A stretch of 64,000 nt of DNA from Verrucomicrobiia bacterium (lineage in GTDB: Bacteria > Verrucomicrobiota > Verrucomicrobiia > Palsa-1439). The position numbers were made by a program, and so were the translations under genes. Where the stretch lies: assembly GCA_022072455.1 (NCBI GenBank), contig JAJVHY010000023.1, positions 62,001 to 126,000 of the forward strand. Direction: 5' to 3'. Of the stretch, positions 1-64,000 are shown piece after piece (the first letter of the stretch is position 1; the number at the start of each line of letters is the position of its first letter). Under the pieces are notes generated by a model. That model did no database searches and was not told the origin of the DNA. It was given only the letters and a program-made list of their open reading frames with translations.

Positions 1-17
1 GGGCGGAGTGTAGCCGG

Positions 18-2570
18 CTATTGCGAAATCTTCACGCGGTAAAATCGCTGGGGAACGTCGTCCACCGGCCACTCCAGCAGTGAACCATCACCGTCGACCG
101 GGTCACCGCTATCCGTCCAGTCGCCGGTCAGGAGATCGTCCCGGTATTGGAGTTGGTACGTCCGGCCTTCCACGGAATGAATCGTGACCGGCGCGCCTTT
201 GATAATTCGTGGCGCTGAGGTGGAATCGAGTGGATCGGTACCGGCAGCGAGTTCGTCTTGGGTACTGGTACCGTCGCCGTCGGGGTCATCGCCCGGCGCG
301 AGATGCCGGTAGGTGATTTCGTTGGAACAGGGAGAGAGGTTGCCGGCGGTGTCGGTGGCTTGGACTTGGAAGGCGGTGAGCGAATTGGGTTCGACTGTTG
401 CCGGGAAACTGAAGTTGCCGGCTTCATTCGCCACTGCGACCACGGCGCCGGTGCAGTTGGCAACCGTCGCGAGTGGTTCGGTCGTGCCGGTGAGGAGAAT
501 GGTCAAGTTGGTGGCGGGGGTGGCCGGGCCGGTCAATGTCGGGGCGGGCGGGGTGCGGGTGAAAAGTATGGCTTGGTTATTTGTAATGAGGGTGCTGCCG
601 TTGTAGGTGATTTGCCGAGCGAGGGTGCCGGTACTGTTCTCGATACCAATGGTGGCGGCGTTGCCATTGGCATAGCTGGGATTTGCCGGTGTGATGTCGA
701 GGTATTGAAAGACGATGTCGTGGGTGGTTTCGTGGAGCTGGACTTGGAAGGTGTAGGTGATGGTGTTGGTGTCGAAGTGAGGAACGTTGAGCCAGGTGAT
801 GACGGTGACCCGGTTGGGCGCAGCGCCGGTGGTGCCGACAGAGATGGTGCCGCCGCTGGTGGGGTCGAGGTCCGCCCAGTAGGAGTAGAGCGCATGGTTG
901 GGCGCGGTCGTGGCGGGGAGTTTGCGGTGGACCGCATTGGTGGCGGTGGTCGGCGTGAAGACGAGCAGGCCGTTGGAGCCGACGTAGAATGTGGTGTTGG
1001 TCTGGCCGTAGTACGTGAAATCGAATGGTAAGGTTTGGCCGCTGCTGAAGGAATCATCGGTCAAGGTGAGGGGCGTCAGGCCGGTGGGGTCAATCCAATC
1101 GAAAGTGGCCGGGCGTGTGTAGTAGTTGTTGTTGACGGTGAGGGTGCGAGTGCGGGCATGTTCGCCGCCGGGGCCGGCGACAGTAAGTGTGACGTCGTAG
1201 GTGCCGGTGTTGGTGTAGGTGTGAGTGGGGTGGGGCGCGCTCGTTTGGCTGCCGTCGCCGAAGTCCCAGACGAGATTGGTCACTGCGCCCAAAGCGAGAT
1301 TGGTGAAATTGACCGCGGTGCCACCGACTTGGGTGAACGCAAAATCCGCGAGTGGTTTCGGTTCAGCGGTCAGAGCACGGTGGACGTTGAGTCGCCCGCC
1401 GGTGACGGTGAGGTTGGAAAGCGTGGCAATCGGATCCACGGTGCCGAGGACGCGATGGATCAACTGCGTGAAGCTCTCGCTGGGGAATTCGGCTTTCAGC
1501 AATGCGAGCGCACCGGCGACGTGCGGCGCGGCCATTGAGGTGCCGGTGCTGTACCCGTACGAATTGGTGGCACTGCGCGTGGTGGAGTAGATGCTGACTC
1601 CCGGCGCGCCCAAATCCACGCTGGTCCGGCCATAGTTGGAAGAGCCCCAGCGATTGTCAGAGGAGTCCGTTGCGGCGACGGAGACGATGTTGTCGAGGTC
1701 GAACACCGCCGGCAGGAAGGGATTGCCGTCAATGTCGGTGTTGTTGTTACCGGCGGCGGCGACGAAGATGATGCCGGCATCGCGGGCGTGCCGGATAGCG
1801 TCGTATATTGCCGGGCTGTCGCCGTAGCCGCCCCAACTGTTGCTGAGGATGTCAGCGCCTTTGGCAATGGCGTACTCGATGCATTCGACGGCGTCGGAAT
1901 CGTAGCCGTTGCCATCAGCGGCAATGAATTTGAGCGGCATGATCTGGACGCGCCACGCGACGCCGCAGACGCCGCGACTGTTGTTGCCGGTGGCGCCGAC
2001 TGTGCCGGCGCAGTGGGTGCCGTGGTTGTTGTCGTCCCACGGATCGCCGGTGCCGGTGATGGCGTTGATGCCGTGGACGTCGTTGGAGTAGATGATGCCG
2101 TTGACGGGGCAGTTGACGCAGGGGTTGGACCAGAGGTTGGAAATGAGGTCTTCGTGGTCGTAGCGGATGCCGGTGTCAATGACGGCAACGATGATGTTGG
2201 TGGCATCGGTGCGGATGTCCCAGGCGTTGGTGCAGGCGATTTGGAGCATTCCGTAGAGTGAGCCGAAGGATGGATCATTCGGAGTCGCCGCGATGCGGCG
2301 GACGTAATCGGGTTGGACGTACTCGAAGAGGCCGAGTTTCCGGTAATGAGCGAGGGCTTTCTCCACGGTCATGCCGCGGGGGAGTTGGATGACTTGGAGG
2401 CCGCCGAGCCGGTTGAATTGGCGATGGAGTCGGCCGCCGAATTTTTGGTGGGCGTGGGCGACTTTGCCGGCGAGGCCGGGTTTGGGTTTGACGAGGATGC
2501 GGTCGGCGCGGTGTTCTGGCGCGGCGCCGACACAACAAGCCATGATCAGGATGATGAGGATGAACCGCAC
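18..2570 (-). CDS. Secreted subtilisin-family (S8) serine protease with PKD domain
   Basis: Exported serine endopeptidase of about 850 residues. A hydrophobic N-terminal segment (VRFILIILIMACCVGA) should direct export. A propeptide-like stretch follows (about residues 20-95), then the catalytic domain with all three triad motifs: Asp in VIDTGIRYDHED, His in NNHGTHCAGTVG and Ser in GTSMAAPHVAG. Downstream lie a PKD domain (WDFGDG, then HTYTNTGTYDVTLTV), a beta-rich region, a calcium-loop-like DPDGDGTSTQDELAAGTDP and a C-terminal module ending FYRVKISQ. The pectate-lyase-like protein at 23-25 kb carries a similar ending, so this module may be a shared sorting or anchoring domain (inference). 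No ATG is available. I use the GTG at 2570; a TTG at 2609 would add 13 residues. Neither has a clear Shine-Dalgarno. Substrate unknown. Confidence 0.9.
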   Translation of the reverse strand: MRFILIILIMACCVGAAPEHRADRILVKPKPGLAGKVAHAHQKFGGRLHRQFNRLGGLQVIQLPRGMTVEKALAHYRKLGLFEYVQPDYVRRIAATPNDPSFGSLYGMLQIACTNAWDIRTDATNIIVAVIDTGIRYDHEDLISNLWSNPCVNCPVNGIIYSNDVHGINAITGTGDPWDDNNHGTHCAGTVGATGNNSRGVCGVAWRVQIMPLKFIAADGNGYDSDAVECIEYAIAKGADILSNSWGGYGDSPAIYDAIRHARDAGIIFVAAAGNNNTDIDGNPFLPAVFDLDNIVSVAATDSSDNRWGSSNYGRTSVDLGAPGVSIYSTTRSATNSYGYSTGTSMAAPHVAGALALLKAEFPSESFTQLIHRVLGTVDPIATLSNLTVTGGRLNVHRALTAEPKPLADFAFTQVGGTAVNFTNLALGAVTNLVWDFGDGSQTSAPHPTHTYTNTGTYDVTLTVAGPGGEHARTRTLTVNNNYYTRPATFDWIDPTGLTPLTLTDDSFSSGQTLPFDFTYYGQTNTTFYVGSNGLLVFTPTTATNAVHRKLPATTAPNHALYSYWADLDPTSGGTISVGTTGAAPNRVTVITWLNVPHFDTNTITYTFQVQLHETTHDIVFQYLDITPANPSYANGNAATIGIENSTGTLARQITYNGSTLITNNQAILFTRTPPAPTLTGPATPATNLTILLTGTTEPLATVANCTGAVVAVANEAGNFSFPATVEPNSLTAFQVQATDTAGNLSPCSNEITYRHLAPGDDPDGDGTSTQDELAAGTDPLDSTSAPRIIKGAPVTIHSVEGRTYQLQYRDDLLTGDWTDSGDPVDGDGSLLEWPVDDVPQRFYRVKISQ

Positions 2571-2638
2571 AGTGCGGGGGAAAGTCGCGCCACGGGTGGT
2601 TCTTGTCAAGGCGCGGGCGGGCTTGCTAGGGTGGGCGC

Positions 2639-3130
2639 GTGAAAATTTGGTTTCGCTGTCCGCACTGCAAACATGAGTTGAACTTCGAGGATCTCTCGCA
2701 GGATGCGGCGCCGTGTCCGGTCTGCACGAAGATGATTCCGTTGCGCATCAGTGACCGGACGCGGCGGGAGAACGTCGTTGAGCACTGCCTGATTTGCGAT
2801 TGTCCGCAGGTGTACGTGCAAAAGGATTTTAACCGGACAGTCGGGGTTTCGATCTTTATCGCCGGGGCGATTTTGTTTTTGATCTGCGCGTGGTTCAACC
2901 GGCTGATCGAAGGCACGTTGGTGTGGGCGGTGTTTACGGTTGCGGACGCGCTGCTGTATAAGTTCCTGCCGAATGTGACGATCTGTTACAAATGCCAGGC
3001 GCAATACCGGGATTTCAGCGAGAATCCTAACAACACGGCGTTCGAGCTGGGGTTGGCGGAAAAGTATGATCCACTCGACAAGAATGCCGGTGCGGAGAAC
3101 CCCGCGGCGGAGTGGAACAGCGGCCGGTAA
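2639..3130 (+). CDS. Zinc-ribbon membrane protein, unknown function
   Basis: Protein of 163 residues that I do not assign to a named family. Four cysteine clusters are visible: CPHC near residue 8, CPVC near 27, CLICDC near 50 and CYKC near 120. This suggests two zinc-ribbon-like knuckles. Between the last two clusters are two hydrophobic segments (VGVSIFIAGAILFLICAWF and the following LVWAVFTVADALLYKF), which probably form a membrane hairpin with both cysteine-rich ends on the same side. The gene starts with GTG and is divergent from the S8 protease with a very short gap. It ends 3 bases before the converging endonuclease-like gene. Function is not inferred. Confidence 0.7.
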   Translation: MKIWFRCPHCKHELNFEDLSQDAAPCPVCTKMIPLRISDRTRRENVVEHCLICDCPQVYVQKDFNRTVGVSIFIAGAILFLICAWFNRLIEGTLVWAVFTVADALLYKFLPNVTICYKCQAQYRDFSENPNNTAFELGLAEKYDPLDKNAGAENPAAEWNSGR

Positions 3131-3132
3131 CT

Positions 3133-4197
3133 CTACCTGCCCGGCGGCCGGCGGCGCAGCAATGCGAGCAACGCCAAAAGAACAGCAATCACCGCAATCA
3201 CAGTAACTAAACGCCGATAATCAGGCGGAGTGGTGGCCGGGGTTTCTGGTGTCGCCGCCGGCGGCGGCACCGGCGCGGCGGCGATTTCTGCTGTTGGCAC
3301 AGGGCCGATGTCGTGGGTGTAAAACTTGGCGGACACCAAGCGGTGGTCGCTGGCTTCGGAGTCGTCTTTGCCTTCCCGGATTGTGGCGCTGCCGGCGACG
3401 TATTCATTCGACAAACCGGGACTGGCGAGGAGGTGGTCAATCCGACTCCATTCGCCGCGCGCGCGCCAGAGGTGGGTGCCTTCATAACCGCGCGCGGTTT
3501 TGGCGGGGAGTGGGAACAAGGAAAATGGCGGTTCGCCGAGGATGGTCTGGAAGGGCGGGCTGTCGGGCGTGTCGTTGAAATCACCGAGGGTGATCAAGTT
3601 GGCGTGGGCATCATGCTTTAAGATTTTGCCGAGATGGGCGCGGACCAACTTGGCTTCTTCGAGGCGGACGAGGGCTTGGCCAGGGGCGTTCTCGACTTGG
3701 CGCTTGGATTTCAGGTGGACGACCAACGCGCGAAACCAATACTGGTCGTTGACGCGAACCGAGACATCGAGCAGCCCGCGGCTGATGCGGTCTATTTGTC
3801 CATTCAAATCGTAGGAGTAATCCGTCCGGGAGTTGCGGGCGACGATGGGAAATTTCGAGAGCAGACAGACGTGCCGGTCCTTGTCCGGACCTTGGACGTG
3901 TTCCCAGTGCGGGTAAACGAGTCCGTTCTTTTCGAGCATTGTGCGCAACTCGGCAAAGTCATTCGTGTTTCCCATTTCTTGGAGGCCGAGCACGTCAGGT
4001 TGCGTCGCGACGATGACATTGACGACCGCTTGTTTGGCCGCTGCAGATTTAGGCTGGTTGGGTTTTTTGTTGCGCTCGATGTAATTCCAGTTCTCGACGT
4101 TGTAGGTGCCGATGATCAACGTGGAATTGGTGACGGCGGCCAGCGTGATTTGCCCGAGCGCGATAAAGAGCAGCAGGGCGATGAGTTTTCTCAGCAT
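3133..4197 (-). CDS. Exported endonuclease/exonuclease/phosphatase (EEP) family protein
   Basis: Metal-dependent phosphoesterase fold (DNase I / exonuclease III / sphingomyelinase superfamily), 354 residues. The catalytic signatures are visible in order: Asn in GTYNVENW, the metal-binding Glu in QPDVLGLQEMGN, GDFND in LITLGDFNDTPDS, and the terminal Asp-His pair in SEASDHRLVSAKF. An N-terminal signal-like segment (MLRKLIALLLFIALGQITLA) and a C-terminal hydrophobic segment followed by RRR indicate export with a membrane anchor. The ATG at 4197 is chosen because GGGAG lies just upstream; a GTG 12 bases earlier is the alternative. Superfamily members cleave nucleic acids, phospholipids or phosphoinositides, so the substrate cannot be told from sequence alone. 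Confidence 0.85.
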   Translation of the reverse strand: MLRKLIALLLFIALGQITLAAVTNSTLIIGTYNVENWNYIERNKKPNQPKSAAAKQAVVNVIVATQPDVLGLQEMGNTNDFAELRTMLEKNGLVYPHWEHVQGPDKDRHVCLLSKFPIVARNSRTDYSYDLNGQIDRISRGLLDVSVRVNDQYWFRALVVHLKSKRQVENAPGQALVRLEEAKLVRAHLGKILKHDAHANLITLGDFNDTPDSPPFQTILGEPPFSLFPLPAKTARGYEGTHLWRARGEWSRIDHLLASPGLSNEYVAGSATIREGKDDSEASDHRLVSAKFYTHDIGPVPTAEIAAAPVPPPAATPETPATTPPDYRRLVTVIAVIAVLLALLALLRRRPPGR

Positions 4198-4287
4198 GTT
4201 GTCTCCCACGGAATGTCAGGACGCTAACACACGGCGCGCGAAAGGCCAATGTTTCTCCGCAGAATGATTAAGGCGGGCGTGCTGGCG

Positions 4288-4938
4288 CTACCGGCGTTGG
4301 TGCTGCAAGAACCACTCGTACAGTTTCGGATTCGCGTACGTCGCCGTCCACGAATCGTGATCCACACCCGGATAACGCGTGAAGCGGACATTGCCACCCG
4401 CTTGCCGGAGCGCGTCCACCATTTCCTTCGACCGCTTGAATGGCACAACGCTGTCCTTCGTCCCGTGAAACACCCAGACCGGCAAGTGTTTGATGCGCGT
4501 CACCGTCCACCAATGACCGCCGCCACAAATCGGCGCGATGGCGGCGAACCGGTGTGGAAATGTCAACGCCAGCGCCCACGTCCCATACCCGCCCATGCTC
4601 AGGCCGGTCACATAAAGCCGCCGCGTATCCACGCGATACCGGCTCTCGATTTCATCGAGCAACGCCCCCAACACCTCCGCACGCCACCATTCGCCGGTCG
4701 GACACTGCGGCGACACGACGATGAAGGGAAACTCCTGTCCCTGCTTGATCAACTTCGCCGGGCCGTGGCTCTGGACCAAATCGAGATTATTGCCTCGTTC
4801 GCCGGCCCCGTGCAGAAACAACAGGAGCGGCCAGCGCTTCTTCCGGTCACTCGCATAACCGGGTGGTAAGTACAACAAGTACGATGCCTGCGCCGTCATG
4901 GTGATCTTGCGGCGAAAGTGTTTCGGAGTCTGTTTCAT
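4288..4938 (-). CDS. Alpha/beta hydrolase (phospholipase/carboxylesterase-like)
   Basis: Serine hydrolase of 216 residues of the dienelactone hydrolase / esterase D-like type. The nucleophile elbow is GLSMGGYG, an oxyanion-loop motif LFLHGAGERG precedes it, and a plausible acid (HGTKDSVVP) and base (GVDHDSW) follow in the expected order. No signal peptide, so it is probably cytoplasmic. The ATG at 4938 overlaps the mfd stop as ATGA, so it is the second gene of an mfd operon and probably translationally coupled. The open frame extends upstream into mfd, but that part is arginine-rich and only reads antisense-like composition of mfd codons in another frame. Substrate unknown. Confidence 0.85.
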   Translation of the reverse strand: MKQTPKHFRRKITMTAQASYLLYLPPGYASDRKKRWPLLLFLHGAGERGNNLDLVQSHGPAKLIKQGQEFPFIVVSPQCPTGEWWRAEVLGALLDEIESRYRVDTRRLYVTGLSMGGYGTWALALTFPHRFAAIAPICGGGHWWTVTRIKHLPVWVFHGTKDSVVPFKRSKEMVDALRQAGGNVRFTRYPGVDHDSWTATYANPKLYEWFLQHQRR

Positions 4939-7900
4939 TGGCTTAACGATTCTAGCAGCTTCTTCAATTCTGTCAGCTTGTCTTCCGGTCGCTCTTTCGT
5001 GAAACGGGGGAACTTGCCGGCGATTTGGAAGAGGACGCCACGCTGGCTGAGTTGAATTTTGTCTTCGTTTGTTTCGACGACGTCGACGTGGGCGTGGGCG
5101 GCGAGGACTTTGGCTTCGGCGCACTGGAGGAGTAACCGGACTTCGCGCGGTAACTTGCCGTACCGGTCGCGGAACTCATGGCGCAACGCTTCCACCTCCG
5201 GCAACTCGACGACGCCGGCAATCTTCCGGTAGGCTTGGATGCGGAGGCGGTTGTCTTTGATGTAGTTGGTCGGGATGCGGGCGAAGGTTTCGCCGGCTTC
5301 GTCGGTCATGAAATCCAACTTCATCGTGACTTGCACGACGCGTTTCGGTTTGTCGCCCTTGAGTCGCGCAACGCTCTCCTTGAGGAGCTGGCAGTAGAGG
5401 TCGAAGCCGATGGCGGTGATGTGGCCGCTTTGTTCCGCGCCGAGAATGTTGCCGGCGCCGCGGATCTCGAGGTCGCGCATCGCAATTTTGAAACCGCTGC
5501 CGAGCGAACTGTATTGTTTGATGGCGCTGATGCGTTTGCGGGCGGTCTGGATGAGTTGCATGTGGCGCGGGATGAGAATGTACGCGTAAGCTTGATGCTT
5601 GTACCGGCCAACGCGGCCGCGGAGTTGGTAGAGGTCGGCGAGGCCGAACCGGTCGGCGCGGTCGATGATGATGGTGTTCGCGTTGGGGATGTCGAGGCCG
5701 CTCTCGATGATCGTGGTGCAGACGAGCACGTCGGTGTGGCCTTTGACGAACCGGTGCATGACGGTTTCGAGTTCGTCGTCGCTCATCTGACCGTGGCCGA
5801 CGTCGATGGTGATGTTTTCAAACATCTGCCGCAACCGGTCAGCAACCGCATCAATTGTCTTTACGCGGTTGTGGAGGAAGTAAACCTGGCCGCCGCGGTT
5901 GACCTCGCGTTGGATGGCTTGTTTGATGAGGCGTTCATCGTATGGTGCGATGATCGTCTCGACCGGCAAGCGATCAACGGGCGGCGTGTCGATCGTGCTC
6001 ATGTCGCGCGCGCCGGTCAACGCCATGTAGAGCGTGCGCGGAATCGGCGTCGCGCTGAGCGTCATCACGTCGACGAGTTTTCGCAACTGCTTGAACTTCT
6101 CCTTGTGCAACACGCCGAAGCGTTGTTCCTCGTCGATCACCACGAGGCCGAGGTTCTTGAAGTAAATGTCAGCCGATAGCAGCCGGTGAGTCCCGATGAC
6201 GATATCCACGCTGCCTTCCGCAAGCAACTTCACGACTTTCCGCGACTCGCCCGGCGTCCGAAACCGCGACAACATCTCCACCGTAATCGGATAACCGGCC
6301 ATCCGTTCGCGAAACGTGTTCCAATGCTGCTCCGCCAACACTGTTGTCGGACACAACACCGCCACCTGCATCCCGTCCATCACCGCCTTGAACGCTGCGC
6401 GAATCGCCACCTCCGTCTTCCCGTACCCGACATCGCCGCAGACCAACCGGTCCATCGGCTTCTTCGCCTCCATGTCGGCTTTCATCTCCTCGATCGACGT
6501 GAGTTGGTCTGGCGTCTCATCAAACGGAAACGCCGCCTCAAACTCGCGCTGCCAAGTCGTGTCCGGCGAAAAAGCGTGCCCCTCCAACGTCGCCCGTGCT
6601 GCATGGATCTCCAGTAACTCACTCGCGAGATCCATCACCGCCTTCTCCGCCGACGACTTCTGCCGTTGCCACAACGTGCCGCCGATCTCATGCAATTTCG
6701 GCGCGCGCTTACCGGCGCCGATGTATTTGCTCACGAGATGCGCCTGATCGACCGGCACGTAAAGCCGCGTCTCGTTCGCGTATTCGATGGCGAGCACTTC
6801 CTGTTTAGCGCCGCTGACTTCCAGCGTTTTCAGCCCGAGATATATCCCGATACCGTGCTGGATGTGAACGATGTAGTCACTGTCTTCGAGTTCCGTCCAA
6901 TCGGATACCGGCGATGAACTCGCGTGTAATTTCTGCCGCGACCGGGCTGGCTTATATCGCCCGAAGATCTCTGAGTCTGTAATGACCGCCAGCTTCGCCT
7001 CCGGCCACAAGAACCCCCGGCTCAAATACCCGATTGTTGCCGGCAATGGTTCGCGACCTTCGCACCACAGCTCCTCAAACCGCTGCCGCTCGCCGTCCGT
7101 GCTGCACAACACATGCACCCGGTAGCCTTCCTCGATCCAACGTTCCATCTGTCCAAAGAACGCCTGCCGCATCCCCTCGGCAACCTGTGGATCTGGCGCC
7201 TTCGTGTCGAGTGGCCGGAACGCATCGAGCGACGTCAGCCGGAGATTCACATGATTCTCCGGTAGCTCAAGGGCGATGGCCTCGGCAAGTTGCACAGTCG
7301 TCCGCCCGGCTGCCAGCGTGTATTGCCACGGCACAAAAAACCGGTCGCCCGCCGGTATCTGGCGCGCATACTGATCGGCCGCCAGCAACAAATCGTCCGG
7401 CTCATTGAGCACCAACAACGCGTCCGCCGGCAAGAGATCGATCAGCGGCGTGATTGCGCCCGCCGACTTTTTCAACAACCCCAACTCACCGGCCGGCGTG
7501 ACACTCACAGACTCCAGCTTGTCCCGCGACTGTTGCGAGACCGGGTCGAAGCTGCGAATGGATTCAACCTCATCCCCGCTCAGTTCCAGGCGCACCGGTA
7601 AGTCGCGGTCGAGTGGGAAAAAATCCACGATGCCGCCGCGCATCGCCATATCACCGCGTTCATTGACTTGGAACTCCGGGTGATAGCCCCGTTCGACGAG
7701 CCGGTCAGTGAAGTCTTGCAGGTCGAGCTTTTGTCCGAGCGTGACAGTGAAGCGGAGCGCATCAAGCGATGCGTGCGAAAATGTTCGCTGCATCAACGCT
7801 TGGACCGACGCGACAGTTACCGGCGCATCGAGTTTTGCGAGGGCTTTGAGCCGGTCGGCAATCGTGTCGGCGTGCGGGAGTTGATCTTCGTGCGGCAACG

Positions 7901-8156
7901 TCTCCCAAGCCGGGTAGCACTGCGCTGCCGGCAGGAACGTTTGCAGGTCGTTGGCGAAAGCTTCTTGTGATTTGAGACCGTCGGTGACGACGAGCAGCGG
8001 GCGCTTCGCGAGGCGGGAGAGCAGCGCGACGGCGAATGGCTTGCCGGGGTCGGCCAGGGAGTTGAGAGACAAAAAATCCCCTGCAACCAGGCACCGTTGG
8101 ATGGGGCGGATCAACGGTGACCCGAGCGCGGCGGCGAACAGGGGATCGCTATTCAA
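4935..8156 (-). CDS. mfd: Transcription-repair coupling factor Mfd
   Basis: ATP-dependent translocase that removes RNA polymerase stalled at DNA lesions and recruits UvrA, starting transcription-coupled nucleotide excision repair. Order of domains: UvrB-like N-terminal module ([24 protein letters not shown]), the RNA-polymerase-interaction domain ([33 protein letters not shown]), RecG-type helicase motifs ([43 protein letters not shown]) and the C-terminal TRCF domain. Length of about 1,070-1,100 residues fits the family. There is no ATG near the 5' end. In-frame TTG codons lie at 8249, which would overlap the divergent PEP carboxykinase gene by 17 bases, and at 8156, used here. The start is uncertain. 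It is followed by a coupled esterase gene. Confidence 0.97.
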
Positions 8157-8232
8157 AATGTGCGGAGGGACTATAGCATTGGAATTCCGGTTGCGCGATG
8201 GCGCGATTGATGAGAAGTAGACAGCCGAATTT
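8157..8232. promoter_or_regulatory. Possible divergent promoter region between mfd and PPi-PEPCK
   Basis: On the reverse strand TGCTATAGT (8178 to 8170) looks like an extended -10 element that would place the mfd transcript start a few bases from its TTG codon. The same bases read TATAGC on the forward strand. No good -35 is visible for either. Pattern match only. Confidence 0.2.
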
Positions 8233-11200
8233 ATGGATTGGAACGACAAGATTGGACTGGGGCATCGTGATTTTGCCGATGCCGCGACACGACGCTACAT
8301 CAATCTGAAGCTGGCGTTGCTCGGGTTGCCGACGACCGGGGAATTGGATGAGTTGGCCGGGCCGCTGCTGTCGCGGCAGCAGGAAATGAACCGACTGCTG
8401 GCGGATCACCTGTGTCCGGCGGACCAACGGATTCAGGATTACCTCAACTCGCTGAAATTGCCGGTGAAGCTGCCGGCGCAAACGTTCGTGCTTGACCGGT
8501 ATGGGCTGGCGCGGGCGTTGTCGTTGCCGACGGATCGCGATGACTACAAGTCGCCATATGGAGCGTCCTACCGGGTGCAGCAGGGGGTGTTGCATAATCC
8601 GAAGGCTGACCGGCGAACGACGGCCGGCATCTTTCACGTGGCAGAAGGCGGTTTACCGATTGCGGATGACAAGCGGGCGGTGCCGTTGCCGGTATTTGGC
8701 GAATTGTTGCGGCGGGCATTGATGCCGCCGGCGGCGGCGCTACGGTTGCCGTTCGCGGCGGCGGCGGAAACGTTCGTGTCGTTGCTGCTCCGGCCATTGG
8801 TTTGTCCGGCGGTGCCGGGGTTTACGGCGGAGAAATCATTGGAGATCCGGTTCTTCGTGCCGGGTAGTCTGGTGAGCAATCTGGATTTCGTGGAAAGTAT
8901 TTTCGGTAATGCCGGTGATCCGTTTCTGCCGGAGCACGACGCGGCATTGGATGTGGAGCATTGGTCGGGGCATACCGGGTGTGTGATCCTGGCGCCGCAT
9001 TTGACGACGGTGACGAAACAGGAGATCGGTTTGCCGGCATGGGACGCGGCAACGGAACGGCAGCGGCGTGACGGGATGTGTTGGAAGTCGCCAGATGAAC
9101 TGTACAACAACGGTGGCGCGTTCAAGGCGACGTGCCGGGACGCGCGCGGCGTGATCCTGACAGTGATCGCGGATAATTATTTTGGGTACTGCAAGAAAGA
9201 AGTGAAGACGCAGATCAGTTTCGCGGCGAACCTGGCCGGGTTGTGCGAGGAGGAACACGCGGGTGGGGCGTTGGTCTATCCGCGGTATGATTTGGGGGAG
9301 GAATATGTTCGGAGTGTGGTGGGGCGCCGGCATCATTGGACGGAAGTGCGCGAGATGTTCGCCGACAGTTTCACGGTGCAGCCGGAAGGGTACGCGGTGG
9401 ACAAGCGGTTCGCGGATATCCTGTATGTGCCGGAGGACGCGCATTTTGATTTGCTGAAACAGACGGTGACGTGGAACGGCGGCGGCGTGCGGTTGTTGCC
9501 CGGCAAGACATACGTGCGGCCGTCCGGCTATCAGGTTCACATGGAAAAACCGGCGGGGGGCCGGTCGTGGCGATTGATCGGGACAGTGCCGGAACCGACG
9601 GTTTGTCACAAGCCCTGCACGGTTTCGGGCGGCGGCAAGTCGGAAATCTCCAAACCAATCACGGACGCCATCTTGCAGGGGCCGGTGTTCATCGCGGACT
9701 TCAACCGGGAGTTTGATTTTGTCGCGCGGATTATCCGCCGCAATTATGGTGATCGGTTTCGCGATCCAGCGAAGGTGACCACGCGGAGTCGGCCGATTTT
9801 GAGTGCGGAACGGACGCTCGGTTCGGTCATCAAACTGCTCACGCCGGCCGAGGAGTACACCGACGCATACAATGCGTGGCTCGAATCCATCCCGCCGTAC
9901 ATCAAGGTGCTGGTGTTCGTCGTAAAACGATATTACCAGCCGGAAATGGGGGACAACTGGCGCGAGCATTTCAGCGTGGACGTCATCAACGGCACACCCG
10001 GCAACGAACTGAAGTTTCAAGGCCGCAGACTCGTCACGACGTACTTGCGGGTCGGTTTCGATGAAGATGGTTCGTGGCGGACGTTTGGGTTGCGCCGGGA
10101 TTTTCATCCGGCCCAGAAAATCCAGGCCGAAGACGACATCAGCGCGTCGGTCGTTGTGCCGGTCGAGCGGTTGAAGAAGTTGAACGAGGAATATCAGCAG
10201 GCGGCGGTGAAGTTCGTTCAGAACTGCGAGTACCGGTTGTTCCAGCGTCCCGATGACGCGATCCATCGCGGCTACGATAAGCAGACGGAAGCGGATTTCT
10301 CCAAACCCGGCAACTTCTTCTCGAACTTCGAGCCGCTAACGCGTGCTCAGGCCAACGAGTTGATTGATGACTCCATCGGGTTCGACAAATTCACCGAGCC
10401 GATGCAGGGTATGATTCGCGATTTTGTCGCCGCCGCAACGCCGCAGTTTGTGGTGTCATCTTCCAACCCGCGACTCGTCGACGGCAAGCCGTCGAAAAAT
10501 CCGCGGTATCTCCAGACGCGGCCGGATTTGTTGCGCGCGCGCGAAACGTATCTGGCGGAAATGGGGACGCGCTTGTGGCGGCGGTGTCCGGTGGGACAAC
10601 CACTCCACACACCAGTCAACGCAGTCTTGCCGGGGCGGCGTAACAATCCTCCCGAAGGGAGCGTGCGGTCGCTCGCGGTTTACAATCCGATTCACTACAT
10701 GGAATTGCCGGAGTTGTTCATGGAGTACATCTGCAGTATGACGGGCAAGTCACCCTCGACGACCGGGGCCGGCTCGGAAGGCGCGTTGACGAAAGGACCA
10801 TTCAACGCGTTGCTTCCGATCATTGATTTGAATAATGCGCTCGTCTCGATGCTGCTGACCGGCGACGCGGGTTTTGTGACTGCCGCCGGCTACGTTGGTC
10901 CGCAGTGCCGGGTGGACCACGACATCAGCATGATCGTGCCAGAGGTTTGGAGTCGGATGACTGTGGCGGAACGCGACCCGAAATTTCTGATCGAACACGG
11001 TTACCTTGAACGGTGCCGGGATTTTGAGAACGCTGGCCGTACGGTTATGGCGAGCCGGCTTGGTTGGCGCATCACGATGAAGTTCGTGCTCGCATTTTTC
11101 GGACGCGTGTTCCACTACCCGCACGTCGTGTTTACGCCGAAGATGCTTCGGCCGGAGTTGCAGGATCTCGACGTTTTCGTGGACGGCATGGACAACGTCA

Positions 11201-11604
11201 TCACCACCCAACGTCGGGTCGCGCAGGCATACTTCGACGACGGCAGCATTACCGACGCCTGTCCGCCGTTGTGCGCGCTCCTACACATTATGCGTGATGA
11301 TCAATTCGAGGGGCGCAATTTAAATCATCCCGAATTGCGTGCGATGTTCACGCGCGAGAATATGCTTGCGAGCGATTGGTATGCGGCTCGACTCACAGCA
11401 CAGCAAGCTGTTGACGGGAGACTTTGGCAGCGCCACGTCGTCGCGCTCGAGCAGTTTAGTCAAAAACCCGGTTACGCCGAGGAGGCCGCCCGGCTGGGAA
11501 TCGAGGCCCGGCTCGCCATGGCTCGCCAGCGGCTCGAGTTTGTTCGATCCGCAGCTTACCGGCAGCAACTGATTGGCACGCTTGGCGTGCAGCCGTTGAA
11601 GTAG
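8233..11604 (+). CDS. Pyrophosphate-type phosphoenolpyruvate carboxykinase (PPi-PEPCK)
   Basis: Very large protein of 1,123 residues matching the PPi-dependent PEPCK family known from Propionibacterium and Entamoeba, which interconverts PEP + CO2 + Pi and oxaloacetate + PPi. Family-type landmarks I recognise: [14 protein letters not shown] near residue 125, [58 protein letters not shown], a P-loop-like [10 protein letters not shown] at 464-473 in place of the ATP-PEPCK Gx[37 protein letters not shown], and [11 protein letters not shown] followed by [21 protein letters not shown]. The length agrees with the 1,100-1,150 residues usual for this class and is double that of ATP- or GTP-PEPCK. It converges on malate dehydrogenase, which uses the same oxaloacetate. 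The assignment rests on remembered family motifs. Direction in vivo depends on PPi supply. Confidence 0.88.
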   Translation: [1123 protein letters not shown]

Positions 11605-11610
11605 CTGAGA

Positions 11611-12537
11611 TTACAGATTCAGCTTCTTGACGTTCTCGAGAACGTGGTCGGCGGACTTCTTGAGCTGACCGAGTTCGTCGGCGGTCAGTTTGAGTTCGAC
11701 GATCTTTTCGACGCCGTTTTTGCCGAGGACGGCGGAGACACCGACGAACATGTCCTTGATGCCGTATTGGCCGGTGCACCACGCGGCGACCGGTAACAGG
11801 CGCTTCTCATCGTGCAAGATCGCGCGAACCATTTCGACGACGGAAGAACTCGGCGCGTAGTAGGCGCTGCCGGTCTTGAGGAGATTGACGATCTCAATGC
11901 CGCCGTTGCGGGTACGGGTGACCATCGCGTCGAGTTTGTCTTTCGGGATGAGGTCTTCGACTTTGATGCCGGCCACCGTTGCATATCGGACGAGCGGGAC
12001 CATGTCGTCCCCGTGACCGCCGAGCACCATCGCGTCCACGTCGCGCATGCTGACGCCGAGTTCCATTGCCAAAAAGCAACGGAAACGGGCGCTGTCAAGC
12101 ACGCCGGCCATGCCCATGACTTTGTTTTTGGCGAAACCGAGTTTGACGCCGGCCAGATAGGTCATGACGTCGAGCGGATTACTGACAATGATCACCGTCG
12201 CGTTTGGGGCGTTGGTTTTGATGGCATCGCATACTTGGCCGACGATGCCGGCATTGATTTTCAGGAGGTCGTCGCGGCTCATGCCGGGTTTGCGGGCGAC
12301 GCCGCTGGTGACGACGACGAGGTCACTGTTTTTGACGTCGGCGGGATTGTTCGAGCCGGTGACTTTGGCGTCGAAGCCTTCGAGCATGGCAGATTCCATC
12401 ATGTCGAGAGCCTTGCCCTGGGGCATGCCTTCGACGATGTCGATCATCGTGACGTCGGCGATTTCCTTTTCGGCGATGCGTTGGGCGGTGGTCGAGCCGA
12501 CGAAGCCGGCTCCAAAAACGGTGACTTTGTAGTTCAT
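11611..12537 (-). CDS. mdh: Malate dehydrogenase (LDH-like type)
   Basis: NAD-dependent interconversion of malate and oxaloacetate in the TCA cycle, 308 residues, the usual length. The Rossmann motif GAGFVGSTTAQ is at residues 9-19, followed by Asp in MIDIVEGMPQGKALDM at the end of beta-2, which favours NAD. The catalytic loop shows RKPGMSRDDLLKINAGI, VSNPLDVMTY and GVLDSARFRCFLA, and the active-site histidine lies in LGGHGDDMVPL. These Arg residues and the LDH-like spacing mark the group that also includes Chlorobium and Bacillus enzymes. It converges with the PPi-PEPCK gene, with only 6 bases between stops. The intergenic region to the divergent acyl-CoA synthetase is 117 bases. Confidence 0.96.
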   Translation of the reverse strand: MNYKVTVFGAGFVGSTTAQRIAEKEIADVTMIDIVEGMPQGKALDMMESAMLEGFDAKVTGSNNPADVKNSDLVVVTSGVARKPGMSRDDLLKINAGIVGQVCDAIKTNAPNATVIIVSNPLDVMTYLAGVKLGFAKNKVMGMAGVLDSARFRCFLAMELGVSMRDVDAMVLGGHGDDMVPLVRYATVAGIKVEDLIPKDKLDAMVTRTRNGGIEIVNLLKTGSAYYAPSSSVVEMVRAILHDEKRLLPVAAWCTGQYGIKDMFVGVSAVLGKNGVEKIVELKLTADELGQLKKSADHVLENVKKLNL

Positions 12538-12604
12538 GATGCCGTCAGATTTAAGAGGTGCGATTTGAGATGTCGAGTCAGAATTGTTGCACCCGCCCGG
12601 AAGT

Positions 12605-12610
12605 TATGAT
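12605..12610 (+). promoter_or_regulatory. Possible -10 element upstream of the acyl-CoA synthetase
   Basis: TATGAT matches five of six bases of the sigma-70 -10 consensus, about 45 bases before the ATG. The candidate -35 TTGTTG at 12584-12589 has a 15-base spacer, which is short, so this is weak. Confidence 0.25.
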
Positions 12611-12654
12611 ACCAACAATCTAACCCCGTTTGTTTAAGATAGGATATTACGATT

Positions 12655-15363
12655 ATGGCACGTGCAGACAAACCGGGTTCTGATCCTGCTTTTGACATTC
12701 TTCGCGCCGAACGGCAACCGCTTGATGTTTTCTTTTCTCCGCAGACGGTGGCCGTTGTGGGGGCGACAGAAAAAGTCGGGAGCGTTGGTCGAACCCTTCT
12801 TTGGAATCTCATCACTAGTCCCTTCGGCGGGACGGTGTATCCGGTCAATCCGAAACGCCCCAACGTGCTTGGGGTCAAAGCGTACCCGAGTGTGCGGGAA
12901 TTGCCGGAGCCGCCGGATCTGGCGGTGATCGTCACGCCAGCTGGAGCAGTGCCGGCCATCATTGGGGAATGCGTTGATAAGGGCGTGAAGGCGGCGATTG
13001 TGATTTCCGCCGGTTTCAAAGAGACCGGTGCGGCGGGTGTCGAACTGGAACGGCAGATCATGGTGCAAGCCCGGCGCGGTCAGATGCGCATTATCGGTCC
13101 GAACTGTCTGGGGGTTATGCGCCCACCGACGGGATTCAACGCAACGTTTGCCGGTAAGATTGCGCGACCTGGTAATGTTGCGTTCGTCAGTCAGAGTGGC
13201 GCGTTGGCAACGGCGATTCTGGACTGGAGTTTTCGCGAGAACGTCGGGTTCAGTTCCTTTGTATCGATCGGTTCGATGCTTGATGTGGGGTGGGGGGATC
13301 TCATCACGTTACTCGGGAACGATCCGAAGACCCAGAGCATTGTCATTTATATGGAGAGCATTGGCGACGCGCGGTCCTTCCTGTCGGCCGCGCGCGAGGT
13401 GGCGTTGAGCAAACCGATCATCGTGATTAAAGCCGGTCGAACGGAAGGCGCGGCCAAGGCCGCGGCCTCGCATACCGGCTCGATGACTGGGAGCGATGAG
13501 GTGCTTGAAGCGGCGTTCCGGCGCAGTGGTGTGTTGCGCGTGAATCAGATTTCCGAAGTGTTTTACATGGCCGAAGTGCTCGCGAAACAGCCGCGTCCAA
13601 AAGGCCCGCGGCTCACAGTACTCACGAATGCCGGCGGACCTGGGGTGTTGGCGGCGGACTCGCTGATTCTCAATGGTGGCGAACTCGCGGACGTATCGCA
13701 AGGAACGATTGAGGAGTTGAACAAGATCTTGCCGAGTGCATGGAGTCACAATAATCCGATTGACGTGCTGGGTGATGCGGAGCCGGAACGATATGCAAAA
13801 GCGTTGGAGATTTCGGCAAAAGATCCGAATACCGACGGGTTGCTCGTGATTCTGACACCGCAAGCGATGACCGATCCGACGGCGACGGCGGAGAAACTCA
13901 AGCCGTACGCGCAAGGATTCGGCAAGCCGGTGCTGGCGAGTTGGATGGGCGGTGCTGACGTGGCGGCAGGCGACGAGATTCTGAGTCGCGCCGGGATTCC
14001 GACGTTTCCCTATCCGGATACAGCAGCGAAGACGTTCATGTATATGTGGCAGTACACGGCGAATTTAAATCATCTTTACGAAACCCCGGTCTTGGCCGAG
14101 GGCGACAATGCCCCCGATCGCGCGAAAGCCGGGAAGATTCTCGATGGTGTGCGGAAGTCGAAGCGGACGATTCTGACCGAGTTCGAGTCAAAGGAATTAC
14201 TCACAGCGTACCGGATCCCGACGGTGGAAACTCGGATTGCGAAAACGGATGAGCAGGCGGTGAAAGCGGCCGAGGGAATTGGTTATCCGGTCGTGCTCAA
14301 ACTGCATTCGGAAACAATCACTCACAAGACCGATGTCGGTGGTGTGAAACTCAACCTTGCGAATGCCACGGCAGTGAAGAACGCGTTTGTGGCGATCAAG
14401 GGCAAAGTCAGCGCAAAAGATTTCCTCGGCGTGACCGTGCAGCCAATGGTCAAGCTCGACGGTTACGAACTGATTCTCGGGTGCAGTCTTGATCCGCAGT
14501 TTGGACCGGTCTTGCTGTTTGGTTCTGGTGGGCAACTGGTGGAAGTTTTTCAGGACCGGGCGCTTGGCTTACCGCCATTGAATACGACGTTGGCGCGCCG
14601 GTTGATGGAGCAGACGAAGATCTACACCGCGCTGAAAGGCGTGCGCGGCCGGCCCCCGTGCGATATCACGGCGCTCGAACAATTACTGGTGCGCTTCAGT
14701 CAGTTGGTTTCAGAACAACGCTGGATCAAGGAAATTGACATCAACCCGCTGATGGCCGCTCCCGACCGGCTGATCGGGCTCGATGCGCGCGTGGTGTTGC
14801 ACCCAGCCGGGACGAAGGAGAGCGACATTCCGAAGCTCGCGATCCGGCCATACCCGACGCAGTACATCGGCAAAGCAAAAATGAACGATGGCAAGGTTGT
14901 CACGGTTCGCCCGATTCGGCCGGAAGACGAGCCAGCGGTCGTCAAGTTCCACGAGGCGTTATCGGAGCAGAGCGTCTATCTGCGCTATTTCCACATGATC
15001 GCGCTCGGCCAACGCACCGCGCACGAGCGGTTGATTCGGATTTGTTTCAACGACTTCGACCGCGAGATGGCGCTCGTGGCAGAAAGCAAGGACGGGATTC
15101 TGGGGATTGGCCGGTTGAGCCGGAAATTCAAGCCCGACGAAGCGGAGTTCGCCGTGCTCATCACCGACAAATACCAGCGGCACGGGCTCGGCACCGAACT
15201 GCTAAGTCGGCTGGTCGAAGTCGGCAAACAGGAAGGCATCAAGCGCATCAGCGCCAGCATCCTGCCCGAAAACACCGGCATGCAAGCTGTCTGCAAGAAA
15301 CTCGGCTTCAAACTGAAGCATGACGCGGAAGAGCAGGTTGTCGTGGCTGAAATCAGAGTTTAG
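12655..15363 (+). CDS. ADP-forming acyl-CoA synthetase fused to GNAT acetyltransferase (PatZ-like)
   Basis: Fusion of 902 residues. Order: CoA-binding domain ([18 protein letters not shown], about 28-140), succinyl-CoA-synthetase-like ligase domain (about 160-310), a linker, an ATP-grasp domain (about 505-730, with [21 protein letters not shown]) and a C-terminal GNAT domain (about 745-900, with [15 protein letters not shown]). Such fusions either make acyl phosphate/ATP from acyl-CoA or, as in enterobacterial Pat/PatZ, act as protein lysine acetyltransferases that have lost the phospho-histidine. Here a histidine is kept at residue 273 in [14 protein letters not shown], the place where active ADP-forming synthetases keep theirs. 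The ligase may therefore still work (inference). The ATG at 12655 is the only sensible start; AGGA lies about 12 bases upstream. Confidence 0.88.
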
Positions 15364-15412
15364 TTTGCTCATCTATTTGACAAACTTAGGCTTTCGCGGC
15401 AAGGTCTGCGCC

Positions 15413-15715
15413 GTGATTTTGAAGCGCCGCAAACTAGCCGCCCTCATCAGTCTGCTCTATCTGAGTATGGCGGTGCTTGGTGGTGTTGGGCATGATCACC
15501 ATAACCACGACCATGGCGCGGTTGCCGGCCACTCCGATGATTGTGCGGCCTGCCAGTGGCAAACGCGTGCGGCAACTGATGTACCGGTGGTCCCCGACAT
15601 TTTGTTTTGTTTGACGGTCGTCTCCCGACCGATTCTCCACCCCGCAACGGTTACTCCCGAGTCGCCTTTCCTACCCAACACCGCGAGTCGCGCTCCTCCT
15701 GTCACCCCGGCATAG
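15413..15715 (+). CDS. Small His-rich secreted or membrane protein, probable metal binding
   Basis: Short protein of 100 residues with a signal- or anchor-like N-terminus (RRKLAALISLLYLSMAVLGG) followed at once by a histidine cluster (GHDHHNHDHG...GHSDD) and a C-x-x-C pair (CAAC). This pattern resembles the small DUF2946-like proteins found beside metal and copper/zinc transport genes, but I cannot name a family. Position at the head of a metal-uptake gene run, together with the histidines, suggests periplasmic zinc handling (inference). A GTG at 15413 is used; upstream codons in the same frame overlap the previous gene and look non-coding. TTGACA at 15377 could be a -35 but lacks a good -10. 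Confidence 0.6.
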   Translation: MILKRRKLAALISLLYLSMAVLGGVGHDHHNHDHGAVAGHSDDCAACQWQTRAATDVPVVPDILFCLTVVSRPILHPATVTPESPFLPNTASRAPPVTPA

Positions 15716-15804
15716 TTCGCCGTCGGTGACGTTCCAAACATAAAAAACCATCACGCCCGCAGTGTCGGCGCGTGGTGTCAACCCAACTTTGGAGGAGTTC
15801 TGTC

Positions 15805-17190
15805 GTGAAGAAATTATTGTGCAGTGGTCTTGCCGCTGTGCTCGTGCTGTTGGCCCCGGTCGCACGCGCGCAGTCGGAGGATGAGATTCGGAAGAAAGTG
15901 ATCGAAGACTTAAAACCGTGGCTCGAACAGGAAGTGCAACGGCGTGTGAAAGATGCGCTCGCGGGGACGCAAACATCCGCGCCGCCGCCAGCCCCCGGGA
16001 CGGCGGCCACTCCACCACCGGTATCGCCCTCGTCATCGACTTGGTCGTTGACCAACCCGATTCGGCTCGCCAGCGCGGGGCCGGCGTATCTGAACCTTAG
16101 CCTTGTCGCCGATGCGGTGGTTGGCGGCAGCACGGAGTCGGACGTGGAATCGTTGCAGGGAGCGCATCACGATCCGAACCAACGCGGGTTCTCGGTGACG
16201 GCCGCCGAAGTCGTGCTCGACGGCGCAGTCGACCCGTATTTCAAGGGGTTGGCCGCGTTGACGTGGGTGCTCGAACCGTCGGGCGAAACCGCCGTCGAAC
16301 TCGAAGAGGCGTGGATGCAAACCACGTCGTTGCCATGGAACTTGCAGGCCCGCGGCGGATTGTTCTACGCCGACTTTGGCCGGCAGAACTCCCAGCACCC
16401 GCATTCGTGGTCGTTTGTGGATCAAGCGGTCGTGTTGCGCCGGTTCTTCGGCGCGGACGGCCTGCGCAATCCGGGCGCGCGGCTTTCGTGGCTCGCGCCG
16501 ACGCCGTGGTACACCGAGTTGACGCTCGGCGTATTCAACGGCTCCGGTGAAGCAGCGTTCAGCTACCGGGGCGAAGGCACGACTGACATCGCGGGCGGCA
16601 TCCCGGCCGAGCGCGGCCTGAACAGCATGAGCGACTTGCTGTACGTGCCGCGACTGGCGACGTCGTTCAATCTGACCGACCACCAGACGCTTCTGCTCGG
16701 CGCGAGCGCAGCCTTTGGGCCAAACGACAGCGGGCCGGGCGCGAACACGCAGATCTATGGCCTCGATGCCTACTGGAAATGGCAGCCGGAACGCGCCCAG
16801 CGCGGCTTCCCATTTGTGTCGTGGCAGACCGAAGTGTTGTGGCGCCGGTATGAGGCGGCGGCGCGCATCGATGCGGCGGACCTGGTGACGGCGTATCCGG
16901 CCGAGACGCTGCGGGATTGGGGTTTGTACTCGCAAGTGCTGTGGGGTTTCCGGCCCGGTTGGATTGCCGGGCTGCGTGGTGAATTTGCCACCGGCAACGA
17001 TCGCTCTTTTGCCAGCGATCTGCGCACCGACCGGGTGCGCGTGTCACCGAATCTCACGTTTCTCCCGACGGAGTTTTCGAAGATTCGCCTGCAATATAAT
17101 TACGACCATCGCGAGCAAATCGGCGACGATCACACGGTTTGGTTGCAGTTCGAGTTCGCCCTCGGCGCGCACGCGGCTCACAAGTTCTAA
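15805..17190 (+). CDS. Outer-membrane beta-barrel protein, candidate metal-uptake porin
   Basis: About 461 residues. Signal peptide KKLLCSGLAAVLVLLAPVARAQ, then a charged, helical stretch (SEDEIRKKVIEDLKPWLEQEVQRRVKDAL), a proline-rich linker (about residues 60-80), then alternating hydrophobic strands rich in aromatic residues that end in FALGAHAAHKF, typical of an outer-membrane barrel ending in Phe. The start is GTG 15805 because GGAGGAG sits seven bases before it; the upstream in-frame GTG at 15772 has none. It lies 17 bases ahead of the metal-binding lipocalin-like transporter genes, so it probably carries the metal across the outer membrane for the ABC importer downstream (inference). 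No TonB box or plug domain was recognised. Confidence 0.7.
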   Translation: MKKLLCSGLAAVLVLLAPVARAQSEDEIRKKVIEDLKPWLEQEVQRRVKDALAGTQTSAPPPAPGTAATPPPVSPSSSTWSLTNPIRLASAGPAYLNLSLVADAVVGGSTESDVESLQGAHHDPNQRGFSVTAAEVVLDGAVDPYFKGLAALTWVLEPSGETAVELEEAWMQTTSLPWNLQARGGLFYADFGRQNSQHPHSWSFVDQAVVLRRFFGADGLRNPGARLSWLAPTPWYTELTLGVFNGSGEAAFSYRGEGTTDIAGGIPAERGLNSMSDLLYVPRLATSFNLTDHQTLLLGASAAFGPNDSGPGANTQIYGLDAYWKWQPERAQRGFPFVSWQTEVLWRRYEAAARIDAADLVTAYPAETLRDWGLYSQVLWGFRPGWIAGLRGEFATGNDRSFASDLRTDRVRVSPNLTFLPTEFSKIRLQYNYDHREQIGDDHTVWLQFEFALGAHAAHKF

Positions 17191-17207
17191 GAAAGGAGAG
17201 AAATACT

Positions 17208-18107
17208 ATGAAACAAATGCTCACCATTGCACTCCTTCTGGCCGGCTCACTGTCCGCTCACGCCAAGCTCAACGTCGTCGCCACGCTGCCGGACCTCGCC
17301 AGCATGGCGCGCGACATCGGCGGCGACAAAGTCACCGTCACCTGTCTCGGCAAACCGGGCGAAGACCCGCATTACATCCAGCCGAAACCGAGCTACATCG
17401 TCGCGCTCAACAAAGCTGACGTGTTGATTGAGAATGGACTGGAGCTCGAAATCGGCTGGTTGCCGGCGTTGCTGGATCAAACCCGCAACGGCAAGATCCG
17501 TCCCGGTGGACCGGGACGGGTCGTTGCCAGTGCCGGCGTACCGGTGCTCGATCTGCCGACGGGTCCAGTGGATCGCTCTCAGGGCGATGTGCATCCCGGC
17601 GGTAATCCGCATTTCCTGCTCGACCCGGATTGCGGAAAGATCGTGGCGAAAACCATCGCCGCCGGCCTGAAACAGGCCGCGCCCGGTGACGCCGCGGCGT
17701 TCGACGACGGGCTGGCGAAGTTGCTGGCCCGGATTGAGTCCGCGCAAGCCGAAGCCGGCAAGCTGCTCGCGCCGTTTCGCGGGGCGAAAGTGGTGACTTA
17801 CCACAAGAGCTTTCCGTACTTCGTCGAACGGTACGGGCTGGTCGTGGTCGGCACAGTCGAGCCAAAACCCGGTATCCCGCCGTCGCCGTCGCATTTGGCG
17901 GCGTTGGGTGACCGGATGCAAGCCGACGGCGTGAAGGTCATCCTGCAAGAGCAGTGGCACGAAACGCGAACCCCGGCAGTGGTGGCGAAAAAGTCCGGGG
18001 CGACCGTGGTGGTCTTGCCCACGCAAACCGGTGGTGATCCTGCCGCGACGGACTACCCTGCCACCATCAAACTCCTTGCGGAGAAAGTGGCGGTGGCCTT
18101 GAAATAA
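17208..18107 (+). CDS. Metal ABC transporter substrate-binding protein, cluster A-I (first copy)
   Basis: Periplasmic binding protein of the ZnuA/TroA/PsaA family, 299 residues with signal peptide MKQMLTIALLLAGSLSAHA. It begins with the family pattern KLNVVATLPDLASMARDIGGD and has the four metal-ligand positions: His in GEDPHYIQPKPS, His in HPGGNPHFLLDP, His in VVTYHKSFPYF and an acidic residue late in the chain. It has no His-rich loop, unlike the next gene. The ATG at 17208 is preceded by AAAGGAGAG at ideal spacing. Zinc or manganese cannot be separated from sequence; zinc is favoured by the neighbouring His-rich proteins. Confidence 0.85.
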   Translation: MKQMLTIALLLAGSLSAHAKLNVVATLPDLASMARDIGGDKVTVTCLGKPGEDPHYIQPKPSYIVALNKADVLIENGLELEIGWLPALLDQTRNGKIRPGGPGRVVASAGVPVLDLPTGPVDRSQGDVHPGGNPHFLLDPDCGKIVAKTIAAGLKQAAPGDAAAFDDGLAKLLARIESAQAEAGKLLAPFRGAKVVTYHKSFPYFVERYGLVVVGTVEPKPGIPPSPSHLAALGDRMQADGVKVILQEQWHETRTPAVVAKKSGATVVVLPTQTGGDPAATDYPATIKLLAEKVAVALK

Positions 18108-18117
18108 ACTCATGGCG

Positions 18118-18149
18118 GGCGGGAGACGGCTTCCTTGCCGTCTCCCGCC
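18118..18149. repeat. Intercistronic perfect hairpin
   Basis: Perfect 13-bp inverted repeat (GGCGGGAGACGGC, six-base loop TTCCTT, GCCGTCTCCCGCC) between the two substrate-binding-protein genes. There is no T-tract, so it is a poor intrinsic terminator. It could stabilise the upstream mRNA, or be one of the dispersed palindromes of this genome. Confidence 0.75.
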
Positions 18150-18164
18150 GGCCGACCAGAGACG

Positions 18165-19109
18165 ATGATGAATCTGATACAAAAAGTTTTTGGAATAGGA
18201 ATCTTGTTACTAACGGGCGCGGCCCAAGCGGCAGAGCCGGTGCCGGTAGTCGTGTCGCACAGCATTTTGGCCGATTGGGTAACCCAAGTGGGTGGGGACA
18301 GCGTGGCCGTGCGGGTATTGGTGGGGCGTGATGCCGATGCGCACACGTTCGCCCCGACGCCGGCTGACGCGGCGGCGCTGACCCGCGCGGTGGTGATTTT
18401 CGAGAACGGTCTGGGCTTCGAGCCGTGGCTGGACCGGCTGGTGGCGGCGTCGCAAACCAAAGCCCGCCGGGTCGTCGTGACGCGCGGAATCAGACCGCTA
18501 CGGCCGGAATTGGAGCACAATCACGCCGGGCACGGGCCTGGGGCACATGGCGAACACGCACACGGCGACGTGAACCCGCATTTCTGGCACGACCCACGGC
18601 TCGCGCAAGTGGCTGTGGAAACCATCCGCGCCTCGCTCGTTGAGGCTGACCCGGCGCGGGCCGCGGAATATCAGCGCCGGGCGGAAACCTACACGAAGGA
18701 ACTGGCAGTCCTCGACGCGTGGATTGCGGAGCAGACGGCGAAGTTGCCGGCGGCGCGGCGCAAGATTGTGACCTCGCACGACACCTTTGCGTACTTTGCG
18801 AAGCGGTACGGCTTTGTCGTGTTGGGTACGGCGCTCGGGTCGTTCACGACCGACGTGCCCGATCCGTCGGCAAGAGAACTGGCGGCGTTGATCCAGAAGG
18901 TCAAGGCCGCCGGCGTACCGGCGGTGTTTTGCGAGAACATGGTCAACCCAAAAGTCGTCCGGCAACTCGCCCGTGAAGCCGGGGTGAAGCTGGCGCCGGT
19001 CTTGTACACCGATGCGCTCGGTCCGGCGGAGAGCACCGCCGGGTCCTACCTGAAACTGATGCGCTCCAACACCGCGACCATCGTGGCGGCGCTCGGAAGT
19101 GCCGAGTGA
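18165..19109 (+). CDS. znuA: Zinc ABC transporter substrate-binding protein with His-rich loop (second copy)
   Basis: Second cluster A-I binding protein, 314 residues, signal peptide IQKVFGIGILLLTGAAQAAE. Family ligands: His in GRDADAHTFAPTPAD, His in GDVNPHFWHDPR and His in IVTSHDTFAYFAKRY. A His-rich loop (HNHAGHGPGAHGEHAHG, around residues 125-142) precedes the second ligand, which is the hallmark of zinc-specific ZnuA proteins. Of the tandem ATG codons at 18165/18168 I use the first; a TTG at 18135 would start inside the hairpin. The stop overlaps the next gene as GTGA, coupling it to the first ATPase. Two binding proteins in one operon may differ in affinity or metal. Confidence 0.88.
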   Translation: MMNLIQKVFGIGILLLTGAAQAAEPVPVVVSHSILADWVTQVGGDSVAVRVLVGRDADAHTFAPTPADAAALTRAVVIFENGLGFEPWLDRLVAASQTKARRVVVTRGIRPLRPELEHNHAGHGPGAHGEHAHGDVNPHFWHDPRLAQVAVETIRASLVEADPARAAEYQRRAETYTKELAVLDAWIAEQTAKLPAARRKIVTSHDTFAYFAKRYGFVVLGTALGSFTTDVPDPSARELAALIQKVKAAGVPAVFCENMVNPKVVRQLAREAGVKLAPVLYTDALGPAESTAGSYLKLMRSNTATIVAALGSAE

Positions 19110-19894
19110 CCGACGAGACGACCCAGCCCGCCGAAACCCGGCAGACAATCGGCCATCCGCGCTGGCCGTATGCGCGCCGGGTATGCCACGCGTTTCGGCC
19201 GGACGCGCCGGCGTTGGCGGTGCGCGATGTGACGGTCAGCTATCCGGGTGCGCCGCGACCGGCCTTGGTGGCGTTGACGTTGACCGTCGCGGCCGGCGCG
19301 AGCGTGGCGTTGGTGGGCTGCAACGGGGCCGGCAAGTCCACGTTGCTGAAAGCGATTGTCGGACTGCTGCCGCTGACCGGTGGCGACATCCGCGTTGGCG
19401 GATTGCCGCGCGGTGGTTGTCATCATCACGTGGCTTATCTGCCCCAACGCAACGCGTTGGACTGGCGTTTCCCGATCACCGTGCGGCGGTTGGTGGTGAC
19501 CGGTCGCTACGCGCACCTCGGCTGGCTACGACGCCCGGGCGCGGCGGACTGGACGGCGGCGGACGCGGCGTTGGCGGAGTTGGACATGACGGGGTTGGCG
19601 CAACGTCAAATCAGCGAACTGTCCGGCGGCCAGCAGCAACGCGCCCTGTTGGCCCGGTCGCTGGCGCAGGGGGCGGAGTTGTTGTTGCTGGATGAGCCGC
19701 TCAACGAGGTGGATGCGGCGACCCGCTCCGCCTTCGGCGCGGCGCTGGCGCGCTGGCGGGCGGCGGATCAGCGTCGCGCCGTCCTCACGGCAACCCATCA
19801 TCTCCACTGTTCGGAAATTAGTTTTGACTCCGTGATCGGATTGGCCGAGGGCCGGCTGGCGGAGCCGGCAGGAGATTGGGAGGTTGTTCGATGA
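19106..19894 (+). CDS. Metal ABC transporter ATP-binding protein (first ATPase)
   Basis: ABC ATPase of 262 residues for the zinc/manganese importer. Walker A GCNGAGKSTLLKAIVG, Q-loop PQRNALDWRFPITV, signature LSGGQQQRALLARSLA and Walker B LLLLDEPLNEVD are all present, as is the H-loop (TATHHLH). About 35 residues precede the ABC core, longer than usual, so the true start may lie downstream of the GTG at 19106; that GTG overlaps the previous stop as GTGA. The stop overlaps the permease start as ATGA. Confidence 0.93.
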   Translation: MTDETTQPAETRQTIGHPRWPYARRVCHAFRPDAPALAVRDVTVSYPGAPRPALVALTLTVAAGASVALVGCNGAGKSTLLKAIVGLLPLTGGDIRVGGLPRGGCHHHVAYLPQRNALDWRFPITVRRLVVTGRYAHLGWLRRPGAADWTAADAALAELDMTGLAQRQISELSGGQQQRALLARSLAQGAELLLLDEPLNEVDAATRSAFGAALARWRAADQRRAVLTATHHLHCSEISFDSVIGLAEGRLAEPAGDWEVVR

Positions 19895-20727
19895 GTTGGC
19901 TGGCCGAGCCGTGGCAGTATGAGTTTTTCCGGACCGGCCTGCTGGCGGTGCTGCTGGCGGGCGTGTTGTGTGCATGGGTGGGCTGTTACGTGGTGCTGCG
20001 GCGCATGGCGTTTCTTGGTGACGGGTTGTCGCATGCGGTCTTGCCGGGGTTGGTCGTGGCTTACATTGGCGGCTGGCCGTTGTGGACCGGCGCGTTGGTG
20101 GCGGCGTTGGTGACCACCGCCGGGATCGGTTGGGCGGGGCGCCGGCAACAGGTGACTGAGGACAGCGCCATCGGGGTGTGGTACACGACGATGTTCGCGC
20201 TGGGCTTGGTGCTGATGCAACGCGCCGGGTCGTACCGCTCCGTCACGCATCTGCTGTTCGGCGATGTGCTGGGCGTGACCCGCGGCGACGTGGCGGTGTT
20301 GGCGGTGTTGACGGTGTTGGTAAGCGGCACGTTGTGGTTGCTGCACAAGGAGCTCGAATTGACGACGTTTGATCCCCAACACGCGGAGTCCGTTGGCTTG
20401 CGCCCCGAATGGCTGCGCGGCATCCTGCTCGTCTTGCTGGCCGTGACGATTGTCGCAACCATCCAAACGGTGGGCGTCCTGCTTACCAGCGCGCTGCTGG
20501 TCACGCCGGCAGCGGCAGCGGGTTTGGTGACCCGGCGGTTGCTAATGATGATGGCGGTGGCGACCGGGATCGCAGTCCTGGCTGGGGTGGGTGGGTTGTA
20601 CGCCTCGTACTACCGGCAATTGCCTTCCGGGGCGACCATTGTGCTGTTTTGTGCGCTGGCCTTTGGCGTCGCGCGGTGCGAAGCTTGGCGCCGGCGCCAC
20701 TGCCGAACCAACAGAGTTCATCCATGA
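19891..20727 (+). CDS. Metal ABC transporter permease, ZnuB family (first permease)
   Basis: Inner-membrane permease of 278 residues with roughly eight hydrophobic segments and the ABC-3 family pattern: GCYVVLRRMAFLGDGLSHAVLPGLV near the N-terminus, GDVLGVTRGDV mid-chain, and FDPQHAESVGLRPEW in the cytoplasmic coupling loop. ATG 19891 overlaps the ATPase stop as ATGA and has GGGAGG upstream. It forms a transporter pair with the preceding ATPase, and its stop overlaps the second ATPase as ATGA. Confidence 0.93.
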   Translation: MSWLAEPWQYEFFRTGLLAVLLAGVLCAWVGCYVVLRRMAFLGDGLSHAVLPGLVVAYIGGWPLWTGALVAALVTTAGIGWAGRRQQVTEDSAIGVWYTTMFALGLVLMQRAGSYRSVTHLLFGDVLGVTRGDVAVLAVLTVLVSGTLWLLHKELELTTFDPQHAESVGLRPEWLRGILLVLLAVTIVATIQTVGVLLTSALLVTPAAAAGLVTRRLLMMMAVATGIAVLAGVGGLYASYYRQLPSGATIVLFCALAFGVARCEAWRRRHCRTNRVHP

Positions 20728-21518
20728 CTGAGCTGATTCGCTTCGATAATGTGACGCTGGGTTACCGGCGGCGGGTGGTGCTGGAGGATTTGAATTTCAG
20801 CATTCGTGACGGGGAGTTTTTCGGCATTGTGGGCGCGAACGGGTCCGGTAAGACTACTATTTTACGGGCGTTGCTGGGGATTTTGAAACCGCACCGCGGT
20901 CAGATCTTCGGGTATTTGCCGGCTGGCGAGGCGTTGCCGGAAGGCGGGCGAGTGGTGCTGAATGAGATGCCGGGCGCGCTGCGGTTTGGCTATGTGCCAC
21001 AACGGGGTTTTCTGGATGAGATGTATCCACTGACCGGCCGCGACATTGTGTTGATGGGGCGGGCGGCGGTGTGCGGGCCGTTGCAGTGGCCGGGCGTGCG
21101 CGACCGGCAAGTCGTGCAGGAAGCTCTTGAACATGTCGGGGCCGGCGAGTTGGCGGACCGGCCGTTTCGGGCATTGTCGGGCGGGCAGAAGCAACGGGTG
21201 TTGATTGCGCGGGCGTTGGCGTCGGAGTCGCGCTTGTTGGTGCTGGATGAGCCGACGGATGGGATGGATCTCGAAGGGCAGCGCAGTATTTTGGATTTGA
21301 TTTTCCGGTTGCGCGCGGAGACCGGCATCACGGTGGTGTATGTGACGCACCGCTTGAATGAGTTGACGAATGTGGTGCAGCGGTTGTTGTTGTTGCATGC
21401 CGGTCAGGTGCGCGTCGGGACGGCGGACGAGGTCTTGACCAGCGAAGTTTTGAGCGCGGTGTATGGCGTGCCGGTGCGGGTGGAGCTAATTGAGGGGCGG
21501 CGGGTGATTCTCGCATGA
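20724..21518 (+). CDS. Metal ABC transporter ATP-binding protein (second ATPase)
   Basis: Second ABC ATPase, 264 residues, clearly distinct from the first. Walker A GANGSGKTTILRALLG, Q-loop PQRGFLDEMYPLTGRD, signature LSGGQKQRVLIARALA, Walker B LLVLDEPTDGMD and H-loop VTHRLNE. The ATG at 20724 overlaps the first permease stop, and its own stop overlaps the second permease as ATGA. Together with that permease it makes a second complete membrane core. Confidence 0.93.
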   Translation: MTELIRFDNVTLGYRRRVVLEDLNFSIRDGEFFGIVGANGSGKTTILRALLGILKPHRGQIFGYLPAGEALPEGGRVVLNEMPGALRFGYVPQRGFLDEMYPLTGRDIVLMGRAAVCGPLQWPGVRDRQVVQEALEHVGAGELADRPFRALSGGQKQRVLIARALASESRLLVLDEPTDGMDLEGQRSILDLIFRLRAETGITVVYVTHRLNELTNVVQRLLLLHAGQVRVGTADEVLTSEVLSAVYGVPVRVELIEGRRVILA

Positions 21519-22369
21519 GCAAGCTGCTTGAAATGTTCCAGCAGGATTTCATGTTGAGCGTGCTGGCTGGGACGGTAATCGTGGCGGGGTTGTGCGCGTA
21601 CCTCGGCGTGTTCATTGTGTTGCGGCGGGCGGTGTTTGTCGGGGCGGCGCTGGCGCAGGTAAGTTCGCTCGGAGTGGCGGTGGCGTTGTGGTTGGGTGGG
21701 GCGTTCGGGTTGGTCGGCGGTCATGATTTGCCGTGGTGGGGACAACCGTTGGCGTTGTTGCTGACGCTCGGGGCAGCGGTGGCGTTGGCGATTCAATACC
21801 GGGAACGTTCGTTGCCGCGCGAGACGTTGGTGGGGGTGGTGTATGCGGCGGCAGCGGGGGCGGCGATTTTGGTGGTGGCGGTGACGGCCGGTGGGGAGGC
21901 GGCGGTGGTGAATCTGTTGTTTGGGAATGTGCTGACGATCAGCGGAAGTGGGGTGGCAGGCTTGGTGGTATTGGCGGTGGTCATTGGTGTGGTTCACGGG
22001 TTGTTTTTCAAGGAGTTCCTCTTTTCCGCATTCGATCCCGATATGGCGACGGCGTTGGGGGTCCGGGCGCGGACGTGGAATGTGCTGTTGTTTCTGACGA
22101 TTGGGGTGACGATCTCGTTCGCGATTCGGGCGGCGGGAGCGTTGGTGGTGTTCAACTTTCTCGTCTTGCCGGCGGCAACGGGGTTGTTGCTCGGAGGACG
22201 GATGCGTTCGGTATTGGTGATTGCAGTCTTGGCCGGCGTGGTGGCGACGGTGGCCGGCGTGGCGATTTCTTATGTGGGGGATTTGCCAACCGGGCCGACG
22301 ATTGTCGCGGTGAGTGTGACGTTTTGTGCTTTGGCGGCGATTGCGAAGCGGCTCTGGCGGGCTGATTGA
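21515..22369 (+). CDS. Metal ABC transporter permease, ZnuB family (second permease)
   Basis: Second ABC-3 family permease, 284 residues, with eight or so hydrophobic segments. Family landmarks: FIVLRRAVFVGAALAQVSSLG, LLFGNVLTISGSG and the coupling-loop FDPDMATALGVRARTW. The divergence from the first permease is large, so this is not a recent tandem duplication. It is the last gene of the island; the next gene (HNH) begins after a 37-base gap and is functionally unrelated. Confidence 0.93.
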   Translation: MSKLLEMFQQDFMLSVLAGTVIVAGLCAYLGVFIVLRRAVFVGAALAQVSSLGVAVALWLGGAFGLVGGHDLPWWGQPLALLLTLGAAVALAIQYRERSLPRETLVGVVYAAAAGAAILVVAVTAGGEAAVVNLLFGNVLTISGSGVAGLVVLAVVIGVVHGLFFKEFLFSAFDPDMATALGVRARTWNVLLFLTIGVTISFAIRAAGALVVFNFLVLPAATGLLLGGRMRSVLVIAVLAGVVATVAGVAISYVGDLPTGPTIVAVSVTFCALAAIAKRLWRAD

Positions 22370-22406
22370 CGTTGAGGCGGACGGTATGGTAGCTTCACCA
22401 CGCTGT

Positions 22407-23021
22407 ATGAGAAACGTGCTCAATGAGAACGTGCTTGTGCTCAACCGGCTCTGGCAGGCGATCAATGTCTGCACGGTCGAGCGCGCGTTTACGTTGTTGT
22501 ACATGGGACATGCCGAGGTTGTGACAGAGAATGACGGCGAGTTTCAGACTTTTGATTTCCACGAGTGGCGTGATGTGACGCGGGACCATGCCGGTGAGGA
22601 CGTGGTGCGGACGATTTCATTTAACATCCGCATTCCCCGCGTGATCTTGTTGTTGTTTTTCGACCGGCTGCCGCACAAGGAAGTGAAGTTCACCCGGCAC
22701 AACATCTTCGAGCGCGACCGGAACACCTGCCAGTATTGCGCCAAGCACTTCGACCGGCGCGAACTCAATCTCGACCACATCATCCCGCGCGACCGCGGCG
22801 GGACGACGACATGGGAGAATATTGTTTGCGCTTGCATTCCGTGCAACACGCGCAAGGCCAATCGCACGCCGACGGAAGCCGGGATGCATTTAATCCGCAA
22901 ACCGAAACGCCCGAAGTGGCGGCCGTTTGTGAACGTCACCATCGGTGCCGTCGCGCACGACAGTTGGAAGCACTTCCTCGATCTCGCCTACTGGAACGTG
23001 GAGTTGGGCGAAGAGTTGTAG
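22407..23021 (+). CDS. HNH endonuclease
   Basis: About 204 residues. The C-terminal half holds the HNH nuclease: RHNIFERDRNTCQYC, then LNLDHIIPRDRGG with the catalytic His, then WENIVCACIPCNTRKANRTP, so two Cys-x-x-Cys pairs bind a structural zinc. The N-terminal half (VLNENVLVLNRLWQAIN, then FTLLYMGHAEVV) is the conserved extension of a widespread bacterial HNH family whose cellular role is not settled. I start at ATG 22407, directly ahead of the conserved block; ATG 22386 would add seven residues. Nothing nearby suggests restriction or a mobile intron, so it may be a housekeeping nuclease. Confidence 0.88.
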   Translation: MRNVLNENVLVLNRLWQAINVCTVERAFTLLYMGHAEVVTENDGEFQTFDFHEWRDVTRDHAGEDVVRTISFNIRIPRVILLLFFDRLPHKEVKFTRHNIFERDRNTCQYCAKHFDRRELNLDHIIPRDRGGTTTWENIVCACIPCNTRKANRTPTEAGMHLIRKPKRPKWRPFVNVTIGAVAHDSWKHFLDLAYWNVELGEEL

Positions 23022-23022
23022 G

Positions 23023-25206
23023 TTACTGTAACCGGACTTTGGCGCGGTAAAATCCGGCCGGGCCAGTCGTGGGCAGCGCGTAAATTACCTCATTCCCGTC
23101 GCCAAGAATGTTGGTGTAACCGAGAACTGGTTGCCAATCGTGAATAAAAAGGTCGGCACAGTATTCGAGGTCGTAGTATCGCTCCAGTCCAGTGTAGCCG
23201 GGGCCGCTCGTCGCCAGGGTCGGGAATCGGACACTGGTCTGATCAATCTGAATTTCCAAGCGGCTGGTGGTATTCGTGGGAATGGTGCCGAGGACGTACT
23301 CTTGCCGCTTTGTAAAACCATCGCCATCGGTATCCGAATCGGCAGTGCCGGCGAACATTGTTTCCCACGCATCCGGCAATCCATTGAGGTCGGCATCTTC
23401 CATGTCGTCGCTTCCTTCGACGGTCAACGTGGCGACGGTGCTGCGGACGGAGTAGGGGTGACCATCGGTGATCAATACGTCATAGTCCCCGGCGTCGGCG
23501 AGTTGGACGTTGGGGAGCGAGCAGGTGGCATTGGTTTGGTCCGGGAGGGCAACGCCGTTGCGGAACCAGGCGAACACGGCGACTGGAGTGCCGGTGGCTT
23601 GAACCGAGAACGCGGCGGTGGCGCCGACTTGGGCGGTGAAATTGGTTGGTTGTTTCGCGAGGCTCGGCGGGCCGACGGTCAGGCTTCCACCGGCAAAATA
23701 GCGCGCGCGTGCTGGGATTTCCTTAATGGCGGTACGGGTGAGGGGCAGGCCGATGGTGGGGAATTCGTTGGTGATGTTCCAATACACCGGCACGGAGGGC
23801 AAAATGGATGGATCGTTGGTGAGATAGTAAGAATAGTCGGAAAGCGTGGTGGTGCCGGGGGCTTGGACGCCGTCGGATTGGGTGTTGTTGCCGTGGGCGA
23901 AATTGCCGGAGCCTTTGAGCAGCCAGCCGTCGTAGAGTAACGCCCAGAGTGATGGCGAAGTGTACGTTTCATTGCCGACCAGATTGACATTGGTGCAGCC
24001 GTTATCGGTAATATTGATGCCACCGTACTCGGCGCGGTTTCGTACGAATGTATTGAATGGGCCATTCGCGCCGCTGTTAGCGTCGGCTTGGATGTTCTGG
24101 ACGATATTCCCTTCAAACAGATTTCCAAACGCATAACTGCCATGCAAATTGATGTCGGCGGCGAAGTCGGGATAGGTTTCAGTGCGAGTTTGTTCGCGGG
24201 AGTAGTTATAGCCGAGAACATTGCCATTGGCGCCGGCATGGAGGGACATTGAGTGCCGCAGTTTGCGGAAGATGCTGTTTTCGATCAGACACTCGCCGGG
24301 GTGAAACTGCATTTTGGTACCATAGCCGGAGCCGCCCCCGTCGACTTCGTAGGGACTGTGGAAGTAGCAGCCGCTGATCGTGAGCTTGGTGCTGCGTTCC
24401 ACACCGACGTTGGCGCCGAAACCATTGGTGCCTTCGACGCCGCGCACCCAACAGTTGGCGGCAAAGCTGAAATGGATCGTGTGCTTGTTGTTGCGCGTCG
24501 TGTTGTCGCCGGCGACTTGCCGGGCAACGCGGAGATTTTCGATGCCGACATTTTGGATCGGCGTCACTTTGCGGATGAGCGGATTCTGGGCCGCCTTGAA
24601 CGTGAAGCGCAGCGGATTGACCAGCGTAAGTGTGTTGCCGGTGACGGACGCGATTCGAATCATCTGTCCGACGCTGTTGTCGTATCCGGCGGGAATGCCC
24701 ATGGCCGGGTCATTGGTCTGGTAGATCTCGGCCAGATCCCCGGCAGCGAACGCGCTGCCGTTGGCGACTTCGATAGTGGACGAGTGCATGTTGTACCCGC
24801 CAGTCACCGACTGGGTCGCGCCGGCGGTGCCGACGGATTTGATGATGTGATCCGAGATGAAGGTGCCGAGGAGGATGGTCGTATTGCCGGTGCGTTCGCC
24901 GCGGAGCACGACGCCGCTGACGAGGTTGATACGTTCGTTGCACAAATACGTGCCGGCCGGGAAGTACACTACACCGGGTTGCCCCCCGAATGAGTTGATT
25001 GCGTTCTGTATGGCGAGCCGGTCGTCGGTGACGCCATTGCCGACTGCACCAAAGTCGCGCACGTTTTTGATTGTCGCCGGGGAGGGGATTTCGCCGGGGT
25101 AGCCGGCGGATTGCCACGCTTCCGGAAAGGTCCGTTCCATGGGGATGTGTTGCGCGGCGTGAATGCTGACGGTGGTGAAGGCCAAGAGAAAAAGAAGCAT
25201 CCGCAT
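23023..25206 (-). CDS. Secreted pectate-lyase-like right-handed beta-helix protein with Ig-like domain
   Basis: Exported protein of 727 residues with signal peptide MLLFLLAFTTVSIHA. The first part (VRDFGAVGNGVTDDRLAIQNAI, VVYFPAGTYLCN, VVLRGERTGNTTIL) is the typical start of the pectate-lyase/glycosyl-hydrolase-28-like beta-helix superfamily. The helix runs to about residue 480. An Ig-like domain follows (LAKQPTNFTAQVGATAAFSVQATG, about 500-580), then an acidic calcium-loop-like stretch (DADLNGLPDAWETMF, DSDTDGDGFTKRQEYV) and a C-terminal module ending FYRAKVRLQ, similar to the S8 protease at the window start. Probable role: binding or cleaving an extracellular polysaccharide; catalytic residues were not identified. 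Confidence 0.82.
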   Translation of the reverse strand: MRMLLFLLAFTTVSIHAAQHIPMERTFPEAWQSAGYPGEIPSPATIKNVRDFGAVGNGVTDDRLAIQNAINSFGGQPGVVYFPAGTYLCNERINLVSGVVLRGERTGNTTILLGTFISDHIIKSVGTAGATQSVTGGYNMHSSTIEVANGSAFAAGDLAEIYQTNDPAMGIPAGYDNSVGQMIRIASVTGNTLTLVNPLRFTFKAAQNPLIRKVTPIQNVGIENLRVARQVAGDNTTRNNKHTIHFSFAANCWVRGVEGTNGFGANVGVERSTKLTISGCYFHSPYEVDGGGSGYGTKMQFHPGECLIENSIFRKLRHSMSLHAGANGNVLGYNYSREQTRTETYPDFAADINLHGSYAFGNLFEGNIVQNIQADANSGANGPFNTFVRNRAEYGGINITDNGCTNVNLVGNETYTSPSLWALLYDGWLLKGSGNFAHGNNTQSDGVQAPGTTTLSDYSYYLTNDPSILPSVPVYWNITNEFPTIGLPLTRTAIKEIPARARYFAGGSLTVGPPSLAKQPTNFTAQVGATAAFSVQATGTPVAVFAWFRNGVALPDQTNATCSLPNVQLADAGDYDVLITDGHPYSVRSTVATLTVEGSDDMEDADLNGLPDAWETMFAGTADSDTDGDGFTKRQEYVLGTIPTNTTSRLEIQIDQTSVRFPTLATSGPGYTGLERYYDLEYCADLFIHDWQPVLGYTNILGDGNEVIYALPTTGPAGFYRAKVRLQ

Positions 25207-25303
25207 ATGTGGGTATTATATTCTATTGATGTGAAATCGTCGAGTGATTTTGGCGGACAGTGTTCCCTTTGACACCCCTTTGAGTTGCCGTTAGTATCAA
25301 AAG

Positions 25304-26125
25304 GTGGCCACCAAGCTCGACAATTTGCATGCGCTCCTGCGTTCCTGTGGGCGGACTTTGGTGGCGTATTCGGGTGGGGTGGATAGCGTGTTGTTGGCGA
25401 AGGTGGCGCATGATGTTTTGGGGGCGCAGACGTTGGCGGTAATCGCGGATTCGCCGAGTCTGCCACGCCGGGAGCTGAAGGATGCCATGGCAATCGCCGC
25501 GCGGTTTGGCTTCCCGGTGCGCGTCATCAAGACCAATGAGATGACAGATCAGAATTACACGAGCAATCCGGTGAATCGCTGTTATTTTTGCAAGTCGGAG
25601 TTGTTTGATGAGTTGCATGGGCTGGCGAAGGCGGAAGGATGGGCGACGATTGTGTACGGCGAAAATTCCAGCGATATGGGGGACTTTCGGCCGGGAGCGG
25701 TCGCGGCCAGAGAATATCAAGTGCGGGCGCCGTTGAAGGAGGTTGGGTTGACAAAGGCGGAAATTCGTGAGCTTTCGGCAAAACTTGGGTTGCCAACGGC
25801 CGATAAGCCACAGATGGCGTGTTTGTCGTCGCGGATTCCGTATGGCGAGCCGGTCACTGATGAGGCATTGGCGATGATCGAGGCGGCGGAGAATGTGTTG
25901 CGCGATGCCGGTTTTTATGACGTACGGGTTCGGCATCACAAAACTATCGCCCGCATTGAAGTTGGCCCCGAGGAGATGAGCCGGTTTCTTGAGGATGAAT
26001 TGCGGGAGGCGGTAGCCAAGTCATTACAGGTCATCGGCTACGCGTACGTGACGCTGGATTTGCAGGGATACCGGCGGGGTAGTACAAACGAAGTTGTCAT
26101 GAAAACAAAAGGGACACGGGGATGA
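25304..26125 (+). CDS. larE: ATP-dependent sacrificial sulfur transferase LarE
   Basis: PP-loop enzyme of 273 residues. LarE adenylates the carboxylates of P2CMN and donates sulfur for the nickel-pincer cofactor of lactate racemase-type enzymes. The PP-loop AYSGGVDSVLLAKVA is at residues 19-33, and the LarE-specific blocks NRCYFCKSELFDEL and KPQMACLSSRIPYGEPV follow; the Cys in MACLSSR is the position of the sacrificial cysteine in the Lactobacillus enzyme. GTG 25304 is used because the PP-loop sits at the normal distance. No larA, larB or larC is in the window. Instead it heads an operon with a coiled-coil protein and thiGHS, joined by ATGA overlaps, which may mean a thiazole-related role (inference). 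Confidence 0.9.
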   Translation: MATKLDNLHALLRSCGRTLVAYSGGVDSVLLAKVAHDVLGAQTLAVIADSPSLPRRELKDAMAIAARFGFPVRVIKTNEMTDQNYTSNPVNRCYFCKSELFDELHGLAKAEGWATIVYGENSSDMGDFRPGAVAAREYQVRAPLKEVGLTKAEIRELSAKLGLPTADKPQMACLSSRIPYGEPVTDEALAMIEAAENVLRDAGFYDVRVRHHKTIARIEVGPEEMSRFLEDELREAVAKSLQVIGYAYVTLDLQGYRRGSTNEVVMKTKGTRG

Positions 26126-26790
26126 AAATTGCCGTGATTGTCTTGGCCATTGCGTTGGCCCTGGTTGGTGTTTTGTATTTTCAGAGTGAAGTTACCAAGC
26201 GCGAGCAGGCAGAGTGGATGGACTTGGCTCACGAGCAACTTGACCTTTCCCGTGACCGGCTCGCCGCAGCCAGTAATCGGGTGGCCGAGGCCGAAGTTGA
26301 ATTGTTGGCGTTGCGCGCGCAACTGACAAGGCAGATGGCGGAGGTCACTGCTCTCAGCGCGGACAAAGCCAGAGCGGAGGCACAGGCTGAGGATTTGCGG
26401 CAGCGGTTGGCGTTACTCGAAAAAGATTTGACCGATGAGAAAGGGCGGCTCGTTTCGATGCAGGAGGAACGGACGGCTATCACCACCAAACTCACCACTG
26501 TGACCGGTGAACTCGGGCGAGTGCGGGGTCAATTGGCCGAATTGCAGAAAACGCACAGTGCAACCACAGCCGAATTGGCTGCGTTGCAGTCCCGCAAAGA
26601 CGAGTTGGAAATGGAGCGGGCTTCCTTGGAGCGTCGGCTCAACGACCTCGACGAACTGCAGGCGCAAATTCGCGTGGTGAAAAAGCGGCTGTGGGATGAG
26701 CGGGTTGCCAACTGGAAGCGCCGGGATGTCGAAAAAGGTTCGGGTGGAAATGCCGGCATTTTGCTACAAGACGGACAGTGGGTGCGATGA
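26122..26790 (+). CDS. Membrane-anchored coiled-coil protein, unknown function
   Basis: Protein of 222 residues. A single N-terminal hydrophobic segment ([19 protein letters not shown]) is followed by about 150 residues of heptad-rich coiled coil high in Glu, Arg, Leu and Ala (for example [19 protein letters not shown]). The last 20 residues are glycine-rich and non-helical ([18 protein letters not shown]). Not assigned to a family. It overlaps larE (ATGA) and thiG (ATGA), so it is co-translated with sulfur-transfer genes, but nothing in it suggests catalysis. It might be an envelope scaffold that only shares transcription. Confidence 0.75.
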
Positions 26791-27578
26791 CGGACAAAGT
26801 TCAACGTTTACGGGTTGCCGGCTGCGATTTTTCGTCCCGGTTGATCATGGGGACCGGGAAGTTTGCTTCCGGTGACATGATGGCTGCCGCGCTTGAAGCC
26901 AGCGGCACCGAACTCGTGACGGTCGCGTTACGACGGGCGGACTTGACCGGTGGAAAGGACAAGTTTGCGAACATTCTTTCATTCATTGACTCGAAGCGGT
27001 ACCGGCTGTTGCCGAATACGAGTGGGGCGCGGACGGCTGAAGAGGCTTGCCGGCTGGCGCGGTTGGGACGAGAGGCAACGGGGTCGAGCTGGTTGAAATT
27101 GGAGATTCATCCCGATCCCCGGTATCTGTTGCCCGATCCGATTGAGACATTGAAGGCGGCGGAGATTTTGGTGAAGGAAGGTTTTACCGTGCTGCCGTAT
27201 ATCAACGCCGACCCGGTCTTGGCCAAGCGGCTCGAAGATGCCGGCTGTGCGACGGTGATGCCGCTGGGGTCGCCCATCGGCAGTGCCCGGGGATTGGAGA
27301 CGCGGGCGAGTCTGGCGATTATTATCGAACAGGCGACGGTGCCGGTCGTGGTCGATGCCGGTCTTGGTGCTCCTTCACACGCGGCGGCGGCGATGGAACT
27401 CGGAGCGGCGGCGGTATTGGTCAATACCGCCATCGCGGTCGCGACTGACCCGGTACGGATGGCGGAGGCGTTCAAGGCGGCAGTCGAAGCCGGGCGGGCG
27501 GCGTTCGAAATCGGTTTGGCTCCGCAACGCCGCGAAGCTGTCGCGACGAGTCCGTTGACGGGATTTTTGAATTCATGA
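26787..27578 (+). CDS. thiG: Thiazole synthase
   Basis: Forms the thiazole phosphate of thiamine from deoxyxylulose phosphate, dehydroglycine and ThiS thiocarboxylate. TIM-barrel protein of 263 residues. Seen: [16 protein letters not shown] near the N-terminus, [21 protein letters not shown], the Schiff-base lysine in [18 protein letters not shown], and the phosphate-binding [15 protein letters not shown] and [17 protein letters not shown] blocks. ATG 26787 overlaps the preceding stop (ATGA), and the stop overlaps thiH in the same way. ThiG, ThiH and ThiS in one run give the anaerobic-type, tyrosine-derived route to dehydroglycine. Confidence 0.97.
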
Positions 27579-28696
27579 GCTTTGTTGAGACATTTAACGC
27601 TTTGCCATTAACCGAATTGCGGCGCTGCGCACCGGCAACGCAGGGTTTGCCAGGGTTTGCGGCGATGTTGGCACCGACGGTTGACTTGGAGGAGTTGGCG
27701 CAACGTGCCCACGCGGTGACGCTCCGGCATTTCGGGCGGGTCATTCGATTGTACGCGCCGCTATACCTTTCCAACGAGTGCATCAATATCTGTAAGTATT
27801 GTGGTTTTTCGCGGGATAATCCCATTTTGCGGGTGACGTTGACTTTGGATCAGGTCGAGGCAGAAGCCCGGTATCTACAAGCGGAAGGATTTCGACACAT
27901 CCTGTTGGTGGCTGGCGAGCATCCGCATTTTGTCTCGAATAACTACTTGCGAGATTGCGTGGCACGCTTGCGGAAAGATTGGCCGAGCGTCTCATTGGAA
28001 GTCGGTCCATTGGAATTGGATGAGTACCGGCCAATTGTGCAGGCGGGGGCGGAGGGATTGGTGGTTTACCAGGAGACTTATGACCGGACGGTCTACAAGT
28101 TCATGCACACCAGCGGTCCGAAGATGAACTTCGACTGGCGATTAGAAACAGCGGAACGGGCGTACGCTGCCGGCTTCAAGCGAATCGGAATCGGCGCACT
28201 ACTTGGTTTGGCGGATTGGCGGACGGAAGCGATTTGTTTGGCGGCACATGTGGAGTATTTACTGAAGAAGTGCTGGCAATCGCAGATTACGATTAGCGTA
28301 CCCCGATTGCGTCCGGCGGCAGGCGAGTTTGAGCCGTTGGTGCATGTAACCGACCGGGAACTGGCTCAGTTTATTTGTGCGATGCGCCTGACATTTCCGG
28401 AAGTTGGAATCGTATTAAGCACCCGTGAGCCGGCCAACCTTCGCGATGGTCTGATCCGACTTGGCGTGACAATGATTAGCGCGGGAAGTCATACGGAACC
28501 TGGTGGTTACACCGGTCAAGGTAAAGACAAGCTACACCTAACGAAAGGCGGTCGTCACATTGAATCGGAAGGTGAACACGCCACGGTTCAGTTTGAAATT
28601 GCCGATAATCGCTCGCCGGCGGAGGTTGCCGGTGTCTTGGCCGGTATGGGGTACGAGGCGGTATGGAAGGATTGGGATAACACCCTCAATGGCTAA
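27575..28696 (+). CDS. thiH: 2-iminoacetate synthase ThiH (radical SAM)
   Basis: Radical SAM enzyme of 373 residues that cleaves tyrosine to dehydroglycine (2-iminoacetate) and p-cresol for the thiazole synthase. The 4Fe-4S motif C-x3-C-x2-C is in [16 protein letters not shown] around residue 68. Family blocks follow: [42 protein letters not shown] and [11 protein letters not shown]. Length matches E. coli ThiH. ATG overlaps the thiG stop, while thiS starts inside its last codons. Confidence 0.97.
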
Positions 28697-28883
28697 AATC
28701 ATTGCCAACGGCCAAGAAGTTGAAGCTGCTAGTCTCACCGATTTCCTTGCGGGAACCGGGTGGAAGTCGTCGCAGGTAGTCGTCGAACTTAACGGAGAAG
28801 TTGTGGCAAAGGCAAAAATCGCCGACGTTACGCTCAAGGACGGCGACCGGCTTGAAGTAATCGTGCCGGTGGCGGGTGGCTAG
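28689..28883 (+). CDS. thiS: Sulfur carrier protein ThiS
   Basis: Ubiquitin-like carrier of 64 residues. It has the ThiS beta-grasp pattern (IIANGQEVEA, VVVELNGEVV, LKDGDRLEVIVPVAGG) and ends in the Gly-Gly that is adenylated and converted to a thiocarboxylate. The ATG at 28689 lies eight bases inside the thiH 3' end, a common arrangement for coupled genes. No thiF adenylase is nearby. Its TAG stop shares bases with the stop of the converging orphan gene (CTAG). Confidence 0.93.
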   Translation: MAKIIANGQEVEAASLTDFLAGTGWKSSQVVVELNGEVVAKAKIADVTLKDGDRLEVIVPVAGG

Positions 28884-29299
28884 CGATTGTCAAAATCCTC
28901 TCCGGCGACTTCGGTCACACAGTACCAAAGTGCATTGTTAACTCCTTTTTCTAGAAGTTCTTCCTTCTTCACGAGTTTGACAACAGGTCGGCGGTAATTC
29001 CAATATTCGTCGGAAGTTAATTCAATCAATGCTTTGTTGATCCGCAGACTGATTAACTCCAGTATACCCAACTCGTTCGAGTGGCGAATGCCCCAATTTA
29101 CCTCATCTTCGCATATTTTGAATGCTTTTCGCTTGGTAGGAGGGCTGACATCAATGTACTCGAGTATTAGAACATAAGGTGACTTCAGAAATTCTAATGG
29201 CTTAACCTCAAGTGTTATGCGGCTGTAATTCCAATCTTTGTCCGAATATGACAACAGTGCTTCATTAACTTGTGCCGGCTCTATTAAAATTGGGTTCAT
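28880..29299 (-). CDS. AT-rich orphan protein with two internal repeats
   Basis: Protein of 139 residues from ATG 29299 (a TTG at 29326 would add nine); no family recognised. It appears to contain an internal duplication. Residues about 12-49 (NEALLSYSDKDWNYSR..., then VLILEY) align by eye with about 88-132 (NKALIELTSDEYWNYRR..., then ALWYCV). No signal peptide or membrane segment. The DNA is visibly richer in A+T than every neighbour, and codons such as TTA, AAT and ATA are frequent, which suggests recent acquisition. It converges with thiS, sharing CTAG. Confidence 0.6.
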   Translation of the reverse strand: MNPILIEPAQVNEALLSYSDKDWNYSRITLEVKPLEFLKSPYVLILEYIDVSPPTKRKAFKICEDEVNWGIRHSNELGILELISLRINKALIELTSDEYWNYRRPVVKLVKKEELLEKGVNNALWYCVTEVAGEDFDNR

Positions 29300-29348
29300 T
29301 GTTTGGCCAAAAAAAAGTTGTTGCAAAACAACGGAAGTCCTATTAGCT

Positions 29349-29885
29349 TCAGCTGCAGTTTAAGGATTCAGGAGCTTGCACGTTCTTCAGAGGGGTTCCC
29401 CACCCCCACCTCCTTGGCGTGCAACTCCTGAATCTTTTTTTATCTTTTTCCACCAGTTCACAGTCGGTACCGTAAAGGGCTGGGCTGAAAATCACTATCG
29501 CCACTGCGGGTGAGTTATCGTCGTTGATGAACCGGTGGGCGATTGTGCGGGGAATGTAAGCAGAATCTCCAGTGCTGACTTCGAACACATTTGTCCCAAC
29601 TTGGATTCGCCCCCTGCCACGGTAAATCCAGACGGAAAGGTCGTGGTGGTGATGTATATGCAGCGGTTCAGCGTGGCGAACTTGCACGAGATGATGGCTG
29701 GCGGACTCAGCAAATCCAAGATTGATTACGCTGATGTTTTGGCCGATGGCCAAGGGCTGGGCGGCAAGGACTTGATCGATCGTGGTGGTGTTGATATCCG
29801 CGGTCGAAAACCAATAGTGGCGCACGTTGGAGTGCGCACAGCCGCAGAGCAGCAGGGCGAGGAAAAGCAGACTTGCGTTTACCAT
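29349..29885 (-). CDS. Cupin-domain lipoprotein
   Basis: Lipoprotein of 178 residues: [14 protein letters not shown] carries a lipobox-like cysteine near residue 16. The cupin barrel shows the metal motif as a run of His ([19 protein letters not shown]) and the second motif [16 protein letters not shown], so a metal-binding small-molecule sensor or enzyme is possible. The last 30 or so residues (after [10 protein letters not shown]) are unlike a cupin and are encoded by a palindromic element that follows a run of seven A. The original C-terminus was probably shorter or in another frame. Divergent from cysK with a 64-base gap. Confidence 0.75.
29364..29441. repeat. Palindromic element with T-tract in the 3' end of the cupin gene
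   Basis: Arms GATTCAGGAGCTTGCACG (29365-29382) and CGTGCAACTCCTGAATC (29418-29434) pair with a single-base bulge. The loop holds a second GC-rich mini-palindrome (GGGGTTCCCC). On the forward strand TTTTTTTATC follows the right arm, so it looks like an intrinsic terminator in that direction, although no forward gene ends nearby. The reverse-strand lipoprotein frame reads through it. Confidence 0.75.
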
Positions 29886-29949
29886 ATCGTTCCCCTACAA
29901 AAACATCTCGGCAGCGGTTTCTCAATTCCAAACTGGTACGGAGGCAAGT

Positions 29950-30900
29950 ATGGGACAGATTTTTTCGGATATCACGCAAACAATTGGGCGCACTCCATTA
30001 GTCCGCCTGAATCGAATCACCGCTGGTCTCGAGGCAGAAATCCTCGTCAAATGCGAGTTTTTCAACCCATTGAGCTCAGTCAAAGACCGCATCGGCGTGG
30101 CCATGATTGAAGCCGGTGAGCGCGCCGGAAAGATTCAAAAGGACACTCTCATCGTCGAGCCAACCTCCGGCAATACCGGCATCGCATTGGCTTTCGTCTG
30201 CGCGGCGAAAGGTTACCGGCTGATCTTGACCATGCCGGAAACGATGAGCTTGGAACGGCGGACCCTGCTTCGCATGCTCGGGGCCGAGCTCGTGCTCACG
30301 CCCGGCACGGAAGGCATGCCGGGGGCGATTCGCCGGGCAGAACAATTGGTCAAAGAGACGCCCAACTCCTACATGCCCCAACAATTCAATAACCCGGCCA
30401 ACCCGGCTATTCACCGCCAAACGACCGCCGAAGAAATCTGGCAGGACACGGATGGCCGGGTGGATTCACTGGTGGCCGGAGTGGGCACGGGCGGGACGCT
30501 GACTGGCGTGAGTGAAGTGCTGAAAAGCCGGAAAGCCAGTTTCAAAGCGATCGCAGTTGAGCCGATGGATTCCCCGGTCATCAGTGGCGGCAAGCCGGGG
30601 CCGCACAAAATTCAGGGCATTGGGGCCGGCTTCATCCCCGGCAACCTTAATCCCAAGATCATTGATGAAGTCATCAAGGTCACCAATGACGATGCCTTTG
30701 CAGTCGCCCGCCGGCTCGCGAAGGAGGAAGGTATATTGTGCGGTATTTCCTCCGGTGCGAATGTTTGGGCGGCCATGCAATACGCCAAACGGCCGGAGAA
30801 CAAGGGCAAGTTGATCGTCACCCTCGCGCCCTCGACCGGTGAGCGTTATCTCAGCACCCCGTTGGCGGCGGAAGCGCGGGGAGACGCCGGCGCGAAATGA
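29950..30900 (+). CDS. cysK: Cysteine synthase A (O-acetylserine sulfhydrylase)
   Basis: PLP enzyme of 316 residues that makes cysteine from O-acetylserine and sulfide. The PLP lysine lies in [14 protein letters not shown] (about residue 43), the substrate loop is [11 protein letters not shown], and the PLP-phosphate loop is [11 protein letters not shown]. The C-terminal [13 protein letters not shown] is also typical of fold-type II. ATG 29950 has GGAGG six bases upstream; the open frame extends further back, but without coding sense. The stop overlaps fabD (ATGA), an unusual partner. Confidence 0.96.
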
Positions 30901-31835
30901 AGAAAACCGCACTCTTGTTCGCTGGCCAAGGGGCGCAGACCGTTGGCATGGGGCGTGACCTCTACGAAAAGTATGACGTCTGCCGGCAACTCTTCGCCAG
31001 AGCGAATGCCGTTTTGGGGCGTGATCTCCAGAAAATCTGCTTCGACGGACCAGAGGATGTATTGACCAAGACCGACAATGCCCAACCCGGTATTTTTCTC
31101 ACAAGCCTTGCCTGTTTGGAGGCGCTCCGGTCGCAGGTTGCCAATTTCAGTTTTCAAGCTACCGCCGGTCTCTCGCTCGGAGAATTTACTGCGTTGACCG
31201 CTGCGGAGGCTGTCAGTTTCGAAGACGGCTTGCGAATGGTGCAGGCCCGCGGGCGGTTTATGCAGGAAGCCTGCGATACGACTTCTGGTGGGATGGCGTC
31301 CATCATCAGTATGGAGGATGCGGCGTTGATCGAAGTCTGCCGGGAAGCCGATGTGGACATCGCAAATTTTAATTCGCCCGGTCAGACAGTTATCTCTGGG
31401 GAGAAGGAAAAAATTGCGAGGGCAGTCGAATTGGCAAAGTTACGCGGGGCGCGCAAGGCGATCCCGTTGCAGGTGGCCGGGGCATATCATTCGCGGTTGA
31501 TGATTTCCGGTCAGGTGAAGGTGGCGGCGGAATTGGCAAAATTACCGATGCGCGAACCGCGAGTGCCGGTCGTGGCCAATGTCAGCGCGCGGCCCGGCAA
31601 TTCGGTTGCCGAGATCAAAGACCTGTTAACCCGGCAGGTGACTGGCTCGGTGCGGTGGAGCGAGTCAATGCAGTGGTTGGTTGCGGAAGGTTACACACGG
31701 TTTATTGAGTTAGGCCCCGGTAATGTCCTCAGCGGGTTGATGAAACGCATTGATAAGAGCGTTGAGATGTTTAACGTCTGTGATTGTGCCTCATTGGGAA
31801 CCACGGTTTCGAAGTTTCAGGAATCTGGTTTTTAG
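30897..31835 (+). CDS. fabD: Malonyl-CoA:ACP transacylase
   Basis: Loads malonyl groups onto ACP for fatty-acid synthesis, 312 residues. N-terminal [17 protein letters not shown], the nucleophile elbow [16 protein letters not shown] (Leu replaces the usual His before Ser), the conserved Arg in [12 protein letters not shown], and the catalytic His in GAYHSRLM are all seen. ATG overlaps the cysK stop. A small inverted repeat (ATCTGG...CCAGAT) spans its stop codon. fabG follows after a 109-base gap. Confidence 0.96.
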
Positions 31836-31907
31836 CCAGATCGGTTCACGCCTGCCGACTCAGTATTCGCGTTGCGACTGTCTCTCGAAAATTCTACCGC
31901 TTGCGGA

Positions 31908-31937
31908 TTGACAGCATGGGTACTGTCTCGGTACACA
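31908..31937 (+). promoter_or_regulatory. Possible promoter for fabG-acpP-fabF
   Basis: TTGACA at 31908-31913 is a perfect -35. TACACA at 31932-31937 is a poor -10 with an 18-base spacer. It would start the transcript almost at the fabG ATG, which has no Shine-Dalgarno. Weak. Confidence 0.25.
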
Positions 31938-31944
31938 CGGCGGC

Positions 31945-32682
31945 ATGCAGAATTTAATGGAAGGCAAGGTCGTGGTGGTCACAGGAGCCGGGCGCGGAAT
32001 CGGCAAGGCCATTGCATTGCGGTTGGCCGGTGAGGGCGCAAGCGTGGCCTGTTGCGGCCGGACGTTGGCCAATGTCGAGTCCACTGTGAAAGAAATCGCC
32101 GGCAAAGCGAGAGCATATGCCGTGGATGTGGCTGACGGCTCACAGGTCGGGGCGACGTGCGAGAAAGTTTTGCAGGATTTTGGTCGGGTGGATGTGTTGG
32201 TGAACAATGCCGGTGTGACGCGTGATGGATTGTTGATGCGCATGAGCGATTCCGATTGGGATACAGTTCTCGACACGAATCTCAAGGGGGCATTTCTTTT
32301 TACCAAGGCGCTCACCCGTTCGATGCTCAAGCAGCGGAGTGGGCGGATTATCAATATCTCATCCATTTCGGGCTTGACGGGCAACGCGGGGCAATCTAAC
32401 TATGCCGCCTCGAAAGCGGGTTTGATTGGGTTTACAAAATCGGTCGCCCGCGAGTTGGCGTCCCGCGGCATCACGGCGAACGCGGTGGCCCCAGGGTTCA
32501 TCGTGACGGATATGACTCACGTGTTGAGCGCAGAGATGCAGGAACAGTTGAAACAGCGAATTGCGTTGGGCCGTTTGGGTGCCGCCGAGGACATAGCGAA
32601 TGCGGTTCTGTTTCTGGCCAGTGACATGGCCAGTTACGTGACCGGGCAGGTGTTGACGGTGGACGGCGGGTTGACGATGTAA
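31945..32682 (+). CDS. fabG: 3-oxoacyl-ACP reductase
   Basis: NADPH-dependent short-chain dehydrogenase of fatty-acid elongation, 245 residues. Cofactor motif VTGAGRGIGKAIALRL, NNAGVTRDGLLMRM, and the catalytic Ser-Tyr-Lys in ISSISGLTGNAGQSNYAASKAG. PGFIVTDMTHVL and the C-terminal YVTGQVLTVDGGLTM are FabG-typical. Lies between fabD and acpP in the usual fab cluster order. Confidence 0.97.
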   Translation: MQNLMEGKVVVVTGAGRGIGKAIALRLAGEGASVACCGRTLANVESTVKEIAGKARAYAVDVADGSQVGATCEKVLQDFGRVDVLVNNAGVTRDGLLMRMSDSDWDTVLDTNLKGAFLFTKALTRSMLKQRSGRIINISSISGLTGNAGQSNYAASKAGLIGFTKSVARELASRGITANAVAPGFIVTDMTHVLSAEMQEQLKQRIALGRLGAAEDIANAVLFLASDMASYVTGQVLTVDGGLTM

Positions 32683-32721
32683 GGTGAAGTTAAACGAAAC
32701 CAATTTAAGGAGGACGAAACC

Positions 32722-32967
32722 ATGGCAGAAAAATCAGTCCAAGATCGCGTGAAGGAAATCATCGTCGAACAACTCGGCGTGAATCCGGATCAAGTCACGC
32801 CCGAAGCCAAGTTCATCGAAGATTTGGGCGCCGACTCTCTCGACACCGTCGAGCTGGTCATGGCGTTTGAAGAAGAATTCAGTGCCGAAATCCCTGATGA
32901 AGATGCTGAGAAGTTGCAGACCGTTGGCGACGTCATCAAGTACATCGAGGAGCGCGGCGACAAATAG
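32722..32967 (+). CDS. acpP: Acyl carrier protein
   Basis: Acidic four-helix carrier of 81 residues. The phosphopantetheine serine is in [20 protein letters not shown], and the family start [11 protein letters not shown] is clear. A strong AAGGAGG lies nine bases before the ATG, consistent with the very high expression usual for ACP. It follows fabG and precedes fabF, with a stem-loop in between. Confidence 0.98.
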
Positions 32968-32985
32968 CGGGTACCTGTCGTTTCG

Positions 32986-33028
32986 TTGGGGCATAAAGTG
33001 AATTGCTTTCCTACACTTTATGCCCCAA
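32986..33028 (+). terminator. Stem-loop between acpP and fabF
   Basis: Perfect 15-bp stem, TTGGGGCATAAAGTG and CACTTTATGCCCCAA, with a 13-base loop, ending 11 bases before the fabF ATG. Only a short T-rich tail (TTTC) follows. It could be a partial terminator or an mRNA-stabilising end that sets high acpP relative to fabF. Confidence 0.55.
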
Positions 33029-33039
33029 TTTCTTGAGCT

Positions 33040-34281
33040 ATGAGCGAACGTCGCGTTGTCATAACCGGAATCGGAGTCGTCACCCCTTTGGGGTGTGACT
33101 TGGAGGTCTTTTGGAAAAATCTGCTCACCGGACAAAGTGGGATTGGGCCGGTGACACGTTTCGACACGACAAAGTTTGACTCCAAAATTGGCGGTGAAGT
33201 CAAGGACTTCAAAGCCGACCAATTCATGCCGATCAAGGAAACGCGCCGGACCGACCGGTTCACCCACTACGCCGTCGGCGCTGCCCGCAAGGCCGTTGCG
33301 GACTCCAAAATTGAACTCGACAAAGAAGACCTCAACCGTGTCGGCTGCCTCGTCGGCTCCGGCATCGGTGGAATGGAAACGATCGAGGAACAAGCCGGCA
33401 TCCTGCTCACCAAAGGCCCCGGCCGCGTTTCGCCCTTCATGATTCCGATGCTAATCGTGAACATGGCCAGCGGTTACATTTCCATGTTGCTCGGAGTCAA
33501 AGGCCCGAACCTTTCAGTCGTTTCTGCCTGCGCTACCGCCACGCATGCCATCGGCGAAGCGGCGCGCGCCATCGTTCATAACGACGCCGACGTGATGATT
33601 AGCGGCGGGAGCGAAGCTGCTATTACCGGCCTTGGGTACGCCGGATTTTGTTCCATGCGCGCCATGAGCACCCGCAACGATGACCCGACCCGCGCCAGCC
33701 GGCCTTTCGATGCCGGCCGCGATGGGTTTGTCATGGGCGAGGGGGCGGGGGTCGTCATTCTTGAATCACTCGAACACGCTCGCAAGCGGCATGCGCACAT
33801 CTACGCCGAAGTGGCCGGCTACGGGATTACCGGCGACGCCTATCATATGAGCGCACCCGCGCCCGAAGGCGAAGGCGCCGCCCGTTCCATGGCCATGGCG
33901 CTCCGGCATGCCAGACTAAATCCTGACCAAATCGAGTACATCAACGCTCACGGCACCAGCACGCCGGTGGGCGACAAGTGCGAAACCCAGGCCATCAAAT
34001 CAGTTTTTGGCGCGCACGCGAAGAAGTTGGCGGTCAGTTCCACCAAATCGATGACCGGCCACCTCCTCGGCGCTGCCGGTGCCGTCGAAACCGCCGTTTG
34101 CGCCTTGGCGATTCGCGACAATATCGTCCCGCCGACAATCAACTACGAGACTCCCGATCCGGATTGCGACCTCGACTACGTGCCGAACAAAGCCCGGCAG
34201 ATGAAAGTCAATGCCTGCGTCAATAACAGCCTGGGCTTTGGCGGTCACAACGCGACCCTGATCGTCAAACGCTACGAGTAA
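33040..34281 (+). CDS. fabF: 3-oxoacyl-ACP synthase II
   Basis: Condensing enzyme of fatty-acid elongation, 413 residues. N-terminal [15 protein letters not shown], the active-site Cys in [17 protein letters not shown], and the two histidines in [13 protein letters not shown] and [17 protein letters not shown] give the Cys-His-His triad. The C-terminal [19 protein letters not shown] is typical. There is no strong Shine-Dalgarno, and the start lies just after a stem-loop. Confidence 0.98.
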
Positions 34282-34338
34282 ATACAGCTTGCGCCTTGGG
34301 CAGTGCTTTTGTACTGTTCGCCGCTCTTAAGGAACACC

Positions 34339-34545
34339 ATGAAAGCCAAGATTCATCCCGAATATGTCGACGCCGTGATCCACTGCGCGTGCGGCACCAT
34401 CTTCAAAACCCGCTCTACTCACAAGGACATGCGCATCGGCATCTGCTCGAAGTGTCATCCGTTCTTCACCGGCACCGCCAAATATGTGGACACAGCCGGC
34501 CGCGTTGAGCGCTTCCAGAAACGCTACGCCAAGAAAGCGAAGTAG
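34339..34545 (+). CDS. rpmE: 50S ribosomal protein L31
   Basis: Ribosomal protein of 68 residues, starting [19 protein letters not shown]. It has the zinc-binding cysteines (CAC in the first loop and CSKC in [11 protein letters not shown]), so this is the zinc-containing (C+) form. ATG 34339 follows TTAAGGA at good spacing; an in-frame ATG upstream has none. It is followed by a hairpin and prfA, a frequent neighbour pair. Confidence 0.97.
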
Positions 34546-34560
34546 ATCCCGTTCCAGTTT

Positions 34561-34596
34561 GAAGGCACAGGCAACCCGCCTGTGCCTTCTGCTTTT
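34561..34596 (+). terminator. Intrinsic terminator-like hairpin after rpmE
   Basis: Perfect 12-bp stem GAAGGCACAGGC / GCCTGTGCCTTC with a five-base loop, followed by TGCTTTT. It lies directly before the prfA ATG, so it may attenuate rather than end transcription. The arms could also belong to the dispersed palindromes. Confidence 0.6.
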
Positions 34597-34599
34597 CCC

Positions 34600-35673
34600 A
34601 TGACCGGCCTCCCCAACATCGACAAATTCCGCCACCGCGCGGCCGACCTCGAAGCCGAGCTATCCAATCCCGCTGTCTACGCCGACCAACGCCGCGCCGG
34701 CGATCTGGCCCGCGAGCTTCTCCGCCTCAAGAAATTGATGGCAGATCACGACCGCTGGCACGTGGTGCAGAAACAGATCGCTGAAAACGAACAATTGGCC
34801 AACGGTAAAGATCCCGAAATGGCCGAATTAGCCGAGTCTGAACTCGGTACTCTCCGGCAAGAATTGGTCAAGCTGACGCAGGAAGTCGAATACGGAATCC
34901 TGCCGCCCGACCCCAATGACTCCCGCAACACGATCGTCGAAATTCGCGCCGGTACCGGCGGCGAAGAGGCCGCACTCTTTGCAGCCGACCTTTTCCGCAT
35001 GTACTCCCGGTTTGCCGACACGATGGGCTGGAAAGTCGAAGTCATGGACACCAGCCCCAGCGAACGCGGCGGCTTCAAGGAAATCGTCTTTTCCCTGCTC
35101 GGCCAAGACGTCTACAAAAAAATGCGTTACGAATCCGGTGTCCACCGCGTCCAACGTGTCCCGGCCACGGAAGCCCAAGGCCGGGTCCACACCAGCACAG
35201 CCACCGTTGCCGTCATGCCGGAAGCTGAAGAGGTGGACGTCCAAATCAAACCCGAAGACCTCGAAATCACGGTCTGCCGCGCCAGTGGTCCCGGCGGCCA
35301 AGGCGTCAACACCACCGACAGCGCCGTCCAGATTCACCACAAACCCAGTGGCTTGATTGTCCGGTGCGCCGACGAACGTTCGCAGCTCAAGAACAAAGCC
35401 AAAGCGATGCGCGTTCTTCGTTCCCGGCTCCTCACGCACAAGCAGGAACAAGAAGCCGCCCGGCAGAGCGAAGCGCGCAAAAGTCAGATCGGTACCGGCG
35501 ATCGCTCCGAAAAAATCCGCACCTATAATTTCCCACAAAACCGCGTCACCGATCACCGCATCAATCTTACCATTCAAAATCTCCCGGCCATCCTCGAAGG
35601 CGACCTCAACGAACTCCTCGACACATTGATGGCTGATAACCTCAAGACTCGCCTTTCCGAATCCACAGCTTGA
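34600..35673 (+). CDS. prfA: Peptide chain release factor 1
   Basis: Stops translation at UAA and UAG. Length 357 residues, normal. The GGQ motif is in CRASGPGGQGVNTTDSAVQI, preceded by EIRAGTGGEEAALFAADLFRMY. The codon-recognition region carries the RF1-type PATEAQGRVHTSTATVAV with PxT context. ATG 34600 is chosen; a GTG 18 bases upstream lies inside the hairpin. Substrate of PrmC-type methylation at the GGQ Gln (family knowledge). Confidence 0.97.
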   Translation: MTGLPNIDKFRHRAADLEAELSNPAVYADQRRAGDLARELLRLKKLMADHDRWHVVQKQIAENEQLANGKDPEMAELAESELGTLRQELVKLTQEVEYGILPPDPNDSRNTIVEIRAGTGGEEAALFAADLFRMYSRFADTMGWKVEVMDTSPSERGGFKEIVFSLLGQDVYKKMRYESGVHRVQRVPATEAQGRVHTSTATVAVMPEAEEVDVQIKPEDLEITVCRASGPGGQGVNTTDSAVQIHHKPSGLIVRCADERSQLKNKAKAMRVLRSRLLTHKQEQEAARQSEARKSQIGTGDRSEKIRTYNFPQNRVTDHRINLTIQNLPAILEGDLNELLDTLMADNLKTRLSESTA

Positions 35674-35722
35674 TTCGCTTAACTACTTGAATATCCAAGC
35701 CAAAAGTCGATGATTCGGCCGT

Positions 35723-37150
35723 ATGAGTAGCTCAGTCCTCAATCTTCTACTCACTGGCATCCTGCTTGTTGTCGCGTCGACCGTTCAGGCTGAAACAAAC
35801 GATCTCCAAGCCGTCCGCGTTTATCGTGACGGCTTGCGCGCAGTGTTGAGCTATGTGGAATCGCGGCCCGACCTGTTTCCGGCTGAGAAGCAGAAAGAAC
35901 TCCGCATCCTGCGCCGCGAGGAGAAAGAACTCATCTGGAATACCTGGAAAATACTCCTCGACTATCTGCTGGCACTCGATTCGCTCAGCCAAAAGCACCG
36001 GAATTTCCACCGGCAGCGCGACGCTACCCAGCAACAATCCTTCATGGTTGCTGACGCGGCCTTTCTCGCCCGCTACCGGTCCGCGCTGGAGTTTATCCAC
36101 CGGGTCGAAAACGATCGCGCGCTCGATACGCTGCTGAATGAACCCGTCCCTGAGATCGGCTTACCGGCGAAGACCTACTCGAAACTGAAGTTCCGCTACC
36201 TGCATCTTGGGCGCGCCAGCGAGTTCGCCGCTATGGAGGCACTGCTCCGATCATTTCAAGCTGAACGGTCCGCGGACGCCCGCGAAGACGCGAAAAAAAT
36301 CTGGAGCATGGGCCAAGGCCGCGGCGAAATCCTCACCGCCAAGAACGCCATCCAAATCCTCCGCCAGACCGGCGCCGACGCCTATTTTCCTGTCCAAGCC
36401 GGCGTGTCCGAATGGATGGGTGACACCAAAGTCCACCGGCAAAACCGGTCCCTCATCTCCACCCAACAAATCGCCGCACTGGCACCGCGTCTCAAACCGG
36501 GCGACATTCTTCTCGAACGGCGGGAATGGTATCTTTCCAACATCGGCTTGCCGGGCTTCTGGCCGCACGCAGCGCTCTACATTGGCACACCCGATGAACG
36601 CCGGGATCTCCAGATCGAAGACGAGCTTCAAACGAAATATCCCGACGCCTACCGGCGCAGCTTGCAACTCGAACACGGCCATCCATACCGGCTTCTCGAA
36701 GCCATCAGTGAAGGCGTTTCGTTCACCACCCTCGAACACTCCGCCGACTGCGACGCGCTCGCCGTGTTGCGACCCCGGCTGCCGAATTCTGAGAAAGCCA
36801 AGGCTATCATCCGTGCCTTCCATTACGCCGGTCGCCCGTATGATTTCAATTTCGACTTCGCGACCGACGCCACGCTGGTATGCACCGAGTTGGTTTACAA
36901 GTCCTACGAGCCGGCCACGGGTTTTACCGGCCTGACGTTCCCGCTCGTGGACATGCTCGGACGCAAAGTCACCCCGGCCAACGAAATGGTCCGGCAATTT
37001 GCCGAGCAATTCGGCACGCCCCAGCAGCAAACCGATCTCGTCATCTTCCTCGATGGCCGGGAACGCCAGCAGCGCGCCGTCGAAGCCGGTCTGCAAGAAT
37101 TTCGCGACAGTTGGAAACGGCCCAAATGGCACATCTTGTCCCAAGACTGA
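35723..37150 (+). CDS. YiiX-like permuted papain-fold amidase (C92 family), exported
   Basis: Protein of 475 residues with signal peptide LLLTGILLVVASTVQAE. The N-terminal half is helical and unassigned. The C-terminal half (about residues 255-420) matches the YiiX/YaeF permuted NlpC/P60-like fold: LKPGDILLERREWYLSN, His in GFWPHAALYIGT and the nucleophile Cys in DATLVCTELVYKSYEP. Such enzymes cleave amide bonds in cell-envelope substrates, possibly murein or lipopeptides. The 3' end overlaps the App1-like gene by 25 bases, so the two are probably made together. Confidence 0.82.
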   Translation: MSSSVLNLLLTGILLVVASTVQAETNDLQAVRVYRDGLRAVLSYVESRPDLFPAEKQKELRILRREEKELIWNTWKILLDYLLALDSLSQKHRNFHRQRDATQQQSFMVADAAFLARYRSALEFIHRVENDRALDTLLNEPVPEIGLPAKTYSKLKFRYLHLGRASEFAAMEALLRSFQAERSADAREDAKKIWSMGQGRGEILTAKNAIQILRQTGADAYFPVQAGVSEWMGDTKVHRQNRSLISTQQIAALAPRLKPGDILLERREWYLSNIGLPGFWPHAALYIGTPDERRDLQIEDELQTKYPDAYRRSLQLEHGHPYRLLEAISEGVSFTTLEHSADCDALAVLRPRLPNSEKAKAIIRAFHYAGRPYDFNFDFATDATLVCTELVYKSYEPATGFTGLTFPLVDMLGRKVTPANEMVRQFAEQFGTPQQQTDLVIFLDGRERQQRAVEAGLQEFRDSWKRPKWHILSQD

Positions 37151-38121
37151 TTGCACTCTTCACCGGTGTGGTCGCTCTCGGTTCAGCCTTCGCGACCGAG
37201 CTTAAGTCCGATGAACGCGTCATCTTCTTTCCAACCATTGGCGCCCGTGCCGGCCAGGAATGGGAATTAGCGGTTCATGGGTGGGTCTTCGAGCCCGAAT
37301 CGCGCACCGTCGTGTTACCGGCGTTTCGGCGCGCGTTGGGATTTGATGGCGACACGCTCACTGCCGACGAAAAACAGATTTTCATGGAGCGCGCCCGGTG
37401 GTTTCTGGTGGATAACGAGCGCGGCCGGCAAATCCGCATCCAGATTAACGGCACCGAACATCAACTCTCCAAATCGAATCCCGACGGCCATTTCACTGAT
37501 CACATCCGCGTCCCGGTCGGCCCCGTGGATTTTCCCGCCGGCGCCCTGCAACTCTGGGAAGACACCGGCGTCACTGTCATTTCCGACATAGACGACACGA
37601 TCAAAGTGAGCGAAGTCCGCGACCGGCGCGCGTTGCTGGCTAACACCTTCACCCGTCCGTTTCGCGTTGTCCCGGGGATGCCGGCCTTCTACCGGTCACT
37701 CGCCGAGCAGGGCGCACAGTTTCACTACGTCAGCGCCAGCCCGTGGCAGTTGTACCCAGCGCTGGCTGATTTCATTGCCACCGCCGGTTTTCCCGCCGGC
37801 AGCTTTCAAATGAAACAATTTCGTTGGAAGGACAAGACGTTCTTCGACCTGTTTGATTCGCCGGAGAAGTATAAGACCGGCGTCATCGCGCCGCTGCTCG
37901 CGCGTTTTCCCCGCCGGCAATTCATCCTGATTGGTGATTCCGGCGAGAAAGACCCGGAAATTTTCGGCGCGTTGGCCCGGCAATTTCCGCATCAGATCAA
38001 GCGTATCCTGATTCGGGATGTGACTCAGGAGCCCGCGGACGCGCCGCGCTACCAGAAAGCGTTTCAGGATTTGCCGGCGAAGCTGTGGCTGGTGTTCGAA
38101 GAACCGCCGCTCTCACTGTGA
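37126..38121 (+). CDS. App1-like phosphatidate phosphatase (DUF2183)
   Basis: Exported protein of 331 residues, signal-like RLIALFTGVVALGSAFA. The catalytic HAD-type motif is SDIDDTIKVSE (Asp154, Asp156), and further blocks FHYVSASPWQLYPALADFI and FILIGDSGEKDPEIFGALA give the family C-terminal pattern. Yeast App1 is a magnesium-dependent phosphatidate phosphatase, so bacterial relatives are thought to dephosphorylate lipids. The start inside the previous gene is supported by the signal peptide; upstream residues are arginine-rich and shadow-like. Followed after 63 bases by the purine genes. Confidence 0.85.
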   Translation: MAHLVPRLIALFTGVVALGSAFATELKSDERVIFFPTIGARAGQEWELAVHGWVFEPESRTVVLPAFRRALGFDGDTLTADEKQIFMERARWFLVDNERGRQIRIQINGTEHQLSKSNPDGHFTDHIRVPVGPVDFPAGALQLWEDTGVTVISDIDDTIKVSEVRDRRALLANTFTRPFRVVPGMPAFYRSLAEQGAQFHYVSASPWQLYPALADFIATAGFPAGSFQMKQFRWKDKTFFDLFDSPEKYKTGVIAPLLARFPRRQFILIGDSGEKDPEIFGALARQFPHQIKRILIRDVTQEPADAPRYQKAFQDLPAKLWLVFEEPPLSL

Positions 38122-38184
38122 TGGACCACCCGGTCTGATTTTCTCCGTGCGCTCTGTTCCGTCGTGGTTTATTCTGCCGCCGGC

Positions 38185-39009
38185 ATGGACTTCAACGTCT
38201 CGGAATGGGTCAATCTGCTGACGCGGTGGCTGCATCTCATTTTCGGCATTTCGTGGATCGGTCAGACCTATCTTTTCATCCGCATGGAACACAGCATCCA
38301 GATGCCGCCCGACGGCAAGGTGGCTGAAGGCTCAGCCGGGCAGATGTGGATGGTGCACGGCGGCGGTTTCTTCGTCGTCGAGAAACTGACCGGTCTCAAG
38401 AAACTCCCGTTCAAACTTCACTGGTTCAAATGGGAATCGTTCTTCACGTGGCTGACCGGGATTATCCTGCTCGGTCTGGTTTACTACCATGGCGGGTTGA
38501 TGGAAGACGCCCCGAACGGCATCAGTGCCGGCAAGTCGATTCTCATCGGCATTGCGGCAATTATCATCGCGTGGCCTGTGTACGAAGCCGTCTGGCGTTC
38601 CCCGCTCGGGAAGAACGAATTTGTCGGTGCTGCGGTTTGCTTCATTCTCCTCTTGGCCGCCGCGTCTGGCCTTAAGCAGGTCATGCCGGCGCGCGCCGCC
38701 TTTTTCCACATCGGCGCGATGCTCGGCACGATTATGGTTGCCAACGTCTGGATGCTCATCATCCCCGCCCAAAAACAAATCATCCGCATGATTGAGAGCG
38801 GCCAGCCCCCCGACATGCAACGCGCCGCGCGCGCCCGGCAAAGCTCCAAACAAAACTCCTACAACTCGTGGGTTGTCATCCTCATCATGATCAGCAATCA
38901 TTTTCCTATCGCGACCTACGCCACCAAATACAGCGTCTGGATGCTCGGTCTCTTTGTCCTGTTCGGCTGGCTCGGCGCCAAAATCATGCGCGATGGCATT
39001 AAACATTAG
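38185..39009 (+). CDS. puuD: Urate hydroxylase PuuD, membrane domain only
   Basis: Integral membrane protein of 274 residues with about eight hydrophobic segments, matching the PuuD/DUF989 membrane-bound urate oxidase: LTRWLHLIFGISWIGQTYLFI, GGGFFVVEKLTGL, FHIGAMLGTIMVANVWMLIIP and ISNHFPIATYATKYSVW. Family members convert urate to 5-hydroxyisourate and usually end with a cytochrome c domain for electrons. Here the protein stops after the last membrane segment (IMRDGIKH), with no CxxCH, so the electron acceptor must be separate. Start ATG 38185; the frame is open slightly upstream. It heads uraD, uraH and allC. Confidence 0.9.
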   Translation: MDFNVSEWVNLLTRWLHLIFGISWIGQTYLFIRMEHSIQMPPDGKVAEGSAGQMWMVHGGGFFVVEKLTGLKKLPFKLHWFKWESFFTWLTGIILLGLVYYHGGLMEDAPNGISAGKSILIGIAAIIIAWPVYEAVWRSPLGKNEFVGAAVCFILLLAAASGLKQVMPARAAFFHIGAMLGTIMVANVWMLIIPAQKQIIRMIESGQPPDMQRAARARQSSKQNSYNSWVVILIMISNHFPIATYATKYSVWMLGLFVLFGWLGAKIMRDGIKH

Positions 39010-39021
39010 AAAGGAAAAAAC

Positions 39022-39648
39022 ATGCGCCCTATCTTCATCACCACCTTAATCCTGACCGGCTTGGTGGCCGGCTGTGCCACGCCTAATTACAAGCGGGCCG
39101 AATCCGCTGAAAAAAGTGCTGCCGCGATGCGGGCCGGCGTCGCCGAATTGCAGCAAAGCACCGAATGGTCACTTGCCGCCTTGCGCCGACTCGCCGACCT
39201 CCAAGATACCGATCCGCACCTTGCCTATCTGCAACTTCGCAACAGCACAACCGACCTCGAGCGACGCACCCGCCGCATGTCCTGCCTCTCGGCGCGCCTG
39301 CGCACCCGCATCGCGGCCTACTACGACCACTGGCGTGAAGAATTGCCGGCCATACAAGACGAACAAATGCGCCTCACCTCCGCCAACCGGCGCACCATCT
39401 TGATCGACACCTACAACCGCGTCCCCCCGCTCGTCACCCAGGCTCGTCAGCAATCCCAAGCCTACACGGCGCAACTCCGCGACCTCGAAAAATACCTCGG
39501 CCACGACCTCACCCCCGCCGGAATTCAATCCGCGACCCAATTCATCGAACGCGCCAGCCAAGCCGGTCGAAAATTACAAACCGACCTCACCGCGTTAACC
39601 AAAGAACTCGATACAGTTACCGCCGCCCTAACGTCCGCCACCCGGTAA
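39022..39648 (+). CDS. Lipoprotein with helical coiled-coil body, in the purine operon
   Basis: Lipoprotein of 208 residues: LTGLVAGCATPNY carries a clear lipobox, so it is anchored in the outer or inner membrane. The rest is almost fully helical, with many Ala, Gln, Arg and Leu, resembling DUF2959-type lipoproteins, though I am not certain. Preceded by AAAGGAAAAAAC and overlapping uraD as TAATG, so it is an integral part of the operon. It has no known role in purine breakdown. It may support urate entry or PuuD assembly (inference). Confidence 0.7.
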   Translation: MRPIFITTLILTGLVAGCATPNYKRAESAEKSAAAMRAGVAELQQSTEWSLAALRRLADLQDTDPHLAYLQLRNSTTDLERRTRRMSCLSARLRTRIAAYYDHWREELPAIQDEQMRLTSANRRTILIDTYNRVPPLVTQARQQSQAYTAQLRDLEKYLGHDLTPAGIQSATQFIERASQAGRKLQTDLTALTKELDTVTAALTSATR

Positions 39649-40145
39649 TGCAACTTGCCCAACTCAATGCGCTGTCCCAAGCTGACTTCATCCGCATTGT
39701 TGGTCCCGTCTTTGAACATTCCCCCTGGATCGCCGAAGCCACTTGGTTAAAACGCCCGTTCCGCGACGTTGCCTATTTACACCAGTTACTCTGCGATACG
39801 GTTAGTGCCTCAAGGGAGATGGACCAACTCGAACTCATCAAAGCCCATCCCGACCTAGTCACCCGCATGAAACTCACTGCCGAATCCCAACGCGAACAAG
39901 CCAGCGCCGGTCTCACTACGCTAACCACATCTGAAATCGCAATTTTCGAAACCGCCAACCAACAATACCGGGAGAAGTTTGGTTTTCCCTTCGTCATCTG
40001 CGCCCGCCTCAATAACAAAGACACCATCCTGGCCGGCTTCCGCACGCGTCTCCACAATACGCGTGATGCCGAAATCAAAATCGCGCTCGAAGAAATCTAC
40101 AAGATCGCTAAACTCAGGTTAGACGACTTATGCCCGGCAAACTAA
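39648..40145 (+). CDS. uraD: OHCU decarboxylase
   Basis: Decarboxylates 2-oxo-4-hydroxy-4-carboxy-5-ureidoimidazoline to S-allantoin, 165 residues. The family catalytic His lies in LELIKAHPDLVTRM, and the FGFPFVICARLNNKD block and a C-terminal EEIYKIAKLRL match. Its ATG shares bases with the previous stop (TAATG), and it overlaps uraH by 16 bases. The standard order uraD-uraH supports the call. Confidence 0.95.
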   Translation: MQLAQLNALSQADFIRIVGPVFEHSPWIAEATWLKRPFRDVAYLHQLLCDTVSASREMDQLELIKAHPDLVTRMKLTAESQREQASAGLTTLTTSEIAIFETANQQYREKFGFPFVICARLNNKDTILAGFRTRLHNTRDAEIKIALEEIYKIAKLRLDDLCPAN

Positions 40146-40441
40146 GCACCCACGTCCTCGACACCATGAACGGCCGGCCCGCCGCCAATCTCCAAATCGA
40201 ACTCTTCGCCGCCGGCAAGCTGGTGAAAACCGTCCGCACCAACGCCGACGGCCGCGCCGAGTTGTTGACTAATGCGCAGCCTGGTAACTACGAAATCATC
40301 TTCCACATCGGCGACTACTTCGGTCAAAAGAACTTCCTCGATAAAGTGCCCATCCATTTCCGGATCAGCGATGCTGCTCAGAACTACCACGTCCCACTCC
40401 TATGCACACCGTGGGCGTACAGCACCTATCGCGGCACATGA
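40130..40441 (+). CDS. uraH: 5-Hydroxyisourate hydrolase (transthyretin-like)
   Basis: Opens the ring of 5-hydroxyisourate. Length 103 residues with signature STHVLDTMNGRPA (catalytic His at about 8), an Arg in the middle (TNADGRAELL), and His in QNYHVPLL. The C-terminal tetrapeptide is YRGT in place of the usual YRGS. Lacks a signal peptide, so cytoplasmic. Start ATG lies inside uraD, and the stop overlaps allC as ATGA. Confidence 0.96.
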   Translation: MPGKLSTHVLDTMNGRPAANLQIELFAAGKLVKTVRTNADGRAELLTNAQPGNYEIIFHIGDYFGQKNFLDKVPIHFRISDAAQNYHVPLLCTPWAYSTYRGT

Positions 40442-41661
40442 AAAAATCGTTATGTGGGAGGGGCATTCTTGCCCCGATCAGAAAACCAGATCGTGACAAG
40501 AATGTCGCTCCTACAATTCTGGAGCAGGCCGACATCCTCGCTAAAATCACTGACGAACCCGGTATTATCTGCCGCACATTTCGCTCGCCTGCGATGAAGC
40601 GGGCAAACGCCCAAGTTGCCCAATGGATGCGCGAAGCCGGCCTGACCGTCCGCGAAGACCCCGCCGGCAATCTCATTGGCCGACTTGCCTCAAAAAATCC
40701 GCGCGCCAAGACTTTCATCCTCGGCTCACACCTCGACACCGTGAGAGATGCCGGCAAATACGACGGCATCCTCGGCGTCCTCACTGCGATTGAAGTTGCC
40801 GGCCAACTCCGTGACTTGCCGTTCAATCTCGAAATCTACGGCTTCGCCGACGAAGAAGGAGTCCGGTTCGCCACCACTTACCTCGGCAGCGGCGCAGTCA
40901 CCGGTTCGCTCACAAAACGCAACCTCAACCGCAAAGACGCCGCCGGCATCGCGCTCGGTCAACTCATCGGCGATCTCAGCGCTTGCCGGCGTAATCCACG
41001 CGATTTGCTCGGTTACGCCGAAGTCCACATCGAACAAGGCCCGGTCCTCGATCAACGCCGGCTCGCCGTTGGCGTGGTGAAAGCAATCGCTGGCCAGACT
41101 CGCACGCGCATCACCTTTACCGGCCAAGCTGGCCATGCCGGGACAACACCGATGAAGATGCGCCGGGACGCGTTATGTGCTGCTGCGGAGTTTGTCTTGG
41201 CTGTGGAAAAGGTCGGCGTGTTGGCGACTGTCGGCACGCTCGAAATCCGCAACTCAGCCGGTAACGTCATTCCCGGTCACGTGACTTGCAGCGTGGATAT
41301 CCGTCACGAAAACGATGCCATGCGTCAACGCGCCGTGGCAACATTACGGCGATGGAAGCCTCGCGCCGGTATCAAGATGGTATGGGAAAACAAATCCGAA
41401 GTGTCAGCAGTCGCCTGTGATGGCGGACTCGTGAAGGCGATGACGCAGGCAGCTAGGAAACATCAGCGAATTGTTCCGTTACTGGTAAGCGGTGCCGGTC
41501 ACGATGCGGCTGCAATGGCAGCGATCACACCGGTAGTCATGCTCTTCGTGCGCTGCAAGGATGGAATCAGCCACAACTCCGCGGAATCAGTGAAACCCGG
41601 CGATGTGGCGAAGGCAGCAGCGATACTGCAGGCCTTTCTGCTCTCTGTATCCGAAGCATGA
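40438..41661 (+). CDS. allC: Allantoate amidohydrolase (M20/carbamoylase family)
   Basis: Binuclear metallohydrolase of 407 residues that removes the carbamoyl group of allantoate to give ureidoglycine, CO2 and ammonia. The ligand blocks are seen: GSHLDTVRDAGKYDGILG, FADEEGVRF, EVHIEQGPVLDQ, GQAGHAGTTPMKMRRDAL (dimer/substrate Arg) and the C-terminal His in GISHNSAESVKPGD. The ATG at 40438 overlaps the uraH stop (ATGA). Residues 6-26 are encoded by a 63-base palindromic element, and the conserved protein begins only after it (ILEQADILAKI). The stop codon is itself within another palindromic element. Confidence 0.9.
   Translation: MKKSLCGRGILAPIRKPDRDKNVAPTILEQADILAKITDEPGIICRTFRSPAMKRANAQVAQWMREAGLTVREDPAGNLIGRLASKNPRAKTFILGSHLDTVRDAGKYDGILGVLTAIEVAGQLRDLPFNLEIYGFADEEGVRFATTYLGSGAVTGSLTKRNLNRKDAAGIALGQLIGDLSACRRNPRDLLGYAEVHIEQGPVLDQRRLAVGVVKAIAGQTRTRITFTGQAGHAGTTPMKMRRDALCAAAEFVLAVEKVGVLATVGTLEIRNSAGNVIPGHVTCSVDIRHENDAMRQRAVATLRRWKPRAGIKMVWENKSEVSAVACDGGLVKAMTQAARKHQRIVPLLVSGAGHDAAAMAAITPVVMLFVRCKDGISHNSAESVKPGDVAKAAAILQAFLLSVSEA
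40453..40515. repeat. Palindromic element inside the allC N-terminus (GTGGGAG family)
   Basis: 63 bases, a multiple of three. Arms begin TGTGGGAGGGGCATTC and end GAATGTCGCTCCTACA; 22 of 27 arm positions pair, around a nine-base loop. It is translated as residues 6-26 of AllC (GRGILAPI...RDKNVAPT). It resembles the element at 57160 in uvrA, also translated to RDKNV-PT. Confidence 0.85.
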
Positions 41662-41692
41662 GCTTCGGGCGAAGCTCTCGCCTCGGCTACAG
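41645..41692. repeat. Palindromic element at the allC stop (CTGTAGCC family)
   Basis: 48 bases bounded by CTGTATCCGAAGC and GCCTCGGCTACAG, which pair in 11 of 13 positions. The TGA stop of allC (41659-41661) is inside it, so the last residues SVSEA are partly element-derived. It lies between the converging allC and aceB genes. Related to 45389-45467. Confidence 0.8.
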
Positions 41693-41702
41693 TGTTCGTC
41701 GG

Positions 41703-43304
41703 CTACTCCAGATATTCGTACGCCGGCAAGGTCAGGAACTGGTCAAAGTCCTTGTTCTTCGTCATCCGTGTGAACAACTCGGCGGCACGTTGATAGTGAC
41801 CGGACGTGAAACGTTCCTCGCCGACCTCGGCTTTGATCTTCGCCAATTCCTCCGGCAACATCGTCTCATACATCGCGAGCGTGACTTGCCGGCCATCATC
41901 GAGTTTCGCGCCGAACTTGATCCATTGCCAAATCTGACTGCGCGAAATCTCTGCTGTCGCGACGTCCTCCATGACATTGTAGAGCGCAACTGCGCCGCTA
42001 CCGCCGAGCCAGGCTTCGAGGTATTGAATGCCGATGTTGATGTTGTGACGCAGGCCGCGCTCGGTGATCTTGCCGGCAGGCACGGCGAGTAGGTCTTTGG
42101 TGGTCACGTTCACGGTGTCGAGTTGCCGGTGAATCTGATTCGGCGTGGGCATGTGTTTGTCGAACACCGCCTTCGCCGTCGCGACGAGACCGGGGTGGGC
42201 GACCCATGTGCCGTCGTTGCCATCGGTGACTTCGCGTTCCTTGTCGATGCGCACTTTTTCGAGCGCGGCTTCGTTGGCGACTGGGTTGTCGCGGATCGGA
42301 ATCTGCGCGGCCATCCCGCCGATGGCGTGCGCGCCGCGTTTGTGGGCGCACTTGATGACGTTGAGCGCGTAGGCGCGCATGAACGGCGTGGTCATCGTCA
42401 TCGCGCTGCGGTCGGGGAAGAGAAACGCCGGCTGGTTGCGAAACTTTTTGATGAAGCTGAACATGTAGTCCCACCGGCCCGCGTTGATGCCGGCGGAGTG
42501 TTCGCGCAACTCCCACAGGATTTCCTCGCACTCGAACGACGTGAGAATGATTTCGATGAGCACCGTCGCTCGAATCGTGCCGCGTGGGATACTGAGCTCG
42601 GCTTGAGCGAAGAGAAACACATCGTTCCACAACCGTGCTTCGAGGTAACTCTCCATCTTCGGCAGGTAGAAGTACGGCCCGCTGCCGTTGGCGATGAGTG
42701 TCTTGGCGTTGTGGAAAAAGTAGAGACCCCAATCGAACAAGCTCCCCGACATCGGCTTACCGTCCACGAGGACGTGTTTCTCCGGGTAGTGCCAGCCGCG
42801 CGGACGCATCATCAACGTCGCAGTCTTCGCGTTGAGCCGGTATTCCTTGCCCTCCGGCGACACGAAATCAATCCGTCGATTATTCGCATCGCGCAAATTA
42901 ACCTGACCGTCGAGGAGATTGCTCCAGGACGGCGAACACGCATCCTCGAAGTCCGCCTTGAACACTTTCGCGCCGGAGTTGAGCGCGTTGATGATCATGT
43001 TGCGCGTGACCGGTCCGGTAATCTCCACGCGCCGGTCAATCAAATCCTTTGGCGGCGGCGCGACCTTCCACTCGCTTTCGCGAATCTTCTGCGTCTCCGG
43101 TAAGAAATCTGGAAACTTACCGGCATCGATCTCGTGCTGCTGCTCAATGCGCTTTGCCAACAACGTCTCGCGCGTCGACCCAAACTGGCGTTGCAGCTTC
43201 GCGAGGAACGCCAAGGCTTCCGGCGTTAGGATTTCAGCATACTGCGGAGTGATTTTCGTGGCGGTGATTTGAACGCCATCTGGAAGGGACAATATACCAG
43301 CCAT
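41703..43304 (-). CDS. aceB: Malate synthase A
   Basis: Condenses glyoxylate with acetyl-CoA to malate; 533 residues, the exact length usual for the A isoform. Blocks: [63 protein letters not shown] (with the catalytic Glu region), [15 protein letters not shown], and the late catalytic Asp region [21 protein letters not shown] 43304 follows GGAGAG at good spacing. Placed on the opposite strand among allantoin genes, it would drain the glyoxylate from ureidoglycolate. No isocitrate lyase is in the window. Confidence 0.96.
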
Positions 43305-43371
43305 AAGCTCTCCGTGGTTGCTGCGACGCAGGAAGATTAACAAACGCGCGGCTTTTTGCTAGGGTTTTCCC

Positions 43372-44667
43372 GTGGCCTACGATCTCGTCATTCGCGGTGG
43401 ACAACTCGGTGACATCGCTGTCGGCGACGGCAAAATCGAAGCAATCGGCGTCGTCCGCGAAGCCGGTCGCGAGGAGATCGATACCGCCGGGTTGCACATT
43501 TATCCCGGCTACATCGACGCCCACGTCCACTTCAACGATCCCGGTCGCGCTGATTGGGAGGGAATCGATACCGGCTCGCGCGCGCTGGCAGCCGGTGGTG
43601 GCACGCTCTTCTTCGACATGCCGCTCAATGCGCATCCGCCGACCTGCGACGTCGCCGCGTTCGAAGCAAAACGCGCCGCCGCGACCGGCAAGTCGCTCGT
43701 CGATTTTGCGTTCTGGGGCGGACTCGTCCCCGGCAATATCGACGAACTTGAGCCACTCGCTGAATGCGGTGTCATTGGTTTCAAGGCGTTCATGAGTCCG
43801 AGCGGCATCGACGATTTTTCGAACGTCGATCATCGCACGCTCCGGGAAGGCATGAAACGCCTCGCGCCGTTGCAACAGATCGTCGCGCTCCACGCGGAAT
43901 GGCCGGCGAAGTTGAAGACGCCACCGCTGGGACGAATGAGCGTCCGCGACTATTTGGAGTCGCGCCCGATCGCGGCGGAGCAGGAAGCGATTCGCATCGC
44001 CATCGAACTCGCCGGCGAGACGGGTTGCCGGCTGCACATCGTTCACGTGAGCGCGGGTTCGAGCGTCGACCTCATCACGCAAGCCCGGCAACAAGGTGTC
44101 GATGTCACGTGCGAGACTTGTCCGCATTATCTTCTGCTGACCGACCGCGACATGGAACGCCTTGGCGCAGTCGCGAAATGCGCGCCGCCGTTACGACCCG
44201 GCAGTGAACAGGAACTTCTGTGGGAACGCGTGAAGGATGGCTCGGTATTGTTTCTGGCGTCCGATCACTCGCCGTCGCCGTGGAGCATGAAGACGAGTAC
44301 CGATTTCTTCAAAGTCTGGGGCGGCATCTCGAGCGTGCAACACGCCTGGCCGCTGCTGCTGTCGCGCTTCGAGCCGGCAGCGTACGCGAAACTTACCGCT
44401 GGCAACGTGGCCGACCGGTTCGCGTTGCCCGGCAAGGGCAAGATCGAAGTCGGCGCGGACGCGGACTTCGCGCTCGTGCGACTCTATGAGACGAACGTGG
44501 TCGAAGCCGGTCAGTTGTTCTACCGGCATCAACACAGTCCGTACGTCGGCCGGAAAATTCGCGGCAAGGTCGTGCGCACCATCGCCCGCGGCCGGTCGGT
44601 ATTCGCCGACGGCAAAATTGTCTCGCGTCCGCAAGGTCGTTTGGTCAAACCTACGAGGAAATCATGA
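43372..44667 (+). CDS. allB: Allantoinase
   Basis: Cyclic amidohydrolase of 431 residues that opens allantoin to allantoate. Metal sites: HxH in GYIDAHVHFNDPGRADWEG, the carboxylated-lysine region VIGFKAFMSPSG, ALHAEWP, IVHVSAGSSVDLI and the catalytic Asp in LASDHSPSPWSM. Starts with GTG after AGGG; divergent from aceB by 67 bases counted from its ATG. Stop overlaps allE as ATGA. AllB-type blocks and neighbours separate it from dihydropyrimidinase. Confidence 0.95.
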   Translation: MAYDLVIRGGQLGDIAVGDGKIEAIGVVREAGREEIDTAGLHIYPGYIDAHVHFNDPGRADWEGIDTGSRALAAGGGTLFFDMPLNAHPPTCDVAAFEAKRAAATGKSLVDFAFWGGLVPGNIDELEPLAECGVIGFKAFMSPSGIDDFSNVDHRTLREGMKRLAPLQQIVALHAEWPAKLKTPPLGRMSVRDYLESRPIAAEQEAIRIAIELAGETGCRLHIVHVSAGSSVDLITQARQQGVDVTCETCPHYLLLTDRDMERLGAVAKCAPPLRPGSEQELLWERVKDGSVLFLASDHSPSPWSMKTSTDFFKVWGGISSVQHAWPLLLSRFEPAAYAKLTAGNVADRFALPGKGKIEVGADADFALVRLYETNVVEAGQLFYRHQHSPYVGRKIRGKVVRTIARGRSVFADGKIVSRPQGRLVKPTRKS

Positions 44668-45386
44668 ACACGCCGCTCGGATTCACGCGCAACGTCATCA
44701 AACCCAACTACGCCCTCATCACGCCCGACGGTTTCGTGCCGAGCAACATGCCGGGTTGGACGGGCGTCGTGTTCAACGTGCTGATCTCTGGCGCGCTCGG
44801 CGCAAAATTCAATCAGCATCTCGTCACATTCGCCAAAGACGGTCGCGGCACCGGTAATTCTGGCGCGAAGCAACTTTTCGCTTACGTCGTCAGCGGTAAG
44901 GTTGCGTTGAACAATGAGAAGCTCGAAGCCGGTGGCTACGCGTGGTTGCCGCCCGGCACGGCCTACACTTTTACCAGCAACGACGCGCGCGTTTTGCTCA
45001 TCGAGAAGATGTATGAACCGCTAGCCGGTACGCCGACGCCCGCGGCGATGTTTGGCAACGAGAGCAAGATTGCCGGTCAACCGTTTCTCGGTGATCCCGA
45101 CGCGATTTTACAGACACTGCTGCCGGACAATCTCAGCTTCGACATGGCGATGAACGTTTTCACGTACAAGCCCGGCGCGACGCTGCCTTTCGTCGAGACG
45201 CACGTGATGGAACACGGCATGATGATCCTGTCCGGCCAGGGCGTGTACCGGCTCGACAACGATTGGCATCCCGTCATCGAAGGCGACATGATTTGGATCG
45301 GTCCGTACTGTCCGCAATGGTTCGTCTGCTCCGGCAAGAAGCCCGCCCGCTACATCTACTACAAAGACGTGAATCGCGCGGCGTAG
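44664..45386 (+). CDS. allE: (S)-Ureidoglycine aminohydrolase
   Basis: Bicupin of 240 residues that releases ammonia from ureidoglycine to give S-ureidoglycolate. The manganese site of the C-terminal cupin is visible: Glu, His and His in FVETHVMEHGMMILSGQG and the Gln in CPQWFVCSGKKP. N-terminal start MNTPLGFTRNVIKPNYALITP is typical. ATGA overlap with allB. The following enzyme of this route, ureidoglycolate lyase or dehydrogenase, is not in the window. Confidence 0.95.
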   Translation: MNTPLGFTRNVIKPNYALITPDGFVPSNMPGWTGVVFNVLISGALGAKFNQHLVTFAKDGRGTGNSGAKQLFAYVVSGKVALNNEKLEAGGYAWLPPGTAYTFTSNDARVLLIEKMYEPLAGTPTPAAMFGNESKIAGQPFLGDPDAILQTLLPDNLSFDMAMNVFTYKPGATLPFVETHVMEHGMMILSGQGVYRLDNDWHPVIEGDMIWIGPYCPQWFVCSGKKPARYIYYKDVNRAA

Positions 45387-45388
45387 TT

Positions 45389-45467
45389 CTGTAGCCGAGG
45401 CGTAAGCCTCGGTCGACGTGTCAGCACAGAGGATTGACGAAGGCCGAAGCTCACGCTTCGGCTACAG
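45389..45467. repeat. Paired palindromes between allE and xdh (CTGTAGCC family)
   Basis: 79 bases. It starts CTGTAGCCGAGGCGTAAGCC and ends CGCTTCGGCTACAG. Each end forms its own short hairpin (CCGAGGC...GCCTCGG, and CCGAAGC...GCTTCGG), and the two ends also pair with each other. Intergenic, just downstream of the allE stop. Confidence 0.8.
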
Positions 45468-45508
45468 CAGCATCGACACGACTCCGACTCGCTGCTAAAT
45501 TTCGTCCG

Positions 45509-48500
45509 ATGTCGCAGAGCTTCGAGTTCAAACTGAACGGCGAACGTATCGTCGTTTCCGGCTTTTCCGCCAACACCTCGCTGCTCGAATATCTCCGCTC
45601 GACCGGTCGCACCGGCTCGAAGGAAGGCTGCAACGAGGGCGACTGCGGTGCGTGCACGGTGTTGCTCGACGGTCGCGCGGTGAATAGCTGCATCACGCTG
45701 CTGCCGATGGTGGCCGGGCGCCAGGTGGTCACGGTCGAGGGCTTGCATGATCATCCAGTGCAGCGTGCGATGGTCGAGCATTACGGTTCGCAATGCGGGT
45801 ACTGCACGCCGGGTTTTATCTGTTCGATGGCCGAAGGACATGCTCGGCTCAAACCGGATCAGTACTCCGCCATCGCCGACCAACTATGCGGGAATCTCTG
45901 CCGTTGCACAGGCTACCGGCCGATTCGCGATGCGATGGTTCAGGTGCTGCGGAACGCCGCCGTCCCGGCGGTCTTCCCTTCGGACTCCGACCGCCGGGAC
46001 GGCGGCGTTCCGGATTCGTACCTGGGTTTTTATCGCCCGGCATCGTTGAGCGAACTCTTCGCGCTCATGCAACGCATGCCGGAGGCGAAGTTGGTGGCCG
46101 GTGCGACGGAGATCGGCGTCGAGATCAACAAGAAGGCCAAACAATTTTCCCAACTCATCTCAACCGAGGCTGTCGCCGAGTTGAAACAGATTTCCAAGAC
46201 CAATAACGAATGGCGCATCGGCGGCGCGGCGACGTTGACCGAGATCGAAGAAGCATTGAATCACGAGTACCCGGTCATCGACAAAATGCTCTGGGTGTTC
46301 GCGTCCCGACAAATCCGCAACCGCGCCACGCTCGCCGGTAATCTCGTGACCGCTTCACCAATCGGCGACTCAGCGCCGGTATTGTTGGCGCTCGACGCGA
46401 AAGTGGAACTCGCGAGCGCCGCCGGTAAGCGCGTCGTGCCGCTCGATGAATTCTTCGTCGCTTACCGGAAGACGGCGCTGAAACCGGGCGAAGTGCTGAC
46501 GGCGATACTCTTGCCGCGCGGATTGCCGGGGCGCGTGGACTTCTTCAAGGTGTCGAAACGCCGAGAACTCGACATCAGCATCGTGGCGGCAGCGTTTCGC
46601 TTCGATGGGAAGACCGCCCGGCTCGCGTATGGTGGCGTTGCGCCGATGCCGGTCCGGGCGCGCAAAACCGAGGCGGCAGTGCTGAACGGTTCGGTTGCCG
46701 ACGCGCTGAAGGTGTTGCGCGAGGAATTTTCGCCGATTGATGACGCGCGGGGGAGTGCGGAGTACCGGCGCGGGTTGATTGTGAGTTTGTTCGAGAAGTT
46801 TGTGGCCGGTGAGGAAAGCTTTTCGCAGGATAAGCCGCTCACGTTTGTGACCGGGACGCCGACGGTCGCGTCGGATGCGTCGAAGGCCTTAAAGCACGAT
46901 AGCGCAGTCGGACATGTGACCGGCGGGGCGTTGTATGTGGATGACGAGGCGGCGCGACGGCCGATGTTGGAGGTGTGGCCGGTGATTTCGCCGCATGCAC
47001 ACGCGAAGATTTTGCGTCGCGATGCGAGCGAGACGTTGAAAGTGCCGGGCGTGGTGACGGTCTTGATGGCGGAGGACGTGCCGGGGTTGAATGACGTCGG
47101 CGTGGCGAAACACGATGAGGTATTGTTTGCCGATAAAGAGGTGATGTATCACGGGCATCTCGTCGCGGCGGTGATCGGTGAATCGCGCGAGGCTTGCCGG
47201 CGGGGGGCGGAGAAGTTTGTCGTGGAGTATGAGCCGTTGCCAGCGGTGCTTTCGATTGCTGAAGCGATCCGACAAGAGCAGTTTCATACCGAGGAATACC
47301 GGATGCAGCGCGGCGACTGTTCCGGTAAGTCACCGCAGCAAATCGACGGCGAGTTTTTCTTTGGCGGTCAGGAACATTTTTATTTGGAGACGCACGCGGC
47401 TTGGGCGGACTGCGGGGATGCCGGGGATATCTTTATTTCGTCGTCGACGCAGCATCCGTCGGAGATTCAGGCGATCATTTCGCATGTGATGCATTTGCCG
47501 CGGAACAAGATCGTCGTCGAAGCCCCGCGGATGGGCGGGGGGTTTGGCGGTAAAGAGACGCAGGGGAATACGTTTGCCGCCATTGCGGCGCTCGGTGCGT
47601 GGAAGACGAAGAAGCCGGTGCGGGTGAGGTTGGATCGCGATCTCGATATGATGATGACCGGAAAGCGGCATCCATTCTACTCCCGGTTCAAGGTTGGGTT
47701 TGATGATGCCGGCAAGATTCAGTCGGCGAAGGTGGATTTGTTTTCGGATGGCGGTTGGTCGTTGGATTTGTCGATGCCGGTGTTGTGCCGGGCGTTGTTT
47801 CATTTGGACAACGCGTATTATCTGCCGAACGTCGCGTTTACGGGGCGTGTGTGTAAGACGAATATGACTTCACACACGGCGTTTCGCGGGTTTGGCGGGC
47901 CGCAGGGGATGTTGGTGATCGAGGAGATTATAGATCGCGTGGCCCGGCATTTGGGGTTGCCGCCGGAGGTGGTGCGGGAGCGGAATCTTTATCATGGGAC
48001 CGGTGAAACGAACACGACGCACTACGGCGAGTTGATTGGCGATAACCGGATTCAGAAGATTTGGACGACGTTGAAGGAGTCGGCGGAGTTGGCGAAACGT
48101 CGCGCGGCGATTGCGGAGTTCAACCGGCAGGACTCGCGGATCAAACGCGGGATTGCGATCACCCCAGTAAAATTCGGGATTTCGTTTACGAAGTCGGAAT
48201 ACAACCAGGCCGGTGCGCTTGTGTTGATTTATCAGGACGGCACAGTGCAGGTGAACCACGGCGGCACGGAGATGGGGCAGGGGTTGTACACGAAGATTCT
48301 CGGCGTTACTTGCAGGGAACTCGGCGTACCAGCGGAGCGGGTGCGGGTGATGAAGACGCGCACTGATAAGGTGCCGAATACGTCAGCTACGGCGGCGTCG
48401 AGCGGGGCGGACTTGAATGGCGCGGCGGTGAAGAACGCTTGCGAGCAGTTGCGCGCGCGGCTCCGGCCGGTGGAGGAGAAGTTGCGGGCGAAGTCGGGGC

Positions 48501-49102
48501 GCGCACCGACGTTTGAAGAAGTGGCACATCAGGCGTATCTCGACCGGGTCAGCTTGTCGGCGACCGGTTACTACGCGACGCCGAATCTGCATTTCGATTT
48601 CAAGACCGGCAAAGGGCATCCGTTCCATTACTTCGCGTGCGGCGCGGCGGTGACGGAGGTGGAGGTTGACGGTTACTCCGGGATGAGTCGCGTGTTGCGT
48701 GTGGATATTTTGCACGATGTCGGTGATTCGTTGAACCCCGGCGTGGATCGCGGGCAGATCGAAGGTGGTTTCGTGCAAGGAATGGGCTGGCTCACGCGCG
48801 AGGATCTCGTGTGGGATGCGAAAGGCCGGTTAGCCACGCATTCGGCGAGCACGTATCAGATACCGGCATTCAGCGACGCGCCGGCAGATTTTCGGGTGAC
48901 GCTCTTGCCGGATGCGGCGCAGCCCAACACGATTCACGGCAGCAAGGCTGTCGGCGAACCGCCGTTGATGTTGGCGATTTCAGTGCGGGAGGCGATTCGG
49001 GATGCGGTCGCGGCGTTTGGGAGAGGCGGCGAGGTGCGACTCGCATCACCGGCGACTTGCGAGGCTGTCTTTCGCGCTGTCCAACAGCAAACCGGTCGCT
49101 GA
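45509..49102 (+). CDS. Xanthine dehydrogenase, single-chain (Fe-S, FAD and Moco domains fused)
   Basis: Oxidises hypoxanthine and xanthine to urate. 1,197 residues with the eukaryote-like fused layout. Plant-type 2Fe-2S motif CNEGDCGACTVLLDG near residue 45; second cluster CGYCTPGF and CGNLCRCTGYRP; FAD domain from about 185 (VAGATEIGVEINKKA); molybdopterin domain from about 470 with HVTGGALYVDDEA, MGGGFGGKETQGN, FRGFGGPQGM, GGTEMGQGLYTKI and the catalytic Glu in KAVGEPPLML. The linker between the second cluster and FAD domain (residues 148-168) is encoded by a 63-base perfect palindrome. ATG 45509 starts at the ferredoxin fold. The 3' end overlaps xdhC on the other strand by 57 bases. Confidence 0.95.
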   Translation: MSQSFEFKLNGERIVVSGFSANTSLLEYLRSTGRTGSKEGCNEGDCGACTVLLDGRAVNSCITLLPMVAGRQVVTVEGLHDHPVQRAMVEHYGSQCGYCTPGFICSMAEGHARLKPDQYSAIADQLCGNLCRCTGYRPIRDAMVQVLRNAAVPAVFPSDSDRRDGGVPDSYLGFYRPASLSELFALMQRMPEAKLVAGATEIGVEINKKAKQFSQLISTEAVAELKQISKTNNEWRIGGAATLTEIEEALNHEYPVIDKMLWVFASRQIRNRATLAGNLVTASPIGDSAPVLLALDAKVELASAAGKRVVPLDEFFVAYRKTALKPGEVLTAILLPRGLPGRVDFFKVSKRRELDISIVAAAFRFDGKTARLAYGGVAPMPVRARKTEAAVLNGSVADALKVLREEFSPIDDARGSAEYRRGLIVSLFEKFVAGEESFSQDKPLTFVTGTPTVASDASKALKHDSAVGHVTGGALYVDDEAARRPMLEVWPVISPHAHAKILRRDASETLKVPGVVTVLMAEDVPGLNDVGVAKHDEVLFADKEVMYHGHLVAAVIGESREACRRGAEKFVVEYEPLPAVLSIAEAIRQEQFHTEEYRMQRGDCSGKSPQQIDGEFFFGGQEHFYLETHAAWADCGDAGDIFISSSTQHPSEIQAIISHVMHLPRNKIVVEAPRMGGGFGGKETQGNTFAAIAALGAWKTKKPVRVRLDRDLDMMMTGKRHPFYSRFKVGFDDAGKIQSAKVDLFSDGGWSLDLSMPVLCRALFHLDNAYYLPNVAFTGRVCKTNMTSHTAFRGFGGPQGMLVIEEIIDRVARHLGLPPEVVRERNLYHGTGETNTTHYGELIGDNRIQKIWTTLKESAELAKRRAAIAEFNRQDSRIKRGIAITPVKFGISFTKSEYNQAGALVLIYQDGTVQVNHGGTEMGQGLYTKILGVTCRELGVPAERVRVMKTRTDKVPNTSATAASSGADLNGAAVKNACEQLRARLRPVEEKLRAKSGRAPTFEEVAHQAYLDRVSLSATGYYATPNLHFDFKTGKGHPFHYFACGAAVTEVEVDGYSGMSRVLRVDILHDVGDSLNPGVDRGQIEGGFVQGMGWLTREDLVWDAKGRLATHSASTYQIPAFSDAPADFRVTLLPDAAQPNTIHGSKAVGEPPLMLAISVREAIRDAVAAFGRGGEVRLASPATCEAVFRAVQQQTGR
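45950..46012. repeat. Perfect palindrome inside the xanthine dehydrogenase gene
   Basis: 63 bases: two perfect 24-base arms, beginning CGGAACGCCGCCGTCCC at 45950 and ending GGGACGGCGGCGTTCCG at 46012, around a 15-base loop (TTCCCTTCGGACTCC). It is read in frame as residues 148-168 (RNAAVPAVFP...DGGVP), in the linker between the iron-sulfur and FAD domains. Confidence 0.9.
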
Positions 49103-50026
49103 TAGCGATGGCGCTTTGACGCCGCGGCGCACGGCAACCAGTTCGGCGACGATGCTGACGGCGATCTCTTCGACGTTGGTCGAACCAATCGGGACGCCCA
49201 TCGGTGAATGGACGCGGTGAAAATCTTCGGCGGTGGCGACGCCTTCTTTGATGAAGCCTTCGACGACAGTGCGGAGTTTGCGTTTGCTGCCAATCATGCC
49301 GATGTAGGCGGCGTTGGAGTGAATGACTTCACGCAACACTTGTGCATCGTGTCGGTGGCCGCGGGTGACGAGCGTGATGTAGGTGGCGGCGTCGACCGGT
49401 AAACTGCGGATCGCGGTGGCGGGATCAGCGACGATGATTTCGTGGGCGTCGGGGAAGCGTTGCCGGTTGGCGTAGTCGGGCCGGTCGTCGAGGACGGTGA
49501 CGGTGAAGCCGGACCATGCTCCGAGTTTTGCGACGGCTTCACCGAGGTGACCGGCACCGCAGATGATGAGCGTGGGCTTGGGCAATACCGGCTCGTAGAA
49601 CTTTTCGTCTTCGACACACATGACCGGCTGGTTGTCGGCGCGGAGTTCGCGGTGGCCGGTACGAAGGTCGGTGATGAGGACGGCGCGTTGGCGTTCGGGG
49701 ATTGCCGGGATTTGTGCCGGGTTTGGTTGGATGAAGATGCGGACGGAGCCGCCGCAGATCAGACCGTCGTCCCAGCCGAAATCGTCGTCGAGGACGGCGT
49801 GGAAAGTTTGGAGTTCGCCGGTATCGAGGGCTCGCAACGCTTTCGTGCGCGTCTCGGCTTCGAGACAACCACCGCCGAGCGTGCCGATGATGCGGCCATC
49901 GGGGAAAAACAAGGCTTTCGCGCCGGCTTTTTGCGGAGTCGATCCTTTCGCTTCTACGAGGACGGCGAGGGCCACCCGTTCGCCGCGCGCGAGGGCTTCA
50001 TTGAGTTGCCGGTAAACTGCATCCAC
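49046..50026 (-). CDS. xdhC: XdhC family molybdenum-enzyme maturation protein
   Basis: Chaperone that binds and sulfurates the molybdenum cofactor before insertion in xanthine dehydrogenase. 326 residues: N-terminal XdhC domain (VEAKGSTPQKAGAKALFFPDG, GTLGGGCLEAE), then the Rossmann-like CoxI/XdhC C-terminal domain (LIICGAGHLGEAVAKLGAWSG, TRGHRHDAQVL, YIGMIGSKRK, and the end GVPIGSTNVEEIAVSIVAELVAVRRG). GTG start. Converges on xdh with 57 bases of shared 3' DNA, so the two last stretches are antisense to each other. Confidence 0.93.
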   Translation of the reverse strand: MDAVYRQLNEALARGERVALAVLVEAKGSTPQKAGAKALFFPDGRIIGTLGGGCLEAETRTKALRALDTGELQTFHAVLDDDFGWDDGLICGGSVRIFIQPNPAQIPAIPERQRAVLITDLRTGHRELRADNQPVMCVEDEKFYEPVLPKPTLIICGAGHLGEAVAKLGAWSGFTVTVLDDRPDYANRQRFPDAHEIIVADPATAIRSLPVDAATYITLVTRGHRHDAQVLREVIHSNAAYIGMIGSKRKLRTVVEGFIKEGVATAEDFHRVHSPMGVPIGSTNVEEIAVSIVAELVAVRRGVKAPSLSATGLLLDSAKDSLASRR

Positions 50027-50069
50027 AACGCGATTTTAGGGGAGGGACGGATGTGTTACAAGGGCAGGC

Positions 50070-50957
50070 ATGTGGTGGTTGATTTTCCTGGTGGTTTGCA
50101 CGGCGGCCGGCGCGATGACGCGCGATGAGATTATTTCTCTGCAGGCAGCGCTGGATGATGCCGGGTTTTCGCCGGGGTTGATTGACGGGAGCTGGGGTGG
50201 CTTGAGCCGGCAGGCGTTGGCGGCGTGGCAGTCGGCGCAGGGGTTGCCGGCGACGGGGGAGTTTGATCGGACGACGGCGGTGCACTTCCCGGCTAGTGGG
50301 CCGGTATTCACCAATGTCGAGGTGACGGCGGAGGAGATTGCCGGGTTGACGCCGATACCGGAGGATTGGCGGGAACGGTCGCTGTTGCCGGCGATGCATT
50401 TTTCGACGTTGCCCGAGATGCTTGCGGAACGGGCGCATGCGTCGGTAAACCTGATCCGGGCACTGAATCCGACTGTGACGAATCCGGTGCCGCAGACGGT
50501 GAAGGTCCCGGCCTTGCGGCCGGCAAAACTTCCCAAGGCGGCGCGGTTGGAGGTGAGTTTGGCCGGAAAGACGATTCGGGCTTTCGACGCCGCCGGTAAG
50601 TTGCTGGCGTTGTTTCCGTGTTCGATTGCGGCGGATCAGGAGAAGCGACCGGTGGGGCAGTTGACGGTGACGGTGGTGGCGGTGAATCCGGATTATACAT
50701 ATGACCCGGTGAATTTTCCGGAGTTGGATGACCGGCAGAAGGGGTATGGGAAGTTGATGGTGCCGCCGGGGCCGAATAATCCGGTGGGGATGGCTTGGAT
50801 TGGGTTGAGCAAGCCCGGGTACGGAATCCATGGGACACCACACCCCGAGCAGATCGGGAAGACATTTTCGCACGGCTGTTTCCGATTGGCGAATTGGAAT
50901 GCGACGCGCTTGGCGCAGTTGGTGACGCTGGGGATGCCGGTGGAGATCGCGGAGTAG
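50070..50957 (+). CDS. L,D-transpeptidase with peptidoglycan-binding domain
   Basis: Exported protein of 295 residues. Signal peptide WWLIFLVVCTAAGA, then a PG-binding-1 domain (EIISLQAALDDAGFSPGLIDG, LSRQALAAWQSAQGLPATGEF), then a LysM-like middle segment, and the YkuD catalytic domain at the C-terminus: GYGIHGTPHPEQIGKTFSHGCFRLAN with the catalytic His and Cys. Makes 3-3 crosslinks in murein or attaches lipoproteins (family knowledge). Divergent from xdhC and converging on pdxA. Confidence 0.92.
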   Translation: MWWLIFLVVCTAAGAMTRDEIISLQAALDDAGFSPGLIDGSWGGLSRQALAAWQSAQGLPATGEFDRTTAVHFPASGPVFTNVEVTAEEIAGLTPIPEDWRERSLLPAMHFSTLPEMLAERAHASVNLIRALNPTVTNPVPQTVKVPALRPAKLPKAARLEVSLAGKTIRAFDAAGKLLALFPCSIAADQEKRPVGQLTVTVVAVNPDYTYDPVNFPELDDRQKGYGKLMVPPGPNNPVGMAWIGLSKPGYGIHGTPHPEQIGKTFSHGCFRLANWNATRLAQLVTLGMPVEIAE

Positions 50958-50959
50958 CG

Positions 50960-51757
50960 TCAGCGTTTGCCGGCAAGCTTGGCGATGAGGTTGATGGCAG
51001 CGATCATGCCGTCGGGCCGGGCGATGCCTTTGCCGGCAATGTCAGGCGCGGTGCCATGATCGGGGGAGGTGCGGATGAAGGGAAGACCAAGCGTGACATT
51101 GACGCCGTTGTCAAAGGCCAGGAGTTTGAAGGGGCCGAGTCCCTGGTCGTGATACATGGCGACTACGGCATCGAATTGGCCGTGGTAGGCCCGGTAGAAA
51201 ATGGTGTCTGCCGAGTGGGGGCCGGTCGCGTTGATGGAACGTTTGATGGCCGGGGCGATAATGCGGCGTTCTTCGTCGCCCAAGAGACCGCCTTCGCCGG
51301 CATGGGGGTTGAGGCCGGTCACGGCGATGCGCGGCCGGCGAATTCCGAGACGCCGGCAGAAGTCATTGGTCAGCGCGACGACTTCCCGAATTTTTCGGCC
51401 GGTAATCTGGTCGGCGACTTGGCGGAGCGGGAGGTGGGTGGTGACGACGGCTACGCGGAGTTTGTCGGTGGCTAGCATCATCGCGAACCGTTTGGTGCGG
51501 CTGAGGTGGGCGAGGAATTCGGTCTGGCCGGGCCACGGCGCGACCTGCCGCTTGGCAATCGGGCCGGTCGCGACGCCGACCAGTTCGCCGGCCAGACAGC
51601 GGCGCGCGGCGATTTCGAGTGCTTGCCGGGGGGTTGGGGCGCGGACGATTTCGTAATCAAACTGGCGATCCAACTTACCGGAGGCGAGCGCTTTCTCGAC
51701 AACTTCCGGTCCGATGCCGGCGGGATCGCCGAGTGTGATGCCGATGCGCCGGCGCAT
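50960..51757 (-). CDS. pdxA: 4-Hydroxythreonine-4-phosphate dehydrogenase PdxA, unusually short
   Basis: Pyridoxal phosphate synthesis (DXP-dependent route). 265 residues against about 330 usually. Present: GITLGDPAGIGPEVVEKAL, ATGPIAKRQVAP, TEFLAHLSRTKRFAMMLAT, the three metal His in VVTTHLPLRQVAD, VVAMYHDQGLGPFKLLAF and IRTSPDHGTAPDIAG, and GLNPHAGEGGLLGDEE. About 65 residues that in E. coli separate GIGP from the ITGP block are missing, while the reading frame and active site are intact. ATG shares a base with the upstream stop (TAATG). The neighbour is a SurA-type chaperone, as in E. coli. Confidence 0.92.
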   Translation of the reverse strand: MRRRIGITLGDPAGIGPEVVEKALASGKLDRQFDYEIVRAPTPRQALEIAARRCLAGELVGVATGPIAKRQVAPWPGQTEFLAHLSRTKRFAMMLATDKLRVAVVTTHLPLRQVADQITGRKIREVVALTNDFCRRLGIRRPRIAVTGLNPHAGEGGLLGDEERRIIAPAIKRSINATGPHSADTIFYRAYHGQFDAVVAMYHDQGLGPFKLLAFDNGVNVTLGLPFIRTSPDHGTAPDIAGKGIARPDGMIAAINLIAKLAGKR

Positions 51758-52776
51758 TAGAACATCCGAATGTAGGCTTTGGCGCGAAGTTGTTTGACCC
51801 AGGCTTCCTGGAGTTTGGCGCGCTGTTCTTGGAGAAGTTGTTTTTCGATGGCGTCGCGAACTTCGGCCAAGGGGCGGTAGCGGTGGGGTTTGGCGTCGTC
51901 GACTTGAAGGATGTAATAGCCGTCGGTGGTTTCGATGACACGGGAGTGTTGGCCGGGCTTGAGAGTGAATGCCGATTCGCTGAGTTCTTGGCGCAGTTCG
52001 GCGCGTTTGATCCAACCCCATTCGCCGCCTTTCGCGGCTTCTTTGCCGTCGGAATACACTTTGGCAAGACTGTCAAAGCTGTCGCCCGCATCGAGTTTGG
52101 CGAGGATTTCTGTCGCCATTTGCCGGCGGGTGTCGGCGGTTGAGGGAGTTGCGTCAACTGCGGTGAGGGTGTTGGTGGTGGCGGGCGGAGTGTCAGTCTC
52201 TTTTGGTTTGCGGATGACGATCATTCGCAGTTTGACCTCGGCCTCTTCGTGGAATTCCTCGATGTTGGCTTTGTAGTAGTCTTCGACTTTGGCGGGGGAG
52301 ACGACGACTTCGCTTTGGGTTTTGCGATTCCGCATGGCTTGGACCACGATGCGGTCGCGCAACTGTTCGCGGTATTTGGCCAGCGTCATGCTTTCGGCCT
52401 GCAAGGTCTTGATGAAAGCCGCCCGGTCGCCGCCGAAATCGGTGGCGATGATTTCGTTCATCTGCTCGTCAATGACGGTGTCGGGAAAACTGTAGCCCTT
52501 GGATTTGAACTCCGCGAGGATGAGGTGCCGCTCGATGAGATGGTCAAGCGCGTCGCGTTGGGCGGACTTGATCTTGTCCATCAGGTCCGACCCGCTGGCG
52601 CTTCGCCGCATCTGGGCGATGAGCGGCTGGACGTATTCGCGGACATCGCTATAGGTGATGACCTTGTCGTTTACGATGGCCGCGACGCCGTCAATGATCT
52701 CGGCACCCGACGAATTGCGTTGGGCGCGAGCTGTTACAGCCACGAGTGTCAGCGTTAGCAAAAGTAACGTACGCAT
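51757..52776 (-). CDS. surA: SurA-like periplasmic peptidyl-prolyl isomerase
   Basis: Exported chaperone/parvulin of 339 residues, signal peptide MRTLLLLTLTLVAVTARA. N-terminal SurA-type helical domain: IIDGVAAIVNDKVITYSDVREY, DHLIERHLILAEFKSKG, and FIKTLQAESMTLAKYREQLRD. Then a parvulin domain about 210-310: ILAKLDAGDSFDSLAKVYSD, GGEWGWIKRAEL, VIETTDGYYILQVDD. One parvulin domain, against two in E. coli SurA. ATG 52776 precedes the signal peptide directly. Located between pckA and pdxA in a reverse-strand run. Confidence 0.88.
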   Translation of the reverse strand: MRTLLLLTLTLVAVTARAQRNSSGAEIIDGVAAIVNDKVITYSDVREYVQPLIAQMRRSASGSDLMDKIKSAQRDALDHLIERHLILAEFKSKGYSFPDTVIDEQMNEIIATDFGGDRAAFIKTLQAESMTLAKYREQLRDRIVVQAMRNRKTQSEVVVSPAKVEDYYKANIEEFHEEAEVKLRMIVIRKPKETDTPPATTNTLTAVDATPSTADTRRQMATEILAKLDAGDSFDSLAKVYSDGKEAAKGGEWGWIKRAELRQELSESAFTLKPGQHSRVIETTDGYYILQVDDAKPHRYRPLAEVRDAIEKQLLQEQRAKLQEAWVKQLRAKAYIRMF

Positions 52777-52834
52777 GGGCAGGACCATACCGGAACGGCT
52801 GGAGGCCGGCAAGTAGAACGGTCAGTCGGGTCGG

Positions 52835-54412
52835 TTACACTTGCGGGCCGGCCGCGTGAATCTCGGCGGCAGCCCCGGTGTATTGCTCGAAGTTCTTCTT
52901 GAACTTGCCGGCGAGGTCTTTGGCGCGTCGGTCGTACTCCGCGGCGTCCTTCGCACCGTACCGGGGGGCGAGCAGTTCGGGCGGGACACCCGGCAAAGCT
53001 TTCGGGACTTCGTAACCAAACGTCGGGTCAACGCTGAATTGTGCCTTGTCGAGCGTGCCGTCGAGAATCTGGCTGATGTTGTCGCGATTGATCTTGAGCG
53101 GAATGCGCGGGCCTTGGCCGAACGCGTTACCGACCCACCCGGAGTTGAGCAGATAACAGGGGGTACCATGCTTGCGCATTTTTTCAGCGAGCATTTGCGC
53201 ATAGATCTGCGGGGGCAAGGGGAGGAAGGGGGCGCCGAAACAACTGGAGAACGTCGGCACTGGATCTTTGCCGAGATTCGTCTCCGTGCCGCCGAGAGCC
53301 GCGGTGTAGCCGGCCATGAAATGATACATCGCCTGCGCCGGCGTGAGCCGGGCGACGGGCGGCAAAACGCCGAACGCATCCGCCGCAAGGAAGACAATCG
53401 CCTTCGGATGACCGCCCATGCCGGCGGGCACGGTGTTAGGAATGTAATCGAGCGGGTAGGCGCACCGGGTGTTCTCGGTGATGGAATCGTCATTGTAGTC
53501 CGGCAGTCGTGTGGCCGGATCAACGACGACGTTCTCGATGACCGAGCCGAACTTGATCGCGTCCCAGATGAGGGGTTCGCGTTCTTTTGACATCTTGATG
53601 CACTTCGCATAGCAGCCGCCTTCGAAGTTGAACACGCCGTCATCGCTCCACCCATGTTCGTCGTCGCCGATCAGCCCGCGTTGCGGGTCAGCGGAGAGCG
53701 TCGTCTTGCCGGTGCCGCTGAGGCCGAAGAAAATAGCGACGTCGCCCTTGGCGCCGACGTTAGCCGAGCAGTGCATCGGGAAGACGCCCTTCTGGGGCAA
53801 GATGTAATTGAGAACGCTGAAGATGCTCTTCTTCATTTCGCCGGCGTATTGGGAGCCGCCGATGAGCACCGTCTTGCGCTGAAAGTCCACGATGATGAAC
53901 GCTTCGCTGTTGAGCTTGTGCTTCTTGGCATCGGCTTGGAACCGGCAGGCGTTGATGACGGTCCATTCCGGTACGTGAGTCGCCAGTTGTGCCGCAGTGG
54001 CGCGCCGGAAGAGTTGTTTGACGAACAAATTGTGCCACGCAAATTCCGTCACGATGCGGATTGGCAAGGTGTACCGCGGATCCGCGCCGGCAAAACCATC
54101 CATCACAAAAAGTTCGCGGCCCTGCAAATACGCCAGGGTTTCCTGCCGGAGCGTGAGATAGTTTTCCTCGGCCATTGGCTGGTTGACTTTGCCCCACCAA
54201 ATTTGATCTTTGATGGCGGCTTGTTCGACGACCCATTTATCGCGTGGCGAGCGTCCCGTGCGGGTGCCGGTCATCGCATTGAGGGCGCCGGTTGCCGTGA
54301 GCATGCCTTCGCCGCGTTTGATGGCTTCCTCGACCAAGAGGGGGACTGGCAGATTCCAGTGGACTTTGCCGGGGTTTTCAATGCCGTGGTGTTGGAGACT
54401 GTAATGACTCAT
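52835..54412 (-). CDS. pckA: ATP-dependent phosphoenolpyruvate carboxykinase
   Basis: Gluconeogenic oxaloacetate + ATP to PEP + CO2 + ADP; 525 residues, the usual size. Signatures: RTGRSPRDKWVVEQ, the kinase-1a P-loop FFGLSGTGKTTLSADP, the kinase-2 metal site GDDEHGWSDDGVFNFEGGCYAK, and ENTRCAYPLDYI. This is a second, unrelated-sized PEPCK besides the PPi type at 8.2 kb. ATG start close to a short intergenic region after the radical SAM gene. Confidence 0.98.
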   Translation of the reverse strand: MSHYSLQHHGIENPGKVHWNLPVPLLVEEAIKRGEGMLTATGALNAMTGTRTGRSPRDKWVVEQAAIKDQIWWGKVNQPMAEENYLTLRQETLAYLQGRELFVMDGFAGADPRYTLPIRIVTEFAWHNLFVKQLFRRATAAQLATHVPEWTVINACRFQADAKKHKLNSEAFIIVDFQRKTVLIGGSQYAGEMKKSIFSVLNYILPQKGVFPMHCSANVGAKGDVAIFFGLSGTGKTTLSADPQRGLIGDDEHGWSDDGVFNFEGGCYAKCIKMSKEREPLIWDAIKFGSVIENVVVDPATRLPDYNDDSITENTRCAYPLDYIPNTVPAGMGGHPKAIVFLAADAFGVLPPVARLTPAQAMYHFMAGYTAALGGTETNLGKDPVPTFSSCFGAPFLPLPPQIYAQMLAEKMRKHGTPCYLLNSGWVGNAFGQGPRIPLKINRDNISQILDGTLDKAQFSVDPTFGYEVPKALPGVPPELLAPRYGAKDAAEYDRRAKDLAGKFKKNFEQYTGAAAEIHAAGPQV

Positions 54413-54491
54413 AATAAGTTGATTCCTCGTGCAACTCGCCGCCGTTGCCGGATGGATTTACCCAGAACTCCATTGCTCCGGCAACAGAAAA

Positions 54492-55322
54492 TTATGAGTG
54501 ACCGTAGAAACTTTCGGCCGGCAACCCTGCCTGGCGGACACGGGCTGTGATCGCGTCCACTTCCGCATCCGTCAGCGCCGTCAAGCCGGCCACGCCGGCC
54601 ATGGGGGGGCGGGCAATCGTGTAGACCTGCACCAGCTTGATATTCGCGATCGCCGTCAAGCGTTGGCAATAGGCGGCAACCTCTGCCTCGCTCGGCCCCA
54701 CGCCGTGCTGCTTGAGGAACAAACTCTGAATCACCACCGGCCGCACTTTCGCGCACCCGGCAATGTTCTGGAGAATGCGCGCGAACGGAATCGCCGACCG
54801 GTTGATCACCCGGTAATAGTCCGCCGTGCCGGCATCAAGCTTCGCCCAGACTTCGCCCTGATTGGCATCCATGATTTCGAGTCCGCGTTTCACCTCGGGC
54901 CGGTCTAATCCGCCGGCATCGGTGATGAGCACGATCTTAACTTCGGGTGGTTTCACGCGTGCGACCATCGCAATCGTCTGGGAAAACGCCGGCAAGGTTG
55001 TTGGCTCGGCATCCCCGCTGAGGGCGATGTCGTTGATGCGGAGTTGATCCTTGGGGATGCCAGCGAATGGTGCAAACTGCGAGAAATCCGTCGCCAATAA
55101 CGTCCGCAGTTCGGTCTCCGCCACGCTCAAGTCAAACTCAGTCACCGTCGCCGGCACGCTGCGATCCACCTGGCAATAGATGCAATCGAAGTTGCAGATT
55201 TTGTCGGGATTGACGTTGAGGCCGATGGAAATGCCGTGACTGCGGCGCGAGAGCACCGGGTAAACGTATCGGAAGTTTTCCCAATGGCGCGAGTGCTGGC
55301 GATGGGCCGGCAAAACATTCAC
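54492..55322 (-). CDS. Radical SAM protein (COG0731-like)
   Basis: Radical SAM enzyme of 276 residues. The cluster motif C-x3-C-x2-C is in KICNFDCIYCQVDR near residue 47, preceded by the block YPVLSRRSHGISIGLNV, which is characteristic of the subgroup named after wyosine synthase relatives. Further blocks are LSGDAEPTTLPAF and IVLITDAGGLDRPEV. Bacterial members have no fixed function, so none is given. GTG start at 55322. It is on the reverse strand ahead of pckA. Confidence 0.85.
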   Translation of the reverse strand: MNVLPAHRQHSRHWENFRYVYPVLSRRSHGISIGLNVNPDKICNFDCIYCQVDRSVPATVTEFDLSVAETELRTLLATDFSQFAPFAGIPKDQLRINDIALSGDAEPTTLPAFSQTIAMVARVKPPEVKIVLITDAGGLDRPEVKRGLEIMDANQGEVWAKLDAGTADYYRVINRSAIPFARILQNIAGCAKVRPVVIQSLFLKQHGVGPSEAEVAAYCQRLTAIANIKLVQVYTIARPPMAGVAGLTALTDAEVDAITARVRQAGLPAESFYGHS

Positions 55323-55488
55323 TGCTGGCAGTTCAACTCCGGCGGAGGGTGGGCGTTCATGGTGGACAACAGCTTAGTGCGGACGGCCACGGTCTTCAAG
55401 CCATTGCGTGCCCGCGCCGCCGGAGGCGACTGGAAATCCGGGGTGGCTTGCCAACCGTGCGTGATGCGTTACAGTACCGCCCGCGAGC

Positions 55489-58400
55489 ATGGCGAAAATT
55501 TCAGGCGATTTGATCGAAGTCATCGGCGCACGACAGCACAACCTCAAGGGCATCAATTTCAAGTTGCCGTTGGGCGAACTGATCGTCGTCACCGGCGTCA
55601 GCGGTTCCGGCAAGTCCTCGCTGGCGTTCGACACGATTTATGCCGAAGGCCAGCGCAGGTACGTCGAAACCTTCTCGCCGTACGCCCGGCAGTTTCTCGA
55701 CCGCATGGATAAACCACAGGTCGACCGCATTGACGGCATCCCGCCGGCCATCGCCATCAACCAAACCAATACCGTCAAAACCAGCCGCTCGACCGTTGGC
55801 ACGATGACGGAGTTGAACGACCACCTGAAACTCCTCTACGCGCGCGCCAGCCGACTTTTCTGCCAGCAATGTGGCAACCGCGTCCAACGCGACACGCCGG
55901 GAAGTATTCGTGATCAGCTTTCAGCGATCAGCGGTCAGATTCAAATCAGTTTTCCTGTCCCGATCCCCAAAAACTTCACCGAAACCGAAGTCCGTGCCCT
56001 CCTCGAAAAACAAGGCTACCGGCGGATTGAAACACACGGGAGCACACTCGAAGTCATCCAAGACCGTGTCGAAAACACACCGCGCCATCGCGCCCGCCTC
56101 ATCGAAGCCCTCGAAGCCGCGCTCAAAGCCGGCCAAGGGCGCGTGGCGGTGAACGGGCAGAAATTCTCGAGCGATCTGCATTGCGCCGATTGCGACATCC
56201 ACTACCGGGATGCGTCACCAAACACGTTCTCGTTCAACTCGCCCATTGGCGCCTGTGAGAAATGCCGGGGGTTTGGGCGCACGATCGGCATTGATTACGA
56301 TCTCGTGATCCCGGACGAAACCAAAACGCTCGCCGCCGGTGCAATCAAGCCATGGCAAACAGAGAGTTACCGGGAATGTCAGGATGATCTGATGGAGTTT
56401 GCCGCCAAACGCAACATCCCAACCGATATCCCGTGGCGCGCTCTCACCGACAACCAGCGCCAGTGGGTCATCGACGGCGAAGGTTCGTGGGAAGAGCGGA
56501 AATGGTACGGCGTCAAACGCTTCTTCACGTGGCTCGAAACCAAGAGCTACAAAATGCACGTCCGCGTCTTGCTCTCGCGTTACCGGACCTACGTGCATTG
56601 CCAAGCCTGCAACGGTTCGCGTCTCAAGCCGGACGCGCTGCTCTGGCGCATTGCCGGTAAAACCATCCACGACGTGATGCTGTTGCCGCTCGCCGCTTGC
56701 CGGAACCTTTTCGACAATCTGAAATTACCGGCCCCGCTCGATGAAGCCACTGACCTCCTTCTCGCCGAAATCCGTTCGCGCCTCCGCTATCTCGTCGACG
56801 TCGGCCTCGGCTACCTCACCCTCGACCGGCAATCCCGCACCCTCAGCGGCGGTGAAGTCCAGCGCATCAACCTCACCACCGCGCTCGGCACATCGCTGGT
56901 CAACACCCTTTTCGTCCTCGACGAACCCAGCATCGGTTTGCACCCGCGCGACATCCAGCGTCTCATCGGCATCCTCCAACGCCTCCGCGACGCCGGCAAC
57001 ACGCTCCTTGTCGTCGAACACGATCCCGACGTCATCCGCGCCGCTGACCGCATTCTCGACATGGGCCCCGGCCCCGGCGAACGTGGCGGCGAAATCGTTT
57101 TCTTCGGCAGGCTGCCGGAATTGAAGAAGTGCAAGCGGTCGCTGACCGGGAAATATCTCCGTGGGAGCGGCATTCCTGCCGCGACCGGTCGTGACAAGAA
57201 TGTCACTCCCACAAGTTGGTTGAAGATTCGCGCCGCTGCTGAACATAATCTCAAATCCATCGATGTTTCGATCCCGCTCAACCGGCTCGTCTGCGTGACC
57301 GGCGTCAGCGGCTCCGGTAAGTCCACGCTTGTCGAAGACGTGCTCTATCGCGGCATGCGCCGGTTGAAACACAAGCCGACCGAGCAACCCGGCACACATA
57401 AAACCATTACCGGCCATGAGCAGATTGAAGAGGTCATCATGGTCGATCAATCTCCCATTGGCAAAACCACGCGCTCCAACCCGGCAAGTTACGTCGGCGC
57501 GTTCGACGAGATTAGAAAACTCTTCGCCCGGCAACCCCTCGCCAAAGAACGCAGCTACCGCGCTGGTGACTTCAGTTTCAACAGCGGTGAAGGCCGGTGT
57601 CCCACGTGTCAAGGCAACGGCTTCGAGCACGTCGAAATGCAATTCCTCAGCGACGTCTACCTCCGCTGCCCCGACTGCAACGGCCGCCGTTATCGCGACA
57701 TGGTTCTGGAGGTGACGGTTGCCGGTAAATCCATCGCCGCCGTCCTCGCCATGACCGTCAACGAAGCCTGCGATCTCTTCGCCGGCGAAAAAGAAATTCT
57801 CCGCGGCCTCGAACCGCTCCGCGCCGTTGGCCTCGGCTACGTCAAACTCGGTCAGCCGGTTCCGACTCTTTCTGGCGGCGAAGCGCAACGCCTCAAACTT
57901 GCCGGGCATCTTTCTCAGACCACCAACGCCCGCACGCTTTTCCTCTTCGACGAGCCCACCACCGGCCTCCACTTCGACGACATCGCGACGTTGCTGCGAG
58001 CCTTCGATCAACTGCTCGCCCGCGGCCACAGTCTCGTCGTCATCGAACACAACCTCGACGTCATCCGCGCCGCCGATTGGATCATTGATCTTGGCCCGGA
58101 AGGCGGCAATGCCGGCGGTGAGATCGTCTGCGTTGGCACGCCGGAACAAGTGGCGAAATGTAAGAAGAGCCACACGGGAAAAGCTCTTGTGGGAGCGGCG
58201 TCCTCGCCGCGACCGGCCCACTCGCGGCGAGACGCCGCTCCCACATCTAATCGGTCCATCCAAATTCACAATGCGCGGGAACACAATCTCAAATCCATCG
58301 ACGTCAAAATCCCCCGCGACAAATTCACCGTCATTACCGGCGTCAGCGGCTCCGGCAAGAGCACACTCGCATTCGACATCCTCTTCGCCGAAGGCCAGCG

Positions 58401-60750
58401 CCGGTATCTTGAATCGCTCAACGCCTACGCTCGGCAATTTGTCCAGCCGTCCTCGCGCCCTGATGTCGATGCCGTCTTCGGCATCCCGCCGACTGTCGCC
58501 ATCGAACAGCGCACCAGCCGTGGCGGACGCAAGAGTACCGTCGCCACCGTTACCGAGGTCTATCATTTTCTCCGGTTGCTCTTCGTCAAACTCGGCACGC
58601 AGTTCTGCCCCGACTGCAACGTCCCGATTCGCCCGCAATCGCCGGAAGCCATCGCCGATAAAGTTACGGGCCAAAAACTGTTTGCGCCGCTCGTCGTTGC
58701 CCGCAAAGGTCTCTACACCGACCTCGCCGAGTGGGCACTCAAAAAGGGCTACTCGCATCTGCGCGTGGACGGCAAGTTGTTGCCCACCGGCAACTGGCCG
58801 CGGCTCGACCGGTTCAAGGGACACAACATCGAGCTGCCGGTGAAAACGCTGGAAGAGGCGTTGGAATATGGAAAGGGCCGAGTCGTTGTGGGAGCGGCGT
58901 CCCCGCCGCGACCGGACCACACCCGACGGAATCGCGGCGGGGACGCCGCTCCCACCTCCGAACAACTGCTCTCGATCAATCGCGCCTGTCCGAAATGTTC
59001 GCGCAGCTTCCCTGAACTCGATCCACGACTCTTTTCCTACAACTCGAAGCACGGTTGGTGTCCGAGCTGTTATGGCACCGGTCTGCAACTTGCCGGCTTT
59101 GACGAGGAACAGACGGGCGAAGAAATCTGGTGGAACGAATGGTTTACCGGCCGCGAGCGGCCTTGTCCGGCCTGTCGCGGCACGCGTCTCCGACCGGAAG
59201 CACTGGCCGTCCGGTTTCAGGACAAGAACATCGCCGATTTCGCCGCCTTGCCGGTGGAAACCGCTGCAAAAGTGTTCGCCAAAATGAAACTTCGCGGCCG
59301 GGAGGCCGAAATCGCGCGCGACATCCTCGCCGAGTTGAAATCCCGCTTAGAATTTCTCCAAGAAGTCGGCCTCGCGTACTTGTCGCTCGACCGGGCCGCG
59401 CCGACGTTGAGCGGCGGTGAAGCGCAACGCATCCGGTTGGCCGCGCAACTCGGCTCGAACCTGCGCGGCGTCTGTTACATCCTCGACGAACCAACCATCG
59501 GCCTGCATCCACGCGACAACCGGATGTTGCTCGGCACGTTGCACAAGTTGGAGGCGAAAGGGAACACGGTGGTCGTGGTCGAGCATGACGAGGACACGAT
59601 CCGGCAGGCAGAGCATATTGTGGATTTGGGGCCGGGCGCGGGAACGAATGGTGGCCGGCTGGTGGCGGAGGGCACAGTCAGCGACGTGATGCGCTGCCAG
59701 GAATCGCTGACCGGACAGTGGTTGCGGCGACCGCCGCTTGCTCCAGCACGCGAGAAGCCTGCGCCCACCAACTGGATCGAAGTTCGGAACGCGACGTTGC
59801 ACAATCTGAAAAACTTATCTGTGAAAATTCCGCTGGGGCGGCTGGTGGGAGTCAGCGGCGTGAGCGGGTCCGGCAAGAGCACACTCGTGCGCGATGTGCT
59901 GTACCGCCAAGTGAAGAGCAGTGCGATGCGCGCACTTGAAGTCGATCAGACGCCCATCGGCAAGACGCCACGGTCGTGCCCAGCGACCTACATTGGGTTT
60001 TGGGATGAGATTCGCCGGCTTTTCGCAAACATACCAGAGTCGAAGATGCGGGGCTACAGTGCGAGCCGGTTTTCGTTCAATACGGCCGCGGGACGCTGCC
60101 CGGAATGCGAAGGCCAAGGGCTAAAGAAAATCGAGATGAGTTTCCTGCCGGACGTGGTCGTGCATTGTGAAGTCTGCGCCGGGAAGCGGTTCACTGCCGA
60201 GACACTCGACGTGAAGTGGAAGGACAAGAGCATCGGCGAAGTGTTGGCGATGAATGTGGACGAGGCTGTGGGGTTTTTCGCGGCGCATTCGGCGATTCAC
60301 CGGGGACTGAAATTGTTGCAGGAAGTGGGGCTGGGTTATCTGACGCTCGGCCAGCAGTCGCCGACGCTTTCCGGGGGCGAGGCCCAACGGATCAAGCTCG
60401 TCACTGAACTTGCGAAAAGCGCCGACGCGCCCAGTCGGTCGACAACACTCTACGTTTTGGACGAGCCGACCATTGGGTTGCACATGGCCGACGTGGCGAA
60501 GCTCATTCACGTCTTGCACCGGTTGGTGGATGCCGGCAATACCGTCGTCGTGATCGAGCACAATTTGGACGTTTTGGCGGCGGCGGATTGGGTGATCGAC
60601 CTTGGCCCAGAAGGTGGCGCCGGTGGTGGTCGAGTCGTCGCCGCCGGGTCGCCGGCCAGCGTGGCGCGGACGCGGACGCATACCGGCGGGTTTCTGCGCG
60701 AGTTTATCCGCGCTCGAGCAACTCCACTTCGTAACCGTCCGGGTCGGTGA
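55489..60750 (+). CDS. uvrA: Tandem (double-length) excinuclease subunit UvrA
   Basis: DNA damage recognition ATPase of nucleotide excision repair, here 1,753 residues where about 940 is normal. Two complete UvrA units lie in one chain (about 1-900 and 920-1753), with four ABC cores: Walker A GVSGSGKS at about 37, 605, 951 and 1457, each followed by an LSGGE-[VA]-QR signature and a DEP Walker B. Each unit ends with its zinc module (CPTCQGNG...CPDCNGRR and CPECEGQG...CEVCAGKR). Residues about 558-575, 900-919 and 1133-1156 are encoded by palindromic elements. Tandem UvrAs occur in some PVC and other bacteria (family knowledge). No LexA box was recognised upstream. Weak Shine-Dalgarno. Confidence 0.96.
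57160..57213. repeat. In-frame palindromic element in uvrA, copy 1 (GTGGGAG family)
   Basis: Two 26-base arms (57161-57186 and 57187-57212) meet without a loop; 21 of 26 positions pair. Begins GTGGGAGCGGCATTCCTG and ends AAGAATGTCACTCCCAC. Translated as residues 558-575 ([17 protein letters not shown]) in the linker between the two ABC halves of the first UvrA unit. Confidence 0.88.
58188..58245. repeat. In-frame palindromic element in uvrA, copy 2 (GTGGGAG family)
   Basis: Arms of 25 and 24 bases (58188-58212 and 58222-58245) pair fully except for one extra C; nine-base loop. Begins TGTGGGAGCGGCGTCC and ends GACGCCGCTCCCACA. Translated as VGAASSPRP...RRDAAPT, exactly at the junction of the two UvrA units. 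Confidence 0.9.
58887..58955. repeat. In-frame palindromic element in uvrA, copy 3 (GTGGGAG family)
   Basis: Two perfect 24-base arms (58888-58911 and 58932-58955) around a 20-base loop; total 69 bases, a multiple of three. Begins GTGGGAGCGGCGTCCCC and ends GGGGACGCCGCTCCCAC. Translated as VGAASPPRP...GDAAPT inside the second UvrA unit, just before a CPKC zinc knuckle. Confidence 0.92.
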
Positions 60751-61081
60751 CGAAGGCCATTTTGTTGCCGGCGGGGAATTTCTGCCGCCAGTCGGCCGGC
60801 CAGATGGCGATGCCCTTCTTCTCCAACTCGTCACACTTCGCGATCAAGTCGGCGTAGCCGAGGGCGGTGTGCATGAGGTCTTCCGGTACGGCGAGTTTGT
60901 AGTCGGGCGAGTAGCAGAGTTCGAGGAAGTGGTCGTTACCGGCGAGTTCGAGAAAGGCGAGCTGGTTGCCGGCGGGCGATTTGTCGGTGCGCCGGGTGCA
61001 CTGGAAACCGAGGTTCTCGTAGAATGCGATGGTGCGGTCAAGATTGCTGACCCGGATCCGGGTGTGAAGGAATTTTGGCAT
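60704..61081 (-). CDS. gloA: Lactoylglutathione lyase (glyoxalase I)
   Basis: Metalloenzyme of 125 residues of the VOC superfamily that isomerises the methylglyoxal-glutathione hemithioacetal. Expected ligands: His in [19 protein letters not shown], Glu in FLELCYSP, His in [11 protein letters not shown] and Glu in [13 protein letters not shown]. The order matches nickel-type bacterial GloA. Its 3' end overlaps uvrA by 47 bases on the opposite strand. Other VOC functions cannot be fully excluded. Confidence 0.87.
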
Positions 61082-61090
61082 GGGCGGAAT

Positions 61091-61933
61091 TTAGCACCGG
61101 CGCAATTCGAGTGCGAACCATTCTTCGCGCTGGAGTTGCCGGACGACCTGAAACGCGCCGGTCGAGAGCGCCGCGAGCTGCTCCGCGCCGAGTAAGCCGC
61201 TGATGATGAAATGCGGCGCGTTGATGGTGAGGACAGATTTCAGTATCTCGAGATAGATGTTCGCCAGCACGAGATCGAATGCGCCAGCCGGTACCTGTTC
61301 GTAAATCGGCGGTACCGGTAAGCCGTTCAGCGTGAAATTGTGTTCGATATTCGGCCAGCATTGCCGGTCGATCTCAACGAGGGTGAGTTCGCAGTCTGGC
61401 CAGAGCTTGGCAGCCGCGATGGATAGGATGCCGGAGCCCGCACCGAAATCAAGAACACGCCTGGGGTGACCGGACAGCAGTTCGAGACACATCTGCGTGG
61501 TGGGATGGTCACCGAGACCGAAGGCAGTGCCGGGTTCGATGATGACCGGGAGTTGGCCGGGTTTTTCCCAGGGCGGTCCGACCCAGAACGGACCGATCTG
61601 CCGGCCGTGATGCTGCTCGCGCATTTTGGCGAGGTAGTCTTCAGGTTCGACGGTACCGCGGGCAATGACTTCAAAGCCGTCGGGCAATTCGCCGGTGTGG
61701 TACACCTTGAGGAGGATGTGGTCGCCGCGCCGGAATTCTTCGGTGCGGAGCCAGTCGTCGAATTGTTGCCGGCCGTCGAATCGGACGAAGTGGTGCGCGA
61801 GGTCGGGACGAAAGATCAGTGAGCCGTCGGCGGGGAGTTCTTCGATGCCGAGGATGCCGGGGAGTTCCCAGATCCGTGTGGAAAGTGATTCGGCGTCGGC
61901 GAGCGGGGTTTTGATGAGGACGAATTGGGTCAC
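61091..61933 (-). CDS. prmA: Ribosomal protein L11 methyltransferase
   Basis: SAM-dependent trimethylation of ribosomal protein L11; 280 residues. Clear family block EPGTAFGLGDHPTTQMCLELL, then motif I VLDFGAGSGILSIAAAKL, the acidic loop LVEIDRQCWPNIEHN and the substrate motif DLVLANIYLEIL (NxxL-type). The N-terminal domain is shorter or more divergent than the proteobacterial form. GTG start overlapping the upstream HAD gene stop (GTGA). Confidence 0.9.
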   Translation of the reverse strand: MTQFVLIKTPLADAESLSTRIWELPGILGIEELPADGSLIFRPDLAHHFVRFDGRQQFDDWLRTEEFRRGDHILLKVYHTGELPDGFEVIARGTVEPEDYLAKMREQHHGRQIGPFWVGPPWEKPGQLPVIIEPGTAFGLGDHPTTQMCLELLSGHPRRVLDFGAGSGILSIAAAKLWPDCELTLVEIDRQCWPNIEHNFTLNGLPVPPIYEQVPAGAFDLVLANIYLEILKSVLTINAPHFIISGLLGAEQLAALSTGAFQVVRQLQREEWFALELRRC

Positions 61934-62571
61934 AGGAGAAGCTGCCGGACTTCGGCAAAGTTGCGGGCGATGTGGTCGGCGCCGGTCAGTTTATCGGGCG
62001 AAAGGCCGGTGGTGATGCCAATGGCGGTCAGGCCGGCAGATTTGGCGGCGGCGATGCCGACCGGTGAGTCTTCAATCGCACAGCATTGCGCCGCCGGTAT
62101 GCCGAGGTTTTTGGCGGCGAGGAGATAGACGTCGGGGTGAGGTTTGTGGTGTTCGACGGCATTGCCGCCGACGGTGACTTTGAAATGTTCGGTGAGACCG
62201 GCGACTTCGAGGACGACATCAATGACTTCTTGATTGGAACTGGAGGCGACGGCGAGCCGGTATTTTTGCGCGAGTGCGGGGACGAGAGAGTGGAGTTCGT
62301 GGTAGATGGGGCGGTGTTCGCGGATGAGACGGTAGAGGTGTTGGAGTTTGCGGGAGTGGAGTTCTTTGGCGGTTTGGGGGAGGGGGTTCTTGGCGAGGAA
62401 TTCTTTGAGGAAAACCATGTCGGAAACGCCGATGTAGTCGCGGTAGTTCACACCGTTGCCGTGGGCGTGACCGAGGTCGGCAAAGAGTGCTTGCCAAGCT
62501 TGGGAGTGGAGCGGTTCGCTGTCGATGAGGACACCGTCCATGTCGAAGATGACGGCGCGGAAGGATTTCAT
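61930..62571 (-). CDS. HAD-family phosphatase, beta-phosphoglucomutase-like
   Basis: 213 residues. Motif I FDMDGVLIDSEPLHSQAW with the nucleophile Asp9 and acid/base Asp11, motif II VASSSNQE, motif III lysine in EHHKPHPDVYL and motif IV CCAIEDSPVGIAAAKSAG. Such enzymes act on small sugar phosphates. The ATG at 62571 overlaps the upstream membrane gene stop (ATGA); the long upstream frame is a shadow. Specific substrate unknown. Confidence 0.9.
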   Translation of the reverse strand: MKSFRAVIFDMDGVLIDSEPLHSQAWQALFADLGHAHGNGVNYRDYIGVSDMVFLKEFLAKNPLPQTAKELHSRKLQHLYRLIREHRPIYHELHSLVPALAQKYRLAVASSSNQEVIDVVLEVAGLTEHFKVTVGGNAVEHHKPHPDVYLLAAKNLGIPAAQCCAIEDSPVGIAAAKSAGLTAIGITTGLSPDKLTGADHIARNFAEVRQLLL

Positions 62572-62966
62572 CCGCGGATGACGGTGACTTCGATGTTGGA
62601 CTGTTTTTTGGGTTTGAGAAACCAGTTGAGCACGGTGCTGAGGATGCTGATGGTGAGCGCCGCGCCGATGGCGGTCCAGAAGCCGGTCAGATGGAAACCG
62701 GGGAGCAACCAACTGACGACCTTCAGCATGCCGGCGTTGATGACGAGGGTAAAGAGGCCAAGGGAGAGGATGTTGATGGGGAGGGTGAGGACGACGATGA
62801 GTGGGCGGAGATAGGCGTTGACGAGGGCCAGGAGGACGGCCCCACCCACGACGGCTTGCCAAGTATCGAGGGTGATGCCGGCGAAGAAATGATCCACGGC
62901 GACCAAGGCGAGGACATCAATGGCGAGATTGGTCAGGAGGATGAGGATGCGTCTCACAATTTCCAC
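62568..62966 (-). CDS. Phage-holin-like family IV membrane protein
   Basis: 132 residues with four hydrophobic segments and a basic tail (LKPKKQSNIEVTVIRG). The pattern LVNAYLRPLIVVLTLPINILSLGLF is the signature of the widespread four-TM family called Mycobacterial phage holin (PF04020). Chromosomal members are not known to be lytic, and their function is unknown. GTG start 13 bases inside the previous gene; no lysis or phage genes lie nearby. Confidence 0.88.
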   Translation of the reverse strand: MEIVRRILILLTNLAIDVLALVAVDHFFAGITLDTWQAVVGGAVLLALVNAYLRPLIVVLTLPINILSLGLFTLVINAGMLKVVSWLLPGFHLTGFWTAIGAALTISILSTVLNWFLKPKKQSNIEVTVIRG

Positions 62967-63490
62967 TTGATGGTGCAGCCGATTGCGTGAGTGACCGGGT
63001 TTTTGACAGGCTGGCCGGCGAGGACCGCTTCGATGGCACTGCGCAGATCGTGCGACCGGGCTTTCTCGGGGTGCTGCCAGTTGTCGTCGACGCGCCCGAC
63101 GTAGCAGAGTTCGCGCTGGGAGTTGAAGACGAACGCTTCGGGGGTGTACTCAGCCCCGTAGCTGCGGGCGGCGCGCTGGGTTTCGTCGCGGAGATAGGGA
63201 AAGTTGAACTGCTTTTTTTGGGCGCGGCGAACCATGTTGTCGAAACTGTCTTCGGGGTAGCCGGCCCCGTCGTTGGAATTGATGGCGATGAGTTGGACGC
63301 CTTGGTCGGCGAAATCGCGTTGGAGGGTGACGAGCCGGTCTTCGTAGGCTTGGGCGTAGGGGCAATGGTTGCAGGTGAAAACGACCACGATGACGGTCTT
63401 GTCCTTGAATGAATGCAGCGCACGGTCGTGACCGTCGATGCCCGGCAAGGAAAAGTCTGGTGCGTGTTGTCCGATGGAAAGTTTCTTCAT
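62954..63490 (-). CDS. Thioredoxin-fold peroxiredoxin-like protein
   Basis: Cytoplasmic protein of 178 residues with AhpC/TSA-type start (GQHAPDFSLPGIDGHDRALHSF) and an active site VVVFTCNHCPYAQAYEDRL, where Cys-x-x-Cys occurs as CNHC. This belongs to the thioredoxin-like group often seen with redoxin domains; it has no signal peptide. Exact substrate unknown. ATG 63490 has GGGAAC upstream. First gene of the reverse-strand run ending at prmA. Confidence 0.87.
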   Translation of the reverse strand: MKKLSIGQHAPDFSLPGIDGHDRALHSFKDKTVIVVVFTCNHCPYAQAYEDRLVTLQRDFADQGVQLIAINSNDGAGYPEDSFDNMVRRAQKKQFNFPYLRDETQRAARSYGAEYTPEAFVFNSQRELCYVGRVDDNWQHPEKARSHDLRSAIEAVLAGQPVKNPVTHAIGCTIKWKL

Positions 63491-63590
63491 CCCGAGTTGT
63501 TCCCTTTCGTTTCCCGTCTGGTACCCTAGCAATGCCGGTGGAAAGGTCAAGGCTTGCGACGGTCGCCAGCCTCTGCTAGAGACACACGGT

Positions 63591-64000
63591 ATGTCACTTG
63601 CCCAACGCGCTGCTGATTTACTGACCGCGAATGCCAAGACGATTACGCAATTGCCGGTAACCATTGGTCTCGATGGTTTCGTTGACTCCATCATTCGCGC
63701 GGTGGACAAACGGGAGTCCACGCACCAGTTCACCACCTTGCCGACGATCAGCGCATTGGTGGAACGCCTTGCCCGTGCGGCCGGCAAAAGTTCCAATCTC
63801 GAACTCTGGGTTGAGCGCATCAAACTCGGCGGCAACGGACCGATCATGGCCAACGCATTGGCAGCATTCGGGGCGCCGACAACGTATATCGGGAATTTGG
63901 GGTACCCGCATATTCACCCGGCGTTTGAGGAATTTGCGAAACACGCCACGGTTCTCAGTATTGCGGAACCGGCCTTTACCGACGCGCTCGAATTTGACGA
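63591..64000 (+). CDS. PfkB-type carbohydrate kinase, 5' part only
   Basis: Runs off the window after about 136 codons from ATG 63591. It shows the ribokinase-fold pattern VTIGLDGFVDSIIRAVDK and the substrate/ATP-lid block IKLGGNGPIMANALAAFGAPTTYIGNLGYP, which is typical of the PfkB family. The catalytic C-terminal motif is outside, so the sugar cannot be guessed. Divergent from the thioredoxin-like gene over a 100-base gap. Confidence 0.8.
   Translation, partial: MSLAQRAADLLTANAKTITQLPVTIGLDGFVDSIIRAVDKRESTHQFTTLPTISALVERLARAAGKSSNLELWVERIKLGGNGPIMANALAAFGAPTTYIGNLGYPHIHPAFEEFAKHATVLSIAEPAFTDALEFD

Follow-up and report, generated by a model that had tools for sequence, protein, structure and literature searches.

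Di Nocera et al. (2013) described GTAG REPs, including GTGG variants in Opitutus terrae, head-to-head dimers and in-frame insertions (PMC3733652); O. terrae held the largest number of in-frame GTAG copies, with dual inserts in both of its uvrA genes and a bias toward repair genes (PMC3733652). An earlier parallel is provided by the RPEs of Rickettsia, palindromic repeats that lie in frame in many unrelated genes and are read as protein (PMC10969869). Here we analyzed a stretch of 64,000 nucleotides from a Verrucomicrobiia bacterium (hereafter, the window), in which the 5' end of an allC-type gene contains a head-to-head REP dimer (BIME-like) of the GTAG/GTGG superfamily (Table 1). In-frame insertion of such palindromes is already known from a related bacterium and from Rickettsia, and the allC case adds to this phenomenon.

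The closest match is O. terrae, which belongs to the same phylum (Verrucomicrobiota) and shares with the present genome the GTGG/GTAG tags, the head-to-head dimers, the RAYT association, in-frame inserts encoding 20–30 amino acids, dual uvrA inserts and a bias toward repair and replication genes. The host lineage differs, however, as probably does the REP sequence, the two families being compared here by description; furthermore, the present insert lies at the coupled start of a purine-catabolism gene. Rickettsia RPEs are ~150 bp long or belong to a CGTC superfamily without RAYT, whereas the copies in this genome are GTRG dimers of 42–72 bp accompanied by a RAYT gene, and the allC element, with its GTRG tag and 63 bp, has neither the CGTC tag nor the ~150 bp length of those families. 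The REP-RAYT systems of Pseudomonas and Enterobacteria (REPtrons, BIMEs) resemble ours in the GTAG tag, the stem-loop, the inverted pairs and the REPs flanking the RAYT gene; those REPs are mostly extragenic, however, while nearly half of the sites in this genome are in frame within genes. This work thus adds a verrucomicrobial lineage with frequent in-frame REP insertions, and the family provides natural examples of mobile DNA giving enzymes extra peptide segments.

Table 1. Features of the uraH-allC region and of the uvrA gene (positions in the window)
Feature	Position	Strand	Basis or remark
uraH (hydroxyisourate hydrolase)	40130..40441	+	TIGR02962 E 9.4e-31; PF00576 E 1e-31
allC-type allantoate amidohydrolase (M20 family)	40438..41661	+	NF006775 E 1e-136
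REP head-to-head dimer, 63 nt, reading CGRGILAPIRKPDRDKNVAPT in the AllC frame	40453..40515	+	inverted repeat, RNA fold, genome-wide family
REP unit a: GTGG-GA-[GGGGC ATTCTT GCCCC]-GAT	40454..40478	+	unit scan
REP unit b: GTAG-GA-[GCGAC ATTCTT GTCAC]-GAT, one stem mismatch	40490..40514	-	unit scan
Conserved AllC N-terminal helix ILEQADILAKITDEPG, directly 3' of the REP dimer	40516..40563	+	alignment; modelled helix from residue 24
Dimer of a second GTAG REP family (CTGTAGCCGAGGCG...)	41645..41692	-	inverted repeat; supplies last AllC codons and stop
Same-family REP dimer in frame in uvrA (18 residues)	57161..57212	+	also in relative G008
Same-family REP dimer in frame in uvrA (19 residues)	58189..58244	+	pattern and unit scan
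Same-family REP dimer in frame in uvrA (23 residues)	58888..58955	+	empty site in G006 and G008

The allC gene sits in a purine-catabolism cluster, with a UraD-type decarboxylase gene and uraH upstream according to profile searches. Its ATG overlaps the uraH TGA stop as ATGA, and 12 nt past this ATG begins an imperfect palindrome of exactly 21 codons whose frame contains no stop; a preliminary description of this locus had reported both the overlap and a 63-base element near the start, and both reports proved accurate. The arms of the inverted repeat (40453–40479 and 40489–40515, 27 nt each) are 81% complementary and enclose a 9-nt loop. RNA folding of the element yields −34.8 kcal/mol (z = −7.2), and none of 200 shuffles was equally stable. 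Each arm constitutes one REP unit, laid out as GTRG, an unpaired GA, a stem-loop and GAY, with the tags GTGG-GA and GTAG-GA; both arms match the REP half-site pattern, for which the expectation in shuffled windows is 0. An Rfam search with the element returned no match. The N-terminus encoded from this ATG, which covers the peptides CGRGILAPIRKPDR... and NVAPTILEQADILAK, consists of MKKSL, the 21 REP-encoded residues and then the normal first AllC helix. As the preliminary description had also proposed, conserved AllC sequence resumes right after the element (profile search and alignment), and the encoded peptide resembles that of the first uvrA insert (DRDKNVAPT in AllC, GRDKNVTPT in UvrA).

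To locate further copies, we used the half-site pattern and then read the surrounding stretches of the genome. The genome of the window holds ~39 sites of the same family with 59 half-site matches, compared with 0 for a reversed-pattern control, and a unit scan listed 56 REP units in the stretches read. Many of the sites are head-to-head dimers and some are tail-to-tail, as in other multicopy GTAG-superfamily REPs with inverted dimers. The stems vary among copies and mostly remain complementary (GCGGC/GCCGC, GCGAC/GTCGC, GGGGC/GCCCC, GTGAC/GTCAC). In a sample of the class, 9 of 286 genomes contained pattern matches, and all of those with at least three matches belong to the same family as the window.

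Codon usage was scored on both flanks of the 39 sites. At 14 of them the same coding frame continues on both sides with a strong signal and no stop, and three more are in frame by homology or start context (the third uvrA insert, the RAYT gene and allC), for a total of 17 in-frame sites, one of which is doubtful, since the copy in recQ (C4:245799) pairs poorly in its stem, shows three mismatches and could be a chance match; C34:17975, which has no Pfam match, was left out of this count. As with the Rickettsia palindromic elements, the hosts are unrelated genes. Named from their Pfam domains, they include bioF, metH, an AcrB-type pump, lacZ, mutS, dnaX, a DEAD_2 helicase, a GNAT protein and uvrA (three times). 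The presence of uvrA, mutS, dnaX and the DEAD_2-type helicase among them repeats the repair and replication bias of the 2013 report. In several hosts, the insert lies between Pfam domains or just beyond one, as in lacZ (497/529), the GNAT protein (116/151), an ADH-GFO/IDH protein (before 447), dnaX (after 375) and an aldolase-SDR protein (after 254). Three sites scored as different frames, two of which (C12:97475 and C12:36035) read as gene boundaries; the third, C3:119059, is counted neither way, and at none of the 39 sites does a REP clearly disrupt the frame of a gene. The remaining sites are intergenic or were left unclassed.

The uvrA gene in the window encodes a double-length protein of 1753 amino acids and contains three in-frame REP dimers. 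UvrA of relatives (84–87% identical) reads GKGVVLAG-NTIYSTRRACPKC where the protein here has 22 extra residues including a REP peptide, which represents an empty site. The first uvrA insert occupies the same place in G008, so it probably dates back some way and has kept the frame intact since.

The substrates of RAYTs are GTAG-tagged REPs in single-stranded form (PMC8266576). A RAYT-like gene, found by a protein search and containing an HUH motif (PDHVHV) followed by YMHENP, lies on contig C12 of the same genome between REP units 97475 and 98149 of the same superfamily (97475–98172). A tail-to-tail REP dimer in turn interrupts this gene without breaking its frame, and another REP forms the end of the gene. 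In a second genome (G005, contig C43), a RAYT gene lies among five REP units, so the RAYT association typical of GTAG-superfamily REPs is seen in both. The RAYT-type transposase encoded on C12 is a plausible mobilizer of these REPs. In the surrounding region (C12:94600–100400), the RAYT gene shares an open frame with the preceding bioF, which holds an in-frame tail-to-tail REP dimer. The first five Y1_Tnp genes considered as the cognate transposase were rejected, as none is directly flanked by this REP family; the nearest case is a REP at C9:195611, ~1.4 kb from the C9 Y1_Tnp gene but inside mutS. Three of the five resemble the TIR type in that their ends are GGGGTCA-like, and GGTGCGC repeats of its own accompany the C9 gene beside mutS. 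Three longer Y1 transposases (L147, L159 and L160; 317–379 amino acids) beside GGGGTCA-like motifs resemble the type that Di Nocera et al. associated with TIRs. At C9:194100–200000, a different RAYT gene comes after mutS with its in-frame REP dimer; GTAGGGTGCGC-type repeats lie on either side of this RAYT gene, and one of them supplies the mutS stop codon TAG.

Whether the allC element is translated depends on where AllC starts. In the AllC frame, no ATG, GTG or TTG occurs from codon 2 to ATG 40594, which itself falls within the conserved SPAMKR motif of the AllC core, so that an intact AllC would require reading through the element; on this basis, the REP dimer is very probably translated as AllC residues, and ATG 40438 appears to be the best start codon available. 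A Shine-Dalgarno motif was found neither upstream of this ATG nor upstream of CTG 40519. The AlphaFold2 model of AllC has a mean pLDDT of 88.9, while the REP-encoded segment is mostly a low-confidence tail (pLDDT <50 at residues 1–13, mean 51 at residues 11–20). The model suggests that this segment is probably unstructured and set apart from the folded enzyme, which would therefore tolerate it.

The preliminary description had named a conserved AllC N-terminus over the element residues as the finding that would speak against an insertion; the relatives lack these 21 residues, and the sequence directly after them is conserved. In relatives without the uraH overlap, AllC begins M-xxxAKxxMERIxAL, and in those with the overlap it begins MRRCDEL; past the element, the AllC of the window goes on as ILEQADILAKITDEPG, colinear with both. 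The nearest AllC proteins are ~50–60% identical, and among genomes of the same family only that of the window carries allC, so no close empty site is seen for allC itself.

We therefore favor, with a probability of roughly 0.8, a REP dimer copied by a RAYT into the allC 5' end, translated from ATG 40438 and tolerated as a near-neutral tail. A RAYT single-strand transposase would most likely have made the copy; because 63 nt is a multiple of three and the frame is free of stops, AllC translation, starting at the ATG that overlaps the uraH stop, would run through the element, and a disordered tail away from the fold would be tolerated by the enzyme. The insertion may then persist as near-neutral selfish DNA, like its in-frame counterparts elsewhere in the genome, many of them located at domain junctions.

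A different history is suggested by CTG 40519, which aligns with the allC ATG (TGATG) of uraH-coupled relatives, so that the REP may at first have inserted between uraH and allC, with the start shifting upstream only afterwards. The ancestral ATG would have become this CTG, the new ATG overlapping the uraH stop would have taken over, and the hairpin within the captured N-terminus would tune AllC output. We consider these events unlikely; if they did occur, it was a selfish palindrome that changed how two coupled genes are joined. The same alignment, drawn from relatives with the same gene order, also speaks for the dimer being a non-coding spacer, with AllC starting after it at the CTG and the open frame incidental, as does the caution in the 2013 report that start misannotation may make many non-coding REPs look like 5'-terminal parts of genes (PMC3733652). 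The lack of an in-frame ATG, GTG or TTG before 40594 and of a Shine-Dalgarno-like motif upstream of 40519, the ATGA overlap available at 40438 and the 16 other family copies (one doubtful) in frame within genes all argue against a spacer, making it decidedly improbable. Thus, between the two options of the preliminary description, insertion just after a coupled start is favored by the missing later start codons, and a later start with the element as spacer survives weakly, through a rare CTG start. At this coupled start, the usual objection to N-terminal REPs, that of a misannotated start, can for the most part be answered.

The stable fold, which begins 15 nt 3' of the start-codon A, could also mean that the element has gained a regulatory role as a hairpin, limiting AllC translation or stabilizing or cutting the uraH-allC mRNA, and REPs are thought to work as RNA elements in some species (PMC3733652). 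Copies are dispersed over unrelated genes and intergenic sites, however, and every allC relative examined lacks the insert at this place, leaving such a role, which is compatible with the favored insertion and tolerated tail, only a very slight chance. Although the open frame and its peptide are compatible with the protein, the shuffling result, the 59 half-sites against none in the control and the absence of the residues from all AllC relatives examined already contradict a native N-terminus whose palindrome is a chance effect of composition, which has next to no probability.

The second GTAG REP family at the 3' end of allC has 10 half-site matches in the genome, compared with 0 in the control. 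Another of its dimers lies at 45389–45467, at the start of a xanthine-dehydrogenase-like gene. Farther into this gene, at 45950–46012, the reading frame runs through an inverted repeat whose 24-bp arms pair perfectly around a 15-nt loop. This repeat, between the [2Fe-2S] and FAD domains, occurs only once in the genome and is thus not part of the allC REP family.
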